From assembly GCF_000423825.1 (NCBI RefSeq), contig NZ_AUIS01000018.1:1-51905 (forward strand): 51,905 bases of DNA, read 5' to 3'. The DNA comes from Thermithiobacillus tepidarius DSM 3134 (GTDB lineage Bacteria > Pseudomonadota > Gammaproteobacteria > Acidithiobacillales > Thermithiobacillaceae). Under the pieces are notes generated by a model. That model saw only the letters and a program-made list of their open reading frames with translations, was not told the DNA's origin and did not search any database. A program made the position numbers and the translations under genes. Shown piece by piece: positions 1 through 51,905 of the stretch (position 1 is the first letter of the stretch; each line of letters begins with the position of its first letter).

Positions 1-189
1 TTTACCACTGCCGTCGATACCGGCGGCACGCAGATGCTGCTGCCCACCGTGGACGAATGCGGGCCCTGGGGGCAGCACGAGGTCTATTTGTGCGGCTCGC
101 CCGGCATGATCAACGCCGCCATCGAACTGCTGCGCTCCCACGGCACACCGCCGGAACATATCCACTTCGATGCCTTCACGCCGAACTGA
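1..189 (+). CDS. C-terminal end of a flavin/ferredoxin-type NAD(P)H reductase (partial)
   Basis: The gene enters from outside the window; the open frame starts at base 1 and stops with TGA at 187-189, giving the last 62 residues. The segment VYLCGSPGMINAAIELL is the nucleotide-binding end of the ferredoxin-NADP reductase fold, where C-G-x-P-x-M contacts NAD(P)H, and the protein ends in a short aromatic tail (HFDAFTPN). This matches NAD(P)H-flavin reductases and CDP-6-deoxy-glucoseen-reductase-like electron-transfer proteins. The FAD domain and any iron-sulfur domain lie upstream, so the exact subfamily cannot be decided. A hairpin terminator follows at 222-255. Confidence 0.75.
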   Translation, partial: FTTAVDTGGTQMLLPTVDECGPWGQHEVYLCGSPGMINAAIELLRSHGTPPEHIHFDAFTPN

Positions 190-221
190 AAGCCACGCAG
201 GGCCTTCTGACGGGATAAGCA

Positions 222-255
222 AAAGCGGCTTGGGCTCCGTTGCCCAAGCTGCTTT
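222..255 (+). terminator. Hairpin terminator after the reductase gene
   Basis: A 14-base stem (222-235 with 242-255, one G-T pair) closes a 6-base loop about 30 bases after the stop codon. The arms carry AAA and TTT at the base, and a short T-rich stretch (CATTTGG) follows. The position fits transcription ending after the reductase. Confidence 0.65.
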
Positions 256-329
256 CATTTGGTAGACACCCAAACTAGTCAACGTAGTCGGCCACACTCC
301 CCGCGGCTTGCCGAAGAAGTCCTTCGCTC

Positions 330-370
330 CCGAAGATGACTCTTTCCAAAGAGGGCGTCTTCGGTGTTTT
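330..370 (+). terminator. Second hairpin with T-rich tail
   Basis: An outer stem CCGAAGA/TCTTCGG (330-336 with 358-364) encloses an inner stem CTCTTT/AAAGAG (340-345 with 348-353), followed by TGTTTT. It may be a back-up terminator for rightward transcription, or lie at the end of the degraded regulator gene beside it. Bases 256-329 hold nothing I can recognise. Confidence 0.4.
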
Positions 371-382
371 GGGGCATCCCCG

Positions 383-639
383 CTAGGGGACAGGATCCGC
401 TGCCAGTTTGTTCACCCCAAGCCGGGCGGCAATGCCTAAGCGTGCGCGGAGCGCTGCGATCTCGGCCACTGACGGTGCGCCACCGTTGTCGCGCTGCTCA
501 TGGCGCCCCCGTCCGCAGCGCCGCTTCCACGAGCGCCAGCAGCTCTGGAGAGACCTTCTCGGCGGCCTCCACCTTGGATAGGTAGGGCTGCGACACGCCG
601 AGGCGGCGGGCCAGTTCCTTATGACGGAAAAACCAGCAT
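383..639 (-). pseudogene. Degraded XRE-type helix-turn-helix regulator remnant
   Basis: On the minus strand one frame reads HKELARRLGVSQPYLSKVEA, then about 20 more residues to a stop at 498-500. This is a typical XRE/Cro helix-turn-helix. No start codon lies in that frame. An ATG at 637-639 would open it with MLVF only if one base were removed near 626. After the stop, another frame continues to a TAG at 383-385 with a helical stretch (VAEIAALRARLGIAARL). I read this as a regulator or antitoxin broken by at least one and probably two frameshifts. It lies just beyond the 3' end of the tRNA gene, a common integration point. Confidence 0.45.
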
Positions 640-683
640 TTTCGTGGGCTTGCGGGGAGTTTGGACGAGGGCGGATGGGTGTG

Positions 684-760
<77 letters not shown>

Positions 761-821
761 GGATGGGATAAGCCGTTGAACTGCTTCGGGAACAAGGGAT
801 TGTAGCCCAAAGGCCGGGTGG

Positions 822-855
822 AAAAAACACCACCCGCCGGGAATCCGGCGGGTGG
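822..855 (-). terminator. Rho-independent terminator of the rpoD operon
   Basis: On the minus strand a GC-rich stem (CCACCCGCCGG with CCGGCGGGTGG and a short loop) is followed by TGTTTTTT. It lies 11 bases after the rpoD stop codon and is the strongest canonical terminator in this part of the window. Confidence 0.9.
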
Positions 856-866
856 CTTGGGTGGGT

Positions 867-2717
<1,851 letters not shown>

Positions 2718-2783
2718 GTATCCCTACCTCATCAACCAAAATGGAAACCGGTTTCCGGACCGGGCGGTGCCGAAGAACCGACC

Positions 2784-2812
2784 ATTATAACCAATTGCTA
2801 AAATATTCACAT
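2784..2812 (-). promoter_or_regulatory. Possible internal promoter of rpoD
   Basis: The gap between dnaG and rpoD is AT-rich and holds a perfect TATAAT (complement of 2784-2789). The region 17 bases further upstream (ATGTGA or TGTGAA) is a poor -35 match. An internal promoter here would allow rpoD to be expressed apart from dnaG, as known for this operon in other bacteria. Confidence 0.35.
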
Positions 2813-2835
2813 ACCTGCCCGCTGGCACGGCCCGC

Positions 2836-4590
2836 TCAGCTGCCGCGGCTGGGCCGGCGGCGTGGCATGAGCAGCAGGAATTCTTGAAGTTCTTCCGGGC
2901 TCAAGGGAGTATCCTTGCTGCCCGCGCGCTGCTTCAGCGCCTCGAAGCGCGCCTGCCGGGCCAGATGGTTCAGGGCCTCGACGCAACCCGCGATGTCCTT
3001 CTCCTGGTCATCCTCTTTCCATGCGAACTCGGCGGCCAGATTGCGGCTGGCCAAGCTGGCCAGCTTGGCCGCGGCCGGATCGTCCTCGAAACGGCTCAGG
3101 AGCATGGCAGTAGTGATATGCGGTGTCTCGAGAACGATATCAAGGGCCCGACAAAACAGAGGTATGCCGCGCTCTCCCAGGGTCTCCAGCCGCTGCCGGT
3201 CCACCTCCCGCCAAGCCGGATGGCCGGGGTGCTGCAGGAGCAGTGCCAAGCTGCGTCCCACCAAAGACAGGCGTACGGGCGCGGACCGGCGCACGGGGCG
3301 TTGCGGTCGAGGCTTATGACGGATTTGGATCGGCTCCAAGCCCACAAGTTCCCGCAAGCGCTGCTCGTACAGCACGCGCATGGGCCCGGTCGGCACCTTG
3401 TCGAGATAGGGTTTCGCCAAGCTGGCCAGGCGCGCGCGTCCATCCCGCTGCTGCAAATCCACCTGCTCGCTCAGGCGATCGAACAGATAATCGAGCGCCG
3501 GAGTGGCCTGGGACAGGCGCTGCAAGAAGGCATCCCGTCCCTGATGCCGGATCAGCGAATCGGGATCCTCGCCTTCGGGCAGGAACAGGAAGCGCAGCAG
3601 ACGGCCTTCCTGCAGGGCTTCCAGCGAGCCTTCCAGGGCCCGCCAGGCGGCCTCCCGGCCCGCCCGGTCCCCGTCGAAACAGAAAATGATTTCGGGCGCG
3701 GCACGGAATAAACGTTCCAGATGCGCGTTGGTTGTCGCGGTGCCGCTGGTGGCGACGGCGAAGGCGATATCTTGCTGGTGCAGGGCGATGACATCCATGT
3801 ACCCTTCCACCACGAGCACCCGCTGCTCGGCCCGGATGGCCTCGCGGGCCTGGTGGAAACCGTACAGCACCTCACTTTTGTGATATAGCTGAGTTTCCGG
3901 GGAATTCAAGTACTTGGGCTGCTTGTCCCCGTCGATGACCCGCCCCCCGAAGCCGATGATGCGGCCGCGATGATCCCAGATGGGGAAGATGATGCGGTCG
4001 CGGAAGCGATCGTAGTAGCCGTCCCCCCGCTCGCGGGCGACGACCAGCCCGTTGGCGAGCAGCCTTTCGCGTCCGCTCTGGTTTCTGCCGAGCTGCTGCA
4101 GGAGAAAGTCCCAGCGGGCCGGGGCATAGCCCAGGGCGAAGCGCTCGATCGTGGCGTCGTCGAGGCCGCGCCGGCGCAGGTACTCCCGGGCTTGCGGCGA
4201 CTCGCGCAGGCTCTGCTGGAAGAGACGGGTGGCGGCCTCCAGCTGTTCCAGCAGATCCCGATGGCTTTCCGTGCTGGCCACCGTCTTGCCGTTGTCGGCG
4301 GGCAGGGGGAGTCCCGCGGCCTGGGCCAGGTCGCCGATGGCTTCCGGGAAGGACAGCCGCTCGTATTCCATGAGGAATCGGATGGCGTTGCCGTGGGCAT
4401 GGCAGCCGAAGCAATAGTAGATCTGCTTGTCGGGGCTGACGTGAAAGGAGGGGGTTTTTTCCTGGTGGAAGGGGCAGCGGGCCACGTAGTCCTTGCCGGC
4501 CTTCTTCAGCGGCACGCGCGCATCGATGAGGTTCACCAGGTCGGTGCGCGCCAGGACCTCGTCGATGAAGGATTGGGGGATCAGGCCCAT
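2836..4590 (-). CDS. dnaG: DNA primase DnaG
   Basis: DnaG makes RNA primers for replication. The N-terminal CHC2 zinc-binding domain is intact (C39, H42, C60, C63). The Toprim catalytic core follows from about residue 255, with the acidic motif VEGYMD and the metal-binding FCFDGDRAG. The C-terminal third is the variable DnaB-interacting domain. At 584 residues it is near the family's usual size. Its ATG overlaps the mutS2 stop codon as TGATG (4588-4592), so translation is probably coupled. Confidence 0.97.
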   Translation of the reverse strand: MGLIPQSFIDEVLARTDLVNLIDARVPLKKAGKDYVARCPFHQEKTPSFHVSPDKQIYYCFGCHAHGNAIRFLMEYERLSFPEAIGDLAQAAGLPLPADNGKTVASTESHRDLLEQLEAATRLFQQSLRESPQAREYLRRRGLDDATIERFALGYAPARWDFLLQQLGRNQSGRERLLANGLVVARERGDGYYDRFRDRIIFPIWDHRGRIIGFGGRVIDGDKQPKYLNSPETQLYHKSEVLYGFHQAREAIRAEQRVLVVEGYMDVIALHQQDIAFAVATSGTATTNAHLERLFRAAPEIIFCFDGDRAGREAAWRALEGSLEALQEGRLLRFLFLPEGEDPDSLIRHQGRDAFLQRLSQATPALDYLFDRLSEQVDLQQRDGRARLASLAKPYLDKVPTGPMRVLYEQRLRELVGLEPIQIRHKPRPQRPVRRSAPVRLSLVGRSLALLLQHPGHPAWREVDRQRLETLGERGIPLFCRALDIVLETPHITTAMLLSRFEDDPAAAKLASLASRNLAAEFAWKEDDQEKDIAGCVEALNHLARQARFEALKQRAGSKDTPLSPEELQEFLLLMPRRRPSRGS

Positions 4591-6914
4591 CAGCTGAGTT
4601 CCAGTTCGGTCACGCCCGCGCCGCCTCGTTCCGGGCGGGCCATGGCGAAGGACTTGACGCGCGGGTCGGCCCGCAGTACGGCGCGCACCATCTCGGCCAG
4701 CACGCCGTTGCCGGTGCCGTGCAGGATGCTGACCTGGGTCAAGCCGTGGGCGCGCGCCTCATCCAGGTAGCGTAGCAGATTCTCTTCGGCCTCGTCCCGC
4801 CGTTGTCCGCGCAGGTCCAGCTGCAGGCGCGGTTCGGCGGCCGGCCGGCTGACGGTGGCCGCGCGCTCCTCTTTGGGCAGCTGCAGGCCGCTCTTGGGCT
4901 CGAACTGGTCCAGGCGGCCCCAGAGCTGCTTGCCGCGCGCACTCACCTGGATGCGATTGTGCTCGGCATCCACCTGCAGCACCGTGGCCGGCAGCCGGTA
5001 GGGGTGGAAGAGGCCCACGTCGCCCGGCTGGGGAAGGCGAGAAGGTTGCTGCGGCCGGGTGGCGGGCTTTTTGCCCTGGAAGCGGGCATCGAGTTCATTC
5101 AGGCTTTGGGCGGCGCCGGTGGTGTCGCGGCCGGTCTTCAGCTGCTGGATGCGCTGCTTGACCTGGCGTCGCGCCTGGCCGAGGGTATCCTGCCACTCGC
5201 GCCGCGCCTCTTCGTAGGCGCGCTCGCGGGCGGCGGCTGCGGCCTGGCGGTCCGCTTCGGCGGCCTGCCGAGCGGCGGTTGTCGCCGCTTCGGCCGCGGC
5301 CGCGGCCTGGCGGGCGTCGGCGGCTTCGTTCAGAATGCGATCCCGCTCGCGCACCAGCCGGTCCACGGCGCTTTCCTGCTCTTGCAGCAGGACGCGCGCC
5401 CGCCCGGTGATCTCCTCGGGCAGTGCCAGCCGCTGGGCGATGTCGATGGCGTGGCTTTCGCCGCTGCGGCCCAACTGCAGCTGGTGGGTCGGGCGCAGGG
5501 CCTCGACGTCGAAGCGCATGCTGGCGACCTGCACGCCGGGGCGATTCAGGGCGTAGTGCTTGAGGGCCTCCAGATGGGTGGTGATCAGGCTCAGGCTGTT
5601 GCGCTGGCACAGGGCTTCGGCCACGGCCGTGCCCAGGGCCCCGCCCTCGCGCGGGTCGGTGCCGGAGCCGAGCTCGTCCAGGAGCACCAGGCTGTCGGCG
5701 TCGGCCTGCTCCAGCACCAGCCGCAGCCGCAGCAGCTGGGCGGAAAAGGTGGAGAGGTTGTGCTCGATGCTCTGCTCGTCGCCGATGACGGTCAGGATGC
5801 GGCCGAACCAGCCGCAGCGCCCCCGGGCGGGAATGGGCAGGCCCAGGTAGGCCATGACGTGCACGAGGCCCACGCTTTTCAGGAGGACGGTCTTGCCGCC
5901 AGTGTTGGGACCGGTGACGATCAGCTGGCGCAGCGCCTCGCCCAGCGCCAGATCGGCGGGCACCACTTGGCCCGGTCCCAGCTGCAGGCAGAGCAGGGGG
6001 TGGCGCAAGGTGCGCAGATCGAAGGCCGGGCGGGCGTCGATCTCGGGCAGCTCGCCGCCGTAGCCGCGCGCCAGCAGCAGGCCGGCGCGCACGCCGTCGA
6101 GGCGGCCGATCTCCGTCAGCATGGGCAGCAGGGCGGGCGCGGCCTCGCCGACGGCGGCGGTGAGCGCTCGCAGGATGCGCACCACTTCCGCGCGCTCGTC
6201 CTGCTGCTGGGTAATCAACTGGTTGTTGAGGTCGATGACGTCCAGCGGTTCGATGAAGAGGGTTTCGCCGCTGGCGGAGCGGTCATGGACGATGCCCTTG
6301 ACGCGGCCCTTGTGGGTGGCGCGCAGGGGCAGCACGTAGCGCTCGGCGCGCAGGGTGACGAGCTGCTCCTGCCAGGCATCGGCCAGGTCGCCGCGGCCGA
6401 GCAGCTGCTGGAGCAGGCTGCGGATCTCGCGGCGGGTGCTCTGGATCTGGCGGCGCAGGCGGGCCAAGTCCGGAGAGGCCTGGTCGCGCACTTGGCCGTC
6501 CTCGTCCAGGCTTTGGCGCAGCCGCTCCGCCAAAGCGGCGGGCGCTTGCAGCTGCTGGCCCAAGGCACGCAGCGGGTTCTCGGGAGCGGCGTGTTCCAGG
6601 GCGGCGCGGTAGTCGCGCAGGGCGTCCAGCACGACGCGGACGTCCAGCAGGTCGCCGGCTTCCAGCCAGGCGCCCGGGCGCTGGGCGGCGCTGAGATGGG
6701 GACGGATGTCGGGCAAGGCATGGGCGGGCAGGTCCTCGCCCAGGCGCTGAAGGTCCAGCAGGGCCTCGCTCCAGTGCAGCCGCTCGCGGGCCTCGGTCAG
6801 GATGGCGGCGGGCTGCAACGCGGCCACATGGTCGCGGCCGTAGCAGTGGCTGACGTGTTCCAGCCAGTGGGCACGCAGGGCGGGGAGATCGAGACTGTCC
6901 AGGTGGGTGTGCAT
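4590..6914 (-). CDS. mutS2: MutS2 ATPase/endonuclease with Smr domain
   Basis: MutS2 proteins carry the MutS-type ATPase but not the mismatch-recognition domains. Known family members suppress recombination or rescue collided ribosomes. The 774-residue product shows the MutS core and clamp, Walker A GPNTGGKTVLLKS (about residue 340), the Walker B region LVLLDELGSGTDPREGGALG, a long Ala/Arg/Glu-rich coiled coil (about 520-600), and a C-terminal Smr nuclease domain from about 693 (LDLRGQRRDEAEENL...HGTGNGVL). The LDLR and HGxG motifs of Smr are present. Its place between yqeY and dnaG is unusual. No clear ribosome-binding site precedes the chosen ATG. Confidence 0.95.
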   Translation of the reverse strand: MHTHLDSLDLPALRAHWLEHVSHCYGRDHVAALQPAAILTEARERLHWSEALLDLQRLGEDLPAHALPDIRPHLSAAQRPGAWLEAGDLLDVRVVLDALRDYRAALEHAAPENPLRALGQQLQAPAALAERLRQSLDEDGQVRDQASPDLARLRRQIQSTRREIRSLLQQLLGRGDLADAWQEQLVTLRAERYVLPLRATHKGRVKGIVHDRSASGETLFIEPLDVIDLNNQLITQQQDERAEVVRILRALTAAVGEAAPALLPMLTEIGRLDGVRAGLLLARGYGGELPEIDARPAFDLRTLRHPLLCLQLGPGQVVPADLALGEALRQLIVTGPNTGGKTVLLKSVGLVHVMAYLGLPIPARGRCGWFGRILTVIGDEQSIEHNLSTFSAQLLRLRLVLEQADADSLVLLDELGSGTDPREGGALGTAVAEALCQRNSLSLITTHLEALKHYALNRPGVQVASMRFDVEALRPTHQLQLGRSGESHAIDIAQRLALPEEITGRARVLLQEQESAVDRLVRERDRILNEAADARQAAAAAEAATTAARQAAEADRQAAAAARERAYEEARREWQDTLGQARRQVKQRIQQLKTGRDTTGAAQSLNELDARFQGKKPATRPQQPSRLPQPGDVGLFHPYRLPATVLQVDAEHNRIQVSARGKQLWGRLDQFEPKSGLQLPKEERAATVSRPAAEPRLQLDLRGQRRDEAEENLLRYLDEARAHGLTQVSILHGTGNGVLAEMVRAVLRADPRVKSFAMARPERGGAGVTELELS

Positions 6915-6951
6915 GGCCAGACAGGAATGCCCGGCGGATCCGGACAGGGGC

Positions 6952-7404
6952 TCAGGAAAGACCGGCTAAGTACGCCTTGACTTTGGCGCTGACCTGGCCC
7001 ATGTCCGCCCGGCCCTGGAGGGTGGGGCGCAGCTGACCGATGACCTTGCCCATGTCCTTGGGGCCTTCGGCCCCGGTCTCGGCGACGGCGGCCTCGATCA
7101 GGGCATCGATCTGCGCCTCGGACAGGGGCTCGGGCAGGTAGCCCTGCAGCAGCGCGGCTTCGGCGAGCTCCTTGTCGGCCAACTCCTGGCGGCCGGCATC
7201 CGTATACTGGCCGGCTGCGTCCTTGCGCTGCTTGATGAGCTTCTCGACGACGCCGAGCACCTGCTCGTCGTTGAGCTCGATGCGCTCGTCCACCTCGCGC
7301 TGCTTGATGGCCGCCAGCAGCATGCGGATGGTGAGCAGGCGCTCACTGTCCTTGGCCCGCATGGCGGCCTTCATGTCTTCGGTGATACGGGCCTTGAGGC
7401 TCAT
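6952..7404 (-). CDS. yqeY: GatB/YqeY domain protein
   Basis: This 150-residue protein is the free-standing form of the helical domain found at the C terminus of the GatB amidotransferase subunit, thought to interact with tRNA. Recognisable segments are the N-terminal MSLKARITEDMKAAMRAKD, the RLLTIRMLLAAIKQREVD helix, and the C-terminal GKVIGQLRP with GRADMGQVSAKVK. It follows rpsU by 4 bases, the usual order in this operon. Its role in cells is not well established. Confidence 0.93.
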   Translation of the reverse strand: MSLKARITEDMKAAMRAKDSERLLTIRMLLAAIKQREVDERIELNDEQVLGVVEKLIKQRKDAAGQYTDAGRQELADKELAEAALLQGYLPEPLSEAQIDALIEAAVAETGAEGPKDMGKVIGQLRPTLQGRADMGQVSAKVKAYLAGLS

Positions 7405-7408
7405 GCTT

Positions 7409-7624
7409 TCAGTACATGCGCACCAGACGCTGCTGCTGACGGCGCAGGCGCTTCAGGGTGCGCTTGCGGGCCGCGGCGGCCTTGCGCTTGCGCTCTTCCG
7501 TGGGCTTTTCGTAGAACTCGCGGCGACGGACTTCGGACAGCACGCCGGCTTTTTCGCAGGAGCGCTTGAAGCGGCGGAGGGCAACTTCAAAGGGTTCGTT
7601 TTCTTTCACTCGAACAGTAGGCAT
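7409..7624 (-). CDS. rpsU: 30S ribosomal protein S21
   Basis: The 71-residue, strongly basic protein ([20 protein letters not shown]... with repeated KRK and RRQQQR) is S21, which lies near the 3' end of 16S rRNA and helps translation initiation. It is the first gene of the macromolecular synthesis operon. The ATG is preceded by AAAGGTGA, and a perfect sigma70 promoter lies about 57 bases upstream of the start codon. Confidence 0.98.
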
Positions 7625-7680
7625 GAATCGCGTTCACCTTTCGTTGAAAATTGGCGCCAATGGCTTTCCGGAAAGGCGGG

Positions 7681-7709
7681 ATTATAGGCATGTGCCCTTT
7701 GAGTGTCAA
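7681..7709 (-). promoter_or_regulatory. Consensus sigma-70 promoter of the rpsU operon
   Basis: On the minus strand TTGACA (complement of 7704-7709) and TATAAT (complement of 7681-7686) are separated by exactly 17 bases, a full match to the consensus. Transcription would start near 7674, giving an untranslated leader of about 50 bases before rpsU. It would drive rpsU, yqeY, mutS2, dnaG and rpoD. Confidence 0.85.
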
Positions 7710-7848
7710 AAGACTTTGGTACGATCGGCCGGATGGACGCCGCCCTGTCCTTCGACCTTTGCAGGATGCCAGGACAAGAACGCTTGCCGCCGGGGCTTGT
7801 CTCAGTGGAGACATTGACCCGGAATGGCTCAAGGGCAACAATGCGGCT

Positions 7849-8853
7849 ATGCAGGTATTAGGAATAGAAAGCTCTTGCGACGAGTCGGGGGTGGCGCTGT
7901 TCGATACGGAACGCGGTCTCCTGGCCCACGCCTTGTTCAGTCAGATCCCCATTCATCAGGCCTACGGCGGCGTCGTGCCCGAACTGGCGTCGCGTGACCA
8001 CGTCCGGCGTCTGCCCGGCCTCATCCGCCAGGTGCTGGGCGAGGCGGGCGTGCAGCGGCCCGATGCCGTGGCCGTGACCGCCGGCCCCGGTCTCATCGGC
8101 GCGCTGCTGGTGGGCGCCACGCTGGGACGCACCCTGGCCTACGGCTGGGGCGTGCCCATCATCGGCGTGCACCATCTGGAAGGCCATCTGCTGGCGCCCA
8201 TGCTGGAGCCGGACCCGCCGCCCTTCCCATTCATCGCCCTGCTGGTCTCCGGCGGCCACACCATGCTGATCCGCGTGGACGGCATCGGGCGCTATACTTT
8301 ATTAGGAGAGAGCCTGGACGACGCCGCCGGCGAAGCCTTCGACAAGACCGCCAAGCTGCTGCAGCTGGGCTATCCCGGCGGACCGGCCATCAGCACCCGG
8401 GCCGAGCAAGGCGACCCGGCGGCGGTGTCCCTGCCGCGGCCCATGCTCGACCGGCCCGGGCTGGATTTCAGCTTCAGCGGCCTCAAGACGGCGGTGCTGC
8501 ACCAGGTGCGCCAATGGACGGCGCCGGGCACGCCGCAGCAGGTCGCCGATTTGGCCGCCTCGTTCCAGGAGGCGGTGGTGGAAACGCTCTTCGTCAAGTG
8601 CCAGCGCGCCTTGCGCGACAGCGGCTTGCAGCGCTTGGTGGTGGCGGGCGGAGTGGGCGCCAACCGGCGCCTGCGCGAGCGGCTGAAGCAGTTGCCGGCG
8701 GAGGTCTATTATCCCCGCCCCGAGTTCTGCACGGACAACGGCGCCATGATCGCCCTGGCCGGTGCCCTGCGCCTCCAGGCGGGCGAACACGCCTCGCCGG
8801 ATTTCTGCGTGCGGGCCCGCTGGCCATTGGAGCAATTGGGGGTTCCCGCATGA
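7849..8853 (+). CDS. tsaD: tRNA N6-threonylcarbamoyladenosine transferase TsaD
   Basis: TsaD transfers the threonylcarbamoyl group to A37 of tRNAs that read ANN codons. The 334-residue protein has the ASKHA fold: phosphate loop [13 protein letters not shown] (5-17), metal ligands H109 and H113 in HLEGH, SGGHT, and SFSGLKTAV, with a C-terminal metal-binding TDNGAMIA. The longer open frame begins at 7651, but family length and the typical [12 protein letters not shown] start indicate the ATG at 7849. It is divergent from rpsU, the usual arrangement. Its stop overlaps the next start as ATGA. Confidence 0.97.
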
Positions 8854-9374
8854 GAGACACGGTCAGTGAAGAATCGTTGATTCAGGCACGGGTGTTGTCG
8901 GATGAGGACTTCCGGGAAGGGCTGGACTGGCAGCAGGTGGGCAGGCTGCCGGAAGCCATCCGCTGCTACCAGCGCTCCCTGACGCACGAGGAAAGCGCGG
9001 TGGTCTGGACCTTCATGGGCTGGGCGTTGGCCGAGAGCGGCGACCATCACGCCGCCATCGCCGCCTGCAAGAAAGCGATCAAGCTCGATCCCGAGTTCGG
9101 TCATGCCTGGAACGATCTGGGCGCCTATTTCATGGAGACCGGCCGGGTGGACGAGGCCCTCTTCGCCCTCAAACGCGCCCTGAAATCCAAGTATTTCGAC
9201 GCGCCGCATCTGGCGTACATGAACCTGGCCCGCTACTACCTGCACCAAGGCAAGCTGCGCCGCGCCCTGGATGCGGCCAAGTCCGCCCAGGATCTCTCAC
9301 CCGGCTACCGCCCGGCCATCAAGCTGGCGGAGTGGATCCGCGAGCGGATGGAGGAGTGGAACATCTGGGATTAG
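8850..9374 (+). CDS. Tetratricopeptide (TPR) repeat protein
   Basis: The 174-residue product contains at least three TPR-like helical pairs (about 25-58, 59-92, 98-135), with the alternating small/large pattern of [41 protein letters not shown] and [21 protein letters not shown]. No signal peptide or membrane segment is visible, so it is probably a cytosolic scaffold. The ATG overlaps the tsaD stop codon (ATGA), which implies co-translation with tsaD. The function is not known. Confidence 0.8.
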
Positions 9375-9427
9375 TCGCGCAGCCGGCTGCCGGTCCGCTC
9401 ACCGCGACGCGCGCGCACGCCGGGGTG

Positions 9428-9850
9428 CTACCAACTGATCGACCGGGTGCTGTCGTCGAAAAGCGCGGCGCCGGTGACGTCCGGGTTGCCCTTCCTTATC
9501 CCTTGCAGCAGATCGTCGTCCTTCATGCCCAACTGTTCCATGCAGTGCTGGCAGGCAATCACCTTGCCGCCGCCGGCGATGAAGGCCTTGAGCATGCCCG
9601 GGGCCTTGCTGCCCGCCCTTGGCGTTGCCTTGGCAGCGGCCAGGCGGGTGCCCTCCAGGTTCAGGAAAATGACCACCGGATGGCCGTTTTTCAGCTGACG
9701 TTGCGCAAAGGTCAGCGCCATCTCGGCGCGATGGGGCGCATCGGAGGACAGGTTGACGAACAAACCGGCCTTGTCGGCAGCCCAGGCGGGGCTGTTGAGC
9801 ATGGCCGCGCCGAGGATGATCCACAGGAAAAGACGCACAAGCTTTGCCAT
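9428..9850 (-). CDS. Secreted DsrE-family protein
   Basis: The 140-residue protein starts with a signal peptide (MAKLVRLFLWIILGAAM...PAWA, about 1-24) followed by a DsrE/DsrF-like fold: GLFVNLSSDAPHRAEMALTFAQ, then HPVVIFLNLEG, then GGKVIACQHCMEQLGM. DsrE-fold proteins are linked to sulfur transfer, and this one has two cysteines in CQHC. The longer frame starts at 9925, but GGAGGTCATC in front of the ATG at 9850 decides the start. It lies tail-to-tail with the TPR gene. The substrate is unknown. Confidence 0.8.
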   Translation of the reverse strand: MAKLVRLFLWIILGAAMLNSPAWAADKAGLFVNLSSDAPHRAEMALTFAQRQLKNGHPVVIFLNLEGTRLAAAKATPRAGSKAPGMLKAFIAGGGKVIACQHCMEQLGMKDDDLLQGIRKGNPDVTGAALFDDSTRSISW

Positions 9851-9978
9851 GATGACCTCCTCGTCGAAGGATGAGTTCAGCACAGTACCCGTGCTCCCGC
9901 GGCTGGTGTCGGGTGGTGCCGCCAAGCCAGTGTAGCGCGTTCACCCGCGCAGGGAAATGGATGCCGGCCTGTGCAGAC

Positions 9979-10569
9979 TCAGGCCTTCTCGCCGATGCGC
10001 TTTTCCGTTCCCGCCAGGATGCGTTGGATGTTGCCCTGATGCCGCCATAGAAGCAGCAGGGCCAGCACCATGGCCAGGGTGAGGTAGGGCGCACCCGGCA
10101 GCAGCCAATGGCTGAGCAGCGGCGCGCTCACTGCGGCGCTCAGGGCGGCCAGGGAGGAGATGCGGAAGAGCAGGGCCACGGTGAGCCACACGGCCGCCAA
10201 GGCCAGCGCCAGCGGCACGGACAGGGCGAGATAGACGCCGAGGCCGGTGGCCACGCCCTTGCCGCCGCGGAAACCGAAGAAAACGGGAAAGAGGTGGCCG
10301 AGAAAGGCCGCCAGCGCCACCGCCGCCAGATCCCAGCCATCCAGCCCCAGGCCGCGGGCCAGCCATACCGGAATGGCGCCCTTCAGCAGGTCGCCCAGCA
10401 GGGTCAGCGCGGCGGCTTTCTTGCCCGCCATGCGCAGCACGTTGGTGGCGCCGGGGTTGCCGGAGCCCAGGCTGCGGGGGTCGGGCAGCCGCAGGGCGCG
10501 GGCGACCAGGACAGCGGTGGTGATGGAACCGATGAGATAGGCGACGACGACGAGTATGGCGGTCTGCAT
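9979..10569 (-). CDS. plsY: Glycerol-3-phosphate acyltransferase PlsY
   Basis: PlsY transfers the acyl group from acyl-phosphate to glycerol-3-phosphate, the first step of phospholipid synthesis, in the inner membrane. The 196-residue protein has about five hydrophobic segments and the family motifs SLGSGNPGATNVLR, GFRGGKGVATGLGVYLAL and WRHQGNIQRILAGTEKR. The chosen ATG (10569) puts the first membrane helix directly at the N terminus, as in the family; a start 12 codons earlier (10605) is possible but adds a polar extension. It is divergent from folB. Confidence 0.95.
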   Translation of the reverse strand: MQTAILVVVAYLIGSITTAVLVARALRLPDPRSLGSGNPGATNVLRMAGKKAAALTLLGDLLKGAIPVWLARGLGLDGWDLAAVALAAFLGHLFPVFFGFRGGKGVATGLGVYLALSVPLALALAAVWLTVALLFRISSLAALSAAVSAPLLSHWLLPGAPYLTLAMVLALLLLWRHQGNIQRILAGTEKRIGEKA

Positions 10570-10649
10570 CCGCTCATTGGAACGGTTCGCGGGGGGTGTC
10601 GTCAAGGTCTGAATCGCTTATAGTGTCCGCCTCACAGGAGGAGGGATGC

Positions 10650-11006
10650 ATGGACCTGCTTTTTTTGCGCGAATTGAAGGTTGAGGCGATCATCGGCATC
10701 TACGACTGGGAGCGGCAGGTCAAGCAGCCGCTGCTGATCGACCTGGACATGGCCGCCGACGTGGCCCGCGCCGCCGCCACGGACCGGGTGGAGGATACGG
10801 TCAACTACAAGGACATTGCCAAGCGCCTGATCGCTTTCGTGGAGGAGTCCCAGTTCCAGTTGGTGGAAACCCTGGCGGAACGCATCGCCGACATCGTCCT
10901 GAACGAGTACGGCGTGCGCTGGGTGCGCGTCACCCTGCACAAGCCGGGCGCCATCCGCGGCTCGCGGGACGTGGGCGTGCAGATCGAGCGGGGTCAGCGT
11001 GACTGA
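10650..11006 (+). CDS. folB: Dihydroneopterin aldolase FolB
   Basis: FolB cleaves dihydroneopterin to 6-hydroxymethyl-dihydropterin and glycolaldehyde in folate synthesis. The 118-residue product (MDLLFLRELKVEAIIGIYDWERQ) shows the family pattern GIYxWE, the conserved VNYKDI and the HKPGAIRGSRDVGV end. The start is set by AGGAGGAGGG at 10636-10645; a second ATG at 10646 is out of frame. It overlaps folK by 8 bases, so the two consecutive folate enzymes are co-translated. Confidence 0.95.
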   Translation: MDLLFLRELKVEAIIGIYDWERQVKQPLLIDLDMAADVARAAATDRVEDTVNYKDIAKRLIAFVEESQFQLVETLAERIADIVLNEYGVRWVRVTLHKPGAIRGSRDVGVQIERGQRD

Positions 11007-11514
11007 GACCGGCGCGGAGGCGGGCGAAGCGGCCTCCGTCTTCGTCGGCCTGGGCAGCAACGAGGGGCGGGAGGCGCATCTGCGCCTGGCGGTGGCAGCC
11101 CTGCGTGAGCGCTTCGCGCCCGTGCGCCTCTCGCCGGTCTACGAAAGCCCGGACAGCCGCTTCGGCGGCCCTCCTTTCTACAACCTGGTGGCCGGCTTCC
11201 GCACCGCCATGGCGCCGGCCGATCTGCGCGCCTGCTTCCGCGAAATCGAGGCCCGTTGCGGCCGGGTGCAGCGGCGGGAGCGCACCTTTCCGCTGGACCT
11301 GGACTTGCTGCTCTACGATGACCGGCTCGGTGATGATCCCAGGCTGCCCCACCCGGACATTCTCACCCGCGCCTTCGTGCTCAAGCCTCTGAGCGACCTG
11401 GCGCCGGATTTCGTGCATCCGGCCACCGGCCGGACGCTGGCCTGGCACTGGCTGCATTTTGATCGGGGGCAGCTCGGCGGATTGCGGGCTGTGGAGCTAA
11501 GAGTGGAGGGTTGA
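10999..11514 (+). CDS. folK: 2-amino-4-hydroxy-6-hydroxymethyldihydropteridine pyrophosphokinase FolK
   Basis: FolK transfers pyrophosphate from ATP to the pterin made by FolB. The 171-residue protein has SVFVGLGSNEGRE near the N terminus and the catalytic RTFPLDLDLLLYDD (two metal-binding aspartates), followed by PHPDILTRAFVLKPLSDLAPD. It starts with GTG at 10999 inside the end of folB. The last 20 residues extend beyond the usual domain and look like filler. Confidence 0.95.
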   Translation: MTETGAEAGEAASVFVGLGSNEGREAHLRLAVAALRERFAPVRLSPVYESPDSRFGGPPFYNLVAGFRTAMAPADLRACFREIEARCGRVQRRERTFPLDLDLLLYDDRLGDDPRLPHPDILTRAFVLKPLSDLAPDFVHPATGRTLAWHWLHFDRGQLGGLRAVELRVEG

Positions 11515-11678
11515 TGGGGCGGTGGGTCACCGTTCAGCTGCCGTCGGCGCGGGCAGATCCGGATGTGGTGGCGGCCGGTGCCGTTGATCGTGAGGGGATG
11601 CTCCTGCCGTGCCCGCTTCCGTGCTTGCAGCCAGCCGGCGCGTCGGGCTGACGGGGCCGCCCATTCGCTCCAGCTTCA

Positions 11679-11712
11679 AATCACGATTCACGAATCGCGA
11701 GTCATGATTCAA
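11679..11712. repeat. Dispersed TCACGAATC-type palindromic repeat, copy 1
   Basis: The stretch is built from variants of ATCACGATTCACGAATC and AGTCATGATT and contains short inverted arms (GATTC/GAATC). Its reverse complement resembles the sequence at 34445-34466 in front of metF. It runs into the stop codon of the pteridine reductase gene (11709-11711). It looks like a small dispersed intergenic repeat. The rest of 11515-11678 shows nothing I recognise. Confidence 0.5.
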
Positions 11713-12458
11713 TAAACGCCGCGCCCCCCATCCACCGCCAGCACCTGTCCCGTGACGTACGGCGCATCGAGCAGGAAAAAAGCCACTGCCGCAGCCACGT
11801 CCGCGGGGCTGCCGGCACGCTTGAGGGCGGTCTTGGCCAGGATACCCTGGCGCGTGCCCTCGGCGGGGTGCTTGCCTTCGGCCCACAGGGCCACGCCCGG
11901 GGCGACGGCATTGACGCGAATGGCCGGTCCCAGGTCCTTGGCCAGCCCCTTGGTCAGCATGATGAGCCCGGCCTTGGACACGCTGTAGGGCAGGTAGTTG
12001 GCCAGCGGGCGCTCGCCGTAGATGTCGGCGATGTTGACGATGGCGCCCTGGCTGTCGCGCAGGGCGGCGGCGGCCGCCTGGGCCAGGAAGAAGGGCGCGC
12101 GCAGATTGGTGTTGAGCAGGTCGTCCCACTGCTCGGGACTGACTTCGTCGACCGGGGTGGGGTAGAAGGCCGAGGCGTTGTTGACCAAGGCATCCAGGCG
12201 ACCGAAGCGGTCGAGCACGCTGTCCACCAGCAGCGGTAGCACGGCAACGTCGCGCAGGTCCGCCTGCAAGGTGAGGACCTCGATGCCGTGATCGGCGCTC
12301 AGCCGGGCCGCCAGCGCCTCCGCTTCGGCGCGGGATCGGTTATAATGGATGGCCAGGCGCATGCCCCGGGCGGCGAGGTGCTCGGCGATGCCCGCTCCGA
12401 CCCGTTTGGCCGCGCCGGTAATGAAGGCCACTCGTTGCTCCGCCTGCCTATTTGCCAT
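11709..12458 (-). CDS. Pteridine reductase (short-chain dehydrogenase family)
   Basis: The 249-residue protein is an NADPH-dependent short-chain dehydrogenase: Rossmann motif TGAAKRVGAGIA (14-25), NNASAF, and catalytic Tyr-x3-Lys in YSVSKAG. The arginine in the cofactor loop (AAKRVG) and the overall sequence fit the pteridine reductase/FolM group, which reduces dihydrobiopterin-type or dihydrofolate-type pterins. Its position beside folB and folK supports a role in pterin or folate metabolism. It is divergent from the methyltransferase gene, with only 20 bases between start codons, so promoters must overlap coding sequence. Confidence 0.88.
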   Translation of the reverse strand: MANRQAEQRVAFITGAAKRVGAGIAEHLAARGMRLAIHYNRSRAEAEALAARLSADHGIEVLTLQADLRDVAVLPLLVDSVLDRFGRLDALVNNASAFYPTPVDEVSPEQWDDLLNTNLRAPFFLAQAAAAALRDSQGAIVNIADIYGERPLANYLPYSVSKAGLIMLTKGLAKDLGPAIRVNAVAPGVALWAEGKHPAEGTRQGILAKTALKRAGSPADVAAAVAFFLLDAPYVTGQVLAVDGGRGVY

Positions 12459-12478
12459 GATCGTCTCCGGAAAAGGCC

Positions 12479-13690
12479 ATGTCTGATTCTCCCCATTGTC
12501 TCAACTCGGGCTCGCCAGTCAACCTGCGCCAGCCCCCGCAACTGCCCGAGCCCGGCGCCGAGGAGCGCGCCCACGAGGCGGCGCTGGCGGCGCTCATCCG
12601 TGCCGATATGGCGCAGCAGGGCGGCGCCATCCCCTTCCACCGCTTCATGCATCTGGCCCTCTATGCGCCGGGCCTTGGCTATTACGTGGCGGGACAGACG
12701 CGCTTCGGCATCGGCGGGGATTTCGTCACCGCGCCGGAGCTGGGCGACGTCTTCGCCCGCACTCTGGCCCATACGGCGGCGGCGGTGCTGGCGCAGGCGG
12801 GCGGAGACGTGCTGGAGGCCGGCGCCGGCAGCGGCGCCCTGGCGGCGGACCTGCTGGCGGCCCTGGAACGGCTGGGGCGTCTGCCCGAGCGCTACCTCAT
12901 CCTGGAGGTGAGCCCCGACCTGCGCGCGCGCCAGCGCCAGCGCCTGGAGAGCCGGGTGCCGCATCTGCTGGCGCGGGTGCAGTGGCTGGACGAGCCGCCG
13001 GCGAGCATCACCGGGGTGGTGTTGGGCAACGAGGTGCTGGATGCCATGCCGGTGCACGCCTTCGAACTGGACGAGAGCGGGCAGGCGTGGGAGCGCACGG
13101 TGCGCTGGGCGGGGGGGGCCTTCGCCTGGGACCGGGCGGCGCCGATCGGGGCGCTGGCCGAGCGCCTGGCGCAGCTTGCGCCGCGTCTGGCCGCGCCTTA
13201 TCAGTCGGAAGTCAATCTGGCGGCCGAGGCCTGGATCGCCGACCTGGGCGGGCGCCTGCGGACGGGGGCGCTGCTGCTGGTGGATTACGGCTTCCCCGCC
13301 GCCGAGTGCTACCACTCCCAGCGCAGCATGGGCACGCTCATGTGCCACTACCGGCACCATGCCCATGGCGACCCCTTGAGGCTGGTCGGCCTGCAGGACA
13401 TCACGGCGCACGTGGATTTTTCCGCCATGGCGGCGGCAGGCGAGAGGGCCGGGCTGACGCTGCTGGGCTACGCCAGCCAAGCCCAGTTCCTGCTGGACGC
13501 CGGCCTGCAGGAGGTGCTGATGGCTTCCTTGTCGCCGGATCCGGCGGTGCAGATGGCGCTGGCCAACCAGGTCAAGCGCCTGACCCTGCCGAGCGAGATG
13601 GGCGAGCTTTTCAAGGTGCTGGCCCTGGGTCGGGAGCTGTCGGGCCCGCTGCCCGGCTTCGGCGGGCGCGGACGAGCCGGCGGTTTATAG
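12479..13690 (+). CDS. SAM-dependent methyltransferase, COG1565/MidA (NDUFAF7-like)
   Basis: The 403-residue product carries HRFMHLALYAPGLGYY at about 54-69, the invariant region GDFVTAPELGDVF (80-92), and the SAM-binding glycine motif VLEAGAGSGALA (111-122), followed by GNEVLDAMPVHAFE. These are the hallmarks of the COG1565 family; the mitochondrial member NDUFAF7 methylates an arginine of the complex I subunit NDUFS2. The bacterial target is not established. It ends 6 bases inside the convergent NDUFA9-like gene. Confidence 0.9.
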   Translation: MSDSPHCLNSGSPVNLRQPPQLPEPGAEERAHEAALAALIRADMAQQGGAIPFHRFMHLALYAPGLGYYVAGQTRFGIGGDFVTAPELGDVFARTLAHTAAAVLAQAGGDVLEAGAGSGALAADLLAALERLGRLPERYLILEVSPDLRARQRQRLESRVPHLLARVQWLDEPPASITGVVLGNEVLDAMPVHAFELDESGQAWERTVRWAGGAFAWDRAAPIGALAERLAQLAPRLAAPYQSEVNLAAEAWIADLGGRLRTGALLLVDYGFPAAECYHSQRSMGTLMCHYRHHAHGDPLRLVGLQDITAHVDFSAMAAAGERAGLTLLGYASQAQFLLDAGLQEVLMASLSPDPAVQMALANQVKRLTLPSEMGELFKVLALGRELSGPLPGFGGRGRAGGL

Positions 13691-14737
13691 TTCCTTTTCC
13701 CGCTCGCCATGGCGATAGCGGGACAGGCGCTCGGTGCGGCTTTTCTTGCCCAGGTAGGTCGGCACCACCGCTTCCACGGGGGTAGGCTGGATGCCGAAGA
13801 CGGCCGGGAAGCTCTCGCCGGTGCAGACGTTGTCCACGGACAGGCTGCGCAGGTTGTCGCCGGTGAGCAGCTTGCCGGGCAGATGCTCCAGCACGCCGGC
13901 TTGGGCGTAGGCCATCCAGTCGGGCAGGTTCAGGACCGCCTTATGGCTGCCGATCAGGCTGCGGGTGTATTCGACCAGCTCGCGCAGGGTGTAGATCTTG
14001 GGGCCGCACAGGTCGTAGATCTGGCCGAAGGTGCGGGGGTTTTCCAGGGCGCGCACGTAGGCCTCGGCCACGTCCTCCACCCACACGGGCTGCAGGCGGG
14101 CGCTGGGTTTGGCCAGGGGCAGGAAGAGCGGAATGCGGCGCAGGAGGCTGGCAAAGCGGTTGAAGAAGCTGTCGCCGCGGCCGAAGATGATGGACGGCCG
14201 GAAGATGGTGACCTGCAGGCCGCGCCCCCAGACCAGCTTGGGGCCGTTCAGGTAAGTGAACCAGCCCAGTGCGGCGCTGTCCTCGCCGGCTTGGCGCACG
14301 ATCTCCTGCCCCAGGCCCTTGGAGCGCTGATAGGCGCTCGGGCCCACCGGGTCGGCGCCGAGGGCGCTCATGTGCAGCACCCGCTGCACGCCGAGCTTGG
14401 CGCAGGTGTTGACCACCAGCCGCGGCAGTTCCACGTGCAGCTGATGGAAGTCGCCGCGCCGCTTCGGGGGCAGATCCTTGCGCCCGGTCCGGCGCTCGTT
14501 GAGGATGCCGACCAGGTTGACGACCGCGTCCATGCCCTCCAGATACGCGCTCAGGGCGGCCGGATCGAGCGGATTGGCTTCGATCAGTTCCACGTTGGGC
14601 ATGACCAGCATGTCCCGGTGCCTCTCCCGCTGGCGGGTCAGAATGCGGACGCGGATGCCTTTGGCGTTCAGCTTTTCCGTGATGTGGCGGCCCACGAAAC
14701 CCGTGCCGCCCAGAATGCAAACCTTGCGAATGGCCAT
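13685..14737 (-). CDS. NDUFA9-like atypical short-chain dehydrogenase
   Basis: The 350-residue protein has an N-terminal NAD(P)-binding motif GGTGFVG (10-16) and an atypical extended SDR fold: LVGIL, HMSALGADP and a substrate-side YQRSKGLGQEIVRQ. It matches the family of complex I NDUFA9-like proteins (NAD-dependent epimerase-like), which in mitochondria is an accessory subunit binding NADPH. The C terminus (about 300-350) is basic. No complex I genes are in this window, so the complex I link is by homology only. Confidence 0.85.
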   Translation of the reverse strand: MAIRKVCILGGTGFVGRHITEKLNAKGIRVRILTRQRERHRDMLVMPNVELIEANPLDPAALSAYLEGMDAVVNLVGILNERRTGRKDLPPKRRGDFHQLHVELPRLVVNTCAKLGVQRVLHMSALGADPVGPSAYQRSKGLGQEIVRQAGEDSAALGWFTYLNGPKLVWGRGLQVTIFRPSIIFGRGDSFFNRFASLLRRIPLFLPLAKPSARLQPVWVEDVAEAYVRALENPRTFGQIYDLCGPKIYTLRELVEYTRSLIGSHKAVLNLPDWMAYAQAGVLEHLPGKLLTGDNLRSLSVDNVCTGESFPAVFGIQPTPVEAVVPTYLGKKSRTERLSRYRHGEREKEL

Positions 14738-14942
14738 GCCTCTCCCCTTTTGCCGCTCCGATCAGGTCGTGTTGCCTTATAGGAGTTTTGTCGAGGAGGC
14801 ATTGTCCCTGTGCGGCTGCACAGCGTCAAGACGGCGCCGGGGTTGGCGGGGGAGACGGATTTCGAGGGACGATCATGCGCATGCCTGGGAGAGTCGGGCG
14901 CGACTTTGCTGCCGGATGCGACGGACGGGAAGGGAACCGCAT

Positions 14943-14970
14943 CCCCTCACAGGAAGCTTTCCGTGAGGGG
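14943..14970 (-). terminator. Strong hairpin after the entericidin gene
   Basis: CCCCTCAC (14943-14950) pairs with GTGAGGGG (14963-14970), extended inward by GGAA/TTCC. It lies 12 bases beyond the stop codon of the small lipoprotein gene. No T-run follows on either strand, so it may be a transcript-stabilising hairpin rather than an intrinsic terminator. The remaining bases 14738-14942 hold no gene I can support. Confidence 0.4.
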
Positions 14971-14982
14971 ACCGTCATCCGG

Positions 14983-15135
14983 TTACTTGTTGGCTTTCTC
15001 CGCGGTGTTTTCCAGCTTCTCGCCGCCGGATTGCACGTCCTTGCCCAAGCCCTCCATGGTGTTGCAGGCGGTCAGGGTCAGGAAGCCGGCGAGCACCGAA
15101 CCGAAAACCAGCGTATTTAGGATTTTGCGTTTCAT
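14983..15135 (-). CDS. Entericidin A/B family small lipoprotein
   Basis: The 50-residue product has a basic N terminus, a hydrophobic segment and a lipobox (LTAC, cysteine at 24), followed by a short helical amphipathic tail (NTMEGLGKDVQSGGEKLENT). This is the entericidin EcnA/EcnB pattern: a tiny outer-membrane lipoprotein, in enteric bacteria linked to stationary-phase lysis and stress. AAGGAGATATCC in front of the ATG at 15135 decides the start; the open frame runs 16 codons further upstream. Confidence 0.85.
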   Translation of the reverse strand: MKRKILNTLVFGSVLAGFLTLTACNTMEGLGKDVQSGGEKLENTAEKANK

Positions 15136-15460
15136 ACGGATATCTCCTTTGAGAAAGGACGGAATTAGCATTCTACAAGACAAAAGTCAGCACAATACAA
15201 CCAAAGTCTGTACTGCGGCGACAGGGAAATCCGGCATCCCGGAACCAGGACGGCGTGCTTGCGCCATGCTTTCCGCCATGTTCCGGGATCTTGCGCAATA
15301 TCCGTGCGTTAATTCGGTTTTTTCCGCACCGACCGCACCCGGCCCGGCAATAGAGCCGCGCGGCGGGGCCGATCGTCCCTCCGGCCAAGAGGGTACCCTT
15401 GAAACTTGCACTTGCTGCCCCTATCTAAATTGTAAGGAGTCAAGATCTGGAGGATTTCAA
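15136..15460. other. Intergenic region between two divergent genes
   Basis: This 325-base region separates the leftward lipoprotein gene from the rightward hypothetical gene and must hold both promoters. The part nearest the lipoprotein is AT-rich (15160-15210). On the right a candidate promoter lies at 15399-15427. I see no coding potential or structured RNA in it. Confidence 0.5.
15399..15427 (+). promoter_or_regulatory. Candidate promoter of the 15461 gene
   Basis: TTGAAA (15399-15404) and TATCTA (15422-15427) are spaced 17 bases apart. The -35 element matches 5 of 6 consensus bases, the -10 only 3 of 6. Transcription would start near 15434, leaving a leader of about 27 bases that contains the ribosome-binding site. 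Confidence 0.35.
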
Positions 15461-15931
15461 ATGGGCATGGCGGAATGGGTGAAACGGGATCTGGCCGAGA
15501 TCAAGGCCGCTGCCTGCGCATACGCCGAGCAGATCGGCCGTCCCTGGCTGCTCTTCAGCGAGCAGATGGGCGCGGCCCTGGCCGACACTCCCGACGCGGT
15601 GATATGGGAAAAGAGCGGTCAAGGCGGGCCGGAGATGCATGGCCTGCTGCTCTTCCCCGATTACAGCACGGCACAGGATTTGATCAATTACCGGCCCGAA
15701 GAGTTCGCCGGCGCGCGCCCGGTGCACATCCGCGATTGGCCTGTCTACGGCGAGCCGGACGAGATGACGCTGAGAGTGGCTGCCGGGGCCTACCTCGACG
15801 GGGCGCAGCGCCTGTCGGATGCCGTGCAGGTCCGCTTGCTGCCCTGGGCCGTCGAGGACGGGGCGCCGGGCATCCTGCTGCTGGATGCCAGGCTCAATTT
15901 CGTGGCGCCGGAGGAGAACCTGCTGCAGTAA
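15461..15931 (+). CDS. Hypothetical cytosolic protein, 156 aa
   Basis: I do not recognise this protein. The ATG at 15461 is preceded by GGAGG (15449-15453) with normal spacing, and codon use resembles neighbouring genes. The product is acidic, has no signal peptide or membrane segment, and carries many tryptophans and aromatic residues (EWVKRDL, RPWLLFSEQMG, DAVIWEK, HIRDWPVYGEPDEM). It looks like a compact alpha/beta domain ending in an acidic LDARLNFVAPEENLLQ. It is convergent with lgt, 20 bases away. Function unknown. Confidence 0.75.
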   Translation: MGMAEWVKRDLAEIKAAACAYAEQIGRPWLLFSEQMGAALADTPDAVIWEKSGQGGPEMHGLLLFPDYSTAQDLINYRPEEFAGARPVHIRDWPVYGEPDEMTLRVAAGAYLDGAQRLSDAVQVRLLPWAVEDGAPGILLLDARLNFVAPEENLLQ

Positions 15932-15951
15932 AAAGCAGACGACGGGAGCGC

Positions 15952-16752
15952 TCAGGCGGGGCGGCTTTGGGCCGCCCCGTGCTTTTTGTAGGCCCAGGCC
16001 ATGATGGCCAGGCCCAGGATCGCCATGGGCAGGCTGAGCAGCTGGCCCATGGTGAAGTCGCCGACGATGAAACCCAATTGCACATCGGGCTCGCGGGTGA
16101 ACTCGACCAGGAAGCGGAAGGTGCCGTAGCCCGCCAGGAACAGGCCGAAGACCGCGCCGCGCGGCCGCGGCCGAGCGCTGTAGAGCCACAGCAGCAGGAA
16201 GAGCAGAACACCTTCCAGGAGCAGCTCGTAGAGCTGCGAGGGGTGGCGCGGCCAAGGTCCGCCGCCTGGAAAGACCATGGCCCAGGGCGCACTGCTCACC
16301 CGGCCGTAAAGCTCGCCGTTGATGAAGTTGCCGAGACGCCCCAAGCCGAGGCCGATGGGCACCACAGGCACGATGAAATCCGCCGAGTGCAGAAAGCTCT
16401 TGCCGAGCTTGCGGGTGTACAGGTATCCCGCCACGATGACGCCCAGCATGCCGCCGTGGAAGGACATGCCGCCCTGCCAGACGGCGAAAATCTCCAGCGG
16501 GTGGGCCAGGTAGTAGGGAAGGTTGTAGAAGAGCACGTAGCCGAGCCGCCCGCCCAGCACGACACCGAGCGCGGCATAGAACACGAAATCGGAGATCTCG
16601 TCCTTGCTCCAGTCCCAGTAGGGACTGCGTCCCCGCCAGATCAGCAGCAGCCAGGCGGCGAGGAAGGCCAGTACGTACATGAGCCCGTACCAGTGCACGG
16701 CCAGGGGGCCGATCTGGATGGCGACGGGGTCGATCTCGGGATAGACGAGCAT
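15952..16752 (-). CDS. lgt: Prolipoprotein diacylglyceryl transferase Lgt
   Basis: Lgt moves a diacylglyceryl group from phosphatidylglycerol to the lipobox cysteine of prolipoproteins in the inner membrane. The 266-residue protein has about seven hydrophobic segments and the family signatures [23 protein letters not shown], the HGG motif (MSFHGGMLG) with its essential histidine, and [14 protein letters not shown]. Several predicted lipoproteins in this window (14983, 21146, 42507, 50889) would be its substrates. Confidence 0.96.
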
Positions 16753-16764
16753 AAATGGCGGCTC

Positions 16765-17973
16765 CTAAAGGGTGGCGGCCCAGGCCATGGCTTCCAGGTA
16801 GGTTTTGCTGATGACGTCCCCCGTCAGGCTCAGCTGGGCGCCCAGGGCCCGCATGGCGTCGGTGTCGCCGGCCTCCACGGCTTCCACCAGGCTCAGCACG
16901 GGGCCGTAGGGCCCCTGATGCAGGGTCAGGGCGGCTACGATGGCTTCGGGCAGGTGCAGCTCCTGCAGAATGCGCGACAGAGGGGTGTTGAGCAACGGCT
17001 CCATCAGCGAGAACATGCCGACGATGAAGAGCTGGTCGAGGCTGTCGCGCTGGTTGAACTGGCCGTTGCCGGCCTGCTGGCCGAGCAACTCGGCCAGGCG
17101 CCCGCGGGCGGCGGCGGTGGCTACCAGGGCGGACGGCGGTGCATCCGAGGTGCCGGCAAAGAGGATGAGGGTAAGCCAGCGATACAGTTGCTGCCGCCCC
17201 AAGGCGACCAGGGCGCGGCGGATGCTGCTGATCTCGTGCGTCTGCCCATGGCCGGCGGAGTTGATGTAGCGCAGCAGCCTGAAGGACAGAGCGGCATCGC
17301 GGCTGATGCTTTCCTCCAGGGCATCGATCTCCGCCTGGCCCATGAGCTGGTTCAGGATCTGGATGATGGTCAGCTTGCTGCTGTCCGGGCTGCGGTCCTC
17401 CAGCAGGCCGGGGCGGGCGAAGTAGAAGCCCTGGAAATAATCCAGACCGAGTTCCTGGCAGGACTGTGCCGTGGCCGGGCTGTCCACCCGGGTGGCGATC
17501 AGCTTGGCGGGAAATTGGCGCAGGGCTTTGCTGTAGGCTTGCATGCGCTCGGCGTCCGCCTGCCGGGCGTCGATCTTGATGAAGGCCATCAGGGGCAGCA
17601 GCGCCAGACTGACCGGGTTGGGAGTGAAATTGTCCAGGGCCAAGCGGTAGCCGCGAGCACGCAGGCCGTTGCAGCGCTCGACCAGGGCCGCGTCCGCCTG
17701 GTCGCCGGCCTTGATCTGGAGCACCAGGCGGTCCCGGGGAAAGAGGGAAAGCGTTTCCTCCTCCAGGAGCTCGGGGGCGAGTTGGACGAAACCCTGCTTG
17801 TCGGCCAGCACCTGCTCCGCGCCAAGGCCGCTGAACAGGCTGACCAGCACCGAGGCCGAGTCCAGCACGGCGTCGTCCGGCGCGGATTCCGCCTTGTCGC
17901 GCTGGACGAAGAATTCGTAGCCGAACAGTGCCTGTTTCCGATCGAGAATGGGGTGGTGGCCTAGGTAGTGCAT
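16765..17973 (-). CDS. EAL-HDOD domain signalling protein
   Basis: The 402-residue protein begins like other EAL-HDOD proteins (YLGHHPILDRKQALFGYEFFVQ) and has a degenerate EAL domain (about 1-190): the catalytic EAL glutamate motif is not seen, although LALDNF and FIKIDAR keep the fold. A HDOD domain follows (about 200-390), with ISRDAALSFRLLRYINSAGHG and IRRALVALGRQQLYRW. Such proteins usually act as c-di-GMP-related adaptors rather than phosphodiesterases. The frame continues upstream, but homologous N termini point to the ATG at 17973, which has no obvious ribosome-binding site. Confidence 0.85.
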   Translation of the reverse strand: MHYLGHHPILDRKQALFGYEFFVQRDKAESAPDDAVLDSASVLVSLFSGLGAEQVLADKQGFVQLAPELLEEETLSLFPRDRLVLQIKAGDQADAALVERCNGLRARGYRLALDNFTPNPVSLALLPLMAFIKIDARQADAERMQAYSKALRQFPAKLIATRVDSPATAQSCQELGLDYFQGFYFARPGLLEDRSPDSSKLTIIQILNQLMGQAEIDALEESISRDAALSFRLLRYINSAGHGQTHEISSIRRALVALGRQQLYRWLTLILFAGTSDAPPSALVATAAARGRLAELLGQQAGNGQFNQRDSLDQLFIVGMFSLMEPLLNTPLSRILQELHLPEAIVAALTLHQGPYGPVLSLVEAVEAGDTDAMRALGAQLSLTGDVISKTYLEAMAWAATL

Positions 17974-18184
17974 GGGAATGCGCGGGTCTCGTTCACTTGG
18001 GCCTCTTTTGAGGCAACAGCCTAACATACTTCCTTGGCAAAAGGGCAACAGTCGGCCAGGCGCCGCCATGCCCCTGATGGTGTAGATAGGTGGCGCGGCG
18101 CGCCTTGTCCATCCGGTGGGCAAAGCGGGTGCTTGGGCATAAGATAGGAGCAACGTGGCCGGATATTTGAACAAGGAGGGCAGA

Positions 18185-18574
18185 ATGGCCAAGACTTTGG
18201 GGGACTACGTGGCGGAGGCGCGCCGCCGGATTCAGGAAGTCGACGCGGAGACGCTGGACGACTGGACGCGGACGCGGGATGAACTCCTGATCGTGGACGT
18301 GCGTGAGCCCGAGGAGTATCGGGATGGTCATATTCCCGGCGCCATTCTGGTGCCGCGCGGCATGCTGGAGGGCGCGGCTGACCCCGGTTACCGGCACCGC
18401 CACCCCGCCCTCTGCGATGCGCGGGCCCGGCCGGTCGTGCTGTACTGCGCCAGCGGCGGCCGCTCCGCCATGGCCACGGCCACGCTGCAGGACATGGGCT
18501 TCGAGGAGGTTTACAACCTGGCGGGCGGCTTCGAGGTCTGGGAGGCGGAGGACCTGCCCGTTGACGAGGGATGA
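18185..18574 (+). CDS. Rhodanese-like sulfurtransferase
   Basis: The 129-residue single-domain rhodanese carries LLIVDVREPEEYRDGHIPGA (35-54) and the active-site loop CASGGRS (88-94), with C88 as the sulfur-carrying cysteine. It ends in GFEEVYNLAGGFEVWE, the usual family closing motif. No export signal is visible, so it should act in the cytosol. AAGGAGGG directly in front fixes the ATG at 18185. The upstream neighbour is divergent, so it is probably a single-gene transcript. Confidence 0.92.
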   Translation: MAKTLGDYVAEARRRIQEVDAETLDDWTRTRDELLIVDVREPEEYRDGHIPGAILVPRGMLEGAADPGYRHRHPALCDARARPVVLYCASGGRSAMATATLQDMGFEEVYNLAGGFEVWEAEDLPVDEG

Positions 18575-18701
18575 AGGCGTGGGGCGCCCGGTCATGGCCT
18601 GCCGACTTGCACGACACGCCGGCGCTGCTTGCGGCCGACCGGCAGGACCGTGAACGCCCCCGCTTCCCGGAGGGCGTCCGCGGCCACTCCGCTATCGAGG
18701 G

Positions 18702-19643
18702 CTACTCGCAGCTGTAGCCGAAGTTTTCCGCAAAGCGGGTGCTGAACTCGCTCCAGGCGAAGGTGTGGTTCTGCGTACCGTGGGTTTCGATCTTGATGGC
18801 GCCCATGAGCGAAGCCACTCGGGCGGTGGTCTGCAGATCCATGCCTTGTTCCAAGCCGAAGAGCAGTCCCGCGCGATAGGCGTCGCCGCAACCGGTCGGG
18901 TCCAGCACCTGGGCGGGGCGCGCAGGCGGCACCTCCAGCATCTGGCCGTTGGCCAGGATCAATGAGCCTTCCTCCCCGCGCGTGATGATCAGCGCTTCCA
19001 CCCGTTCCGCCAGTTGGGCGGCCGTCAGCCCGGTACGGGCTTCGATCAGCTTGGACTCATAGTCGTTGACGGTAACCACCGAGGCCAGCTCGAAGAAGTT
19101 GAGCAGATCCGGCCCATCGAACATAGGCAAGCCCTGGCCCGGATCGAAGATGAAGGGAATGCCGGCTTCGGCGAACTGGGCGGCGTGCTGCAGCATGGCC
19201 TCGCGGCCGTCGGGGGAGACGATGCCCCAACTGACGGCGTCGAGCGGCGCTTGCCGGATTTGGGTCAGATGGGCCTCGCTCATGGCGCCCGGGTGGAAGG
19301 CGGTGATCTGGTTGTCGTCCAGGTCTGTGGTGATGAAAGCCTGGGCCGTGTAATGCTCATCGAGGACCAGGATGTGGCGGGTATCGATGCCCCAGCGCGC
19401 CAGCCATTCCTGGTAAGGACCGAAATCGCGTCCCGCCGTCGCCATGATGAGCGGCTCGCCGCCGAGCAGCTTCAGGTTGTAGGCGATGTTGCCGGCGCAG
19501 CCGCCGAACTCCCGGCGCAGGCTGGGCACCAGAAAGGAAACGTTCAGGATGTGCACCTGCTCGGGCAGAATATGGCGCTTGAACTGATCCGGAAAGACCA
19601 TGATCGTGTCGTAAGCCAGCGAACCGCAAATTAGATTGGCCAT
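18702..19643 (-). CDS. PfkB-family carbohydrate kinase, likely adenosine kinase
   Basis: The 313-residue protein is a ribokinase-fold kinase: GGCAGNIAYNLKLLGG (47-62) binds substrate, and DPTGCGDAYRAG (248-259) holds the catalytic base D254 and the anion hole. The sequence resembles bacterial proteins annotated as adenosine kinase or fructokinase-like. Since S-adenosylhomocysteine hydrolase (ahcY) in this window releases adenosine, phosphorylation of adenosine would remove that product, but the substrate is an inference. An AT-rich intergenic region (19644-19924) separates it from the divergent ompA. Confidence 0.8.
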   Translation of the reverse strand: MANLICGSLAYDTIMVFPDQFKRHILPEQVHILNVSFLVPSLRREFGGCAGNIAYNLKLLGGEPLIMATAGRDFGPYQEWLARWGIDTRHILVLDEHYTAQAFITTDLDDNQITAFHPGAMSEAHLTQIRQAPLDAVSWGIVSPDGREAMLQHAAQFAEAGIPFIFDPGQGLPMFDGPDLLNFFELASVVTVNDYESKLIEARTGLTAAQLAERVEALIITRGEEGSLILANGQMLEVPPARPAQVLDPTGCGDAYRAGLLFGLEQGMDLQTTARVASLMGAIKIETHGTQNHTFAWSEFSTRFAENFGYSCE

Positions 19644-19924
19644 TCTGGAAATGCTCCGTTATTCGAAGTCAAAGAAAGGAATATTTAAATCCACAAAAGA
19701 TGCTGCTTTTTGCCCACAGCCATCCGACCTCAGTCCTAATACCTTAGCTAGTAGAAAAAGGCTTCACTTTTGCATATTATAGCCGCACAAAGAATTTTTT
19801 TGGTCGAGGCAGTGCCGGACAAAGGCAAGGAATGTTGTAATGATGACACAAATTCCTGCGCCTTTCAGTGCTTATTTGAAGTGCAGAAGATCGTTGATAA
19901 ACACGAACCAACAAGGAGAATCTT

Positions 19925-21088
19925 ATGCGCAAGTCGACCCTTCTGGTGGCCGCGATCGCAGCCACACTCAGCACCAGCGCCTTGGCTCAAAGCCCGGTGG
20001 GCAGCAATCGCGCCACGGTGGGTGAAATTTACGGCAACATCTACGGCGGCGCGACTTTCTACGATAGCGACGCCCTCTTGGGGCTCGGCAGCAAGAACAA
20101 TGCCGGTACCGGCGGTGTGCGTCTCGGCACCCGGCTGGCCCCGCACTTCGGTGCCGAACTGGACTTCGACTATTCGCACACGCCTTTCAAGACGCTGACC
20201 GATGACCGCTTCCGCGGCCAATTCACCGGTGCCCTGGTCGGCGTGCTCTACGCCTTTGACCGGGACAGCACCCCCTTCATGACCATCGGCGTGGGTGCTT
20301 CCAGCAACCGCTTTCCGCAAAGCACCGAGCGCACCGAGCATCTGATGACCGTTTGGGGCCTTGGCTACAAGCACCGCGTGGGCCGCAGTCTGGATCTGCG
20401 TGTGGATGCCCAGGATCAGATGCTGTGGAATACACCGGCTGACCGGGGCGGCGTCCTCAATAATTTGAAGCTCACCGCTGGTGTCGGCTTTGCCTGGGGC
20501 GGCCGCAAGCCCATGCCCCAGCCCGTGGCCGCGCCGGCTCCGACGCCCGCGCCCGCACCGGCCCTGCCGCCGGCGGTGCCGCCCGCGCAACTCGAGCCGA
20601 TGCCGGCGCCCGCGCCTGTGACGGAGGTGGAGCGCACCCTGTTGGAGCACCGGCCGGTGGTGATCGAAGCGGCCAATTTTGATTTCGATTCCGCCAAGAT
20701 CAAGCCGTCGGCGCGTCAGCAGCTGGATGAGATCGCCCAGTTTGCCCAGAAGTATCCGGATGCCAACTTCACCGTGGATGGCCACACGGACAGCATCGGC
20801 ACCATCGAGTACAATCGCAAGCTGTCTTTGCGCCGCGCCCAAGCGGTCAAGAACGAGCTGGCCAAGCAGGGCGTGGCGGAGGACCGGATGCAGGTCAGAG
20901 GGCTCGGCGAGAGCCGGCCCATCGCGTCCAACAAGACGGCGGCCGGCCGCGCCAAGAACCGCCGCGTGGAAGTGCGGACCACGGTCACCGTGGAGCGGAC
21001 GACCCGCGAAGTGCGGCCGGGCGGCATGCAGCAACCGGGTGGGATGCAGATGCAGCCTGGAGGAATGCAGCCGGGCGGCATGCAGTAA
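19925..21088 (+). CDS. OmpA-family outer membrane protein with proline-rich hinge and repeat tail
   Basis: The 387-residue precursor has a signal peptide (1-22, ending ALAQ), an OmpA-type beta-barrel (about 25-195), a Pro/Ala-rich hinge (about 197-232), a peptidoglycan-binding OmpA_C domain (about 250-350: FDFDSAKIKPSARQQLDEIA, VDGHTDSIG, NRKLSLRRAQAVKNEL, GRAKNRRVEV) and a C-terminal tail with four copies of PGGMQ. The barrel probably anchors in the outer membrane and the C domain ties it to the wall. AAGGAGAATCTT precedes the ATG. The 281-base AT-rich upstream region contains TATTAT near 19775, a candidate -10 box, without a clear -35. Confidence 0.93.
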   Translation: MRKSTLLVAAIAATLSTSALAQSPVGSNRATVGEIYGNIYGGATFYDSDALLGLGSKNNAGTGGVRLGTRLAPHFGAELDFDYSHTPFKTLTDDRFRGQFTGALVGVLYAFDRDSTPFMTIGVGASSNRFPQSTERTEHLMTVWGLGYKHRVGRSLDLRVDAQDQMLWNTPADRGGVLNNLKLTAGVGFAWGGRKPMPQPVAAPAPTPAPAPALPPAVPPAQLEPMPAPAPVTEVERTLLEHRPVVIEAANFDFDSAKIKPSARQQLDEIAQFAQKYPDANFTVDGHTDSIGTIEYNRKLSLRRAQAVKNELAKQGVAEDRMQVRGLGESRPIASNKTAAGRAKNRRVEVRTTVTVERTTREVRPGGMQQPGGMQMQPGGMQPGGMQ

Positions 21089-21108
21089 TCGCGCTGCAAC
21101 GCAATGCA

Positions 21109-21136
21109 ACGGGCCCGTCAGGGCCCGTTTTTGTTT
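21109..21136 (+). terminator. Rho-independent terminator of ompA
   Basis: A perfect 8-base stem ACGGGCCC/GGGCCCGT (21109-21116 with 21121-21128) closes a GTCA tetraloop and is followed by TTTTGTTT. It lies about 20 bases after the ompA stop codon. Confidence 0.93.
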
Positions 21137-21145
21137 GATGGGCCT

Positions 21146-21685
21146 TTAACGTGCGGCTATTTGTCCCGGACTTTCCGGGCGCCTGAATCCTTCCAGGCGG
21201 GCTTTCCAGTAGGTTTCGTTCAGGTTGGAGATCTTGACGTGCTGGCTGCGGCTGCTGGGCGCGTGCACGAACTGGTTGTTGCCGATGTAAACGCCCACGT
21301 GGGAGAAGGGGCGGCCGCTGGTGTTGAAAAAGACCAGATCGCCAGGGCGCAGCTGTTCCGCTGAAATGGCGGGCAGGGCGCGGGCCATCTCGCTGCTGGT
21401 GCGCGGCAGGCGCAGGCCGTCTTGGCCGTAGACATGATAAACGAAGCCGCTGCAGTCGAAGCCCTCGCGGGGGGAGCTCCCACCGTAGCGGTAAGGCGTG
21501 CCCTGCAGGCTCAGAGCGTAGCTGACCACTTCCGGCTTGGCCTGCGGCAGTTGGGCGTAGCCGTCCGGCGCGCGGCTCGCGGCGGTCTGGGGGCCGGTGG
21601 TGAGGCTGGCGCAGCCGCTGAGGGCGACGGCGGCAAGCAGGGACAGGGCGCGCAGGCAGGCGCCAAGGCTGGTGGCGTGGGACAT
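21146..21685 (-). CDS. NlpC/P60 family lipoprotein (cell-wall peptidase)
   Basis: This 179-residue precursor has a lipoprotein signal peptide with lipobox LSGC (C25) and a C-terminal NlpC/P60 domain. The catalytic triad is visible: C78 in FDCSGF, H129 in SHVGVYIG and H141 in VHAPSS. Family members are gamma-D-glutamyl-meso-diaminopimelate peptidases of peptidoglycan, such as Spr/MepS. It should be an outer-membrane lipoprotein remodelling the wall. It is convergent with ompA, with the terminator between them. Confidence 0.93.
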   Translation of the reverse strand: MSHATSLGACLRALSLLAAVALSGCASLTTGPQTAASRAPDGYAQLPQAKPEVVSYALSLQGTPYRYGGSSPREGFDCSGFVYHVYGQDGLRLPRTSSEMARALPAISAEQLRPGDLVFFNTSGRPFSHVGVYIGNNQFVHAPSSRSQHVKISNLNETYWKARLEGFRRPESPGQIAAR

Positions 21686-21749
21686 GTGTTCCTTCCTTGT
21701 TCTTGTGCCGCTTCCATTCTGGGAGGAAGTCGGTTCAGGGAACCCTACC

Positions 21750-22289
21750 CTACAACAAGGGATCGATCAAGCTTTTCAGTCGCCCCGGATGCAAGGGGCC
21801 GGTCACCCGGTGCACGATGCGGCCCTGCCGGTCCACCACGAAGGAGGTGGGAATGCGGTTGATTTCGCCCAGGCCCGCGGTGCCTTCGGCGGTGCTCAGC
21901 AGGGCGACGGGAAATGGGGTCTTTTCCGCGGCGACGAAGTCCTGCACCGCGGCGAGCTCGTCGTCGGCCAACGCCAGGATGGTGAAGCCCTGGTGCTGGT
22001 GGGCGCGGTAATAGTCGGCCATGGCGGGCATTTCCCGCCGGCACGGCGGACACCAGGGGGCCCAGACGTTGATCAGGACCACCTGTCCGCGATGCTGGGC
22101 AAGATCGAAGTTCCGGCCGTCCAGGAGCTGGGCGCGGATGGGCGGCGCCGGCGTCATGGGGTCGCTGATCCAGGCCGGCGGGCGCCACCACAGATAGGCG
22201 ACGGCCGCGATCATCAGCCAGGTGCTCCAGTGAGGCATCCAGTGGCGGCCTGGGCGCCACCAGGGTTTTGAGGGAGTGGTCTCGGGCAT
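21750..22289 (-). CDS. TlpA/ResA-like membrane-anchored thioredoxin
   Basis: The 179-residue protein has an N-terminal membrane anchor (about 21-35, STWLMIAAVAYLWW) and a periplasmic thioredoxin-fold domain with the redox motif WCPPC (C80, C83) and the cis-proline region RIPTSFVVD. Such proteins reduce disulfides in the periplasm, for example in cytochrome c maturation. The open frame extends to 22400, overlapping the adenosyltransferase gene; the ATG at 22289 gives a normal N terminus, although it has no clear ribosome-binding site. Confidence 0.88.
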   Translation of the reverse strand: MPETTPSKPWWRPGRHWMPHWSTWLMIAAVAYLWWRPPAWISDPMTPAPPIRAQLLDGRNFDLAQHRGQVVLINVWAPWCPPCRREMPAMADYYRAHQHQGFTILALADDELAAVQDFVAAEKTPFPVALLSTAEGTAGLGEINRIPTSFVVDRQGRIVHRVTGPLHPGRLKSLIDPLL

Positions 22290-22353
22290 GTTTATCGATA
22301 AGGGTGACTGGAAACTTTGGGGTGAGCGTTCGCTGTTTAGGGTGTGGGCAGCT

Positions 22354-22935
22354 CTAGCCGAGGTGCCGGCCCGGTTGCCAGAGTACATCATCCCGGCCAT
22401 GGCCGTTCAGCACTCGCGCCAACACGAAGAGCAGATCGGAGAGCCGGTTCAAATACGTGATGTTGTTCGGATTGACGGTTTCTGTGCGGGCCAGCGTAAC
22501 CAATTCCCGCTCAGCGCGGCGACATACCGTGCGAGCCAAGTGGCACGTTGCGGCGGCGCGTGTGCCCCCGGGCAGGATGAATTCCTGTAAGGGTGACATC
22601 TGCTCATTGTAATGATCCAGGGTTTCCTCCAGCCAAGTCACGGCGCGCGTCTGGATGCGAAACTTTGCTTTGGTCGCTTCCTCATCTGCCGGCAGGACGG
22701 GACAGCTCAGTTCTGCTCCCAAGTCGAAAAGTTCGTGCTGGATGCTGCTCAACACCTCCCGCACATCTTTGGGAACCGCTTCCGCGAGCACCATGCCGAG
22801 TGTGGCATTCAGCTCGTCCACTGACCCCATCACGGCCACGCGCGGGTGGTCCTTGGGCAGGCGCGATCCATTGCTGATCCCGGTCGTTCCGTCGTCACCG
22901 GTGCGGGTGTAAATCTTGCTCAGGCGGTGACCCAT
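22354..22935 (-). CDS. Cob(I)yrinic acid a,c-diamide adenosyltransferase (PduO type)
   Basis: The 193-residue enzyme adenosylates cob(I)alamin to make coenzyme B12. It shows the PduO-type N-terminal ATP site KIYTRTGDDGTTG (7-19), VMGSVDELNATLGM, and the C-terminal helices with CRRAERELVTLA and YLNRLSDLLFVLAR. GGGAGCGAGAC in front of the ATG at 22935 decides the start; the frame extends further upstream. Together with the BtuFCD-type importer and methionine synthase it shows that cobalamin is used by this organism. Confidence 0.93.
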   Translation of the reverse strand: MGHRLSKIYTRTGDDGTTGISNGSRLPKDHPRVAVMGSVDELNATLGMVLAEAVPKDVREVLSSIQHELFDLGAELSCPVLPADEEATKAKFRIQTRAVTWLEETLDHYNEQMSPLQEFILPGGTRAAATCHLARTVCRRAERELVTLARTETVNPNNITYLNRLSDLLFVLARVLNGHGRDDVLWQPGRHLG

Positions 22936-23197
22936 GTCTCGCTCCCAAAAATTCGTCCGGCCAGTTAAAGCGGGGTAGCCTCGCATAGCCTGCCACCACG
23001 TTGCGGCAGCGGTCCAGCAGATAAATCTGCCGCTCTGGCCATGAGCCGTCCAGACGGGGATGCCGGCCGAGCCTATCGGCAGGCCCAAGCCACCGCAGCA
23101 GGTGTCGACGCGGCCGCAGGCGCTGGAGCACGAAAGGCCGCTTCGCTTCCTTGGGTGGGCTCGGCCATCGGGTGTCCGCTGCATATGCGGCTCCCAT
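22895..23197 (-). CDS. Possible small basic protein overlapping the adenosyltransferase start
   Basis: An open frame of 100 codons from an ATG at 23197 ends 41 bases inside the adenosyltransferase gene in another frame. The part at 22940-23130 looks coding: third positions are mostly G or C, and a protein-like stretch reads PERQIYLLDRCRNVVAGY. The product is rich in arginine, proline and tryptophan. I do not recognise a family. The overlap is large for this compact genome, so the end of the frame may be fortuitous, or the gene may be a remnant. Confidence 0.35.
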   Translation of the reverse strand: MGAAYAADTRWPSPPKEAKRPFVLQRLRPRRHLLRWLGPADRLGRHPRLDGSWPERQIYLLDRCRNVVAGYARLPRFNWPDEFLGARHGSPPEQDLHPHR

Positions 23198-23388
23198 ACT
23201 ACCGTTCTTGCGGCCGATTACGAAGCCCCTTGAGCCGGAGTGCAGGCAGCCTGGCCGGTCTGCCGCGAGAGGACCGTTCGGTAGCGGCGGAATTTTTTCG
23301 TCTATCATTGAAAAACGAGGATCTGGCTCGGGAGCCCCTCCCCGCATGGCCAGTACTACAACGATAAGCTTTGTCTAACAGAGTGGAT

Positions 23389-25407
23389 ATGCCGAAACAA
23401 AACGAGCGCAAGCTGCCTTACATCGAACCCACCATCCGGACCATCATCGGCGTATACGTTACCGCCTGCGGGATCCTCTTCTACCTGCATCCCGATCAGC
23501 GCTGGATCTGGATCTTTCTCCTGGCTTTCGCTGGCGTCAATCTGCTCATCTCTGCCGCCACCGGCTTTTGCATCATAGAAAAGAGCCTGAAACTCCTCCG
23601 CTTCCGCAGCGAACTCGACGAAATCACGGAATTGAACAAGGCGCGCGCCGCCGCCGAGGCGCGCGCGGATTACCTGAACACCCTGAGTCTCTTCGACGAG
23701 GTGGTGATCGAACTGTCCTTGCGCGGCTGCATCGTCCAAGTCTCCGATTGTTGGGGCAAGCTGCTGGGAGGCAGCGCGGGGCTGATCACCGGCCAGCCGG
23801 ACACCTGCCTGGCCGATTACCTGGAACGGGATGACCGGCCATTGCTGGAGGAAGGGCTCGCGAAACTCAGGGGCGGCGAGCAGGATACGGTGAGCGTCCG
23901 CTTCCGCTTGCAACGGCAGGATGGAGGGGAAAGCTGGGTCGAAGGCCGCTTCACCCTGCATCGGCAGGAAGGCCGGATCCAGGGTATCCGGGGGGTGCTG
24001 CGTGACATCACCGAATCCTACCTGCAGGAAAAGCGCATTACCCAGATGGCCCTGCATGATGCCCTGACCGGCCTGCCCAACCGCATCCTGCTGGAAGACC
24101 GGATGGATCGCGCCATCTGCCAGGCCAGGCGGATGAGCCAACGCGTGGCCCTCATGTTCGTGGATCTCGACAACTTCAAGCAGGTGAATGACGTCTACGG
24201 CCACAAGGCGGGCGATCAACTGTTGCTGGCGGTTACCAAGTGCCTGCAGGAGTCGTTGCGCGAATCGGACACTCTCGCGCGTTGGGGCGGCGATGAGTTC
24301 GTCATTCTGGTTCCGGAAGCAGACAACCTGGACAGCGTCCGCGCCTTGGGAGAGCGCCTGCTGGAAAGCGTGCATAAGAAACTCTTCCTGGAAGATGTGG
24401 ATGCCTACATCTCCCTGAGCATTGGGGCTGCCATGTTCCCGGATGATGCGGAAAGCTGCGAGGCGCTGCTCATCCAGGCCGACAAGGCGCTCTTTCACGC
24501 CAAATCCCAGGGGCGCAACAACATCCAGCTGTTTTCCAGCTTGCAAAGCCAAGGACTGGTAGACAAGGAGTTCGATCTGGGATCGCGTCTGCGTGCCGCC
24601 GTCAGGCAGGGGCAGATACAGGTGCACTACCAACCCCTGGTGGATGCCAGGAGCGGCTGCATCCAGGGACTCGAGGCACTGGCCCGCTGGCATGACGAGA
24701 AGCATGGCTGGGTCGGTCCCGGCACTTTCGTGCACATGGCGGAATGCCTGGGCCTGATCCATGCGCTGGGCCAGCAGGTGATCGAGCAGGCTCTGGCGCA
24801 ACTGAGGCGCTGGCAGGAGCAGGGATTGTCGCTGCGCTTGTCGGTCAACATCTCAAAGCGGCAACTGTTCTCGCCGGATTTCGTCCACATGCTGCTGCGG
24901 CTGACGGAGCAGCACGCCATCCAGCCCCGGCAATTGACGCTGGAGGTTACCGAAAGCCTGGCCATGCAGGATGCCGGGCAGGCGGCCGCCTGCCTGGCCG
25001 AACTCTCCAAGGCGGGCTTCGTCATCTCCCTCGATGATTTCGGCACGGGCTATTCCGCGCTGTCGCACTTGCATGAAATGCCCGTGAACGAGCTCAAGAT
25101 CGACCTCTCCTTCGTGCGGCGGATCAAGACGGCAGGAGGTCGCAGCATGGTTCAGAGCATTGCTGACATGGGGCATGCCCTGGGTTTGTGCCTGGTGGCG
25201 GAAGGGGTGGAGGACGGCGAGAGTGCCCAAATCCTGCGGGAGATCGGCGTGGAGGTCCTGCAGGGATATTACTTCGGCCGTCCGATGCCGGCCGCGGCCT
25301 GCCACGATTGGATCTTGCAGAGAAACTGCGTGAGGCGGGAGTCGACGGAGCCGCTTGGCGGACAGCCCACTTCGGCCTCGAACAATCTCAGGTCGGCCAT
25401 GGGCTGA
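23389..25407 (+). CDS. Membrane GGDEF-EAL protein with PAS-like domain
   Basis: The 672-residue protein has two hydrophobic segments near the N terminus (about 14-32 and 38-57), a coiled coil, a PAS-like sensor (about 95-210), a GGDEF domain with intact RWGGDEF (about 300) and an EAL domain with GLEALARW (about 425) and the metal-site residues SLDDFGTGYSAL. Both catalytic signatures look intact, so it could make and/or degrade c-di-GMP. The frame opens with TTG at 23371; the ATG at 23389 is chosen. It meets the convergent btuD gene at TGATCA, with no bases between the stop codons. Confidence 0.92.
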   Translation: MPKQNERKLPYIEPTIRTIIGVYVTACGILFYLHPDQRWIWIFLLAFAGVNLLISAATGFCIIEKSLKLLRFRSELDEITELNKARAAAEARADYLNTLSLFDEVVIELSLRGCIVQVSDCWGKLLGGSAGLITGQPDTCLADYLERDDRPLLEEGLAKLRGGEQDTVSVRFRLQRQDGGESWVEGRFTLHRQEGRIQGIRGVLRDITESYLQEKRITQMALHDALTGLPNRILLEDRMDRAICQARRMSQRVALMFVDLDNFKQVNDVYGHKAGDQLLLAVTKCLQESLRESDTLARWGGDEFVILVPEADNLDSVRALGERLLESVHKKLFLEDVDAYISLSIGAAMFPDDAESCEALLIQADKALFHAKSQGRNNIQLFSSLQSQGLVDKEFDLGSRLRAAVRQGQIQVHYQPLVDARSGCIQGLEALARWHDEKHGWVGPGTFVHMAECLGLIHALGQQVIEQALAQLRRWQEQGLSLRLSVNISKRQLFSPDFVHMLLRLTEQHAIQPRQLTLEVTESLAMQDAGQAAACLAELSKAGFVISLDDFGTGYSALSHLHEMPVNELKIDLSFVRRIKTAGGRSMVQSIADMGHALGLCLVAEGVEDGESAQILREIGVEVLQGYYFGRPMPAAACHDWILQRNCVRRESTEPLGGQPTSASNNLRSAMG

Positions 25408-26190
25408 TCAGTCAGGCCCGGGCCGGCCCCAGTAGAAAACCGGAAAGCCGGGTCCGTCGACTTGGCCGACCGGACAGTCGTAGAGCGACGTCAGCACACT
25501 GGCCTGCAGGACTTGCCTCCGGTCTCCCTGGATATGATTGCCGTCGGGGAAAAGCAGCAGGATCCGGTCACAGAAACGGGCGGCCAAATTGACGTCGTGC
25601 AGCGCGACGATGGCTGCACCGGCTTGGGTAATCACCCGCTGGCGCAGCCATTCCATCCATCGCAGCTGGTGGCGCGGGTCCAGATGATTGTTGGGTTCAT
25701 CTGCCAGCCAGAGTCGGGGCGCCTGGACCATTGCAGCCGCCAAGGCCACCCGCTGTCGCTCGCCACCCGACAGCTCCTGCAGGAGCCGCCCGGCCAGGGC
25801 GGACAAGTCCATCGTGGCCAAAACCGCCTGCACGCGCGCTTGTTCCTCTGCGCCAACCCGCCCCCACAAGCCCAGATGCGGGTGGCAACCCAGCAGTACA
25901 CGGTCCCAGACTCGCATGGGCACTCCCATCTCCTGCTCTTGCAGGATCAATGCGCGAAAACGGGCAAGCTCGCGCGATGGCCAATCCCCGAGGGCGCGCC
26001 CCGCCAGGCGGATGGCGCCGGGCGGGCTGGGGAGCAGGCCGGTCAACTGCTGCAAGAGAGAGCTTTTCCCGGTGCCGTTGGGACCGAGCACGGCCCAGAC
26101 TTCTCCTGTCCGGATTTCCAGGTCCAGATGGCGGTAAAGTGTGCGGCCGCCGCGGTCGAGGGCAAGTTGAGCGGTGCTGAGCAGGCTCAT
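25408..26190 (-). CDS. btuD: ABC transporter ATPase, BtuD/FepC type
   Basis: The 260-residue ATPase powers import of a metal chelate, most likely cobalamin. Walker A is GPNGTGKSS, the signature is LSGGERQRVALA and Walker B runs LWLADEPNNHLD, where an asparagine replaces the threonine of the usual DEPTNHLD; the H-loop is VALHDVN. Its ATG overlaps the permease stop as ATGA, so it belongs to a btuF-btuC-btuD operon. Iron-siderophore or heme transport cannot be excluded from the ATPase alone. Confidence 0.85.
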   Translation of the reverse strand: MSLLSTAQLALDRGGRTLYRHLDLEIRTGEVWAVLGPNGTGKSSLLQQLTGLLPSPPGAIRLAGRALGDWPSRELARFRALILQEQEMGVPMRVWDRVLLGCHPHLGLWGRVGAEEQARVQAVLATMDLSALAGRLLQELSGGERQRVALAAAMVQAPRLWLADEPNNHLDPRHQLRWMEWLRQRVITQAGAAIVALHDVNLAARFCDRILLLFPDGNHIQGDRRQVLQASVLTSLYDCPVGQVDGPGFPVFYWGRPGPD

Positions 26191-27173
26191 TGACGCTGGC
26201 GATGCAGCAGGTAAAGGAAAAGCGGTGCCCCGAGCAAGGCGGTCACGGCACCCACCGGGAGCTGCAAGGGCGCGGCGATGCTGCGCGACAGCGTGTCAGC
26301 GAGGATCAGCAGATCGCCGCCGAGCAGTGCCGCTCCTGCCAGCAGCCAGCGTTGGCTGCTGATGTCGAGCACGCGCAGCAGGTGCGGTACGAGCAGGCCG
26401 ATGAAGCCGATGCTGCCTGCCACGGCAACCGCCGTGGCAGTGAGCGCGGCAGTCAAGGCGAAGAGTCCCCAGCGCAGTGCCGTCACCGGCAGGCCCAGCG
26501 CGCTGGCATGCCTTTCCCCCAGGTTCAGCAGCTCCAGCCCGCGGGCCAGAGGCAAGGCCACCGCGAGCCCTATGGCCAGCATGGCCAGAGCCGGTGGCCA
26601 GGCATTGCTTTGGGAGAGATCGCCCATGAGCCAGAACAGCACGCCGCGCAGCTGTGCATCCGGGCTGATGCTGAGCAGAAGCGCGAGGGCGGCGCCAAGA
26701 GCGGCGGCGAGCATGACGCCGTTGAGCAGCAGGCGTTCCGGCAGCAGCTGCGGACTGCGGGCCAGGGTGAAGAGGATCAGCGCCGTTCCCAGTGCTCCCA
26801 GAAAACCCGCCATGGGTTGCCACGGTGCGGCCGCGCCCAACAGCATCGCCAGCAAGGAGGCCAGCGCCGCCCCTCCTGAGAGCCCGAGGATGTAAGGATC
26901 CGCCAAAGGATTGCGCAGCAGGGTTTGCAGGACGGCGCCTGCCAAGGCGAGCAGGCCGCCGACGGCAAAGGCTGTCAGCACCCGCGGCAGGCGCAGGGTC
27001 CACAGGATGTCGCGGCTCAGCGGATCGGGCCGCCAGAGCCGGTCGGGGCTCAGAGGCTGGCTGCCCCAGAGGAGGCCGGCGAGTAAGCAGAGGGGGGTGA
27101 GGAGCAGGAGCGCGGCGAAGAGGATCCGCTCCCGGCGCTGCCAAGGCAGGATGCTGGTATGGACGGTGTCCAT
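26187..27173 (-). CDS. btuC: ABC transporter permease, BtuC/FecCD family
   Basis: The 328-residue inner-membrane protein has about ten hydrophobic segments and the FecCD/BtuC signatures RLPRVLTAFAVGGLLALAGAV, LRNPLADPYILGLSGGA and GSIGFIGLLVPHLLR, the last contacting the ATPase. The open frame runs far upstream, but the ATG at 27173 overlaps the stop of the binding-protein gene as TGATG, which decides the start. It would form the channel of the importer with BtuD. Confidence 0.88.
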   Translation of the reverse strand: MDTVHTSILPWQRRERILFAALLLLTPLCLLAGLLWGSQPLSPDRLWRPDPLSRDILWTLRLPRVLTAFAVGGLLALAGAVLQTLLRNPLADPYILGLSGGAALASLLAMLLGAAAPWQPMAGFLGALGTALILFTLARSPQLLPERLLLNGVMLAAALGAALALLLSISPDAQLRGVLFWLMGDLSQSNAWPPALAMLAIGLAVALPLARGLELLNLGERHASALGLPVTALRWGLFALTAALTATAVAVAGSIGFIGLLVPHLLRVLDISSQRWLLAGAALLGGDLLILADTLSRSIAAPLQLPVGAVTALLGAPLFLYLLHRQRQ

Positions 27174-28027
27174 CAGCGGGTTCCAGCCAGGGTTTGGCAC
27201 AAAGCCGCCACGCCTGGCAGGATGCGCGAGCCGGGCCGGTGCAGGCGGTCGGCGTCCAGGCGGTAGAGCCGCTGGTGCTTGACGGCCGTCAGCTGCGGGA
27301 AGCGGCGCCACTGGGCGAATGGCTCGGGGCCGTCGTCGCCGGCCAGGATCACGTCCGGATCGGCGCTCAGCACCGCTTCCATGCTGACCACGGGGCTCGG
27401 GGCCGGCAGGCCGGCGAAGATGTTGGCGCCGCCGCAGTGGCGGATGGCGTCGCTCAGGAAGGTATGGCCGTTGATGGTAATCAGCGGCTTGGGCCAGAGT
27501 TGATAGAAGACCCGCAGCGGCATCCGGCCGGCGGGCGGACGCAGGCGCGCCAGTCCCGCGGCGAGTTCGCGTGCCAGCAGCCGGCCCCGTTCCTGCCGGC
27601 CGCTCAAGGCGCCGAGTTGTTCGATGAGGCGGGGGATGTCGTGCAGCCGCTGCGGGTTGGAGTAGAAGACCGGGATGCCCCGGCCGCTGCTCAGCCGTGC
27701 CAGCGCGGCATCGCGTCCGGCCTCGCCGAAGACGAGGATGAGGTCCGGGCGTGCCGCCAGCAGCCGCTCCATATCCCAGCGACCCAGCGCGCCCATGCGG
27801 GCGGTGCCCGGCACGAGGGCGACGCTGCTGTCGTCCACGCCCACCAAGCGGGCGCCGGCACCCAGATCCAGCAGTGTTTCCGTGAGGCTGGGCGCCAGGC
27901 TGACGATGCGTTGCGCCGGCGCCGCCAGGCTGAGCACCCGGCCGCTGTCGTCGGTGACCGTGATCGCGGCCCGGGCCGGGGCCCAAGGCAGGCACAGGGC
28001 CAGAAGCAGGAGGAAAAGCCGATGCAT
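27173..28027 (-). CDS. btuF: Periplasmic substrate-binding protein, BtuF type
   Basis: The 284-residue precursor has a signal peptide (about 1-21, MHRLFLLLLALCLPWAPARA) and a two-lobed helical-backbone binding domain: RIVSLAPSLTETLLDLGAG, GRWDMERLLAARPDLILVF, and a C-terminal DVILAGDDG. This matches BtuF-like vitamin B12-binding proteins. It is the first gene of the btuFCD operon and is divergent from metH, whose product needs cobalamin. No TonB-dependent receptor (btuB) is in the window. Confidence 0.85.
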   Translation of the reverse strand: MHRLFLLLLALCLPWAPARAAITVTDDSGRVLSLAAPAQRIVSLAPSLTETLLDLGAGARLVGVDDSSVALVPGTARMGALGRWDMERLLAARPDLILVFGEAGRDAALARLSSGRGIPVFYSNPQRLHDIPRLIEQLGALSGRQERGRLLARELAAGLARLRPPAGRMPLRVFYQLWPKPLITINGHTFLSDAIRHCGGANIFAGLPAPSPVVSMEAVLSADPDVILAGDDGPEPFAQWRRFPQLTAVKHQRLYRLDADRLHRPGSRILPGVAALCQTLAGTR

Positions 28028-28248
28028 GCCGGCATCTTGCTGCATCGCCCCCGGGCTTGGCAAGGGGTGCTGCCGATGGCGTGTGCCACCGGAAGCGCAT
28101 TCATGTTGTGGATGAAAAATTCTGGCTTAGCGCAGACACCGACTTTTGATACATTCAGCTGGTCCGGGCGAATCTGCTAAGCTAAGAATCGCCGTATTCG
28201 CCCAAACAAAAATCGATTTCTCCCAACTTCCGAGATTCGCCACGACCG

Positions 28249-30798
28249 ATGAGCGCCTTCATGGAACGCCTGCGCGAGCGGGTGCTTATTGCCGACGGCG
28301 GCATGGGCACCAGCCTGCATACCTTCGACCTGGACCTGGACAAGGACTACTGGGGGCTGGAGAACTGCTCCGAAGTCCTAGTCCTGTCGCGTCCCGACGT
28401 GGTGGCGGCGGTCCACAAGAGCTTCTTCGATGCCGGCAGCGACTGCGTCGAGACCGATACCTTCGGCGCCAACAAGGTGGTGTTGGCCGAGTTCGGCCTG
28501 AGCGAGCGCACCTTTGAGATCAACGAGAAGGCGGCGCAGATCGCCCGCGGCGTGGCCGATGCCCTGTCCACGCCCGAGTGGCCGCGCTTCGTGATCGGTT
28601 CCATCGGCCCCGGCACCAAGCTGCCGAGTCTGGGGCATACCAGCTACGACGTGCTGGAGGACTCCTATGCCGAGCAGGCGCGCGGGCTCATCGCCGGCGG
28701 CGTGGACCTGCTGCTCATCGAGACCGCCCAGGACATCCTGCAGGTCAAGGCGGCGGTGAACGGCTGCAAGATCGCCCGCGCCGAGGCGGGCATGGACGTG
28801 CCCATCTTCGCCCAGGTGACCATCGAGACCACCGGCACCATGCTGGTGGGCACGGACATCGCCGCCGCCGCCACCGCCATCCACGCCCTGGGGGTGGACG
28901 GCATGGGCATGAACTGCGCCACCGGCCCGGCCGAGATGTCCGAGCACGTGCGCTGGCTCGGCGAGAACTGGCCGCACCTGATCTCCGTCATGCCCAACGC
29001 CGGCCTGCCCATGCTGGTGGAGGGTCAGACCGTCTATCCGCTGGGCCCCCGGGAGCTGGCCGACTGGATGCTGCGCTACGTGGAGGAGGACGGCGTCAAT
29101 CTGGTGGGCGGCTGCTGCGGCACCACGCCCGAGCACATCCGCGCCCTGCGCGAGGCCATCGGCTTCGATCGCCGGCCCAGGGCCCGCAGCCCGGAGTGGG
29201 TGCCCGCCGTGTCCAGCCTCTACTCCCAGGTGCCGTTGCGCCAGGAAAACGCCGTGCTGGCCGTCGGCGAGCGCGCCAACGCCAACGGCTCCAAGAAGTT
29301 CCGCGAGCTGCTCGCCGCCGAGGACTGGGACGCCATGGTGGGCGTGGCCCGCGATCAGGTGAAGGAGGGCTCGCACGTGCTGGACGTGTGCACCGCCTAC
29401 GTGGGTCGGCCCGAGGTCGCGGACATGCAGGAGGTGGTGAACCGCTATCGCGGCCAGGTGACGGTGCCGCTCATGATCGACTCCACCGAGGTGCCGGTGC
29501 TCGAGGCGGCCCTGAAGCTCCTCGGGGGCAAATCCATCATCAACTCCATCAATTTCGAGGACGGCGAGGAGAAGGCGGAGCGGGTGCTCGGCTTCGCCCG
29601 CAAGTACGGCGCGGCGGTGGTGGCGCTCACCATCGACGAGGAGGGCATGGCCAAGGAGGTGGAGCAGAAGCTCGCCATCGCCCACCGGCTCTACGACTTC
29701 GCCGTCAAGCGCTACGGCCTGCCGGCTTCGGATCTCATCTACGATCCCTTGACCTTCACCATCTGCACCGGCGTCGAGGAGGACCGCCGCCACGGCATCA
29801 ACACCCTGGAGGCCATCGAGCGCATTCGCCGGGAGCTGCCCGAGTGCCAGATCATGCTCGGGCTGTCGAACATCTCCTTCGGCCTCAAGCCGGCGGCGCG
29901 GCACGTGCTGAACTCGGTCTTCCTGCACCATGCGCAAAAGCGGGGCCTGACCGCCGCCATCATCCACGTGGCCGCCATCAAGCCGCTGCACCAGATTCCG
30001 CCGGAGCACGTGGAGGCCGCCGAGGACCTCATCTTCGACCGCCGCGACAAGGGCTTCGACCCCCTGCTGCGCTTCGTGGAGCTCTTCAAGGACGTGACCG
30101 TGGCCAGCGCCAAGAAAGCGGCGCCGGCCACCGTCGAGGAGCGGCTCACCCAGCGCATCGTCGACGGCGACAAGCAGGGCCTGGAGGATGACCTCAAGGC
30201 GGCGCTGGAGCAGTACCCGCCGCTGGAGATCATCAACACCTTCCTGCTGGACGGCATGAAGGTGGTGGGCGAACTCTTCGGGTCGGGGCAGATGCAGTTG
30301 CCCTTCGTGCTGCAGAGCGCCGAGACCATGAAGGCGGCGGTGGCCTTCCTGGAGCCCTTCATGGAGAAGGTGGAGGGCGAGGAGAAGGGCATCCTGGTGC
30401 TGGCCACGGTCAAGGGCGACGTGCACGACATCGGCAAGAATCTCGTCGACATCATTCTGACCAACAACGGCTACAAGGTGGTCAACCTGGGCATCAAGCA
30501 GCCCATCGACAGCATCGTCCAGGCCGCCTGCGACTGCGGTGCCCACGCCATCGGCATGTCCGGGCTGCTGGTCAAGTCCACGGTAATCATGAAGGAAAAT
30601 CTGGAGGAGATGCGCCGCCGCGGCCTGGACATCCCGGTGCTGCTGGGCGGCGCGGCGCTGACCCGCCGTTTCGTGGAGAACGACTGCCGCGCGGCCTACG
30701 GCCACCCCGAGCGGGTGCACTATGCCAAGGACGCCTTCGAGGGGCTCAAGCTCATGGAACAGATCATGGCCTGGGATGCTGCCCGGCGCGCCGGCTAG
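28249..30798 (+). CDS. metH: Cobalamin-dependent methionine synthase, core domains (split MetH)
   Basis: The 849-residue protein methylates homocysteine using methyltetrahydrofolate and cobalamin. In order it has the homocysteine/zinc domain (about 1-315, with MNCATGP and GGCCGTTPEH), the pterin domain (about 335-610, VGERANANGSKKF, NSINFEDGEEKAE), the helical cap (about 630-700) and the B12-binding domain with DVHDIGKNLV, whose histidine ligates cobalt. The reactivation domain usually fused to MetH is missing here. An amber TAG (30796-30798) ends the frame, which then continues in phase into the next gene. The divergent btuFCD genes could supply its cofactor. Confidence 0.95.
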   Translation: MSAFMERLRERVLIADGGMGTSLHTFDLDLDKDYWGLENCSEVLVLSRPDVVAAVHKSFFDAGSDCVETDTFGANKVVLAEFGLSERTFEINEKAAQIARGVADALSTPEWPRFVIGSIGPGTKLPSLGHTSYDVLEDSYAEQARGLIAGGVDLLLIETAQDILQVKAAVNGCKIARAEAGMDVPIFAQVTIETTGTMLVGTDIAAAATAIHALGVDGMGMNCATGPAEMSEHVRWLGENWPHLISVMPNAGLPMLVEGQTVYPLGPRELADWMLRYVEEDGVNLVGGCCGTTPEHIRALREAIGFDRRPRARSPEWVPAVSSLYSQVPLRQENAVLAVGERANANGSKKFRELLAAEDWDAMVGVARDQVKEGSHVLDVCTAYVGRPEVADMQEVVNRYRGQVTVPLMIDSTEVPVLEAALKLLGGKSIINSINFEDGEEKAERVLGFARKYGAAVVALTIDEEGMAKEVEQKLAIAHRLYDFAVKRYGLPASDLIYDPLTFTICTGVEEDRRHGINTLEAIERIRRELPECQIMLGLSNISFGLKPAARHVLNSVFLHHAQKRGLTAAIIHVAAIKPLHQIPPEHVEAAEDLIFDRRDKGFDPLLRFVELFKDVTVASAKKAAPATVEERLTQRIVDGDKQGLEDDLKAALEQYPPLEIINTFLLDGMKVVGELFGSGQMQLPFVLQSAETMKAAVAFLEPFMEKVEGEEKGILVLATVKGDVHDIGKNLVDIILTNNGYKVVNLGIKQPIDSIVQAACDCGAHAIGMSGLLVKSTVIMKENLEEMRRRGLDIPVLLGGAALTRRFVENDCRAAYGHPERVHYAKDAFEGLKLMEQIMAWDAARRAG

Positions 30799-30807
30799 GA
30801 GAGGGAA

Positions 30808-31677
30808 ATGACCGAATTGGAAGCGGACCACGGGCGGCAACCGGCGGTGGAATCCTCCGATCCGGTGCGCCGCGACAACCCGATCCCGATCCCGCCCTTC
30901 TGGGGCGCGCGGGTGATCGAGCACGTGTCCCTGCGCGCCATCGTGCCCTACATCAACCGCAACACGCTCTATAAATTCCAGTGGGGCTTCAAGGCGCCCG
31001 AGATGTCGCCGCAGGAATACAAGGCTTGGGCACGCACCGAGGTGGACCCCATCTTCAACCGGCTGGTGGCGGCTTCGGAAGCGCAGAGCATTCTGCAGCC
31101 CAAGGCGGTCTATGGCTATTTTCCGGCGCAGAGCGAAGGCGACGACCTCATCGTCTACACGGACCCGGAAAGCCGCCAGGAGCGCGCCCGCTTCACCTTC
31201 CCGCGCCAGAAGACGGCGCGGCGGCGCTGCATCGCCGATTTCTTCCGGCCGGTGGACTCGGGCGAGATGGACGTGGTGGCCTTCCAGCTGGTGACCGTGG
31301 GGCAGCACGCCGCGGACCATGCCCGCGAGCTCTTCCACGGCGATCAGTACCAGGAATACCTCTACTGGCATGGGCTCAACGCCGAGGGTGCGGAAGGGCT
31401 GGCCGAATACATCCACAAGCAGATCCGCGCCGAGCTCGGCTTCGCGCGCGAGGACGCACGCGACATCCAGGCCATGATCAAGCAGGAATATCGCGGCAGC
31501 CGCTATTCCTTCGGCTATCCGGCCTGCCCGAACCTGCACGACCAGCACAAGATCCTGGACCTGCTGGGAGCCGAGCGCATCGGCGTGGTCATGGGCGACG
31601 AGGATCAGCTCTGGCCGGAGGACAGCACTTCCGCCATTGTGGCGCATCACCCGCAGGCCAAGTATTTCGGCGTGTGA
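30808..31677 (+). CDS. Methionine synthase reactivation (AdoMet-binding) domain, separate protein
   Basis: The 289-residue protein corresponds to the C-terminal domain of MetH, which binds AdoMet and allows reductive methylation of inactive cob(II)alamin. The motif RGSRYSFGYPACPN (229-242) is the AdoMet-binding signature, and VYGYFPAQSEGDD and WHGLNAEGAEGLAEYIHKQIR also match. It begins 9 bases after the metH core stop, in the same frame (TAG GAG AGG GAA ATG), and AGGAGAGG is a good ribosome-binding site. Thus the enzyme is expressed as two polypeptides unless the TAG is read through, which would give about 1140 residues, near normal MetH length. Confidence 0.93.
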   Translation: MTELEADHGRQPAVESSDPVRRDNPIPIPPFWGARVIEHVSLRAIVPYINRNTLYKFQWGFKAPEMSPQEYKAWARTEVDPIFNRLVAASEAQSILQPKAVYGYFPAQSEGDDLIVYTDPESRQERARFTFPRQKTARRRCIADFFRPVDSGEMDVVAFQLVTVGQHAADHARELFHGDQYQEYLYWHGLNAEGAEGLAEYIHKQIRAELGFAREDARDIQAMIKQEYRGSRYSFGYPACPNLHDQHKILDLLGAERIGVVMGDEDQLWPEDSTSAIVAHHPQAKYFGV

Positions 31678-31704
31678 CGCAGCCGGCGGCCATGAAAAAT
31701 CTCG

Positions 31705-31734
31705 TTCAGTTTCGGTGCGAACCTTTGCTATAGT
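31705..31734 (+). promoter_or_regulatory. Candidate promoter of metK
   Basis: TTCAGT (31705-31710) and TATAGT (31729-31734) are separated by 18 bases in the 126-base gap between the metH activation gene and metK. The -10 element matches 5 of 6 consensus bases and the -35 matches 3 of 6. I see no SAM riboswitch in the remaining leader. Confidence 0.35.
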
Positions 31735-31803
31735 TCGCCCACAGCCGGGAAAGCCGTAGATATTCCTGATTTCATTGCTTGTTATCGAACAAGGGGGCCT
31801 CGA

Positions 31804-32994
31804 ATGCCGCGCAACTACCTCTTCACCTCCGAATCCGTATCCGAAGGCCATCCGGACAAGGTCGCCGACCAGATCTCCGACAACATCCTGGACGCGATCC
31901 TGTCCCAGGATGCCCGCGCGCGGGTGGCCTGCGAGACTCTGGTCACCACCGGCCTCGTCATGATTGCCGGCGAGATCACCACCAGCGCCCAGGTGGACTA
32001 CGCCCAGGTGGCGCGGCAAACGGTCAAGCGCATCGGCTACAATTCCTCGGAAATGGGCTTCGACTGGGAGTCCTGCGCGGTGCTCACCACCATTGACCGG
32101 CAGTCGCCCGACATCGCCATGGGCGTGGACGAGGGCGCGGGACTGGATCTGGATCAGGGCGCCGGCGATCAGGGCCTCATGTTCGGCTACGCCACCAACG
32201 AGACCTCCGTGCTGATGCCCATGCCCATCTACTATGCCCACCGCCTGACCGAACGGCAGGCCCTGGTGCGCAAGGACGGGCGCCTGCCCTGGCTGCGGCC
32301 CGACGCCAAGAGCCAGGTGACCATCTGCTACGAGGGCGACAAGCCGGTGGCCATCGATGCGGTGGTGCTGTCCACCCAGCACAGCCCGGACATCGGCTAC
32401 GAGGCGCTCAAGGAAGCGGTGATGGAGGAGATCATCAAGCCGGTGCTGCCGCCGGAGATGCTTACCAAGAACACCCGCTACTTCATCAACCCGACCGGCC
32501 GCTTCGTCATCGGCGGGCCGGTGGGCGACTGCGGCCTGACCGGGCGCAAGATCATCGTCGACACCTACGGCGGCGTGGGCAGCCACGGCGGCGGCGCCTT
32601 CTCCGGCAAGGATCCGTCCAAGGTGGACCGTTCCTCCAGCTATGCCGGCCGCTACGTGGCCAAGAACATCGTGGCCGCCGGCCTGGCGGACAAGTGCGAG
32701 GTGCAGATCGCCTACGCCATCGGCATTTCCCAGCCGGTGAGCTTCATGGTGGACACCTTCGGCACCGGCAAGCTGCCTGACGAGCAGATCGCCGAGCTGG
32801 TGCGGGCGCACTTCGACCTGCGGCCCAAGGGCATCATCCAGATGCTGGACCTGCTGCGTCCCATCTACGGCAAGACCGCGGCCTACGGCCACTTCGGCCG
32901 CGAGGAGCCCGAGTTCACCTGGGAGCGCACCGACAAGGCCGAAGCCCTGCGGGACGCGGCCGGCCTGAAGTCCCGCGAGGCGGTGGGCGCGTAA
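31804..32994 (+). CDS. metK: S-adenosylmethionine synthetase MetK
   Basis: MetK makes S-adenosylmethionine from methionine and ATP. The 396-residue protein shows every family signature: the ATP-binding GHPDK (15-19), the methionine/loop region [15 protein letters not shown], the P-loop-like [16 protein letters not shown] and the C-terminal YGHFGREE. Length is typical. It follows the split metH and precedes the SAH riboswitch and ahcY, so methionine formation, activation and SAH removal are encoded in order. Confidence 0.98.
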
Positions 32995-33002
32995 ACAGTA
33001 CT

Positions 33003-33020
33003 CCGCCGCCGGCGCGGCGG
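33003..33020 (+). terminator. GC-rich hairpin after metK
   Basis: CCGCCGC (33003-33009) pairs with GCGGCGG (33014-33020) around a CGGC loop, 8 bases after the metK stop. No T-run follows, so it is only a weak terminator candidate. It separates metK from the SAH riboswitch. Confidence 0.35.
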
Positions 33021-33030
33021 GGTGTCCTGT

Positions 33031-34435
<1,405 letters not shown>

Positions 34436-34444
34436 TCAGTGAAG

Positions 34445-34541
34445 CATGACTCGTGATCCGTGATGCGACCGGGGTGCGGCGCGACGCCCGCCTCCCGGTC
34501 CAGCATGGTTGTCACGTTTCACGAATCACCTTTCACGAGTT
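34445..34541. repeat. Inverted dispersed-repeat element forming the metF leader
   Basis: Two copies of an ACTCGTGA-type sequence face each other: ACTCGTGATCCGTGA (34449-34463) and, inverted, TTTCACGAATCACCTTTCACGAGT (34517-34540). Between them GACCGGG pairs with CCCGGTC (34467-34473 with 34494-34500). The whole can fold into a long, interrupted hairpin ending 5 bases before the metF ATG, which lacks a strong ribosome-binding site. A related sequence lies at 11679-11712. It may be a mobile small repeat, or a regulatory leader. Confidence 0.55.
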
Positions 34542-34545
34542 CGCC

Positions 34546-35367
34546 ATGACAGAGCATTCCATCGAATTCTTTCCCCCGAAGAACGCCGCGGGCGAGGCGC
34601 GGCTGCGGCAGACCATCGCCGAGCTGCTGCCGCTCAAGCCTGCCTTCGCTTCCGTCACCTTTGGAGCGGGCGGGTCCACCCGGGAGCGCACCTTCGACAC
34701 GGTGCGCCTGATCCAGGACGAGTATCCCCTGGAAGCGGTGCCGCACCTGTCCTGCATCGCCTCCACCCGGGAGGGCGTGCGCGAGATCCTGGAGCGCTAC
34801 CGCGCCCAAGGCATCAGGCGCATCGTCGCCCTGCGCGGCGACCTGCCCGAGGGCATGGACACGCCCGGCGAGTTCCGCTTTGCCAACGAACTGGTGGGCT
34901 TCATCAAGGATTTCGGTGGTTTCGAGATTCACGTGGCCGCCTATCCCGAGGCGCATCCCCAGGCGCCCGATCCGCTGGCGGACCTGGACAACTTCGTGCG
35001 CAAGGCCGAGGCCGGGGCGGACGTGGCCATCACCCAATACTTCTACAACAACAACGCCTACTATCAGTTCGTCGACGACCTGCGGCGCCGGGGGCTGGAC
35101 ATCCCGGTGGTGGTCGGCGTCATGCCCATCGTCAACTATGGCCAGATCGCCCGCTTCTCGGCCCTGTGCGGCGCCGAGATCCCGCGCTTCATCCGCGAGC
35201 GCATGGAAGCCTACGGCGACGACCTCGAATCGCAGCGCGCCTTCGGCATCGAGGTGGTCACCCGCCAGTGCGAGGACCTCCTGCGCCAAGGCGTGCCGGG
35301 CCTGCATTTCTATACCCTCAACCAGGCCGAGCCGACCGCCAGCATCTGGCGGAACCTGGGGATTTAG
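34546..35367 (+). CDS. metF: Methylenetetrahydrofolate reductase MetF
   Basis: MetF reduces methylene-tetrahydrofolate to methyl-tetrahydrofolate, the methyl donor for MetH, with FAD as cofactor. The 273-residue protein shows the N-terminal EFFPPK, SVTFGAGGSTR, ALRGDLPEG, and the flavin/folate-site region AAYPEAHPQ followed by ITQYFYNN. The frame opens at 34453, but the repeat element upstream and the family N terminus make the ATG at 34546 more likely. It completes the metH-metK-ahcY methyl cycle set. Confidence 0.95.
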   Translation: MTEHSIEFFPPKNAAGEARLRQTIAELLPLKPAFASVTFGAGGSTRERTFDTVRLIQDEYPLEAVPHLSCIASTREGVREILERYRAQGIRRIVALRGDLPEGMDTPGEFRFANELVGFIKDFGGFEIHVAAYPEAHPQAPDPLADLDNFVRKAEAGADVAITQYFYNNNAYYQFVDDLRRRGLDIPVVVGVMPIVNYGQIARFSALCGAEIPRFIRERMEAYGDDLESQRAFGIEVVTRQCEDLLRQGVPGLHFYTLNQAEPTASIWRNLGI

Positions 35368-35397
35368 GAGCGCGAGCGTCTGGGCCGGGCCTGCAGG

Positions 35398-35413
35398 CGC
35401 GGGCTCGCCCGCG
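35398..35413. terminator. Tight GC hairpin after metF
   Basis: CGCGGG (35398-35403) and CCCGCG (35408-35413) close a CTCG loop, 30 bases after the metF stop. No T-run follows on either strand. The rest of the 284-base gap to the universal stress gene (35368-35651) contains nothing I can assign. Confidence 0.3.
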
Positions 35414-35651
35414 AGTGATCGGATGCCGGAAAGCCGGCGGCAAAGCCACCCGCTGTCGGGCCGCTGCCGACACCTGCCCCCTGCGGGTTCCGTCCGCTCA
35501 ATCCCTTGCACCGCCTCTGCGATCGCATAGGCATCGGCAGCGTGATGCGGGACATGATGCTTCGTCCGGCCCGGCCGGGTGCTCGCGGCTGCAGCCGTTC
35601 CCATCCCATTGGCGCTACCGGGCCCCGCCACGGCTGCTGCCCGGCTTACGT

Positions 35652-36086
35652 TCAGTCCGTCACCGCCACCAGGATGCTGCAGGGCGCCTGTTCCACCAGG
35701 GAGGCGCTGACCGAGCTGCGCCACCACATGGACAGCCGGCTGCGGTTGCGGTGGCCGAGCACGATCAGGTCGGCCCGCAGATGGCGAGCCGTGGCCGCGA
35801 TCTGCTCCACGGGCTCGCCGAAGGCCAGATGGCCTTCCGCCTCCAGCCCGCGCTCCCGCAGCTTGGCCACCCCCTCGTCGAGGATCTCCCGGGCCAGCTC
35901 TTGCTCATGGGTGAAGATTTCCTGCGGAATGACGCCGTCCACCACCGCCACGGCGGGCAGCAGCCGCATCACCGCCAACAGGTGGGTTTTCTGGGCCCGG
36001 CAGCGAACCGCCATGTCCGCGCCTTCGCGCAGGGCCTGGCGGCCTTCCCGGGTGCCGTCGTAGCAGAGCAGTATGGTCTGGTACAT
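35652..36086 (-). CDS. Universal stress protein (UspA family)
   Basis: The 144-residue protein has the UspA fold, with ILLCYDGTREGRQALREGADMA at the start and RADLIVLGHRNRSRLSMWWRSSVSASLVEQAPCSILVA at the end. The ATP-binding pattern G-x2-G-x9-G-S/T is degenerate: the first glycine is present in LGHRN but the later two are replaced. It could therefore be a non-nucleotide-binding member. The ATG is one base after the emrB stop, making it the last gene of the marR-emrA-emrB operon. Confidence 0.9.
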   Translation of the reverse strand: MYQTILLCYDGTREGRQALREGADMAVRCRAQKTHLLAVMRLLPAVAVVDGVIPQEIFTHEQELAREILDEGVAKLRERGLEAEGHLAFGEPVEQIAATARHLRADLIVLGHRNRSRLSMWWRSSVSASLVEQAPCSILVAVTD

Positions 36087-36087
36087 G

Positions 36088-37638
36088 TCACGCCTCCTTC
36101 GTTCGACCCATGAGCCAGGCCGGGAGCATGGCGGCGAAGAACACCAGCGCCACCAGGAGAAAGCTGTCCCGGAACGCCATGGTGCTCGCCTGCAGGTAGA
36201 TGGTCCGGCCCAGGTAGTACAGAGCGCCCGGCAGCTGCAGGTCCTGCGGGGTGCCGGCCTGTACGAGCAGCCCGCCGACCGCGCGCGCGAACTCGGCGGT
36301 GGCGCTGTTGGCCGCCGTCTGGGTGGCGGTCAGGGCATCGCTGTAGAAGAAGCTGCGCCGATCCAGAAAAACGGACAGCAGGTTGACGCCGAAGGCGCCG
36401 CCCAGTTGGCGGATGAAGTTGATCACGCCTGATCCCTGGCCGAGGAGCGCCGGGTCCAGGGCCCGCAGCGCGCCGGCATTCAGGGAGGGCATGATGAGCC
36501 CAAGGCCGATCCGCCCCGCCAGGATCCACCAGGCCAGAGTCCAGAAGGGCGTATTCACGTCCACCGATCCCATCCAGTATGAGGATAGTCCAAAGCAGAA
36601 GAGTCCGGCGATGATGGGCCAGTGGGGCGCCAGACGGTCGCTGAGGCGTCCGGCGATGGGAAAGACCACGCCCAGGGCCAAGCCCGCCGGCATCAGCAGG
36701 AGGCCCGACTGGGTGGGCGTGAGGTGCTGGATGGTCTGCACGAAGAGCGGCACCAGATAGGTGGAGCCGAAGAGGCCCACGCCGAGGATGAAGGCCACGC
36801 TGGCGGCGGCGGCGAAGCGGCCGTTGGCGAGGATGCGCAGGTCCACCATGGGTTGGGAAGCGCGCAACTCGCGGATGATGAAGGCCGTTCCCGCCGTCCC
36901 GGCCAGGCCCAGCAGGGAGAGAACATAGTTCGAGGTCCAGCCCTCCCGCTGGCCGTTGGACAGGCCGGTCAGCAGGGCGGCCAGAAACAGGGACAGGAGC
37001 AGAAAGCCCGGCCAGTCGAGCGCGGCGCGCGGGCCGGCGCCCTCCCGCCCCGGCATGAAGAGATTGGCCAGCAGGATGCCCGCGATGCTGGTGGGCACGG
37101 CCACGTAAAACACATAATGCCAGCTGAAGTTGTCCACCAGCACCCCGCCCAGGGCCGGACCCAGGGCAGGGGCCAGCACCACGCCGATGCCGTAGATGCC
37201 CATGGCGCTGCCGCGTTCCTCGGGCGGGAAGACCCGGAACAGGGTGTACATGGCCAACGGCTGCAGGATGCCGGCGGCGGCCCCCTGGAGGACGCGGTAG
37301 AAGATCAGCAGGTTCTCGTTGGGGCTGTTGCCGCTGAGCACGGAGGCGGCCAGGAAGAGGCTCATGGCGCCGATATAGGTGCAGCGCTGCCCGAAGCTGT
37401 GCACCAGCCAGGCATTCAGCAGCATGGTGGCGGTGGTGGCCGCCAGGAAGCCGGTGGCCAGCCATTGGACCTTGTCCTGGCCCATGCCGTAGGCTCCCAT
37501 GATGTCCGGCATGGCCACGTTGACGATGGTGGTGGAGAGCACCGTGGAAATGGTGCCCATCATCACGGTGGCGGTGACCAGCCATTTGTAGCGCGGCCCG
37601 TAGCGGGCGAAGAACGCCTCAGTGCTGTCGGATGTCAA
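36088..37638 (-). CDS. emrB: Multidrug efflux MFS transporter, EmrB/DHA2 family
   Basis: The 516-residue protein has about 14 hydrophobic segments, typical of DHA2-type drug/proton antiporters: MGTISTVLSTTIVNVAMPDIMG is the conserved TM1 signature, and GAAAGILQPLAMYTLFRVFPPEERG and GPALGGVLVDNFSWHYVFYVAVP follow. It is likely to pump toxic compounds, with EmrA as the periplasmic adaptor. The start is TTG (37638), preceded by GGAGG, and overlaps the end of emrA by 20 bases, so translation is coupled. Confidence 0.92.
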   Translation of the reverse strand: MTSDSTEAFFARYGPRYKWLVTATVMMGTISTVLSTTIVNVAMPDIMGAYGMGQDKVQWLATGFLAATTATMLLNAWLVHSFGQRCTYIGAMSLFLAASVLSGNSPNENLLIFYRVLQGAAAGILQPLAMYTLFRVFPPEERGSAMGIYGIGVVLAPALGPALGGVLVDNFSWHYVFYVAVPTSIAGILLANLFMPGREGAGPRAALDWPGFLLLSLFLAALLTGLSNGQREGWTSNYVLSLLGLAGTAGTAFIIRELRASQPMVDLRILANGRFAAAASVAFILGVGLFGSTYLVPLFVQTIQHLTPTQSGLLLMPAGLALGVVFPIAGRLSDRLAPHWPIIAGLFCFGLSSYWMGSVDVNTPFWTLAWWILAGRIGLGLIMPSLNAGALRALDPALLGQGSGVINFIRQLGGAFGVNLLSVFLDRRSFFYSDALTATQTAANSATAEFARAVGGLLVQAGTPQDLQLPGALYYLGRTIYLQASTMAFRDSFLLVALVFFAAMLPAWLMGRTKEA

Positions 37639-38767
37639 TGTCCACCTCCACCATCATGCCCGGCCGCAGGAGACCGTTTGCCTGCTGCACGAGGATGCGC
37701 ACGGGCAGCCGCTGGGTGATCTTGGTGAAGGTGCCGCTCGGGTTCGGGTCCGGCAGCAGGGCGAACTGGCTGGTGGCGGCATGCCCGATGCGATAGACGG
37801 TGCCGCGGAACCGGCGGTCGGGATAGGCGTCCACATGGATGTCCACCGGCTGCCCGACCCGCAGCTTGGCGATTTGGGTTTCCTTGACGTTGGCTTCCAC
37901 CCAGATGTTGCGCGGGTCGAGCACCATGGCGATGCGCTGGCCGGGCGAGACGTGCTCGCCTCGCTGCACGAAGGTCATCACCGCCACGCCGTCCACCGGA
38001 CTGCGGATTGTATGCTCCTGCAGATTCACGCGCTGCCGCTGCAGCTCGGCGCGGATCTCGTCGGCCTGATGCTGCAGCACGGCCTGCTGGCGGTCCAGCA
38101 CCTGTACCTGGCGGCGGCTGCCGCCGGCGGCGCTGAGGGTCCCGCGGGCGGCATGCAGCTCCGCTTCGGCCTTGCGATAGGCCTGCTGCACCTGCTCGTA
38201 GGCGGTGCGGGCGTGTTCCATGTCCTGCTGAGGAATCATTTTCTGGGTCGCCAGCTCGCGGGCGCGCAGATAGTCGGCCTGGCTCTGGCGCAGCTGCGGC
38301 GCGAGTTCCGCCAAGGTGGCTTCGGCGGCGCTCAGGCGGCTGGCCTGGCTCTCGTACTGGCCCTGGGTCTCCTGGCCGGTCATGCCCTTTTGGGCGCGCA
38401 CCAGCTCCGCCTGCGCCAGGGTGGCCTGCAGCTTGGCTTCCAAGGCGGCTACCTGCAGGCGGGCTTCGCGTTCGTCCACCCGGGCCAGGATCTGCCCCCT
38501 GCGGATCCGATCGCCCTCGATGATGTCCAAATCGGTCAGTTGGCCGGCCACGCGGCTGCTGAGCACGATGACATCGCCGTCCACCCGCGCGTCGTCGGTA
38601 CCGACGTGGGTCACGCGGTGGTAGAGCCAAGCCCCCGCCCAGGCGAGGAGCAGCAATGCCGCCATGGCGGTCAGCCAGACGCGCCCGCGCCGGGAGCGGC
38701 CGAGGGGCACGAGTGCTGCACGCAGGCGGCGTTGCCTTGCTTCCGGGTGCGCTTCCGTTTCCGGCAT
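37619..38767 (-). CDS. emrA: HlyD/EmrA-type membrane fusion protein
   Basis: The 382-residue adaptor has an N-terminal membrane anchor (about 30-50, VWLTAMAALLLLAWAGAWLYHRV), a lipoyl/barrel-sandwich domain (VGTDDARVDGDVIVLSSRVAGQL), a long coiled-coil hairpin (about 110-250) and the returning half-motif NLQEHTIRSPVDGVAVMTFVQRGEHV. It connects the inner-membrane EmrB to an outer-membrane channel, which is not in this window. The frame starts earlier, but the ATG at 38767 with AAGG upstream fits. Confidence 0.92.
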   Translation of the reverse strand: MPETEAHPEARQRRLRAALVPLGRSRRGRVWLTAMAALLLLAWAGAWLYHRVTHVGTDDARVDGDVIVLSSRVAGQLTDLDIIEGDRIRRGQILARVDEREARLQVAALEAKLQATLAQAELVRAQKGMTGQETQGQYESQASRLSAAEATLAELAPQLRQSQADYLRARELATQKMIPQQDMEHARTAYEQVQQAYRKAEAELHAARGTLSAAGGSRRQVQVLDRQQAVLQHQADEIRAELQRQRVNLQEHTIRSPVDGVAVMTFVQRGEHVSPGQRIAMVLDPRNIWVEANVKETQIAKLRVGQPVDIHVDAYPDRRFRGTVYRIGHAATSQFALLPDPNPSGTFTKITQRLPVRILVQQANGLLRPGMMVEVDIDIRQH

Positions 38768-38784
38768 GGAGACCTTCAGGTTGT

Positions 38785-39225
38785 TCAGCTGAGTTCTTCT
38801 GTCCGGGCCTTGATGCGTTGGATGACTTCCATGCAGGTGGCCAGGTCCTGCACGGGAATGCCGTCGAGCAGTTCCGCGCGCAGTTCCGCGGCGGTTTGCC
38901 ACATCTGCTCCAAGGTGGCGTCGGCTTTCGGGCAGAGGTGCACCGTCTTGCTGCGCCGGTCATGGACCGCCTCGCGCCGCTCGATCCAGCCGTCGGCCGA
39001 CAGCCGGTCCAGCAGGCCGACCAGCGTGGGCCCCTCGATGCCGATGCGCTCGGCCAGTTCCTTCTGAGTCATGCCGTCGCGGTCTTTGGATAGGTACAGA
39101 AGGACCACCCACTTGGCCTGACTGAGGCCAAGCGGTTTGAGGCGCTGGTCCAGCTTGCTGCGCCAAGCGCGCGCGGTTTCGGCCAGCAGGATACCGAAAT
39201 TTTCCGGATTAAACGGTCGGGTCAT
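38785..39225 (-). CDS. MarR/SlyA-family transcriptional regulator
   Basis: The 146-residue winged-helix regulator shows QAKWVVLLYLSKDRDGMTQKELAERIGIEGPTLVGLLDRLSADGWIERREAVHDRRSKTVHLC, the MarR DNA-binding region, with RLS...DRR in the wing. It is the first gene of the operon and probably represses it, releasing DNA upon binding an aromatic ligand, as in the family. A SlyA-like palindrome lies just upstream of its start. The closest type by sequence is SlyA/MarR; the effector is unknown. Confidence 0.9.
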   Translation of the reverse strand: MTRPFNPENFGILLAETARAWRSKLDQRLKPLGLSQAKWVVLLYLSKDRDGMTQKELAERIGIEGPTLVGLLDRLSADGWIERREAVHDRRSKTVHLCPKADATLEQMWQTAAELRAELLDGIPVQDLATCMEVIQRIKARTEELS

Positions 39226-39242
39226 GGGCGCAGCGCATCTGG

Positions 39243-39264
39243 TTGAATGCTAGCAAGCTATCAA
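39243..39264. promoter_or_regulatory. SlyA/MarR-type operator
   Basis: The 22-base site TTGAATGCTAGCAAGCTATC, ending AA, is an imperfect palindrome with 16 symmetric bases. Its core TAGCAAGCTA (39251-39260) matches the centre of the known SlyA box TTAGCAAGCTAA. It lies 17 bases before the marR start and would cover that promoter, suggesting autoregulation of the marR-emrA-emrB-usp operon. Confidence 0.6.
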
Positions 39265-39610
39265 TTTGCGCGGCTCCGGTCAATCCGGTATTGCGGCTCC
39301 CTGAGTTGGGCTTGTGCCACAGTCGCATTTCTTCTCCGGGTCTCGGGCTGCATCTATGGCCTGTGGCTCATTATGCCGAGTGCCGGGCCAAAGGCTATCC
39401 AATGGAGGTCTTAATTTCCCCGAACGACGGATGATGCTTGCTACCAAAGTAGCGCTGGCTCCGGCCTCGAGCTTTTGTATAGTAAGCGGAGCTGCTGCTG
39501 CACGCAGCAGGTTCGGGTGCCCCCGGCGCCAGCATCGCGGAACAGGTTTGCCGCGGGGCGTGCGCCGGCCGCTTGGCGTTGGGGCGGGTAGCGGTTATCC
39601 TGCAAGTTCC
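39265..39610. other. Intergenic region without a recognised gene
   Basis: This 346-base stretch lies between the marR operator and the EEP hydrolase gene. The hydrolase frame is open through much of it, but the translation looks random and no ribosome-binding site supports an earlier start. TATAGT at 39478-39483 could be a -10 box for the hydrolase gene; no good -35 element accompanies it. Confidence 0.45.
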
Positions 39611-40423
39611 ATGAGAACGCCGATGCTCACATCTGCAGATACGCAGCCGGAAGAGTTCAGGATTCTGACCTACAACATCCAGGTAGGCATCGGCTCGCAC
39701 CGCTTGCGCCACATGATCCTGCACGGCTGGCGCTACGTCATGCCGCATGGCCAGACGATCCGCAACCTGGAGCGCATCAGCAGGCAGATTCGCGAATACG
39801 ACATCGTGGGCCTGAACGAGGCGGACGCGGGTTCCTTTCGCACGCGCTACCTGAACCAGGCGCATTTCCTGGCCAACAAGGCCGGCTACCCCTACTGGGA
39901 GCAGCTGGTGACCCGCGACCTCGGCCACTTCGCCCAGCACACCAACAGCGCACTGAGCCGCTTTCCCACGGAAAAGGTGCTGCGCCACCGGCTGCCGAGC
40001 CTGATGGACGGCCGCGGCGTGCTGGAGCTGCACTATCGGGTGCATGGTCGCCTGCTGGTGGTGCTGGTGACCCACCTCGGCCTGCGGCGCGGCGCACGCC
40101 TGCTGCAGATGCGCTACCTGGCCAGGATCGTCAACCAGTATCCAAGCGTGGTGCTCATGGGCGACTTCAACTGCGTCGCCCATTCCGAGGAGATGGCCTG
40201 GCTCCTGAGCCACACCCATCTGCAAGCGCCGCAGCACTGTCCCGTGACCTTTCCCAGCTGGCGTCCCGTGGTGGCCCTGGATCACATTCTGGCCAGCGAA
40301 GATCTCGACATCCAGGAGGTCACCGTCATTCCCGAACCCCTGTCCGACCATCTCGCCCTGGGCGCACGCCTGCGCTGGCGCGCGCCGCAGGAGGAGCCGG
40401 CCGGGCGGGAGCTCGCGGGTTAG
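39611..40423 (+). CDS. Endonuclease/exonuclease/phosphatase (EEP) family hydrolase
   Basis: The 270-residue protein has the EEP fold of DNase I-like and sphingomyelinase-like enzymes: RILTYNIQVGIGSHRL with the first Asn, DIVGLNEAD with the metal-binding glutamate, VVLMGDFNC with the catalytic Asp-Asn pair, and PLSDHLALGARL with the terminal Asp-His. No signal peptide is seen. The substrate could be nucleic acid, a phospholipid or a phosphorylated metabolite. The ATG at 39611 is chosen; 39623 is an alternative. Its end overlaps the msrQ gene on the other strand by 98 bases. Confidence 0.88.
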   Translation: MRTPMLTSADTQPEEFRILTYNIQVGIGSHRLRHMILHGWRYVMPHGQTIRNLERISRQIREYDIVGLNEADAGSFRTRYLNQAHFLANKAGYPYWEQLVTRDLGHFAQHTNSALSRFPTEKVLRHRLPSLMDGRGVLELHYRVHGRLLVVLVTHLGLRRGARLLQMRYLARIVNQYPSVVLMGDFNCVAHSEEMAWLLSHTHLQAPQHCPVTFPSWRPVVALDHILASEDLDIQEVTVIPEPLSDHLALGARLRWRAPQEEPAGRELAG

Positions 40424-41030
40424 CAATGCCCTGCGGCCGGCGCGCGCCCGCCGCGCCCTTCCAGTGGCGCAGCAGGCGGAAGCCGAGCAGCATGCCCAGG
40501 ATGGCGGCATAAAGCAGCGGCTGCGCGAGATCCGCTTTCACCAGCCACAGGTAATGAAGCACCCCGCCGATGGCGCTGGCATAGACCAGCCGGTGCAGTC
40601 GTACCCAGCGCTTGCCCAGGCGCCGTATCATGCCCGTGGTGGAGGTGGCGGCCAGCGGAATGAGCAGGACGAAGCTGAGAAAGCCTGCGGTGATGAAGGG
40701 CCGTTCCGGAATGTCCGCCAGAATGCTGCGCCAGTCGAAGAACTGGTCGAGCCAGACATAGGTGGTGAAGTGCAGGCAGGCGTAGAAGAAGGCATAAAGC
40801 CCGAGCATGCGGCGCAGCTTCATAGGCCATTGCCAGCCGCTCAGCCGGCGCAGGGGCGTGGCCGTCAGGCTCAGCAGCAGGAAAATCAGCGTCCAGTCGC
40901 CGGTCGAATGGGTGATGGCCTCGATGGGATTGGCGCCGAGCTGGTCGGCGTAGAAGTCGACGACGAGCTGCGCCAGCGGGACCAGGCTGGCGGTGAAGAC
41001 GCCCAGTTTGAGCCAGAAGATCGGTTTCAC
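40326..41030 (-). CDS. msrQ: Heme-binding membrane subunit MsrQ of methionine sulfoxide reductase
   Basis: MsrQ (YedZ) passes electrons from the respiratory chain to periplasmic MsrP, which repairs oxidised methionines. The 234-residue protein shows about six membrane segments and the family signatures THSTGDWTLIFLLLSLTATPLR, RRMLGLYAFFYACLHFTTYVW and WVRLHRLVYASAIGGVLHYLW, with heme-ligand histidines. It starts with GTG overlapping the msrP stop as TAGTG. The last 35 residues are a low-complexity Ala/Pro/Arg tail that runs 98 bases into the convergent hydrolase gene. Confidence 0.92.
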   Translation of the reverse strand: MKPIFWLKLGVFTASLVPLAQLVVDFYADQLGANPIEAITHSTGDWTLIFLLLSLTATPLRRLSGWQWPMKLRRMLGLYAFFYACLHFTTYVWLDQFFDWRSILADIPERPFITAGFLSFVLLIPLAATSTTGMIRRLGKRWVRLHRLVYASAIGGVLHYLWLVKADLAQPLLYAAILGMLLGFRLLRHWKGAAGARRPQGIANPRAPARPAPPAARASAGVRPGRDGRTGVRE

Positions 41031-41992
41031 TAGAAATACTTCTTGAGGTCCATGCCCCGGTACAGATGGGCTACCTGCTCGCCGTAGCCGTTGAAGAGCA
41101 GGGTCGGGCGTTTGCGGAACTCGCCGATGCGCCGCTCGCGCTTCTGGCTCCAGCGCGGGTGGTCCACGTCCGGATTGACGTTGGAGTAGAAACCGTACTC
41201 GCCGGGGGAGGCGCGCATCCAGGTGCTGGACGGCTGCTGGGCCACGAAGCGGATGCGCACGATGCTCTTCGGCCCCTTGAAACCGTACTTCCAGGGCACC
41301 ACCAGGCGCAACGGCGCGCCATTTTGATTGGGCAGGGTCCGGCCGTAGAGGCCGACGGCCAGGAGGGTGAGCGGGTGCATGGCTTCGTCCAGGCGCAGGC
41401 CGTCCACGTAGGGCCAGGGCAGCACGTCGCGGCGCTGGCCGGGCATCTGCCGGGGATCGTAGAGGGTGATGAAGGCCACGTACTTGGCCTGGCCGAGCGG
41501 CTCCGCCTGCTTGATGAGCGCATTCAGAGGCAGGCCGATCCAGGGAATGACCATGGACCAACCCTCCACGCAGCGCATGCGGTAGATGCGCTCCTCCAAC
41601 GGGGCGAGCTTCAGGATCTCGTCAATGTCGTAAACGCGCGGGTGCTTGACCAGGCCTTCGACACTGACGGTCCAGGGGCGGGTACGCAGATTCCCGGCCA
41701 GTTTGGCGGGCGCTTCCTTGCTGGTGCCAAACTCGTAGAAGTTGTTGTAGGTGGTAATGTCCTTGAAGGGGGTGGGCTTTTCGCTGGTGCTGTAGGGGCT
41801 GCGGCGGACCCCGGCCAGCGGCGTGGTGGCCTGCGCCGCGGCGGCGCTGGCGAGGAGGCCGGGCAGTAGCAGGCCGCCGGCCACCCCGGCCGCCGCCACC
41901 GCGCTGTGCTTCAGGAAACGGCGGCGGTCGAGGTACAGCGATTCGGGCGTGATCTCGCTGCCTTGGATGTCGTCGGGCCGTTTGATCAGCAT
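41030..41992 (-). CDS. msrP: Periplasmic molybdopterin-dependent methionine sulfoxide reductase MsrP
   Basis: MsrP reduces methionine sulfoxide in periplasmic proteins, with MsrQ as its electron donor. The 320-residue precursor has a twin-arginine signal (RRRFLK, 23-28) followed by [21 protein letters not shown], and the molybdenum-binding cysteine C141 in [31 protein letters not shown] is a conserved sulfite-oxidase-fold segment. Length and order msrP-msrQ are normal. A TATACT box lies about 50 bases upstream (complement of 42038-42043). Confidence 0.95.
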
Positions 41993-42081
41993 GGCTCCCT
42001 CCTGCGCCTGAAAAGTGGTCGTTCTTTACTGGGTTCAAGTATAGATCGATTTTAAAGTCGCAGGTTCCGTCGGGGCGGAGG

Positions 42082-42504
42082 CTAGGCGGGTGGGAAGGGA
42101 AGCTGCGGGGGGCGGCGGTCACGCGTCAGTGGGCGTCGGCATTGCGTCGGGTGGGCCGTCGCCCAGGCCTCCGCCATCTCCATGTAGGCGGGCACGCCCG
42201 TTTCCCAGTAGAAGAGCGCCTGGTCCCATTCCTCGACGGCCGGCGCGCCGGCCTCTGCCACCACCGCCGCCATCATGGCCGATAGGATCACCCGCGCCGC
42301 CGCCTTTTTCTCCAATTGCGTGATCTGCCGCCAGACGTCGGGAAAGAAGTAGTTGCGCACCAAGTCGGGCCGGCTCGGCAGCAGCATGCTCAGCACCTTT
42401 TTCAGGGTGCGGTGGGCCTCGCCCCAACTGCCGACCAGATCCGAGGCGATGAGCTTGTGGATTTCGGCGCGGCCCTTGGCGGTGACCATGGCATCGATGG
42501 CCAT
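42082..42504 (-). CDS. Hypothetical helical protein, 140 aa
   Basis: I do not recognise this protein. It is mostly helical, with no signal peptide: MAIDAMVTAKGRAEIHKLIASD, then a basic amphipathic region (RTLKKVLSMLL), then KKAAARVILSAMMAAVVAEAG, and a Pro/Arg-rich tail (about 120-140). The ATG at 42504 is 2 bases after the stop codon of the small lipoprotein gene, so the two are probably co-translated. The open frame runs upstream through other genes, which I take to be fortuitous. Confidence 0.55.
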   Translation of the reverse strand: MAIDAMVTAKGRAEIHKLIASDLVGSWGEAHRTLKKVLSMLLPSRPDLVRNYFFPDVWRQITQLEKKAAARVILSAMMAAVVAEAGAPAVEEWDQALFYWETGVPAYMEMAEAWATAHPTQCRRPLTRDRRPPQLPFPPA

Positions 42505-42506
42505 GA

Positions 42507-42668
42507 TCAGCCCCGCTTGCCGGCCGGGCGCGCGCCGGATACGGGATGCACGCCGGTTTTCTGCATGACCTGGCCGGGCGCCGTCTGCTTCTTGATCTGC
42601 CCCGGCGGGATGGCGCAGGCGCTCAGGGTGAAGGCGGCCAGAATGGCGAACGGCGCGTTTCTCTTCAT
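42507..42668 (-). CDS. Small lipoprotein, 53 aa
   Basis: The product has a short basic start, a hydrophobic segment and a lipobox LSAC (cysteine 17), followed by a Pro/Gln/Lys-rich mature part (IPPGQIKKQTAPGQVMQKTG). It resembles tiny PPGQxKK-containing lipoproteins seen in proteobacteria, of unknown role. The ATG at 42668 (not 42698) gives the normal signal peptide. It lies directly upstream of the 42082 gene on the same strand. Confidence 0.6.
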   Translation of the reverse strand: MKRNAPFAILAAFTLSACAIPPGQIKKQTAPGQVMQKTGVHPVSGARPAGKRG

Positions 42669-42814
42669 GCGAGGCTCTCTCGTTGGACACCGGGTCACAG
42701 CTTAGCATCATGCCGGCCCGCCTGCACCGGCCGCTCTTGGTCCGATGACAGGCGCACCGGGCGCGCGGCAAGATGGCGCAATGGCAAATGCAGTATCCAG
42801 ACGGAGGTGACCCG

Positions 42815-43288
42815 ATGAAAAGCTGGCAGGAGGCGATCAAGGACGGGGCGGTGTCCGGCGGCATGGCCGGGGTGGTCATGAATCTGGCCACGGCGGCGGC
42901 CGGCCAGGTGGAGACCGGCCACGCTGCGGCAACCCTCAACGCGGTCAGCCACAGCCTCTGGGGCGATGAAGCCGCCCGGGAGGATGGCGTGTCCGCCAAG
43001 TACACCCTGAACGGCCTGGCCCTGAACGAAGGCGCGACCGTCATGTGGGCCACGGTCTACGAAAAGCTCTTCGGCCACTACGCCGACCGCGGCCAGGTCC
43101 CCATGGCGCTGTTGGGGGGCGCGGCGGTGGCCGGAATCGCCTACGTGGTCGACTACCATCTGGTGCCCAAGCGCCTGACGCCGGGCTACGAAAAGCGCCT
43201 GTCCAAGCGCGGCCTGGGCGCGCTCTACGGCGTGCTGGCGCTCAGCCTGGCGCTGGGCGGGCTGCTGAAGCGCAAGCGTCCTGCCTGA
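42815..43288 (+). CDS. Hypothetical membrane protein, 157 aa
   Basis: I do not recognise a named family. The N-terminal part (1-35) is glycine-rich and amphipathic (AIKDGAVSGGMAGVVMNLATAAAGQ), and two clear hydrophobic segments lie near the end (about 98-115, VPMALLGGAAVAGIAYVVDY, and 135-150, LGALYGVLALSLALGGLL), with a basic C terminus (KRKRPA). GGAGGTGA precedes the ATG at 42815; an in-frame ATG at 42773 is less well supported. It is convergent with the next gene, 2 bases apart. Confidence 0.7.
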   Translation: MKSWQEAIKDGAVSGGMAGVVMNLATAAAGQVETGHAAATLNAVSHSLWGDEAAREDGVSAKYTLNGLALNEGATVMWATVYEKLFGHYADRGQVPMALLGGAAVAGIAYVVDYHLVPKRLTPGYEKRLSKRGLGALYGVLALSLALGGLLKRKRPA

Positions 43289-43290
43289 GC

Positions 43291-44448
43291 TCAAAAGCCG
43301 AAGATGCGCCGCAGCGACTTGACCGGGTTGTCTGGTTCGGCGCCGTCCCGGGGCGGCGTGGGCCTGGCCTCGTCGGTGCTTGCGTCCGCGGCGGCGCTGT
43401 CCATGCCCAGCATGGCCATGCCGGTGGACTTCAGGCGCACGTGCGCGGTCCAGAGCGGACTCTTCGGCCGCGGCGGCTGGGCCAGATGCAGATCCTCGCC
43501 GTAGGCCACGAGACGCAGCATGGCGCCCTGGGCATCCTTGAAGATGCCCTGGGGAATGGCGCACTCGGTGGTGGTGGGCGCCAGCACGGCCTTCTCCCGG
43601 ATGAAGCGGCGCACGTCCTCGCTGGGCAGGTAGTCCAGCAGCCCGAAGCCGGTGTCCGGCACTTCGCTGGAGTTCCAGATGACCATGTCGCCGCCCGTGG
43701 TGCTGCCCATGGCCTGGGCGAAGTAGCCGATGGCGGTGGGGATGCCGCGCCACTGGACGCGGATGCTGTCGCCGAGGCCGCCTTGCAGGGCGGTGAACTC
43801 CACCGGCGCCATGAAGTCCTGCTGCGCTCCCAGGGTGAAGCGGATGTCCGGCATGTAGTTGCCGTGGACGAAGTGCTCGCCCTGCAAGGAGCCGCTGGCG
43901 GGCACGTCCCGGCGGTGCTGTTCGTTGGGCCACTCGGCATGGGCCCAGCCGGCCCGCGCTCCCGGCGCGAAGGCCCGGGAGCCGCTGCGCCCCGCCAGGG
44001 TCTTGCCCAGGGCCGTGGGGCTCATCTGCGCGGTATCGATGACGCGCGGCTGCCCGGCGCGCACCGTCGCGCCGCAGCCCCAGTACAGCAGCATGCGTGC
44101 TTTGGGCCGTTCCGCCTGGCCCGGCAGGCCGGGCACGCCCGGCGCTGCGCGGGCCTGCGTCGGGGGCAGCAGGGGCAGGGTGGGACCCATGCCCAGGCCG
44201 GGCGGCACGTCATGGGTGGCCTGCGGGTCGGCGGGCAGGGCGCGTGGGGCGTCGAGCTGAAGCAGCAGGTTGCGCTGCGGTCCGGACGGTATCCCCGCCA
44301 TGCGGCCCAGCATGTCGCCCATGCCGGGCAGGCTCTGATTCTGAGTCTCGATGCTCATCCAGTATTGGGTGGGCGGCGCGGCGCCGGCGGCGGCCGGCAG
44401 GAGCGCGGCCCCGCAGAGAATGGCAAAGCCCAGGCTGTGTCTGCTCAT
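43291..44448 (-). CDS. Secreted hypothetical protein, 385 aa
   Basis: The precursor has a clear signal peptide (about 1-23, MSRHSLGFAILCGAALLPAAAGA). The mature protein begins YWMSIETQNQSLPGMGDMLGRMAG, has a Pro/Leu-rich middle (about 75-115), a compact LYWGCGATV (about 122), HFVHGNYMPDIRFTLG and APTTTECAIPQGIF with a second cysteine, and an acidic Asp/Ala tail before LRRIFGF. It is probably periplasmic or surface-attached with one possible disulfide. I see no catalytic motif. CAGGAGGGGAAG precedes the ATG. The open frame extends far upstream inside gcvPB and is ignored there. Confidence 0.8.
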   Translation of the reverse strand: MSRHSLGFAILCGAALLPAAAGAAPPTQYWMSIETQNQSLPGMGDMLGRMAGIPSGPQRNLLLQLDAPRALPADPQATHDVPPGLGMGPTLPLLPPTQARAAPGVPGLPGQAERPKARMLLYWGCGATVRAGQPRVIDTAQMSPTALGKTLAGRSGSRAFAPGARAGWAHAEWPNEQHRRDVPASGSLQGEHFVHGNYMPDIRFTLGAQQDFMAPVEFTALQGGLGDSIRVQWRGIPTAIGYFAQAMGSTTGGDMVIWNSSEVPDTGFGLLDYLPSEDVRRFIREKAVLAPTTTECAIPQGIFKDAQGAMLRLVAYGEDLHLAQPPRPKSPLWTAHVRLKSTGMAMLGMDSAAADASTDEARPTPPRDGAEPDNPVKSLRRIFGF

Positions 44449-44542
44449 CTTCCCCTCCTGTGCGGACGGGCCGGCCCGCCCGTCCCACCCGTTTGCCGTC
44501 GATAATGTCAGTATAGTGCACGGCAGCCGAGCGACACGGCGC

Positions 44543-44570
44543 AAAAAAAGACGGCCGCGCAGGCCGTCTT
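44543..44570 (-). terminator. Rho-independent terminator of the gcv operon
   Basis: On the minus strand AAGACGGCC pairs with GGCCGTCTT around a short loop, and seven T residues follow. It lies about 30 bases after the gcvPB stop codon and ends the glycine cleavage transcript. Confidence 0.93.
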
Positions 44571-44600
44571 GAGGTGCCCATGGCACGGGGGAGTCTCGTG

Positions 44601-46049
44601 TCAGCCCCGGTAGGCCAGATCCAGTTCCTTGGCCGCCTTGACGTCGTCCAGGCGCCGCACCGGCAAGGTGTAGGGAGCGCCCTTGACCATGGCGGCATCG
44701 CGGCGGGCCTCGTCGAGGATGGTCCGCATGACGCGCACGAACTCGTCCAGGGCCTCCTTGGCCTCGGTCTCGGTGGGCTCGATGAGCAAGCACTCGGGCA
44801 CCAAGAGCGGGAAATAGGTGGTGGGCGCGTGAATGCCGTAGTCCAGCAGGCGCTTGGCCACGTCCAGGGCGCGCACGCCGGTTTCCTTGGCCAGCTTTTC
44901 CAGGGTGACGATGAACTCGTGGGTGGCGCGGCGCTCGGGGTAGGCCAGGTCGAAGCCGGCCTTGCCGAGCTCGGCCATCAGGTAGTTGGCGTTCAGCGTG
45001 GCGAACTCGGCCACCTGGTGCATGCCTTCGCGGCCCAGCAGGCGGGCGTAGACATAGGCGCGCAGCAGCACGCCCACGTTGCCCATGTGGGCCGACAGGC
45101 GACCGATGCTCTGCGGCCGCTCGGCCTCGGTGAGCAGGCGGTAGCCGCCGTCCTTGTCGCGGGCCACCAGCGGGATGGGCAGGAAGGGCTCCAGACGCTT
45201 GCTCACGCCCACCGGACCGGCGCCGGGACCGCCGCCGCCGTGGGGCGTGGAGAAGGTCTTGTGCAGGTTCATGTGGATGACGTCGAAGCCCATGTCGCCG
45301 GGCTTGACCTTGCCCAGGATGGCGTTGAGGTTGGCGCCGTCGTAGTAGGTCAGGCCGCCGGCTTCGTGGATGATCTTCTGGATGGCGACGATCTTGCGCT
45401 CGAAGACGCCCAGGGTGGACGGGTTGGTCAGCATGAGCCCGGCGGTTTGCGGGCCGACGGCGGCCTTCAGGGCTTCCAGGTCCACGTCGCCTTGGTCGTC
45501 GGTGGGGATCTCGCGCACGGTGTAGCCGCACATGATGGCGGTGGCCGGGTTGGTGCCGTGGGCGGCGTCGGGCACCAGGATCTCGGTGCGCGCCGTGTCG
45601 CCGCGGGCGTCATGGTAGGCGCGGATCATGGCCACGCCGGCGAACTCGCCCTGGGCGCCGGCGGCCGGCGTCAGGCTCACCGCCGCCATGCCGGTGACGT
45701 CCTTGAGATATTCCTGCAGCTCGTAGAGGGTCGCCAGCAGGCCTTGGCCGGTGCTGGCCGGCGCGTGGGGATGGCGGCTCAGGAAGCCGGGCAGCAGGGC
45801 CAGCGTGTTGCAGGCCCGCGGGTTGTACTTCATGGTGCAGGAACCCAGCGGATAGAACTGGGTGTCGATGGAGAAGTTCTGCTGTGACAGGCGCGTGTAA
45901 TGGCGCACCGCCTGCAGCTCCGAGACTTCGGGCAGGCGGGGCTTGGAGCGGCGCCGGAACTGCTCGGGGATGTCGCTGGTGTCCGCCTTCTCCCGCAGGG
46001 CCTGGGCGGTGTTCACGCGGCCGGCTTTGGCATGTTCGAAAATCAGCAT
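44601..46049 (-). CDS. gcvPB: Glycine dehydrogenase (decarboxylating) subunit 2, GcvPB
   Basis: With GcvPA it forms the PLP-dependent P-protein that decarboxylates glycine and passes the aminomethyl group to lipoylated GcvH. The 482-residue protein has the PLP lysine in [30 protein letters not shown], and the C-terminal THEFIVTL. Length is typical for the two-subunit type. gcvPA ends 9 bases upstream. That P-protein is two genes here is the normal split form, not a broken gene. Confidence 0.96.
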
Positions 46050-46058
46050 GGATTCTTC

Positions 46059-47435
46059 CTAGGCGAAACGGGACAGGTCGAAGGCCTTCAGCGACTTGGC
46101 GAAGGCTTGCACGTATTCGGCGAGGTCGGCATCGGACTTGGTTTCCGTCGCGCAGACCAAGAGGGCGTCGCCGAGCTCGGGATAGTAGGGCGTGAGGTCG
46201 AAACCGCCCAGGATGCCCTGCGCCTCCATGTCCTTGAGCACCGCATTCGCGGCGCGCGGCAGACGCACCACCACTTCGTGGAAGTAGGGCCGGGCGAAGG
46301 CGATCTCGGCGCCGGCCAGGCCATCGAGCTGCTCGGCCAGCCGCCGGGTGTTGGCATGGCTGGCGGCGGCCACCCGCGCCAGGCCCTCCGGCCCCGTCAG
46401 CGCCATGTAGATGGTGGCGGCGGTGACCATGAGGCCCTGGTTGGTGCAGATGTTGCTGGTGGCCTTGCTGCGGCGGATGTGCTGCTCGCGCGCCTGCAGG
46501 GTCAGCGCGTAGCCGCGCTTGCCGTCGAGGTCGGTGGTGGCGCCGATGATGCGGCCCGGCATCTGGCGCACGTAGGCCTGCTTGCAGGCCATGAAGCCGA
46601 AGTAGGGGCCGCCGGAGGACAGCGGGATGCCCAGGGGCTGGCCTTCGCCCACCACGATGTCGGCACCGGTCTCGCCCCATTCGCCGGGCGGCCTCAGCAG
46701 CGCCAGGCTGGTGGGATTGACCACGCCGATGGCGAGCATCTTGTGGGCGTGGGCCCAGTCGGTGAGGGCGTCCACGTCCTCCAGCACGCCGAAGAAGTTC
46801 GGCTGCGGGATGACCAGAGCAGCGAAATCTTCGCCCGCGAAGCGCTCCAGGGACTCGGGAATGGTGTGGCCGCCTTCGGTGCAGTAGGGCAGCTCCACCA
46901 GCTCGATTCGCTGGTGCTTGACGATGCTCTCCACCACCCGGCGCCAGATGGGGTGGACCGTGGCGGGCATGAGCACGCGGCGCGCGCTCTTGTGGATGCG
47001 CACCGCCATCAGCACCGCTTCCGCCAAAGCCGAGGCGCCGTCGTACATGGAGGCGTTGGATACGTCCATGCCGGTGAGGCTGGCCATCATGCTCTGGTAT
47101 TCGTAGAGGAGCTGCAGGGTGCCCTGGCTGGCCTCGGCCTGGTAGGGGGTGTAGGCGGAGTAGAACTCGCCGCGCGTGGTGAGCTCCCAGACGGCGGCGG
47201 GGATGTGGTGCTCGTAGGCGCCGGCGCCGATGAAGCAGAGGGGTTGGCGGTCCTGCTCCGCCCGCTCGCGCATCAGCCGCTGCACCTCCATTTCCGACAG
47301 CCGCTCGGGCACCCGCTCCAGCGGGCCAGCGCGCAGCTCGGCGGGGATCTCATCGAACAGGGCCTCGATGCTCGGTGCGCCGATGGCGGCGAGCATGGCC
47401 TGGATGTCTTCGTCCGTGTGGGGAATGAAAGCCAT
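46059..47435 (-). CDS. gcvPA: Glycine dehydrogenase (decarboxylating) subunit 1, GcvPA
   Basis: The 458-residue subunit 1 carries [19 protein letters not shown] at the start, [19 protein letters not shown], the [19 protein letters not shown] segment, and [20 protein letters not shown]. These match GcvPA and not the fused P-protein. It lies 1 base after the gcvH stop, so it is co-translated with gcvH. Confidence 0.96.
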
Positions 47436-47436
47436 C

Positions 47437-47829
47437 TTATCCCTCGCTGGCGACCAGCGCCTCGTAGGCGGCCGCGTCCATCAGGCCGTCGTAGTCGGCC
47501 GGGTTGTCGGCCTTGATCTCGAAGATCCAGCCGGCGCCGTGCGCATCCTGGTTGATGGTCTCGGGCGTGCCGCTCAACTCCTCGTTGGCGCCGACGATCT
47601 CGCCGGCGATGGGAGCGTAGACGTCGCTGGCGGCCTTGACCGATTCCACCACCGCGCAATCCTGCTTGGCGTTCACGTGGCGGCCGATCTCGGGCGTTTC
47701 CACGAAGACGAGATCACCCAACAGTTCCTGGGCATGATCGGTGATGCCGACGCGGAAGACGCCGTCGCCCTGGGGCTGGACCCATTCGTGGCTGTCGGTG
47801 TAGCGGCGATCGGTGGGGACGTTGCTCAT
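47437..47829 (-). CDS. gcvH: Glycine cleavage system H protein
   Basis: GcvH carries the lipoyl group that shuttles the aminomethyl intermediate between P, T and L proteins. The 130-residue protein has [37 protein letters not shown] and the lipoylation site [10 protein letters not shown] with K65. AAAGGAGATC precedes the ATG at 47829. The gap to gcvT is 702 bases and full of repeats, so gcvH may also have its own promoter. LipA from the same region makes its cofactor. Confidence 0.96.
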
Positions 47830-47889
47830 GGTTGATCTCCTTTGAAATTGGGTATTCTTTCTGCAATCCGTCAAATTCGTAATCTGTAG

Positions 47890-47916
47890 GTTGGGCTGCG
47901 CGCAGCGAAGCCCAAC
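47890..47916. repeat. Palindromic intergenic repeat (GTTGGGCT...AGCCCAAC)
   Basis: GTTGGGCT (47890-47897) pairs with AGCCCAAC (47909-47916) around GCGCGCAGCGA. This GTAGGTTGGGC-type palindrome is a well-known intergenic repeat type in gammaproteobacteria. A second small hairpin GCGGGC-TGC-GCCCGC follows at 47934-47948. Confidence 0.6.
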
Positions 47917-48104
47917 GTTGGTGCGTCCAAGGGGCGGGCTGCGCCCGCGGGTGCTTGGGTGTCGGGGGTTGCCCGACGGCAAGTCACCTTGCCATTCGCT
48001 GCGCTCAGACACACGCTCCCTCGTTTCCCGCGGCCGCTGCGGTGCTCGGCGGGACAACGGGGGTGGAAAAACCAAAACCCTGAATCCCGCTGTTGCCATT
48101 GGCG

Positions 48105-48172
48105 GTAGGAGCGGGCTGGCCCGCGATGGTTTGCCTAGCGGCATAGTGGATCGCGGGCCAGCCCGCTCCTAC
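48105..48172. repeat. REP-like inverted repeat pair 1
   Basis: Two 23-base arms beginning GTAGGAGCGGGCTGGCCCGC (48105-48127) and ending CCAGCCCGCTCCTAC (48150-48172) are exact reverse complements, separated by 22 bases. This is the arrangement of bacterial REP/BIME elements, close to the Pseudomonas type. It lies between gcvH and gcvT. Confidence 0.8.
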
Positions 48173-48310
48173 AAGCCAGGATGCCGGCTCGCCAGGCCTG
48201 GCACGGCAGCGCAGCCACTCGGATATCGCTCCCGCCGGGCGTGGGCCGGGTGAGGGGCGCCGTGGTGTCGTCCCCGGCAGCGCTCCCGGGCCACGTGGCC
48301 GCCCATGGCT

Positions 48311-48441
48311 GTAGGAGCGAGCGCGCTCGCGATGAAGGTGGCGGCCGGCCGCCTTCGGATCGCGGGCCAGCCCGCTCCTACCCTCCCCTCCCGTGAGCCA
48401 GCGCGGTCCAGCCCGCTGCCGGGGCGCCAGCCCGCTCCTTG
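48311..48441. repeat. REP-like inverted repeat pair 2 plus partial copies
   Basis: A diverged arm (48311-48333, GTAGGAGCGAGCGCGCTCGC) faces a perfect arm (48359-48381, ending GCTCCTAC). Two shortened copies of the second arm follow at about 48401-48420 and 48424-48440 (GCCAGCCCGCTCC). Together with pair 1 this makes a small BIME-like array. The remainder of the 702-base gcvH-gcvT gap (47830-48531) shows no gene. Confidence 0.75.
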
Positions 48442-48531
48442 TCAACAGAATCCGTTGGGTTTTGCACCGCTCATCCAACCCGCGCCAGAAACTTGCATGT
48501 TCCTGTACCCGCCCGGTATCTCCACAGGCGG

Positions 48532-49635
48532 TCAAAAATTCCTTTGCCCCTGTTTGACGAAAGGCGGCCTGACCACCTGGGCCGGCACCGCCTTGCCGCG
48601 GATTTCCACCGCCAGCGCGTCGCCCGGCGCAAAGGCTCCCTGCACGCGGGCGAAGGCGATGCCCAGGCCCAGGGTCGGCGAGAAGGAGCCGCTGGTGATC
48701 TCGCCGATCTGCTTTCCTTCGGCATCGAGCACCGCTTGGTGGGCGCGCGGGATGCCGCCGGCGGGGATGACCAGGCCCACCAGGCTGCGCGGCACGCCGG
48801 CGCGCTGCTGGGTTTCCAGGGCGGCGCGACCGATGAAGTCGCGGCTGTCCTTGAGCGCCACGGTCCAAGCCAGGTTGGACTCCAGCGGAGTGGTGCCCTC
48901 GTCCATGTCCTGGCCGTAGAGGTTCATGCCGGCTTCCAGGCGCAGGGTATCGCGCGCGCCAAGGCCGGCGGGGCGGACGCCGGCGTCCAGCAGGCGCCGC
49001 GCCAGCCCCGGCGCCGCCGTATTGGGCAGCATGATCTCGAAGCCGTCCTCGCCGGTGTAGCCGGTGCGGGCGACGAAGTACTCGGCGCCGTCGATCTTGA
49101 AAAAGCCGCCGGTAAAAGGCTTGAGCGCGTCCACGGCGGGCTCGCCGAGCACGACCGTGGTCTTGGCGCGGGCCTGGGGGCCTTGGACGGCGAGCATGGC
49201 CAAGTCGTCGCGCCGGCGCATGTCGACCGACGGTGCGTAATGGGCGCGCTGGCTCTCGATCCAGGCGAGGTCCTTCTCGGTGGTGGCGGCGTTGACCACC
49301 ATGCGGTAGCAGTCGGGGCGGATGAAATAGACGATGAGATCGTCCACCACGCCGCCGGTCTCGTTCAGCATGCAGGAATAGAGCGCCTTGCCGGGGGTCT
49401 GCTGGATCCTGGCCACGTCGTTGGCCAGCAGCGTTTGCAGGAAGCGTCCGGCCTCGGCGCCGTGGAAGTCCACCACGGTCATGTGGGAAACGTCGAAGAG
49501 TCCGGCATCGCGGCGCACCTGATGGTGCTCCTCCAGTTGCGAGCCGTAGTGCAGCGGCATGTCCCAGCCGCCGAAGTCCACCATTTTGGCGCCATGGGCG
49601 GCATGCCAGTCGTACAGGGGGGTGCGTAGGCCCAT
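48532..49635 (-). CDS. gcvT: Aminomethyltransferase (glycine cleavage T protein)
   Basis: GcvT takes the aminomethyl group from GcvH, releasing ammonia and methylenetetrahydrofolate. The 367-residue protein shows TPLYDWHAAHGAKMVDFGGWDMPLHYGSQLEEHHQVRRDAGLFDVSHM at the N terminus, FVARTGYTGEDGFEIMLP, and a C-terminal FSPTLGLGIAFAR. All are T-protein signatures; length is normal. It follows lipA by 14 bases. Its product feeds the folate pool used by MetF and MetH. Confidence 0.97.
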   Translation of the reverse strand: MGLRTPLYDWHAAHGAKMVDFGGWDMPLHYGSQLEEHHQVRRDAGLFDVSHMTVVDFHGAEAGRFLQTLLANDVARIQQTPGKALYSCMLNETGGVVDDLIVYFIRPDCYRMVVNAATTEKDLAWIESQRAHYAPSVDMRRRDDLAMLAVQGPQARAKTTVVLGEPAVDALKPFTGGFFKIDGAEYFVARTGYTGEDGFEIMLPNTAAPGLARRLLDAGVRPAGLGARDTLRLEAGMNLYGQDMDEGTTPLESNLAWTVALKDSRDFIGRAALETQQRAGVPRSLVGLVIPAGGIPRAHQAVLDAEGKQIGEITSGSFSPTLGLGIAFARVQGAFAPGDALAVEIRGKAVPAQVVRPPFVKQGQRNF

Positions 49636-49649
49636 CTTTCGTCCTTTTG

Positions 49650-50546
49650 TCAGTCTTCTGCGTGATAGCTGGAGCGCACCAGCGGCCCGGCCTTGACCCA
49701 GGTGAAGCCCATCTCCCGGGCGGCCGTTTCCAGCTCGGTGAATCGCGCCGGTTCGATATAGGCCCGCACCGGCAGATGCTGCATGGACGGGCGCAGATAC
49801 TGGCCCAGGGCCAGCCGCCGCACGCCTGCGGCGCGCAGGTCGCGCAGCACCTCCAGCACTTCCCCGGTCGTCTCGCCCAGGCCCAGCATGAGGGCGGATT
49901 TGGCCTCGACCCCCGGCAGGGCGGCGGCCGCCGCCAGCAGGCGCAGGGAGCGCGCATAGTCGGCGCCGGGTCGTACCGCTTTGTAGAGCCGCGGCACGGT
50001 TTCCATGTTATGGCCCCAGACGAAGGGCGAGTGCCCGGCCAGCGCGCGCAGGGCGGCTTCCTGGCAGTTGCGGAAGTCGGGAGTCAGGAGCTCGATGCCG
50101 ATGGCGGGCTGCCGCGCGCGCAGCAGGCGCATGGTTGCGGCGAAGATGCCGGCGCCGCCGTCGGGCTGGTCGTCGCGGTTGACGGAGGTGATCACCACGT
50201 ATTTGAGGCCCATGCGGGCCGCGGCCTCGGCCACGCGCCGGGGTTCGTCCGCGTCCGGCGCGCTGCCGGGCTTGCCGGTCTTGACCGCGCAGAAGCCGCA
50301 GGCGCGGGTGCAGATGTCGCCCAGGATCATGAAGGTGGCCGTGCCCCGGCTCCAGCATTCGCCGCGGTTGGGGCACTTGGCCTCCTCGCAGACGGTATGC
50401 AGGGCATGCTGGTGGACGGCGTGCTGGGTCAGGCCGAAATGGGGCGCGTCGCCGAGCGGCTGGCGGATCCAGGCGGGCATGGGGCCGCAGTTGGGCGTGG
50501 CGGCGCGCTGGGCGTGCAGGGGGATGACAGGCTTGCCGGTCTGCAT
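49650..50546 (-). CDS. lipA: Lipoyl synthase LipA
   Basis: LipA inserts two sulfur atoms into octanoyl-GcvH and E2 proteins. The 298-residue radical-SAM enzyme has the auxiliary-cluster cysteines C53, C58, C64 (CEEAKCPNRGEC) and the radical-SAM cluster C79, C83, C86 (CTRACGFC), plus the C-terminal RSSYHAED serine motif. GGAGAA precedes the ATG at 50546. It is the first gene after the glycine riboswitch, so lipoate for GcvH is likely made in step with the system. No lipB is in the window. Confidence 0.96.
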   Translation of the reverse strand: MQTGKPVIPLHAQRAATPNCGPMPAWIRQPLGDAPHFGLTQHAVHQHALHTVCEEAKCPNRGECWSRGTATFMILGDICTRACGFCAVKTGKPGSAPDADEPRRVAEAAARMGLKYVVITSVNRDDQPDGGAGIFAATMRLLRARQPAIGIELLTPDFRNCQEAALRALAGHSPFVWGHNMETVPRLYKAVRPGADYARSLRLLAAAAALPGVEAKSALMLGLGETTGEVLEVLRDLRAAGVRRLALGQYLRPSMQHLPVRAYIEPARFTELETAAREMGFTWVKAGPLVRSSYHAED

Positions 50547-50602
50547 GGTCGGTTCTCCGCTCGGCTTCGATAAAGGGGCACCCGGCCGCTGGCCGCGTGC
50601 CT

Positions 50603-50775
50603 CCCCTCTGTCCGGTGACCTGAGAGCTTGAGCCCCGTCGGTGCTCCGCCTGGGCGGAGTCTCTCCAGAGTTCCTGAGCCGTAAGCGACGGCAGTCCCGC
50701 AGTCCTTCTGCCTGAGATTTTTCGGGAGGGTTGATCCTTCGGCGTTGCGCGCTGCGCAATCTCTCCCGCGGGACG
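50603..50775 (-). promoter_or_regulatory. Tandem glycine riboswitch (two aptamers)
   Basis: Two consecutive aptamers fit the glycine riboswitch. Aptamer 1 lies at about 50694-50774: P1 pairs GTCCCGC with GCGGGAC, and its core contains GGGAGAGA, GCCGAAGGATCAA and TCTCAGGCAGAAGGAC. Aptamer 2 lies at about 50605-50672: P1 pairs CTCTGG with CAGAGG, and its core contains GGAGAGAC, CACCGACGGGG and CTCTCAGGTCACCGGACAG. The direction and a distance of about 57 bases to the lipA start fit control of lipA and the gcv genes. Known glycine riboswitches turn such operons on when glycine is abundant. Confidence 0.92.
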
Positions 50776-50850
50776 TCTCGGAGGCCTTAATGTAAACCAA
50801 GGCGGGAGAGAAGGCTAGTGCGGGAGTCGCGTCAGCCCGGGAGGAAGCGC

Positions 50851-50876
50851 GATGCGCCCGAGGGGCCGGGCGCATC
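50851..50876 (-). terminator. Hairpin after sodC
   Basis: GATGCGCCCG (50851-50860) pairs with CGGGCGCATC (50867-50876) around a 6-base loop, 12 bases after the sodC stop. No T-run follows. It could end sodC transcription or shield the transcript. Confidence 0.45.
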
Positions 50877-50888
50877 GTCGGCAGGAAA

Positions 50889-51446
50889 TTACTGCACGAC
50901 GCCGCAGGCAATGCGGGCGCCGCCGCCGCCCAGCGGGTGGGGATGGTCGGCGAAGTTGTCGCCGCCGGCGTGCACCATGAGCGAGCGGTTGCGGATGTCG
51001 GCCAGCTTCAGGCGCGGCGCCACCACGCTCATGTCCACGCTGCCGTCGGCTTGGGCGGTGAGGGGCGGCAGATCGCCCAGGTGGCCTTTGCCATAGGGGC
51101 CTTCATGACGGCCGGTCTTCTCCGGGTCGTAGTGGCCGCCCGCGGCGGCTGCCGGCACCATCTTGCCATCCTGCTCCTTGGGCGCGCAGCTGGGGTTCTC
51201 GTGCACGTGGAAGCCGTGCACCCCGGCCGGCAGGCCGCGCAATTGGGCGGTCAGCACCAGGCCGTTCGGGCCGTCGGCGGCGCGAACCGTGCCGAGCTCC
51301 CGGCCGACGCCGGAAGGCGTCGCCTCATGCATGACGACGGTCACGCCCGGTCCGCTGGCCGCGGCGCTGGGCTGGCCGGTATGGCTGCAGCCCGCTGCCG
51401 CCAGCGAGAAACAGAGAATCGCCGATGCGGTCGCGAGTGGCTTCAT
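50889..51446 (-). CDS. sodC: Periplasmic Cu/Zn superoxide dismutase (lipoprotein-like)
   Basis: SodC dismutates superoxide in the periplasm. The 185-residue precursor has a hydrophobic signal and a lipobox-like AAAGC (C20). The metal sites are intact: HGFHVHENPSC (Cu), AGGHYDPEKTGRHEGPYGKGHLGDLP (Zn and bridging His) and DHPHPLGGGGARIACGVV (Cu ligand and structural disulfide). The neighbourhood of msrPQ suggests defence of the envelope against oxidants. Confidence 0.95.
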   Translation of the reverse strand: MKPLATASAILCFSLAAAGCSHTGQPSAAASGPGVTVVMHEATPSGVGRELGTVRAADGPNGLVLTAQLRGLPAGVHGFHVHENPSCAPKEQDGKMVPAAAAGGHYDPEKTGRHEGPYGKGHLGDLPPLTAQADGSVDMSVVAPRLKLADIRNRSLMVHAGGDNFADHPHPLGGGGARIACGVVQ

Positions 51447-51509
51447 GCTGATCTCCTTCTTGTGTTGATATGCGGACGAGAGTCGGTTTTTACCACAGGC
51501 GCCGGACCG

Positions 51510-51905
51510 TCACCACCGGGGCCGGATGCGTTCGAAGACGGGGTGGCCCATGAGCTGGTGCAGGACGGCGATGGCGACGTGGCCGCCCCAGTAGATCCAC
51601 ACGAAGGTGGCGATGAACTCGTGCGCCTCCCGATCGGTGTGCAGGGCGGGCGGCAAGTTACCGTTCTCCGGCAGCCACAGGAAGAGGATGAAGCCGGTCA
51701 GCGCCGAGCCGAGCACCGCCAGCAGGCCCAAGGCGTGGGTCAGGGCCGACAGGCCGCTGTGCTCCTCGCGCCAGGGCAGGCGCAGGCGCCGCAGCGACTG
51801 CAGATCGGCTTTCAGCGCGCGCCATTGCGCCGCCCGCAAGGGCAGCATGGTGCTCCAGCGTACCGGCGCCGGGCCGACCAGGCTCCAGACGAGATGCGCC
51901 AGGAC
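51510..51905 (-). CDS. Cytochrome b561-like membrane protein (5'-truncated by the window)
   Basis: The open frame runs off the right edge; 131 residues of its C terminus are visible. It has two or three hydrophobic segments (ALTHALGLLAVLGSALTGFILFLW and FIATFVWIYWGGHVAIAVLHQLMG) with histidines in positions typical of the cytochrome b561/Ni-Fe hydrogenase b-type family. ALTHALG and YWGGHVAIAVLH carry probable heme ligands. It may pass electrons through the inner membrane; its partner is outside the window. Confidence 0.7.
   Translation of the reverse strand, partial: VLAHLVWSLVGPAPVRWSTMLPLRAAQWRALKADLQSLRRLRLPWREEHSGLSALTHALGLLAVLGSALTGFILFLWLPENGNLPPALHTDREAHEFIATFVWIYWGGHVAIAVLHQLMGHPVFERIRPRW

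Follow-up and report, generated by a model that had tools for sequence, protein, structure and literature searches.

Described glycine riboswitch operons and lipoyl synthases

Two described arrangements come closest to the locus analyzed here. In Bacillus subtilis, the gcvT operon is preceded by a riboswitch with two glycine aptamers and a terminator adjoining the end of aptamer 2, and this tandem riboswitch is an ON switch that acts via the terminator stem (PMC5666159). In Pseudomonadota, gcvT-gcvH-gcvPA-gcvPB genes are found behind tandem glycine riboswitches (PMC12452182). On the side of cofactor supply, shdr-lbpA clusters with LipS1/S2 equip a pathway with a lipoyl synthase of its own, next to a lipoyl carrier that is likewise specific to it (PMC10332631). 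Lipoyl synthase sacrifices its own auxiliary Fe-S cluster in each turnover; in the human enzyme, LIAS, residues Asn237 and Glu239 are in contact with the nucleoside derived from SAM (PMC12246082).

We analyzed a window of 51,905 nucleotides (positions 1 to 51,905 of contig NZ_AUIS01000018.1) from Thermithiobacillus tepidarius DSM 3134. Its glycine riboswitch locus shares two aptamers, a gcv operon and a terminator-like hairpin adjoining the end of aptamer 2 with B. subtilis, where, however, gcvT comes first and no lipoyl synthase stands at the head; the T-tract is also weak in T. tepidarius. The operons of PMC12452182 have the same aptamer arrangement and the same gcv genes, but lipA is not named among the regulated genes. 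The shdr-lbpA clusters resemble the locus in their pairing of synthase and carrier, but sulfur insertion is by LipS1/S2 rather than LipA and the carrier is LbpA. Finally, the lipoyl synthase encoded here, which we name LipA2, matches LipA (TIGR00510; 4u0o, 5exi, human LIAS 8tsk) over its full length and shares both cluster motifs and the RSSY motif, but it belongs to a separate clade and has WGHN instead of FNHN at the SAM-binding loop.

Our literature search, which covered sources outside subscription journals, found no paper joining a glycine riboswitch with lipoyl or lipoate synthase. The accessible parts of riboswitch papers that mention lipA dealt with riboswitch engineering and biosensors only, those of riboswitch papers that mention lipoate did not name lipA under a glycine riboswitch, and the term lipA is absent from the main text of a 2025 survey of contiguous riboswitches. 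While control of this kind is already known, a LipA2 clade at the head of a riboswitched gcv operon appears to be undescribed in the searchable literature.

A tandem glycine riboswitch precedes lipA2 and gcvT

The features of the locus, in the direction of transcription, are as follows.

50690..50778, minus strand: glycine riboswitch aptamer 1 (RF00504, 62.7 bits, E 1e-10, full length)
50598..50678, minus strand: glycine riboswitch aptamer 2 (RF00504, 47.4 bits, E 1.1e-6, full length)
50670-50666 with 50610-50606, minus strand: P1 of aptamer 2, CTCTG with CAGAG (strands read from the sequence)
50572..50607, minus strand: terminator-like hairpin of the expression platform (fold of -30.3 kcal/mol; homologous hairpins in relatives)
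50555..50558, minus strand: GGAG, likely ribosome-binding site of lipA2, not included in the hairpin (read from the sequence)
49650..50546, minus strand: lipA2, second lipoyl synthase, 298 aa (TIGR00510, 363.6 bits)
48532..49635, minus strand: gcvT, 14 bp after lipA2 (TIGR00528, 411 bits)
47839..48531, minus strand: gap separating gcvT from gcvH (about 690 bp), occupied by repeats of a REP-like palindrome
47437..47838, minus strand: gcvH, encoding the lipoyl carrier protein, the proposed substrate of LipA2 (TIGR00527, 153.2 bits)
46059..47435, minus strand: gcvPA (NF001696, 628.4 bits)
44601..46049, minus strand: gcvPB (NF003346, 727.7 bits)

The two aptamers are separated by 11 nt and are the only glycine aptamers that a genome-wide RF00504 search retrieved (2,958,498 bases). 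The original prediction had placed a tandem glycine riboswitch with intact cores directly upstream of lipA. The covariance model supports the riboswitch, as both aptamers, on the minus strand, score above the gathering threshold of 32 bits; the description of the cores holds for aptamer 1 but not for aptamer 2, in which three positions of P1 do not pair, P3b is shortened and GACGG stands where the majority of relatives have GAAGG. The start of lipA2 lies 51 nt 3' of aptamer 2, which puts the tandem aptamers in the glycine-metabolism context of lipA2-gcvT. The linker between the aptamers (50679-50695, minus strand) contains a possible small extra hairpin, GCCGT-CGCTT-ACGGC, which is unseen in the relatives listed.

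Downstream, the profile scores of gcvT, gcvH, gcvPA and gcvPB all exceed the curated cut-offs and, together with the palindrome copies, agree with the predicted order of lipA, gcvT, a repeat-rich gap and gcvH-gcvPA-gcvPB. The palindrome, GTAGGAGCGGGCTGGCCCGCGA, has 180 genomic sites within two mismatches, against 0 for its reversed control; within the gap, it occurs at 48095-48440, often as inverted pairs about 45 bp apart. The corresponding gap in the sister genus (G001) measures 28 bp and has no repeat filling. Because of the repeat-filled gap, a single transcript from lipA to gcvPB is doubtful for gcvH-gcvPB in T. tepidarius.

LipA2 is a second lipoyl synthase beside a housekeeping LipA

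The LipA2 score exceeds the TIGR00510 equivalog cut-off of 310.25 bits. Both the CX4CX5C auxiliary-cluster motif and the CX3CX2C radical-SAM motif are present in all 40 LipA2 proteins compared, as is the RSS of the C-terminal RSSY, which is complete in 13/13 rows of a smaller alignment. The predicted reaction of LipA2 is sulfur insertion into an octanoylated carrier protein. Differences from canonical LipA that are fixed in LipA2 include the WGHN motif, whose Asn matches Asn237 of human LIAS; the Glu two residues further along matches Glu239, both as read from the two sequences.

The same genome carries lipB next to a canonical lipA on a different contig, and no glycine riboswitch accompanies this pair. 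The two LipA proteins of T. tepidarius are 57% identical, and in a tree of 97 LipA sequences, LipA2 forms one clade of 40 members (support 100/100), outside the housekeeping group, while the canonical copies from these genomes group in a clade of their own (100/98). A search of plasmids for close LipA2 relatives retrieved none at 60% identity or more. The possibility that the riboswitched lipA is the cell's sole lipoyl synthase was rejected, given the lipB-lipA pair elsewhere. Glycine control of lipoate synthesis, as originally proposed, stands in part: lipA, followed by gcvT, is the first gene behind the riboswitch, so that both a lipoyl synthase and GcvH are probably raised by glycine. This concerns only the second paralogue; as the housekeeping pair has no such switch, general lipoate synthesis is not under glycine control in T. 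tepidarius.

The genome also encodes a LipS2-like protein (G000:C5:116533-117483, minus strand), which scores 200.9 bits and falls below the cut-off of 270. It may represent a third lipoyl synthase system that serves LbpA in sulfur oxidation; T. tepidarius DSM 3134T is an obligately autotrophic sulfur oxidizer (PMC5037610).

The arrangement recurs across the class

We sampled 369 genomes evenly from the class and found LipA2 in 31. The next gene after lipA2 is gcvT in all 30 class loci examined, and a glycine riboswitch lies ahead of lipA2 in 26 of the 31 genomes; in a 27th, the contig begins inside aptamer 2. Any glycine riboswitch is present in 150 of the 369 genomes, and lipA2 is the first gene in about one sixth of those. 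LipA2 and glycine riboswitches are associated with an odds ratio of 9 (p 4e-7, relatedness ignored, 369 genomes). The other genus of the same family shares the riboswitch-lipA2-gcv arrangement, and in the second family of the order, none of 29 genomes has a glycine riboswitch.

Eleven gamma- and betaproteobacterial MAG loci (L008-L018) show lipA2-gcvT-gcvH-gcvPA-gcvPB as far as their contigs extend. In all eleven, gcvT directly follows lipA2, and glycine aptamers lie upstream in all ten with upstream sequence, the contig of L018 starting at lipA2. The place of lipA as first gene is thus conserved in relatives, both in these loci and in class genomes of many families. A chance arrangement is ruled out by this recurrence in distantly related genomes.

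No glycine riboswitch was found ahead of lipA2 in four of the 31 genomes, three from one genus plus G246. These absences and the departures of aptamer 2 from the consensus would be in line with aptamers that have decayed, or that form an OFF switch, and with expression of lipA2-gcvT independent of glycine. We regard this as very improbable, since both aptamers match at full length and well above threshold, their position is conserved across many families of the class, the terminator contains compensatory pairs and ON switching is the expected mode of glycine riboswitches that precede gcv genes (PMC6944388). In three loci of one genus (L113, L114 and L115), lipA2-gcvT is kept and no aptamer motif is left within 420 bp upstream.

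LipA2 is the only LipA in some genomes

Canonical lipA accompanies LipA2 in 23 of the 31 genomes and is absent in eight. Five of these eight (G127, G246, G344, G363 and G312) have lipB without an adjoining lipA, so that LipA2 is probably a functional enzyme of general use. Their completeness is at least 99%, except for G312 (72%); all five contain 2-oxoacid dehydrogenase E2 genes, and none has LipS2 above the cut-off. Judging from gene content, LipA2 alone probably supports all lipoylation in these five genomes, and in four of them (G127, G344, G363 and G312) this sole LipA2 lies behind a riboswitch. In a genome with no other LipA, LipA2 cannot be reserved for GcvH, which speaks against a dedicated enzyme there.

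These genomes raise the possibility that LipA2 is a general backup synthase for all lipoyl domains that merely happens to be located in the gcv operon, with no special link to GcvH. The eight genomes lacking another LipA, and the five with intact lipB and E2 genes but no LipS2 above the cut-off, favor such a role; the invariant adjacency to gcvT (30/30), the retention of a separate clade in the 23 of 31 genomes that also have canonical LipA, and fixed substitutions, among them WGHN in place of FNHN, suggest a distinct one where both copies exist. On balance, we find a general role possible but doubtful, and favor a lipoyl synthase dedicated to the operon where a housekeeping LipA is present. 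A broader and equally tentative scenario is that LipA2 arose as a GcvH-specialized subfamily under the glycine riboswitch and later replaced housekeeping LipA in some lineages, which would have put LipA-type lipoyl synthesis behind a glycine switch.

A probable ON-switch expression platform

The 5' arm of the hairpin between aptamer 2 and lipA2 starts inside the 3' strand of aptamer-2 P1, so that the two structures overlap. A fold of 50617-50540 gave a z of -2.73, and folding the entire aptamer-2 leader as a single sequence was not informative (z -0.84). Among 34 leaders, 25 have an intrinsic terminator formed from the 3' strand of aptamer-2 P1, defined as a stem from GAGGGG in that strand with at least 5 T among the 8 positions after it, and 20 aligned stems show compensatory pairs at stem positions 8-12. 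These P1-overlapping terminators in leaders of relatives resemble the ON switch of B. subtilis.

The T. tepidarius hairpin itself combines a strong stem with a weak U-tract, its tail TTTATCGA being short for an intrinsic terminator. A strict promoter and terminator scan of this leader found no match, and in the sister genome (G001) no T-tract follows the hairpin. Given these three observations, the switch in this family could act on translation or leak, and in the T. tepidarius leader termination may be inefficient, or control of translation may have taken its place. In its full form, the translational alternative holds that the switch in the Thermithiobacillus family hides or frees the GGAG before lipA2, the hairpin being a relic of a terminator. 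Besides the TTTAT tail and the sister genome, it draws on the complementarity between CTCCGC in P2 of aptamer 2 and GCGGAG, which contains the ribosome-binding site; this complementarity is missing in the sister, whose P2 reads CCCCGC, and predicted folds hide GGAG inconsistently. We keep translational control as a less likely alternative, with transcription termination as the preferred mode.

Proposed mechanism

Taken together, it is likely that an ON-type tandem glycine riboswitch controls an operon headed by a dedicated lipoyl synthase, LipA2. The sequence shows the riboswitch, the gene order, the second lipA, its clade and the conserved terminator, and we infer the response to glycine, the direction of the switch, the transcript and GcvH as the main client. 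At low glycine, the RNA past aptamer 2 would fold into the terminator-like hairpin, using part of the 3' strand of P1, and transcription would stop ahead of lipA2. With glycine bound, aptamer 2 would hold P1, the hairpin would lose its base, and lipA2 and gcvT would be transcribed, as would gcvH-gcvPA-gcvPB, at least in relatives. LipB would then octanoylate newly made GcvH, and LipA2 would insert the two sulfurs. Because lipoyl synthase destroys its auxiliary cluster in each turnover, a burst of apo-GcvH would have to be met by enzyme in proportion, and shared control could supply it while housekeeping lipA stays unchanged.

Such a circuit would tie the provision of a cofactor bound to protein to a switch that senses a metabolite, in that the glycine signal would build both the cleavage system and the enzyme that activates its carrier. 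Genomes with two LipA proteins and relatives with LipA2 only allow a direct test of single-client lipoyl synthases, and can also test whether LipA, because it consumes itself in its reaction, has to be made in matched dosage.

Neighboring features

Upstream of the riboswitch and in the same orientation lies a gene that, by reading, resembles Cu-Zn superoxide dismutase (50889-51446, minus strand). Its end is 110 bp away from the riboswitch, and read-through from it into the riboswitch leader is possible. Elsewhere in the window, an SAH riboswitch (RF01057, 63.1 bits; 33027-33107, plus strand) fronts an ahcY-like gene ending at 34435, followed by a metF-like gene; this arrangement is ordinary, and the gene names come from reading the translations.
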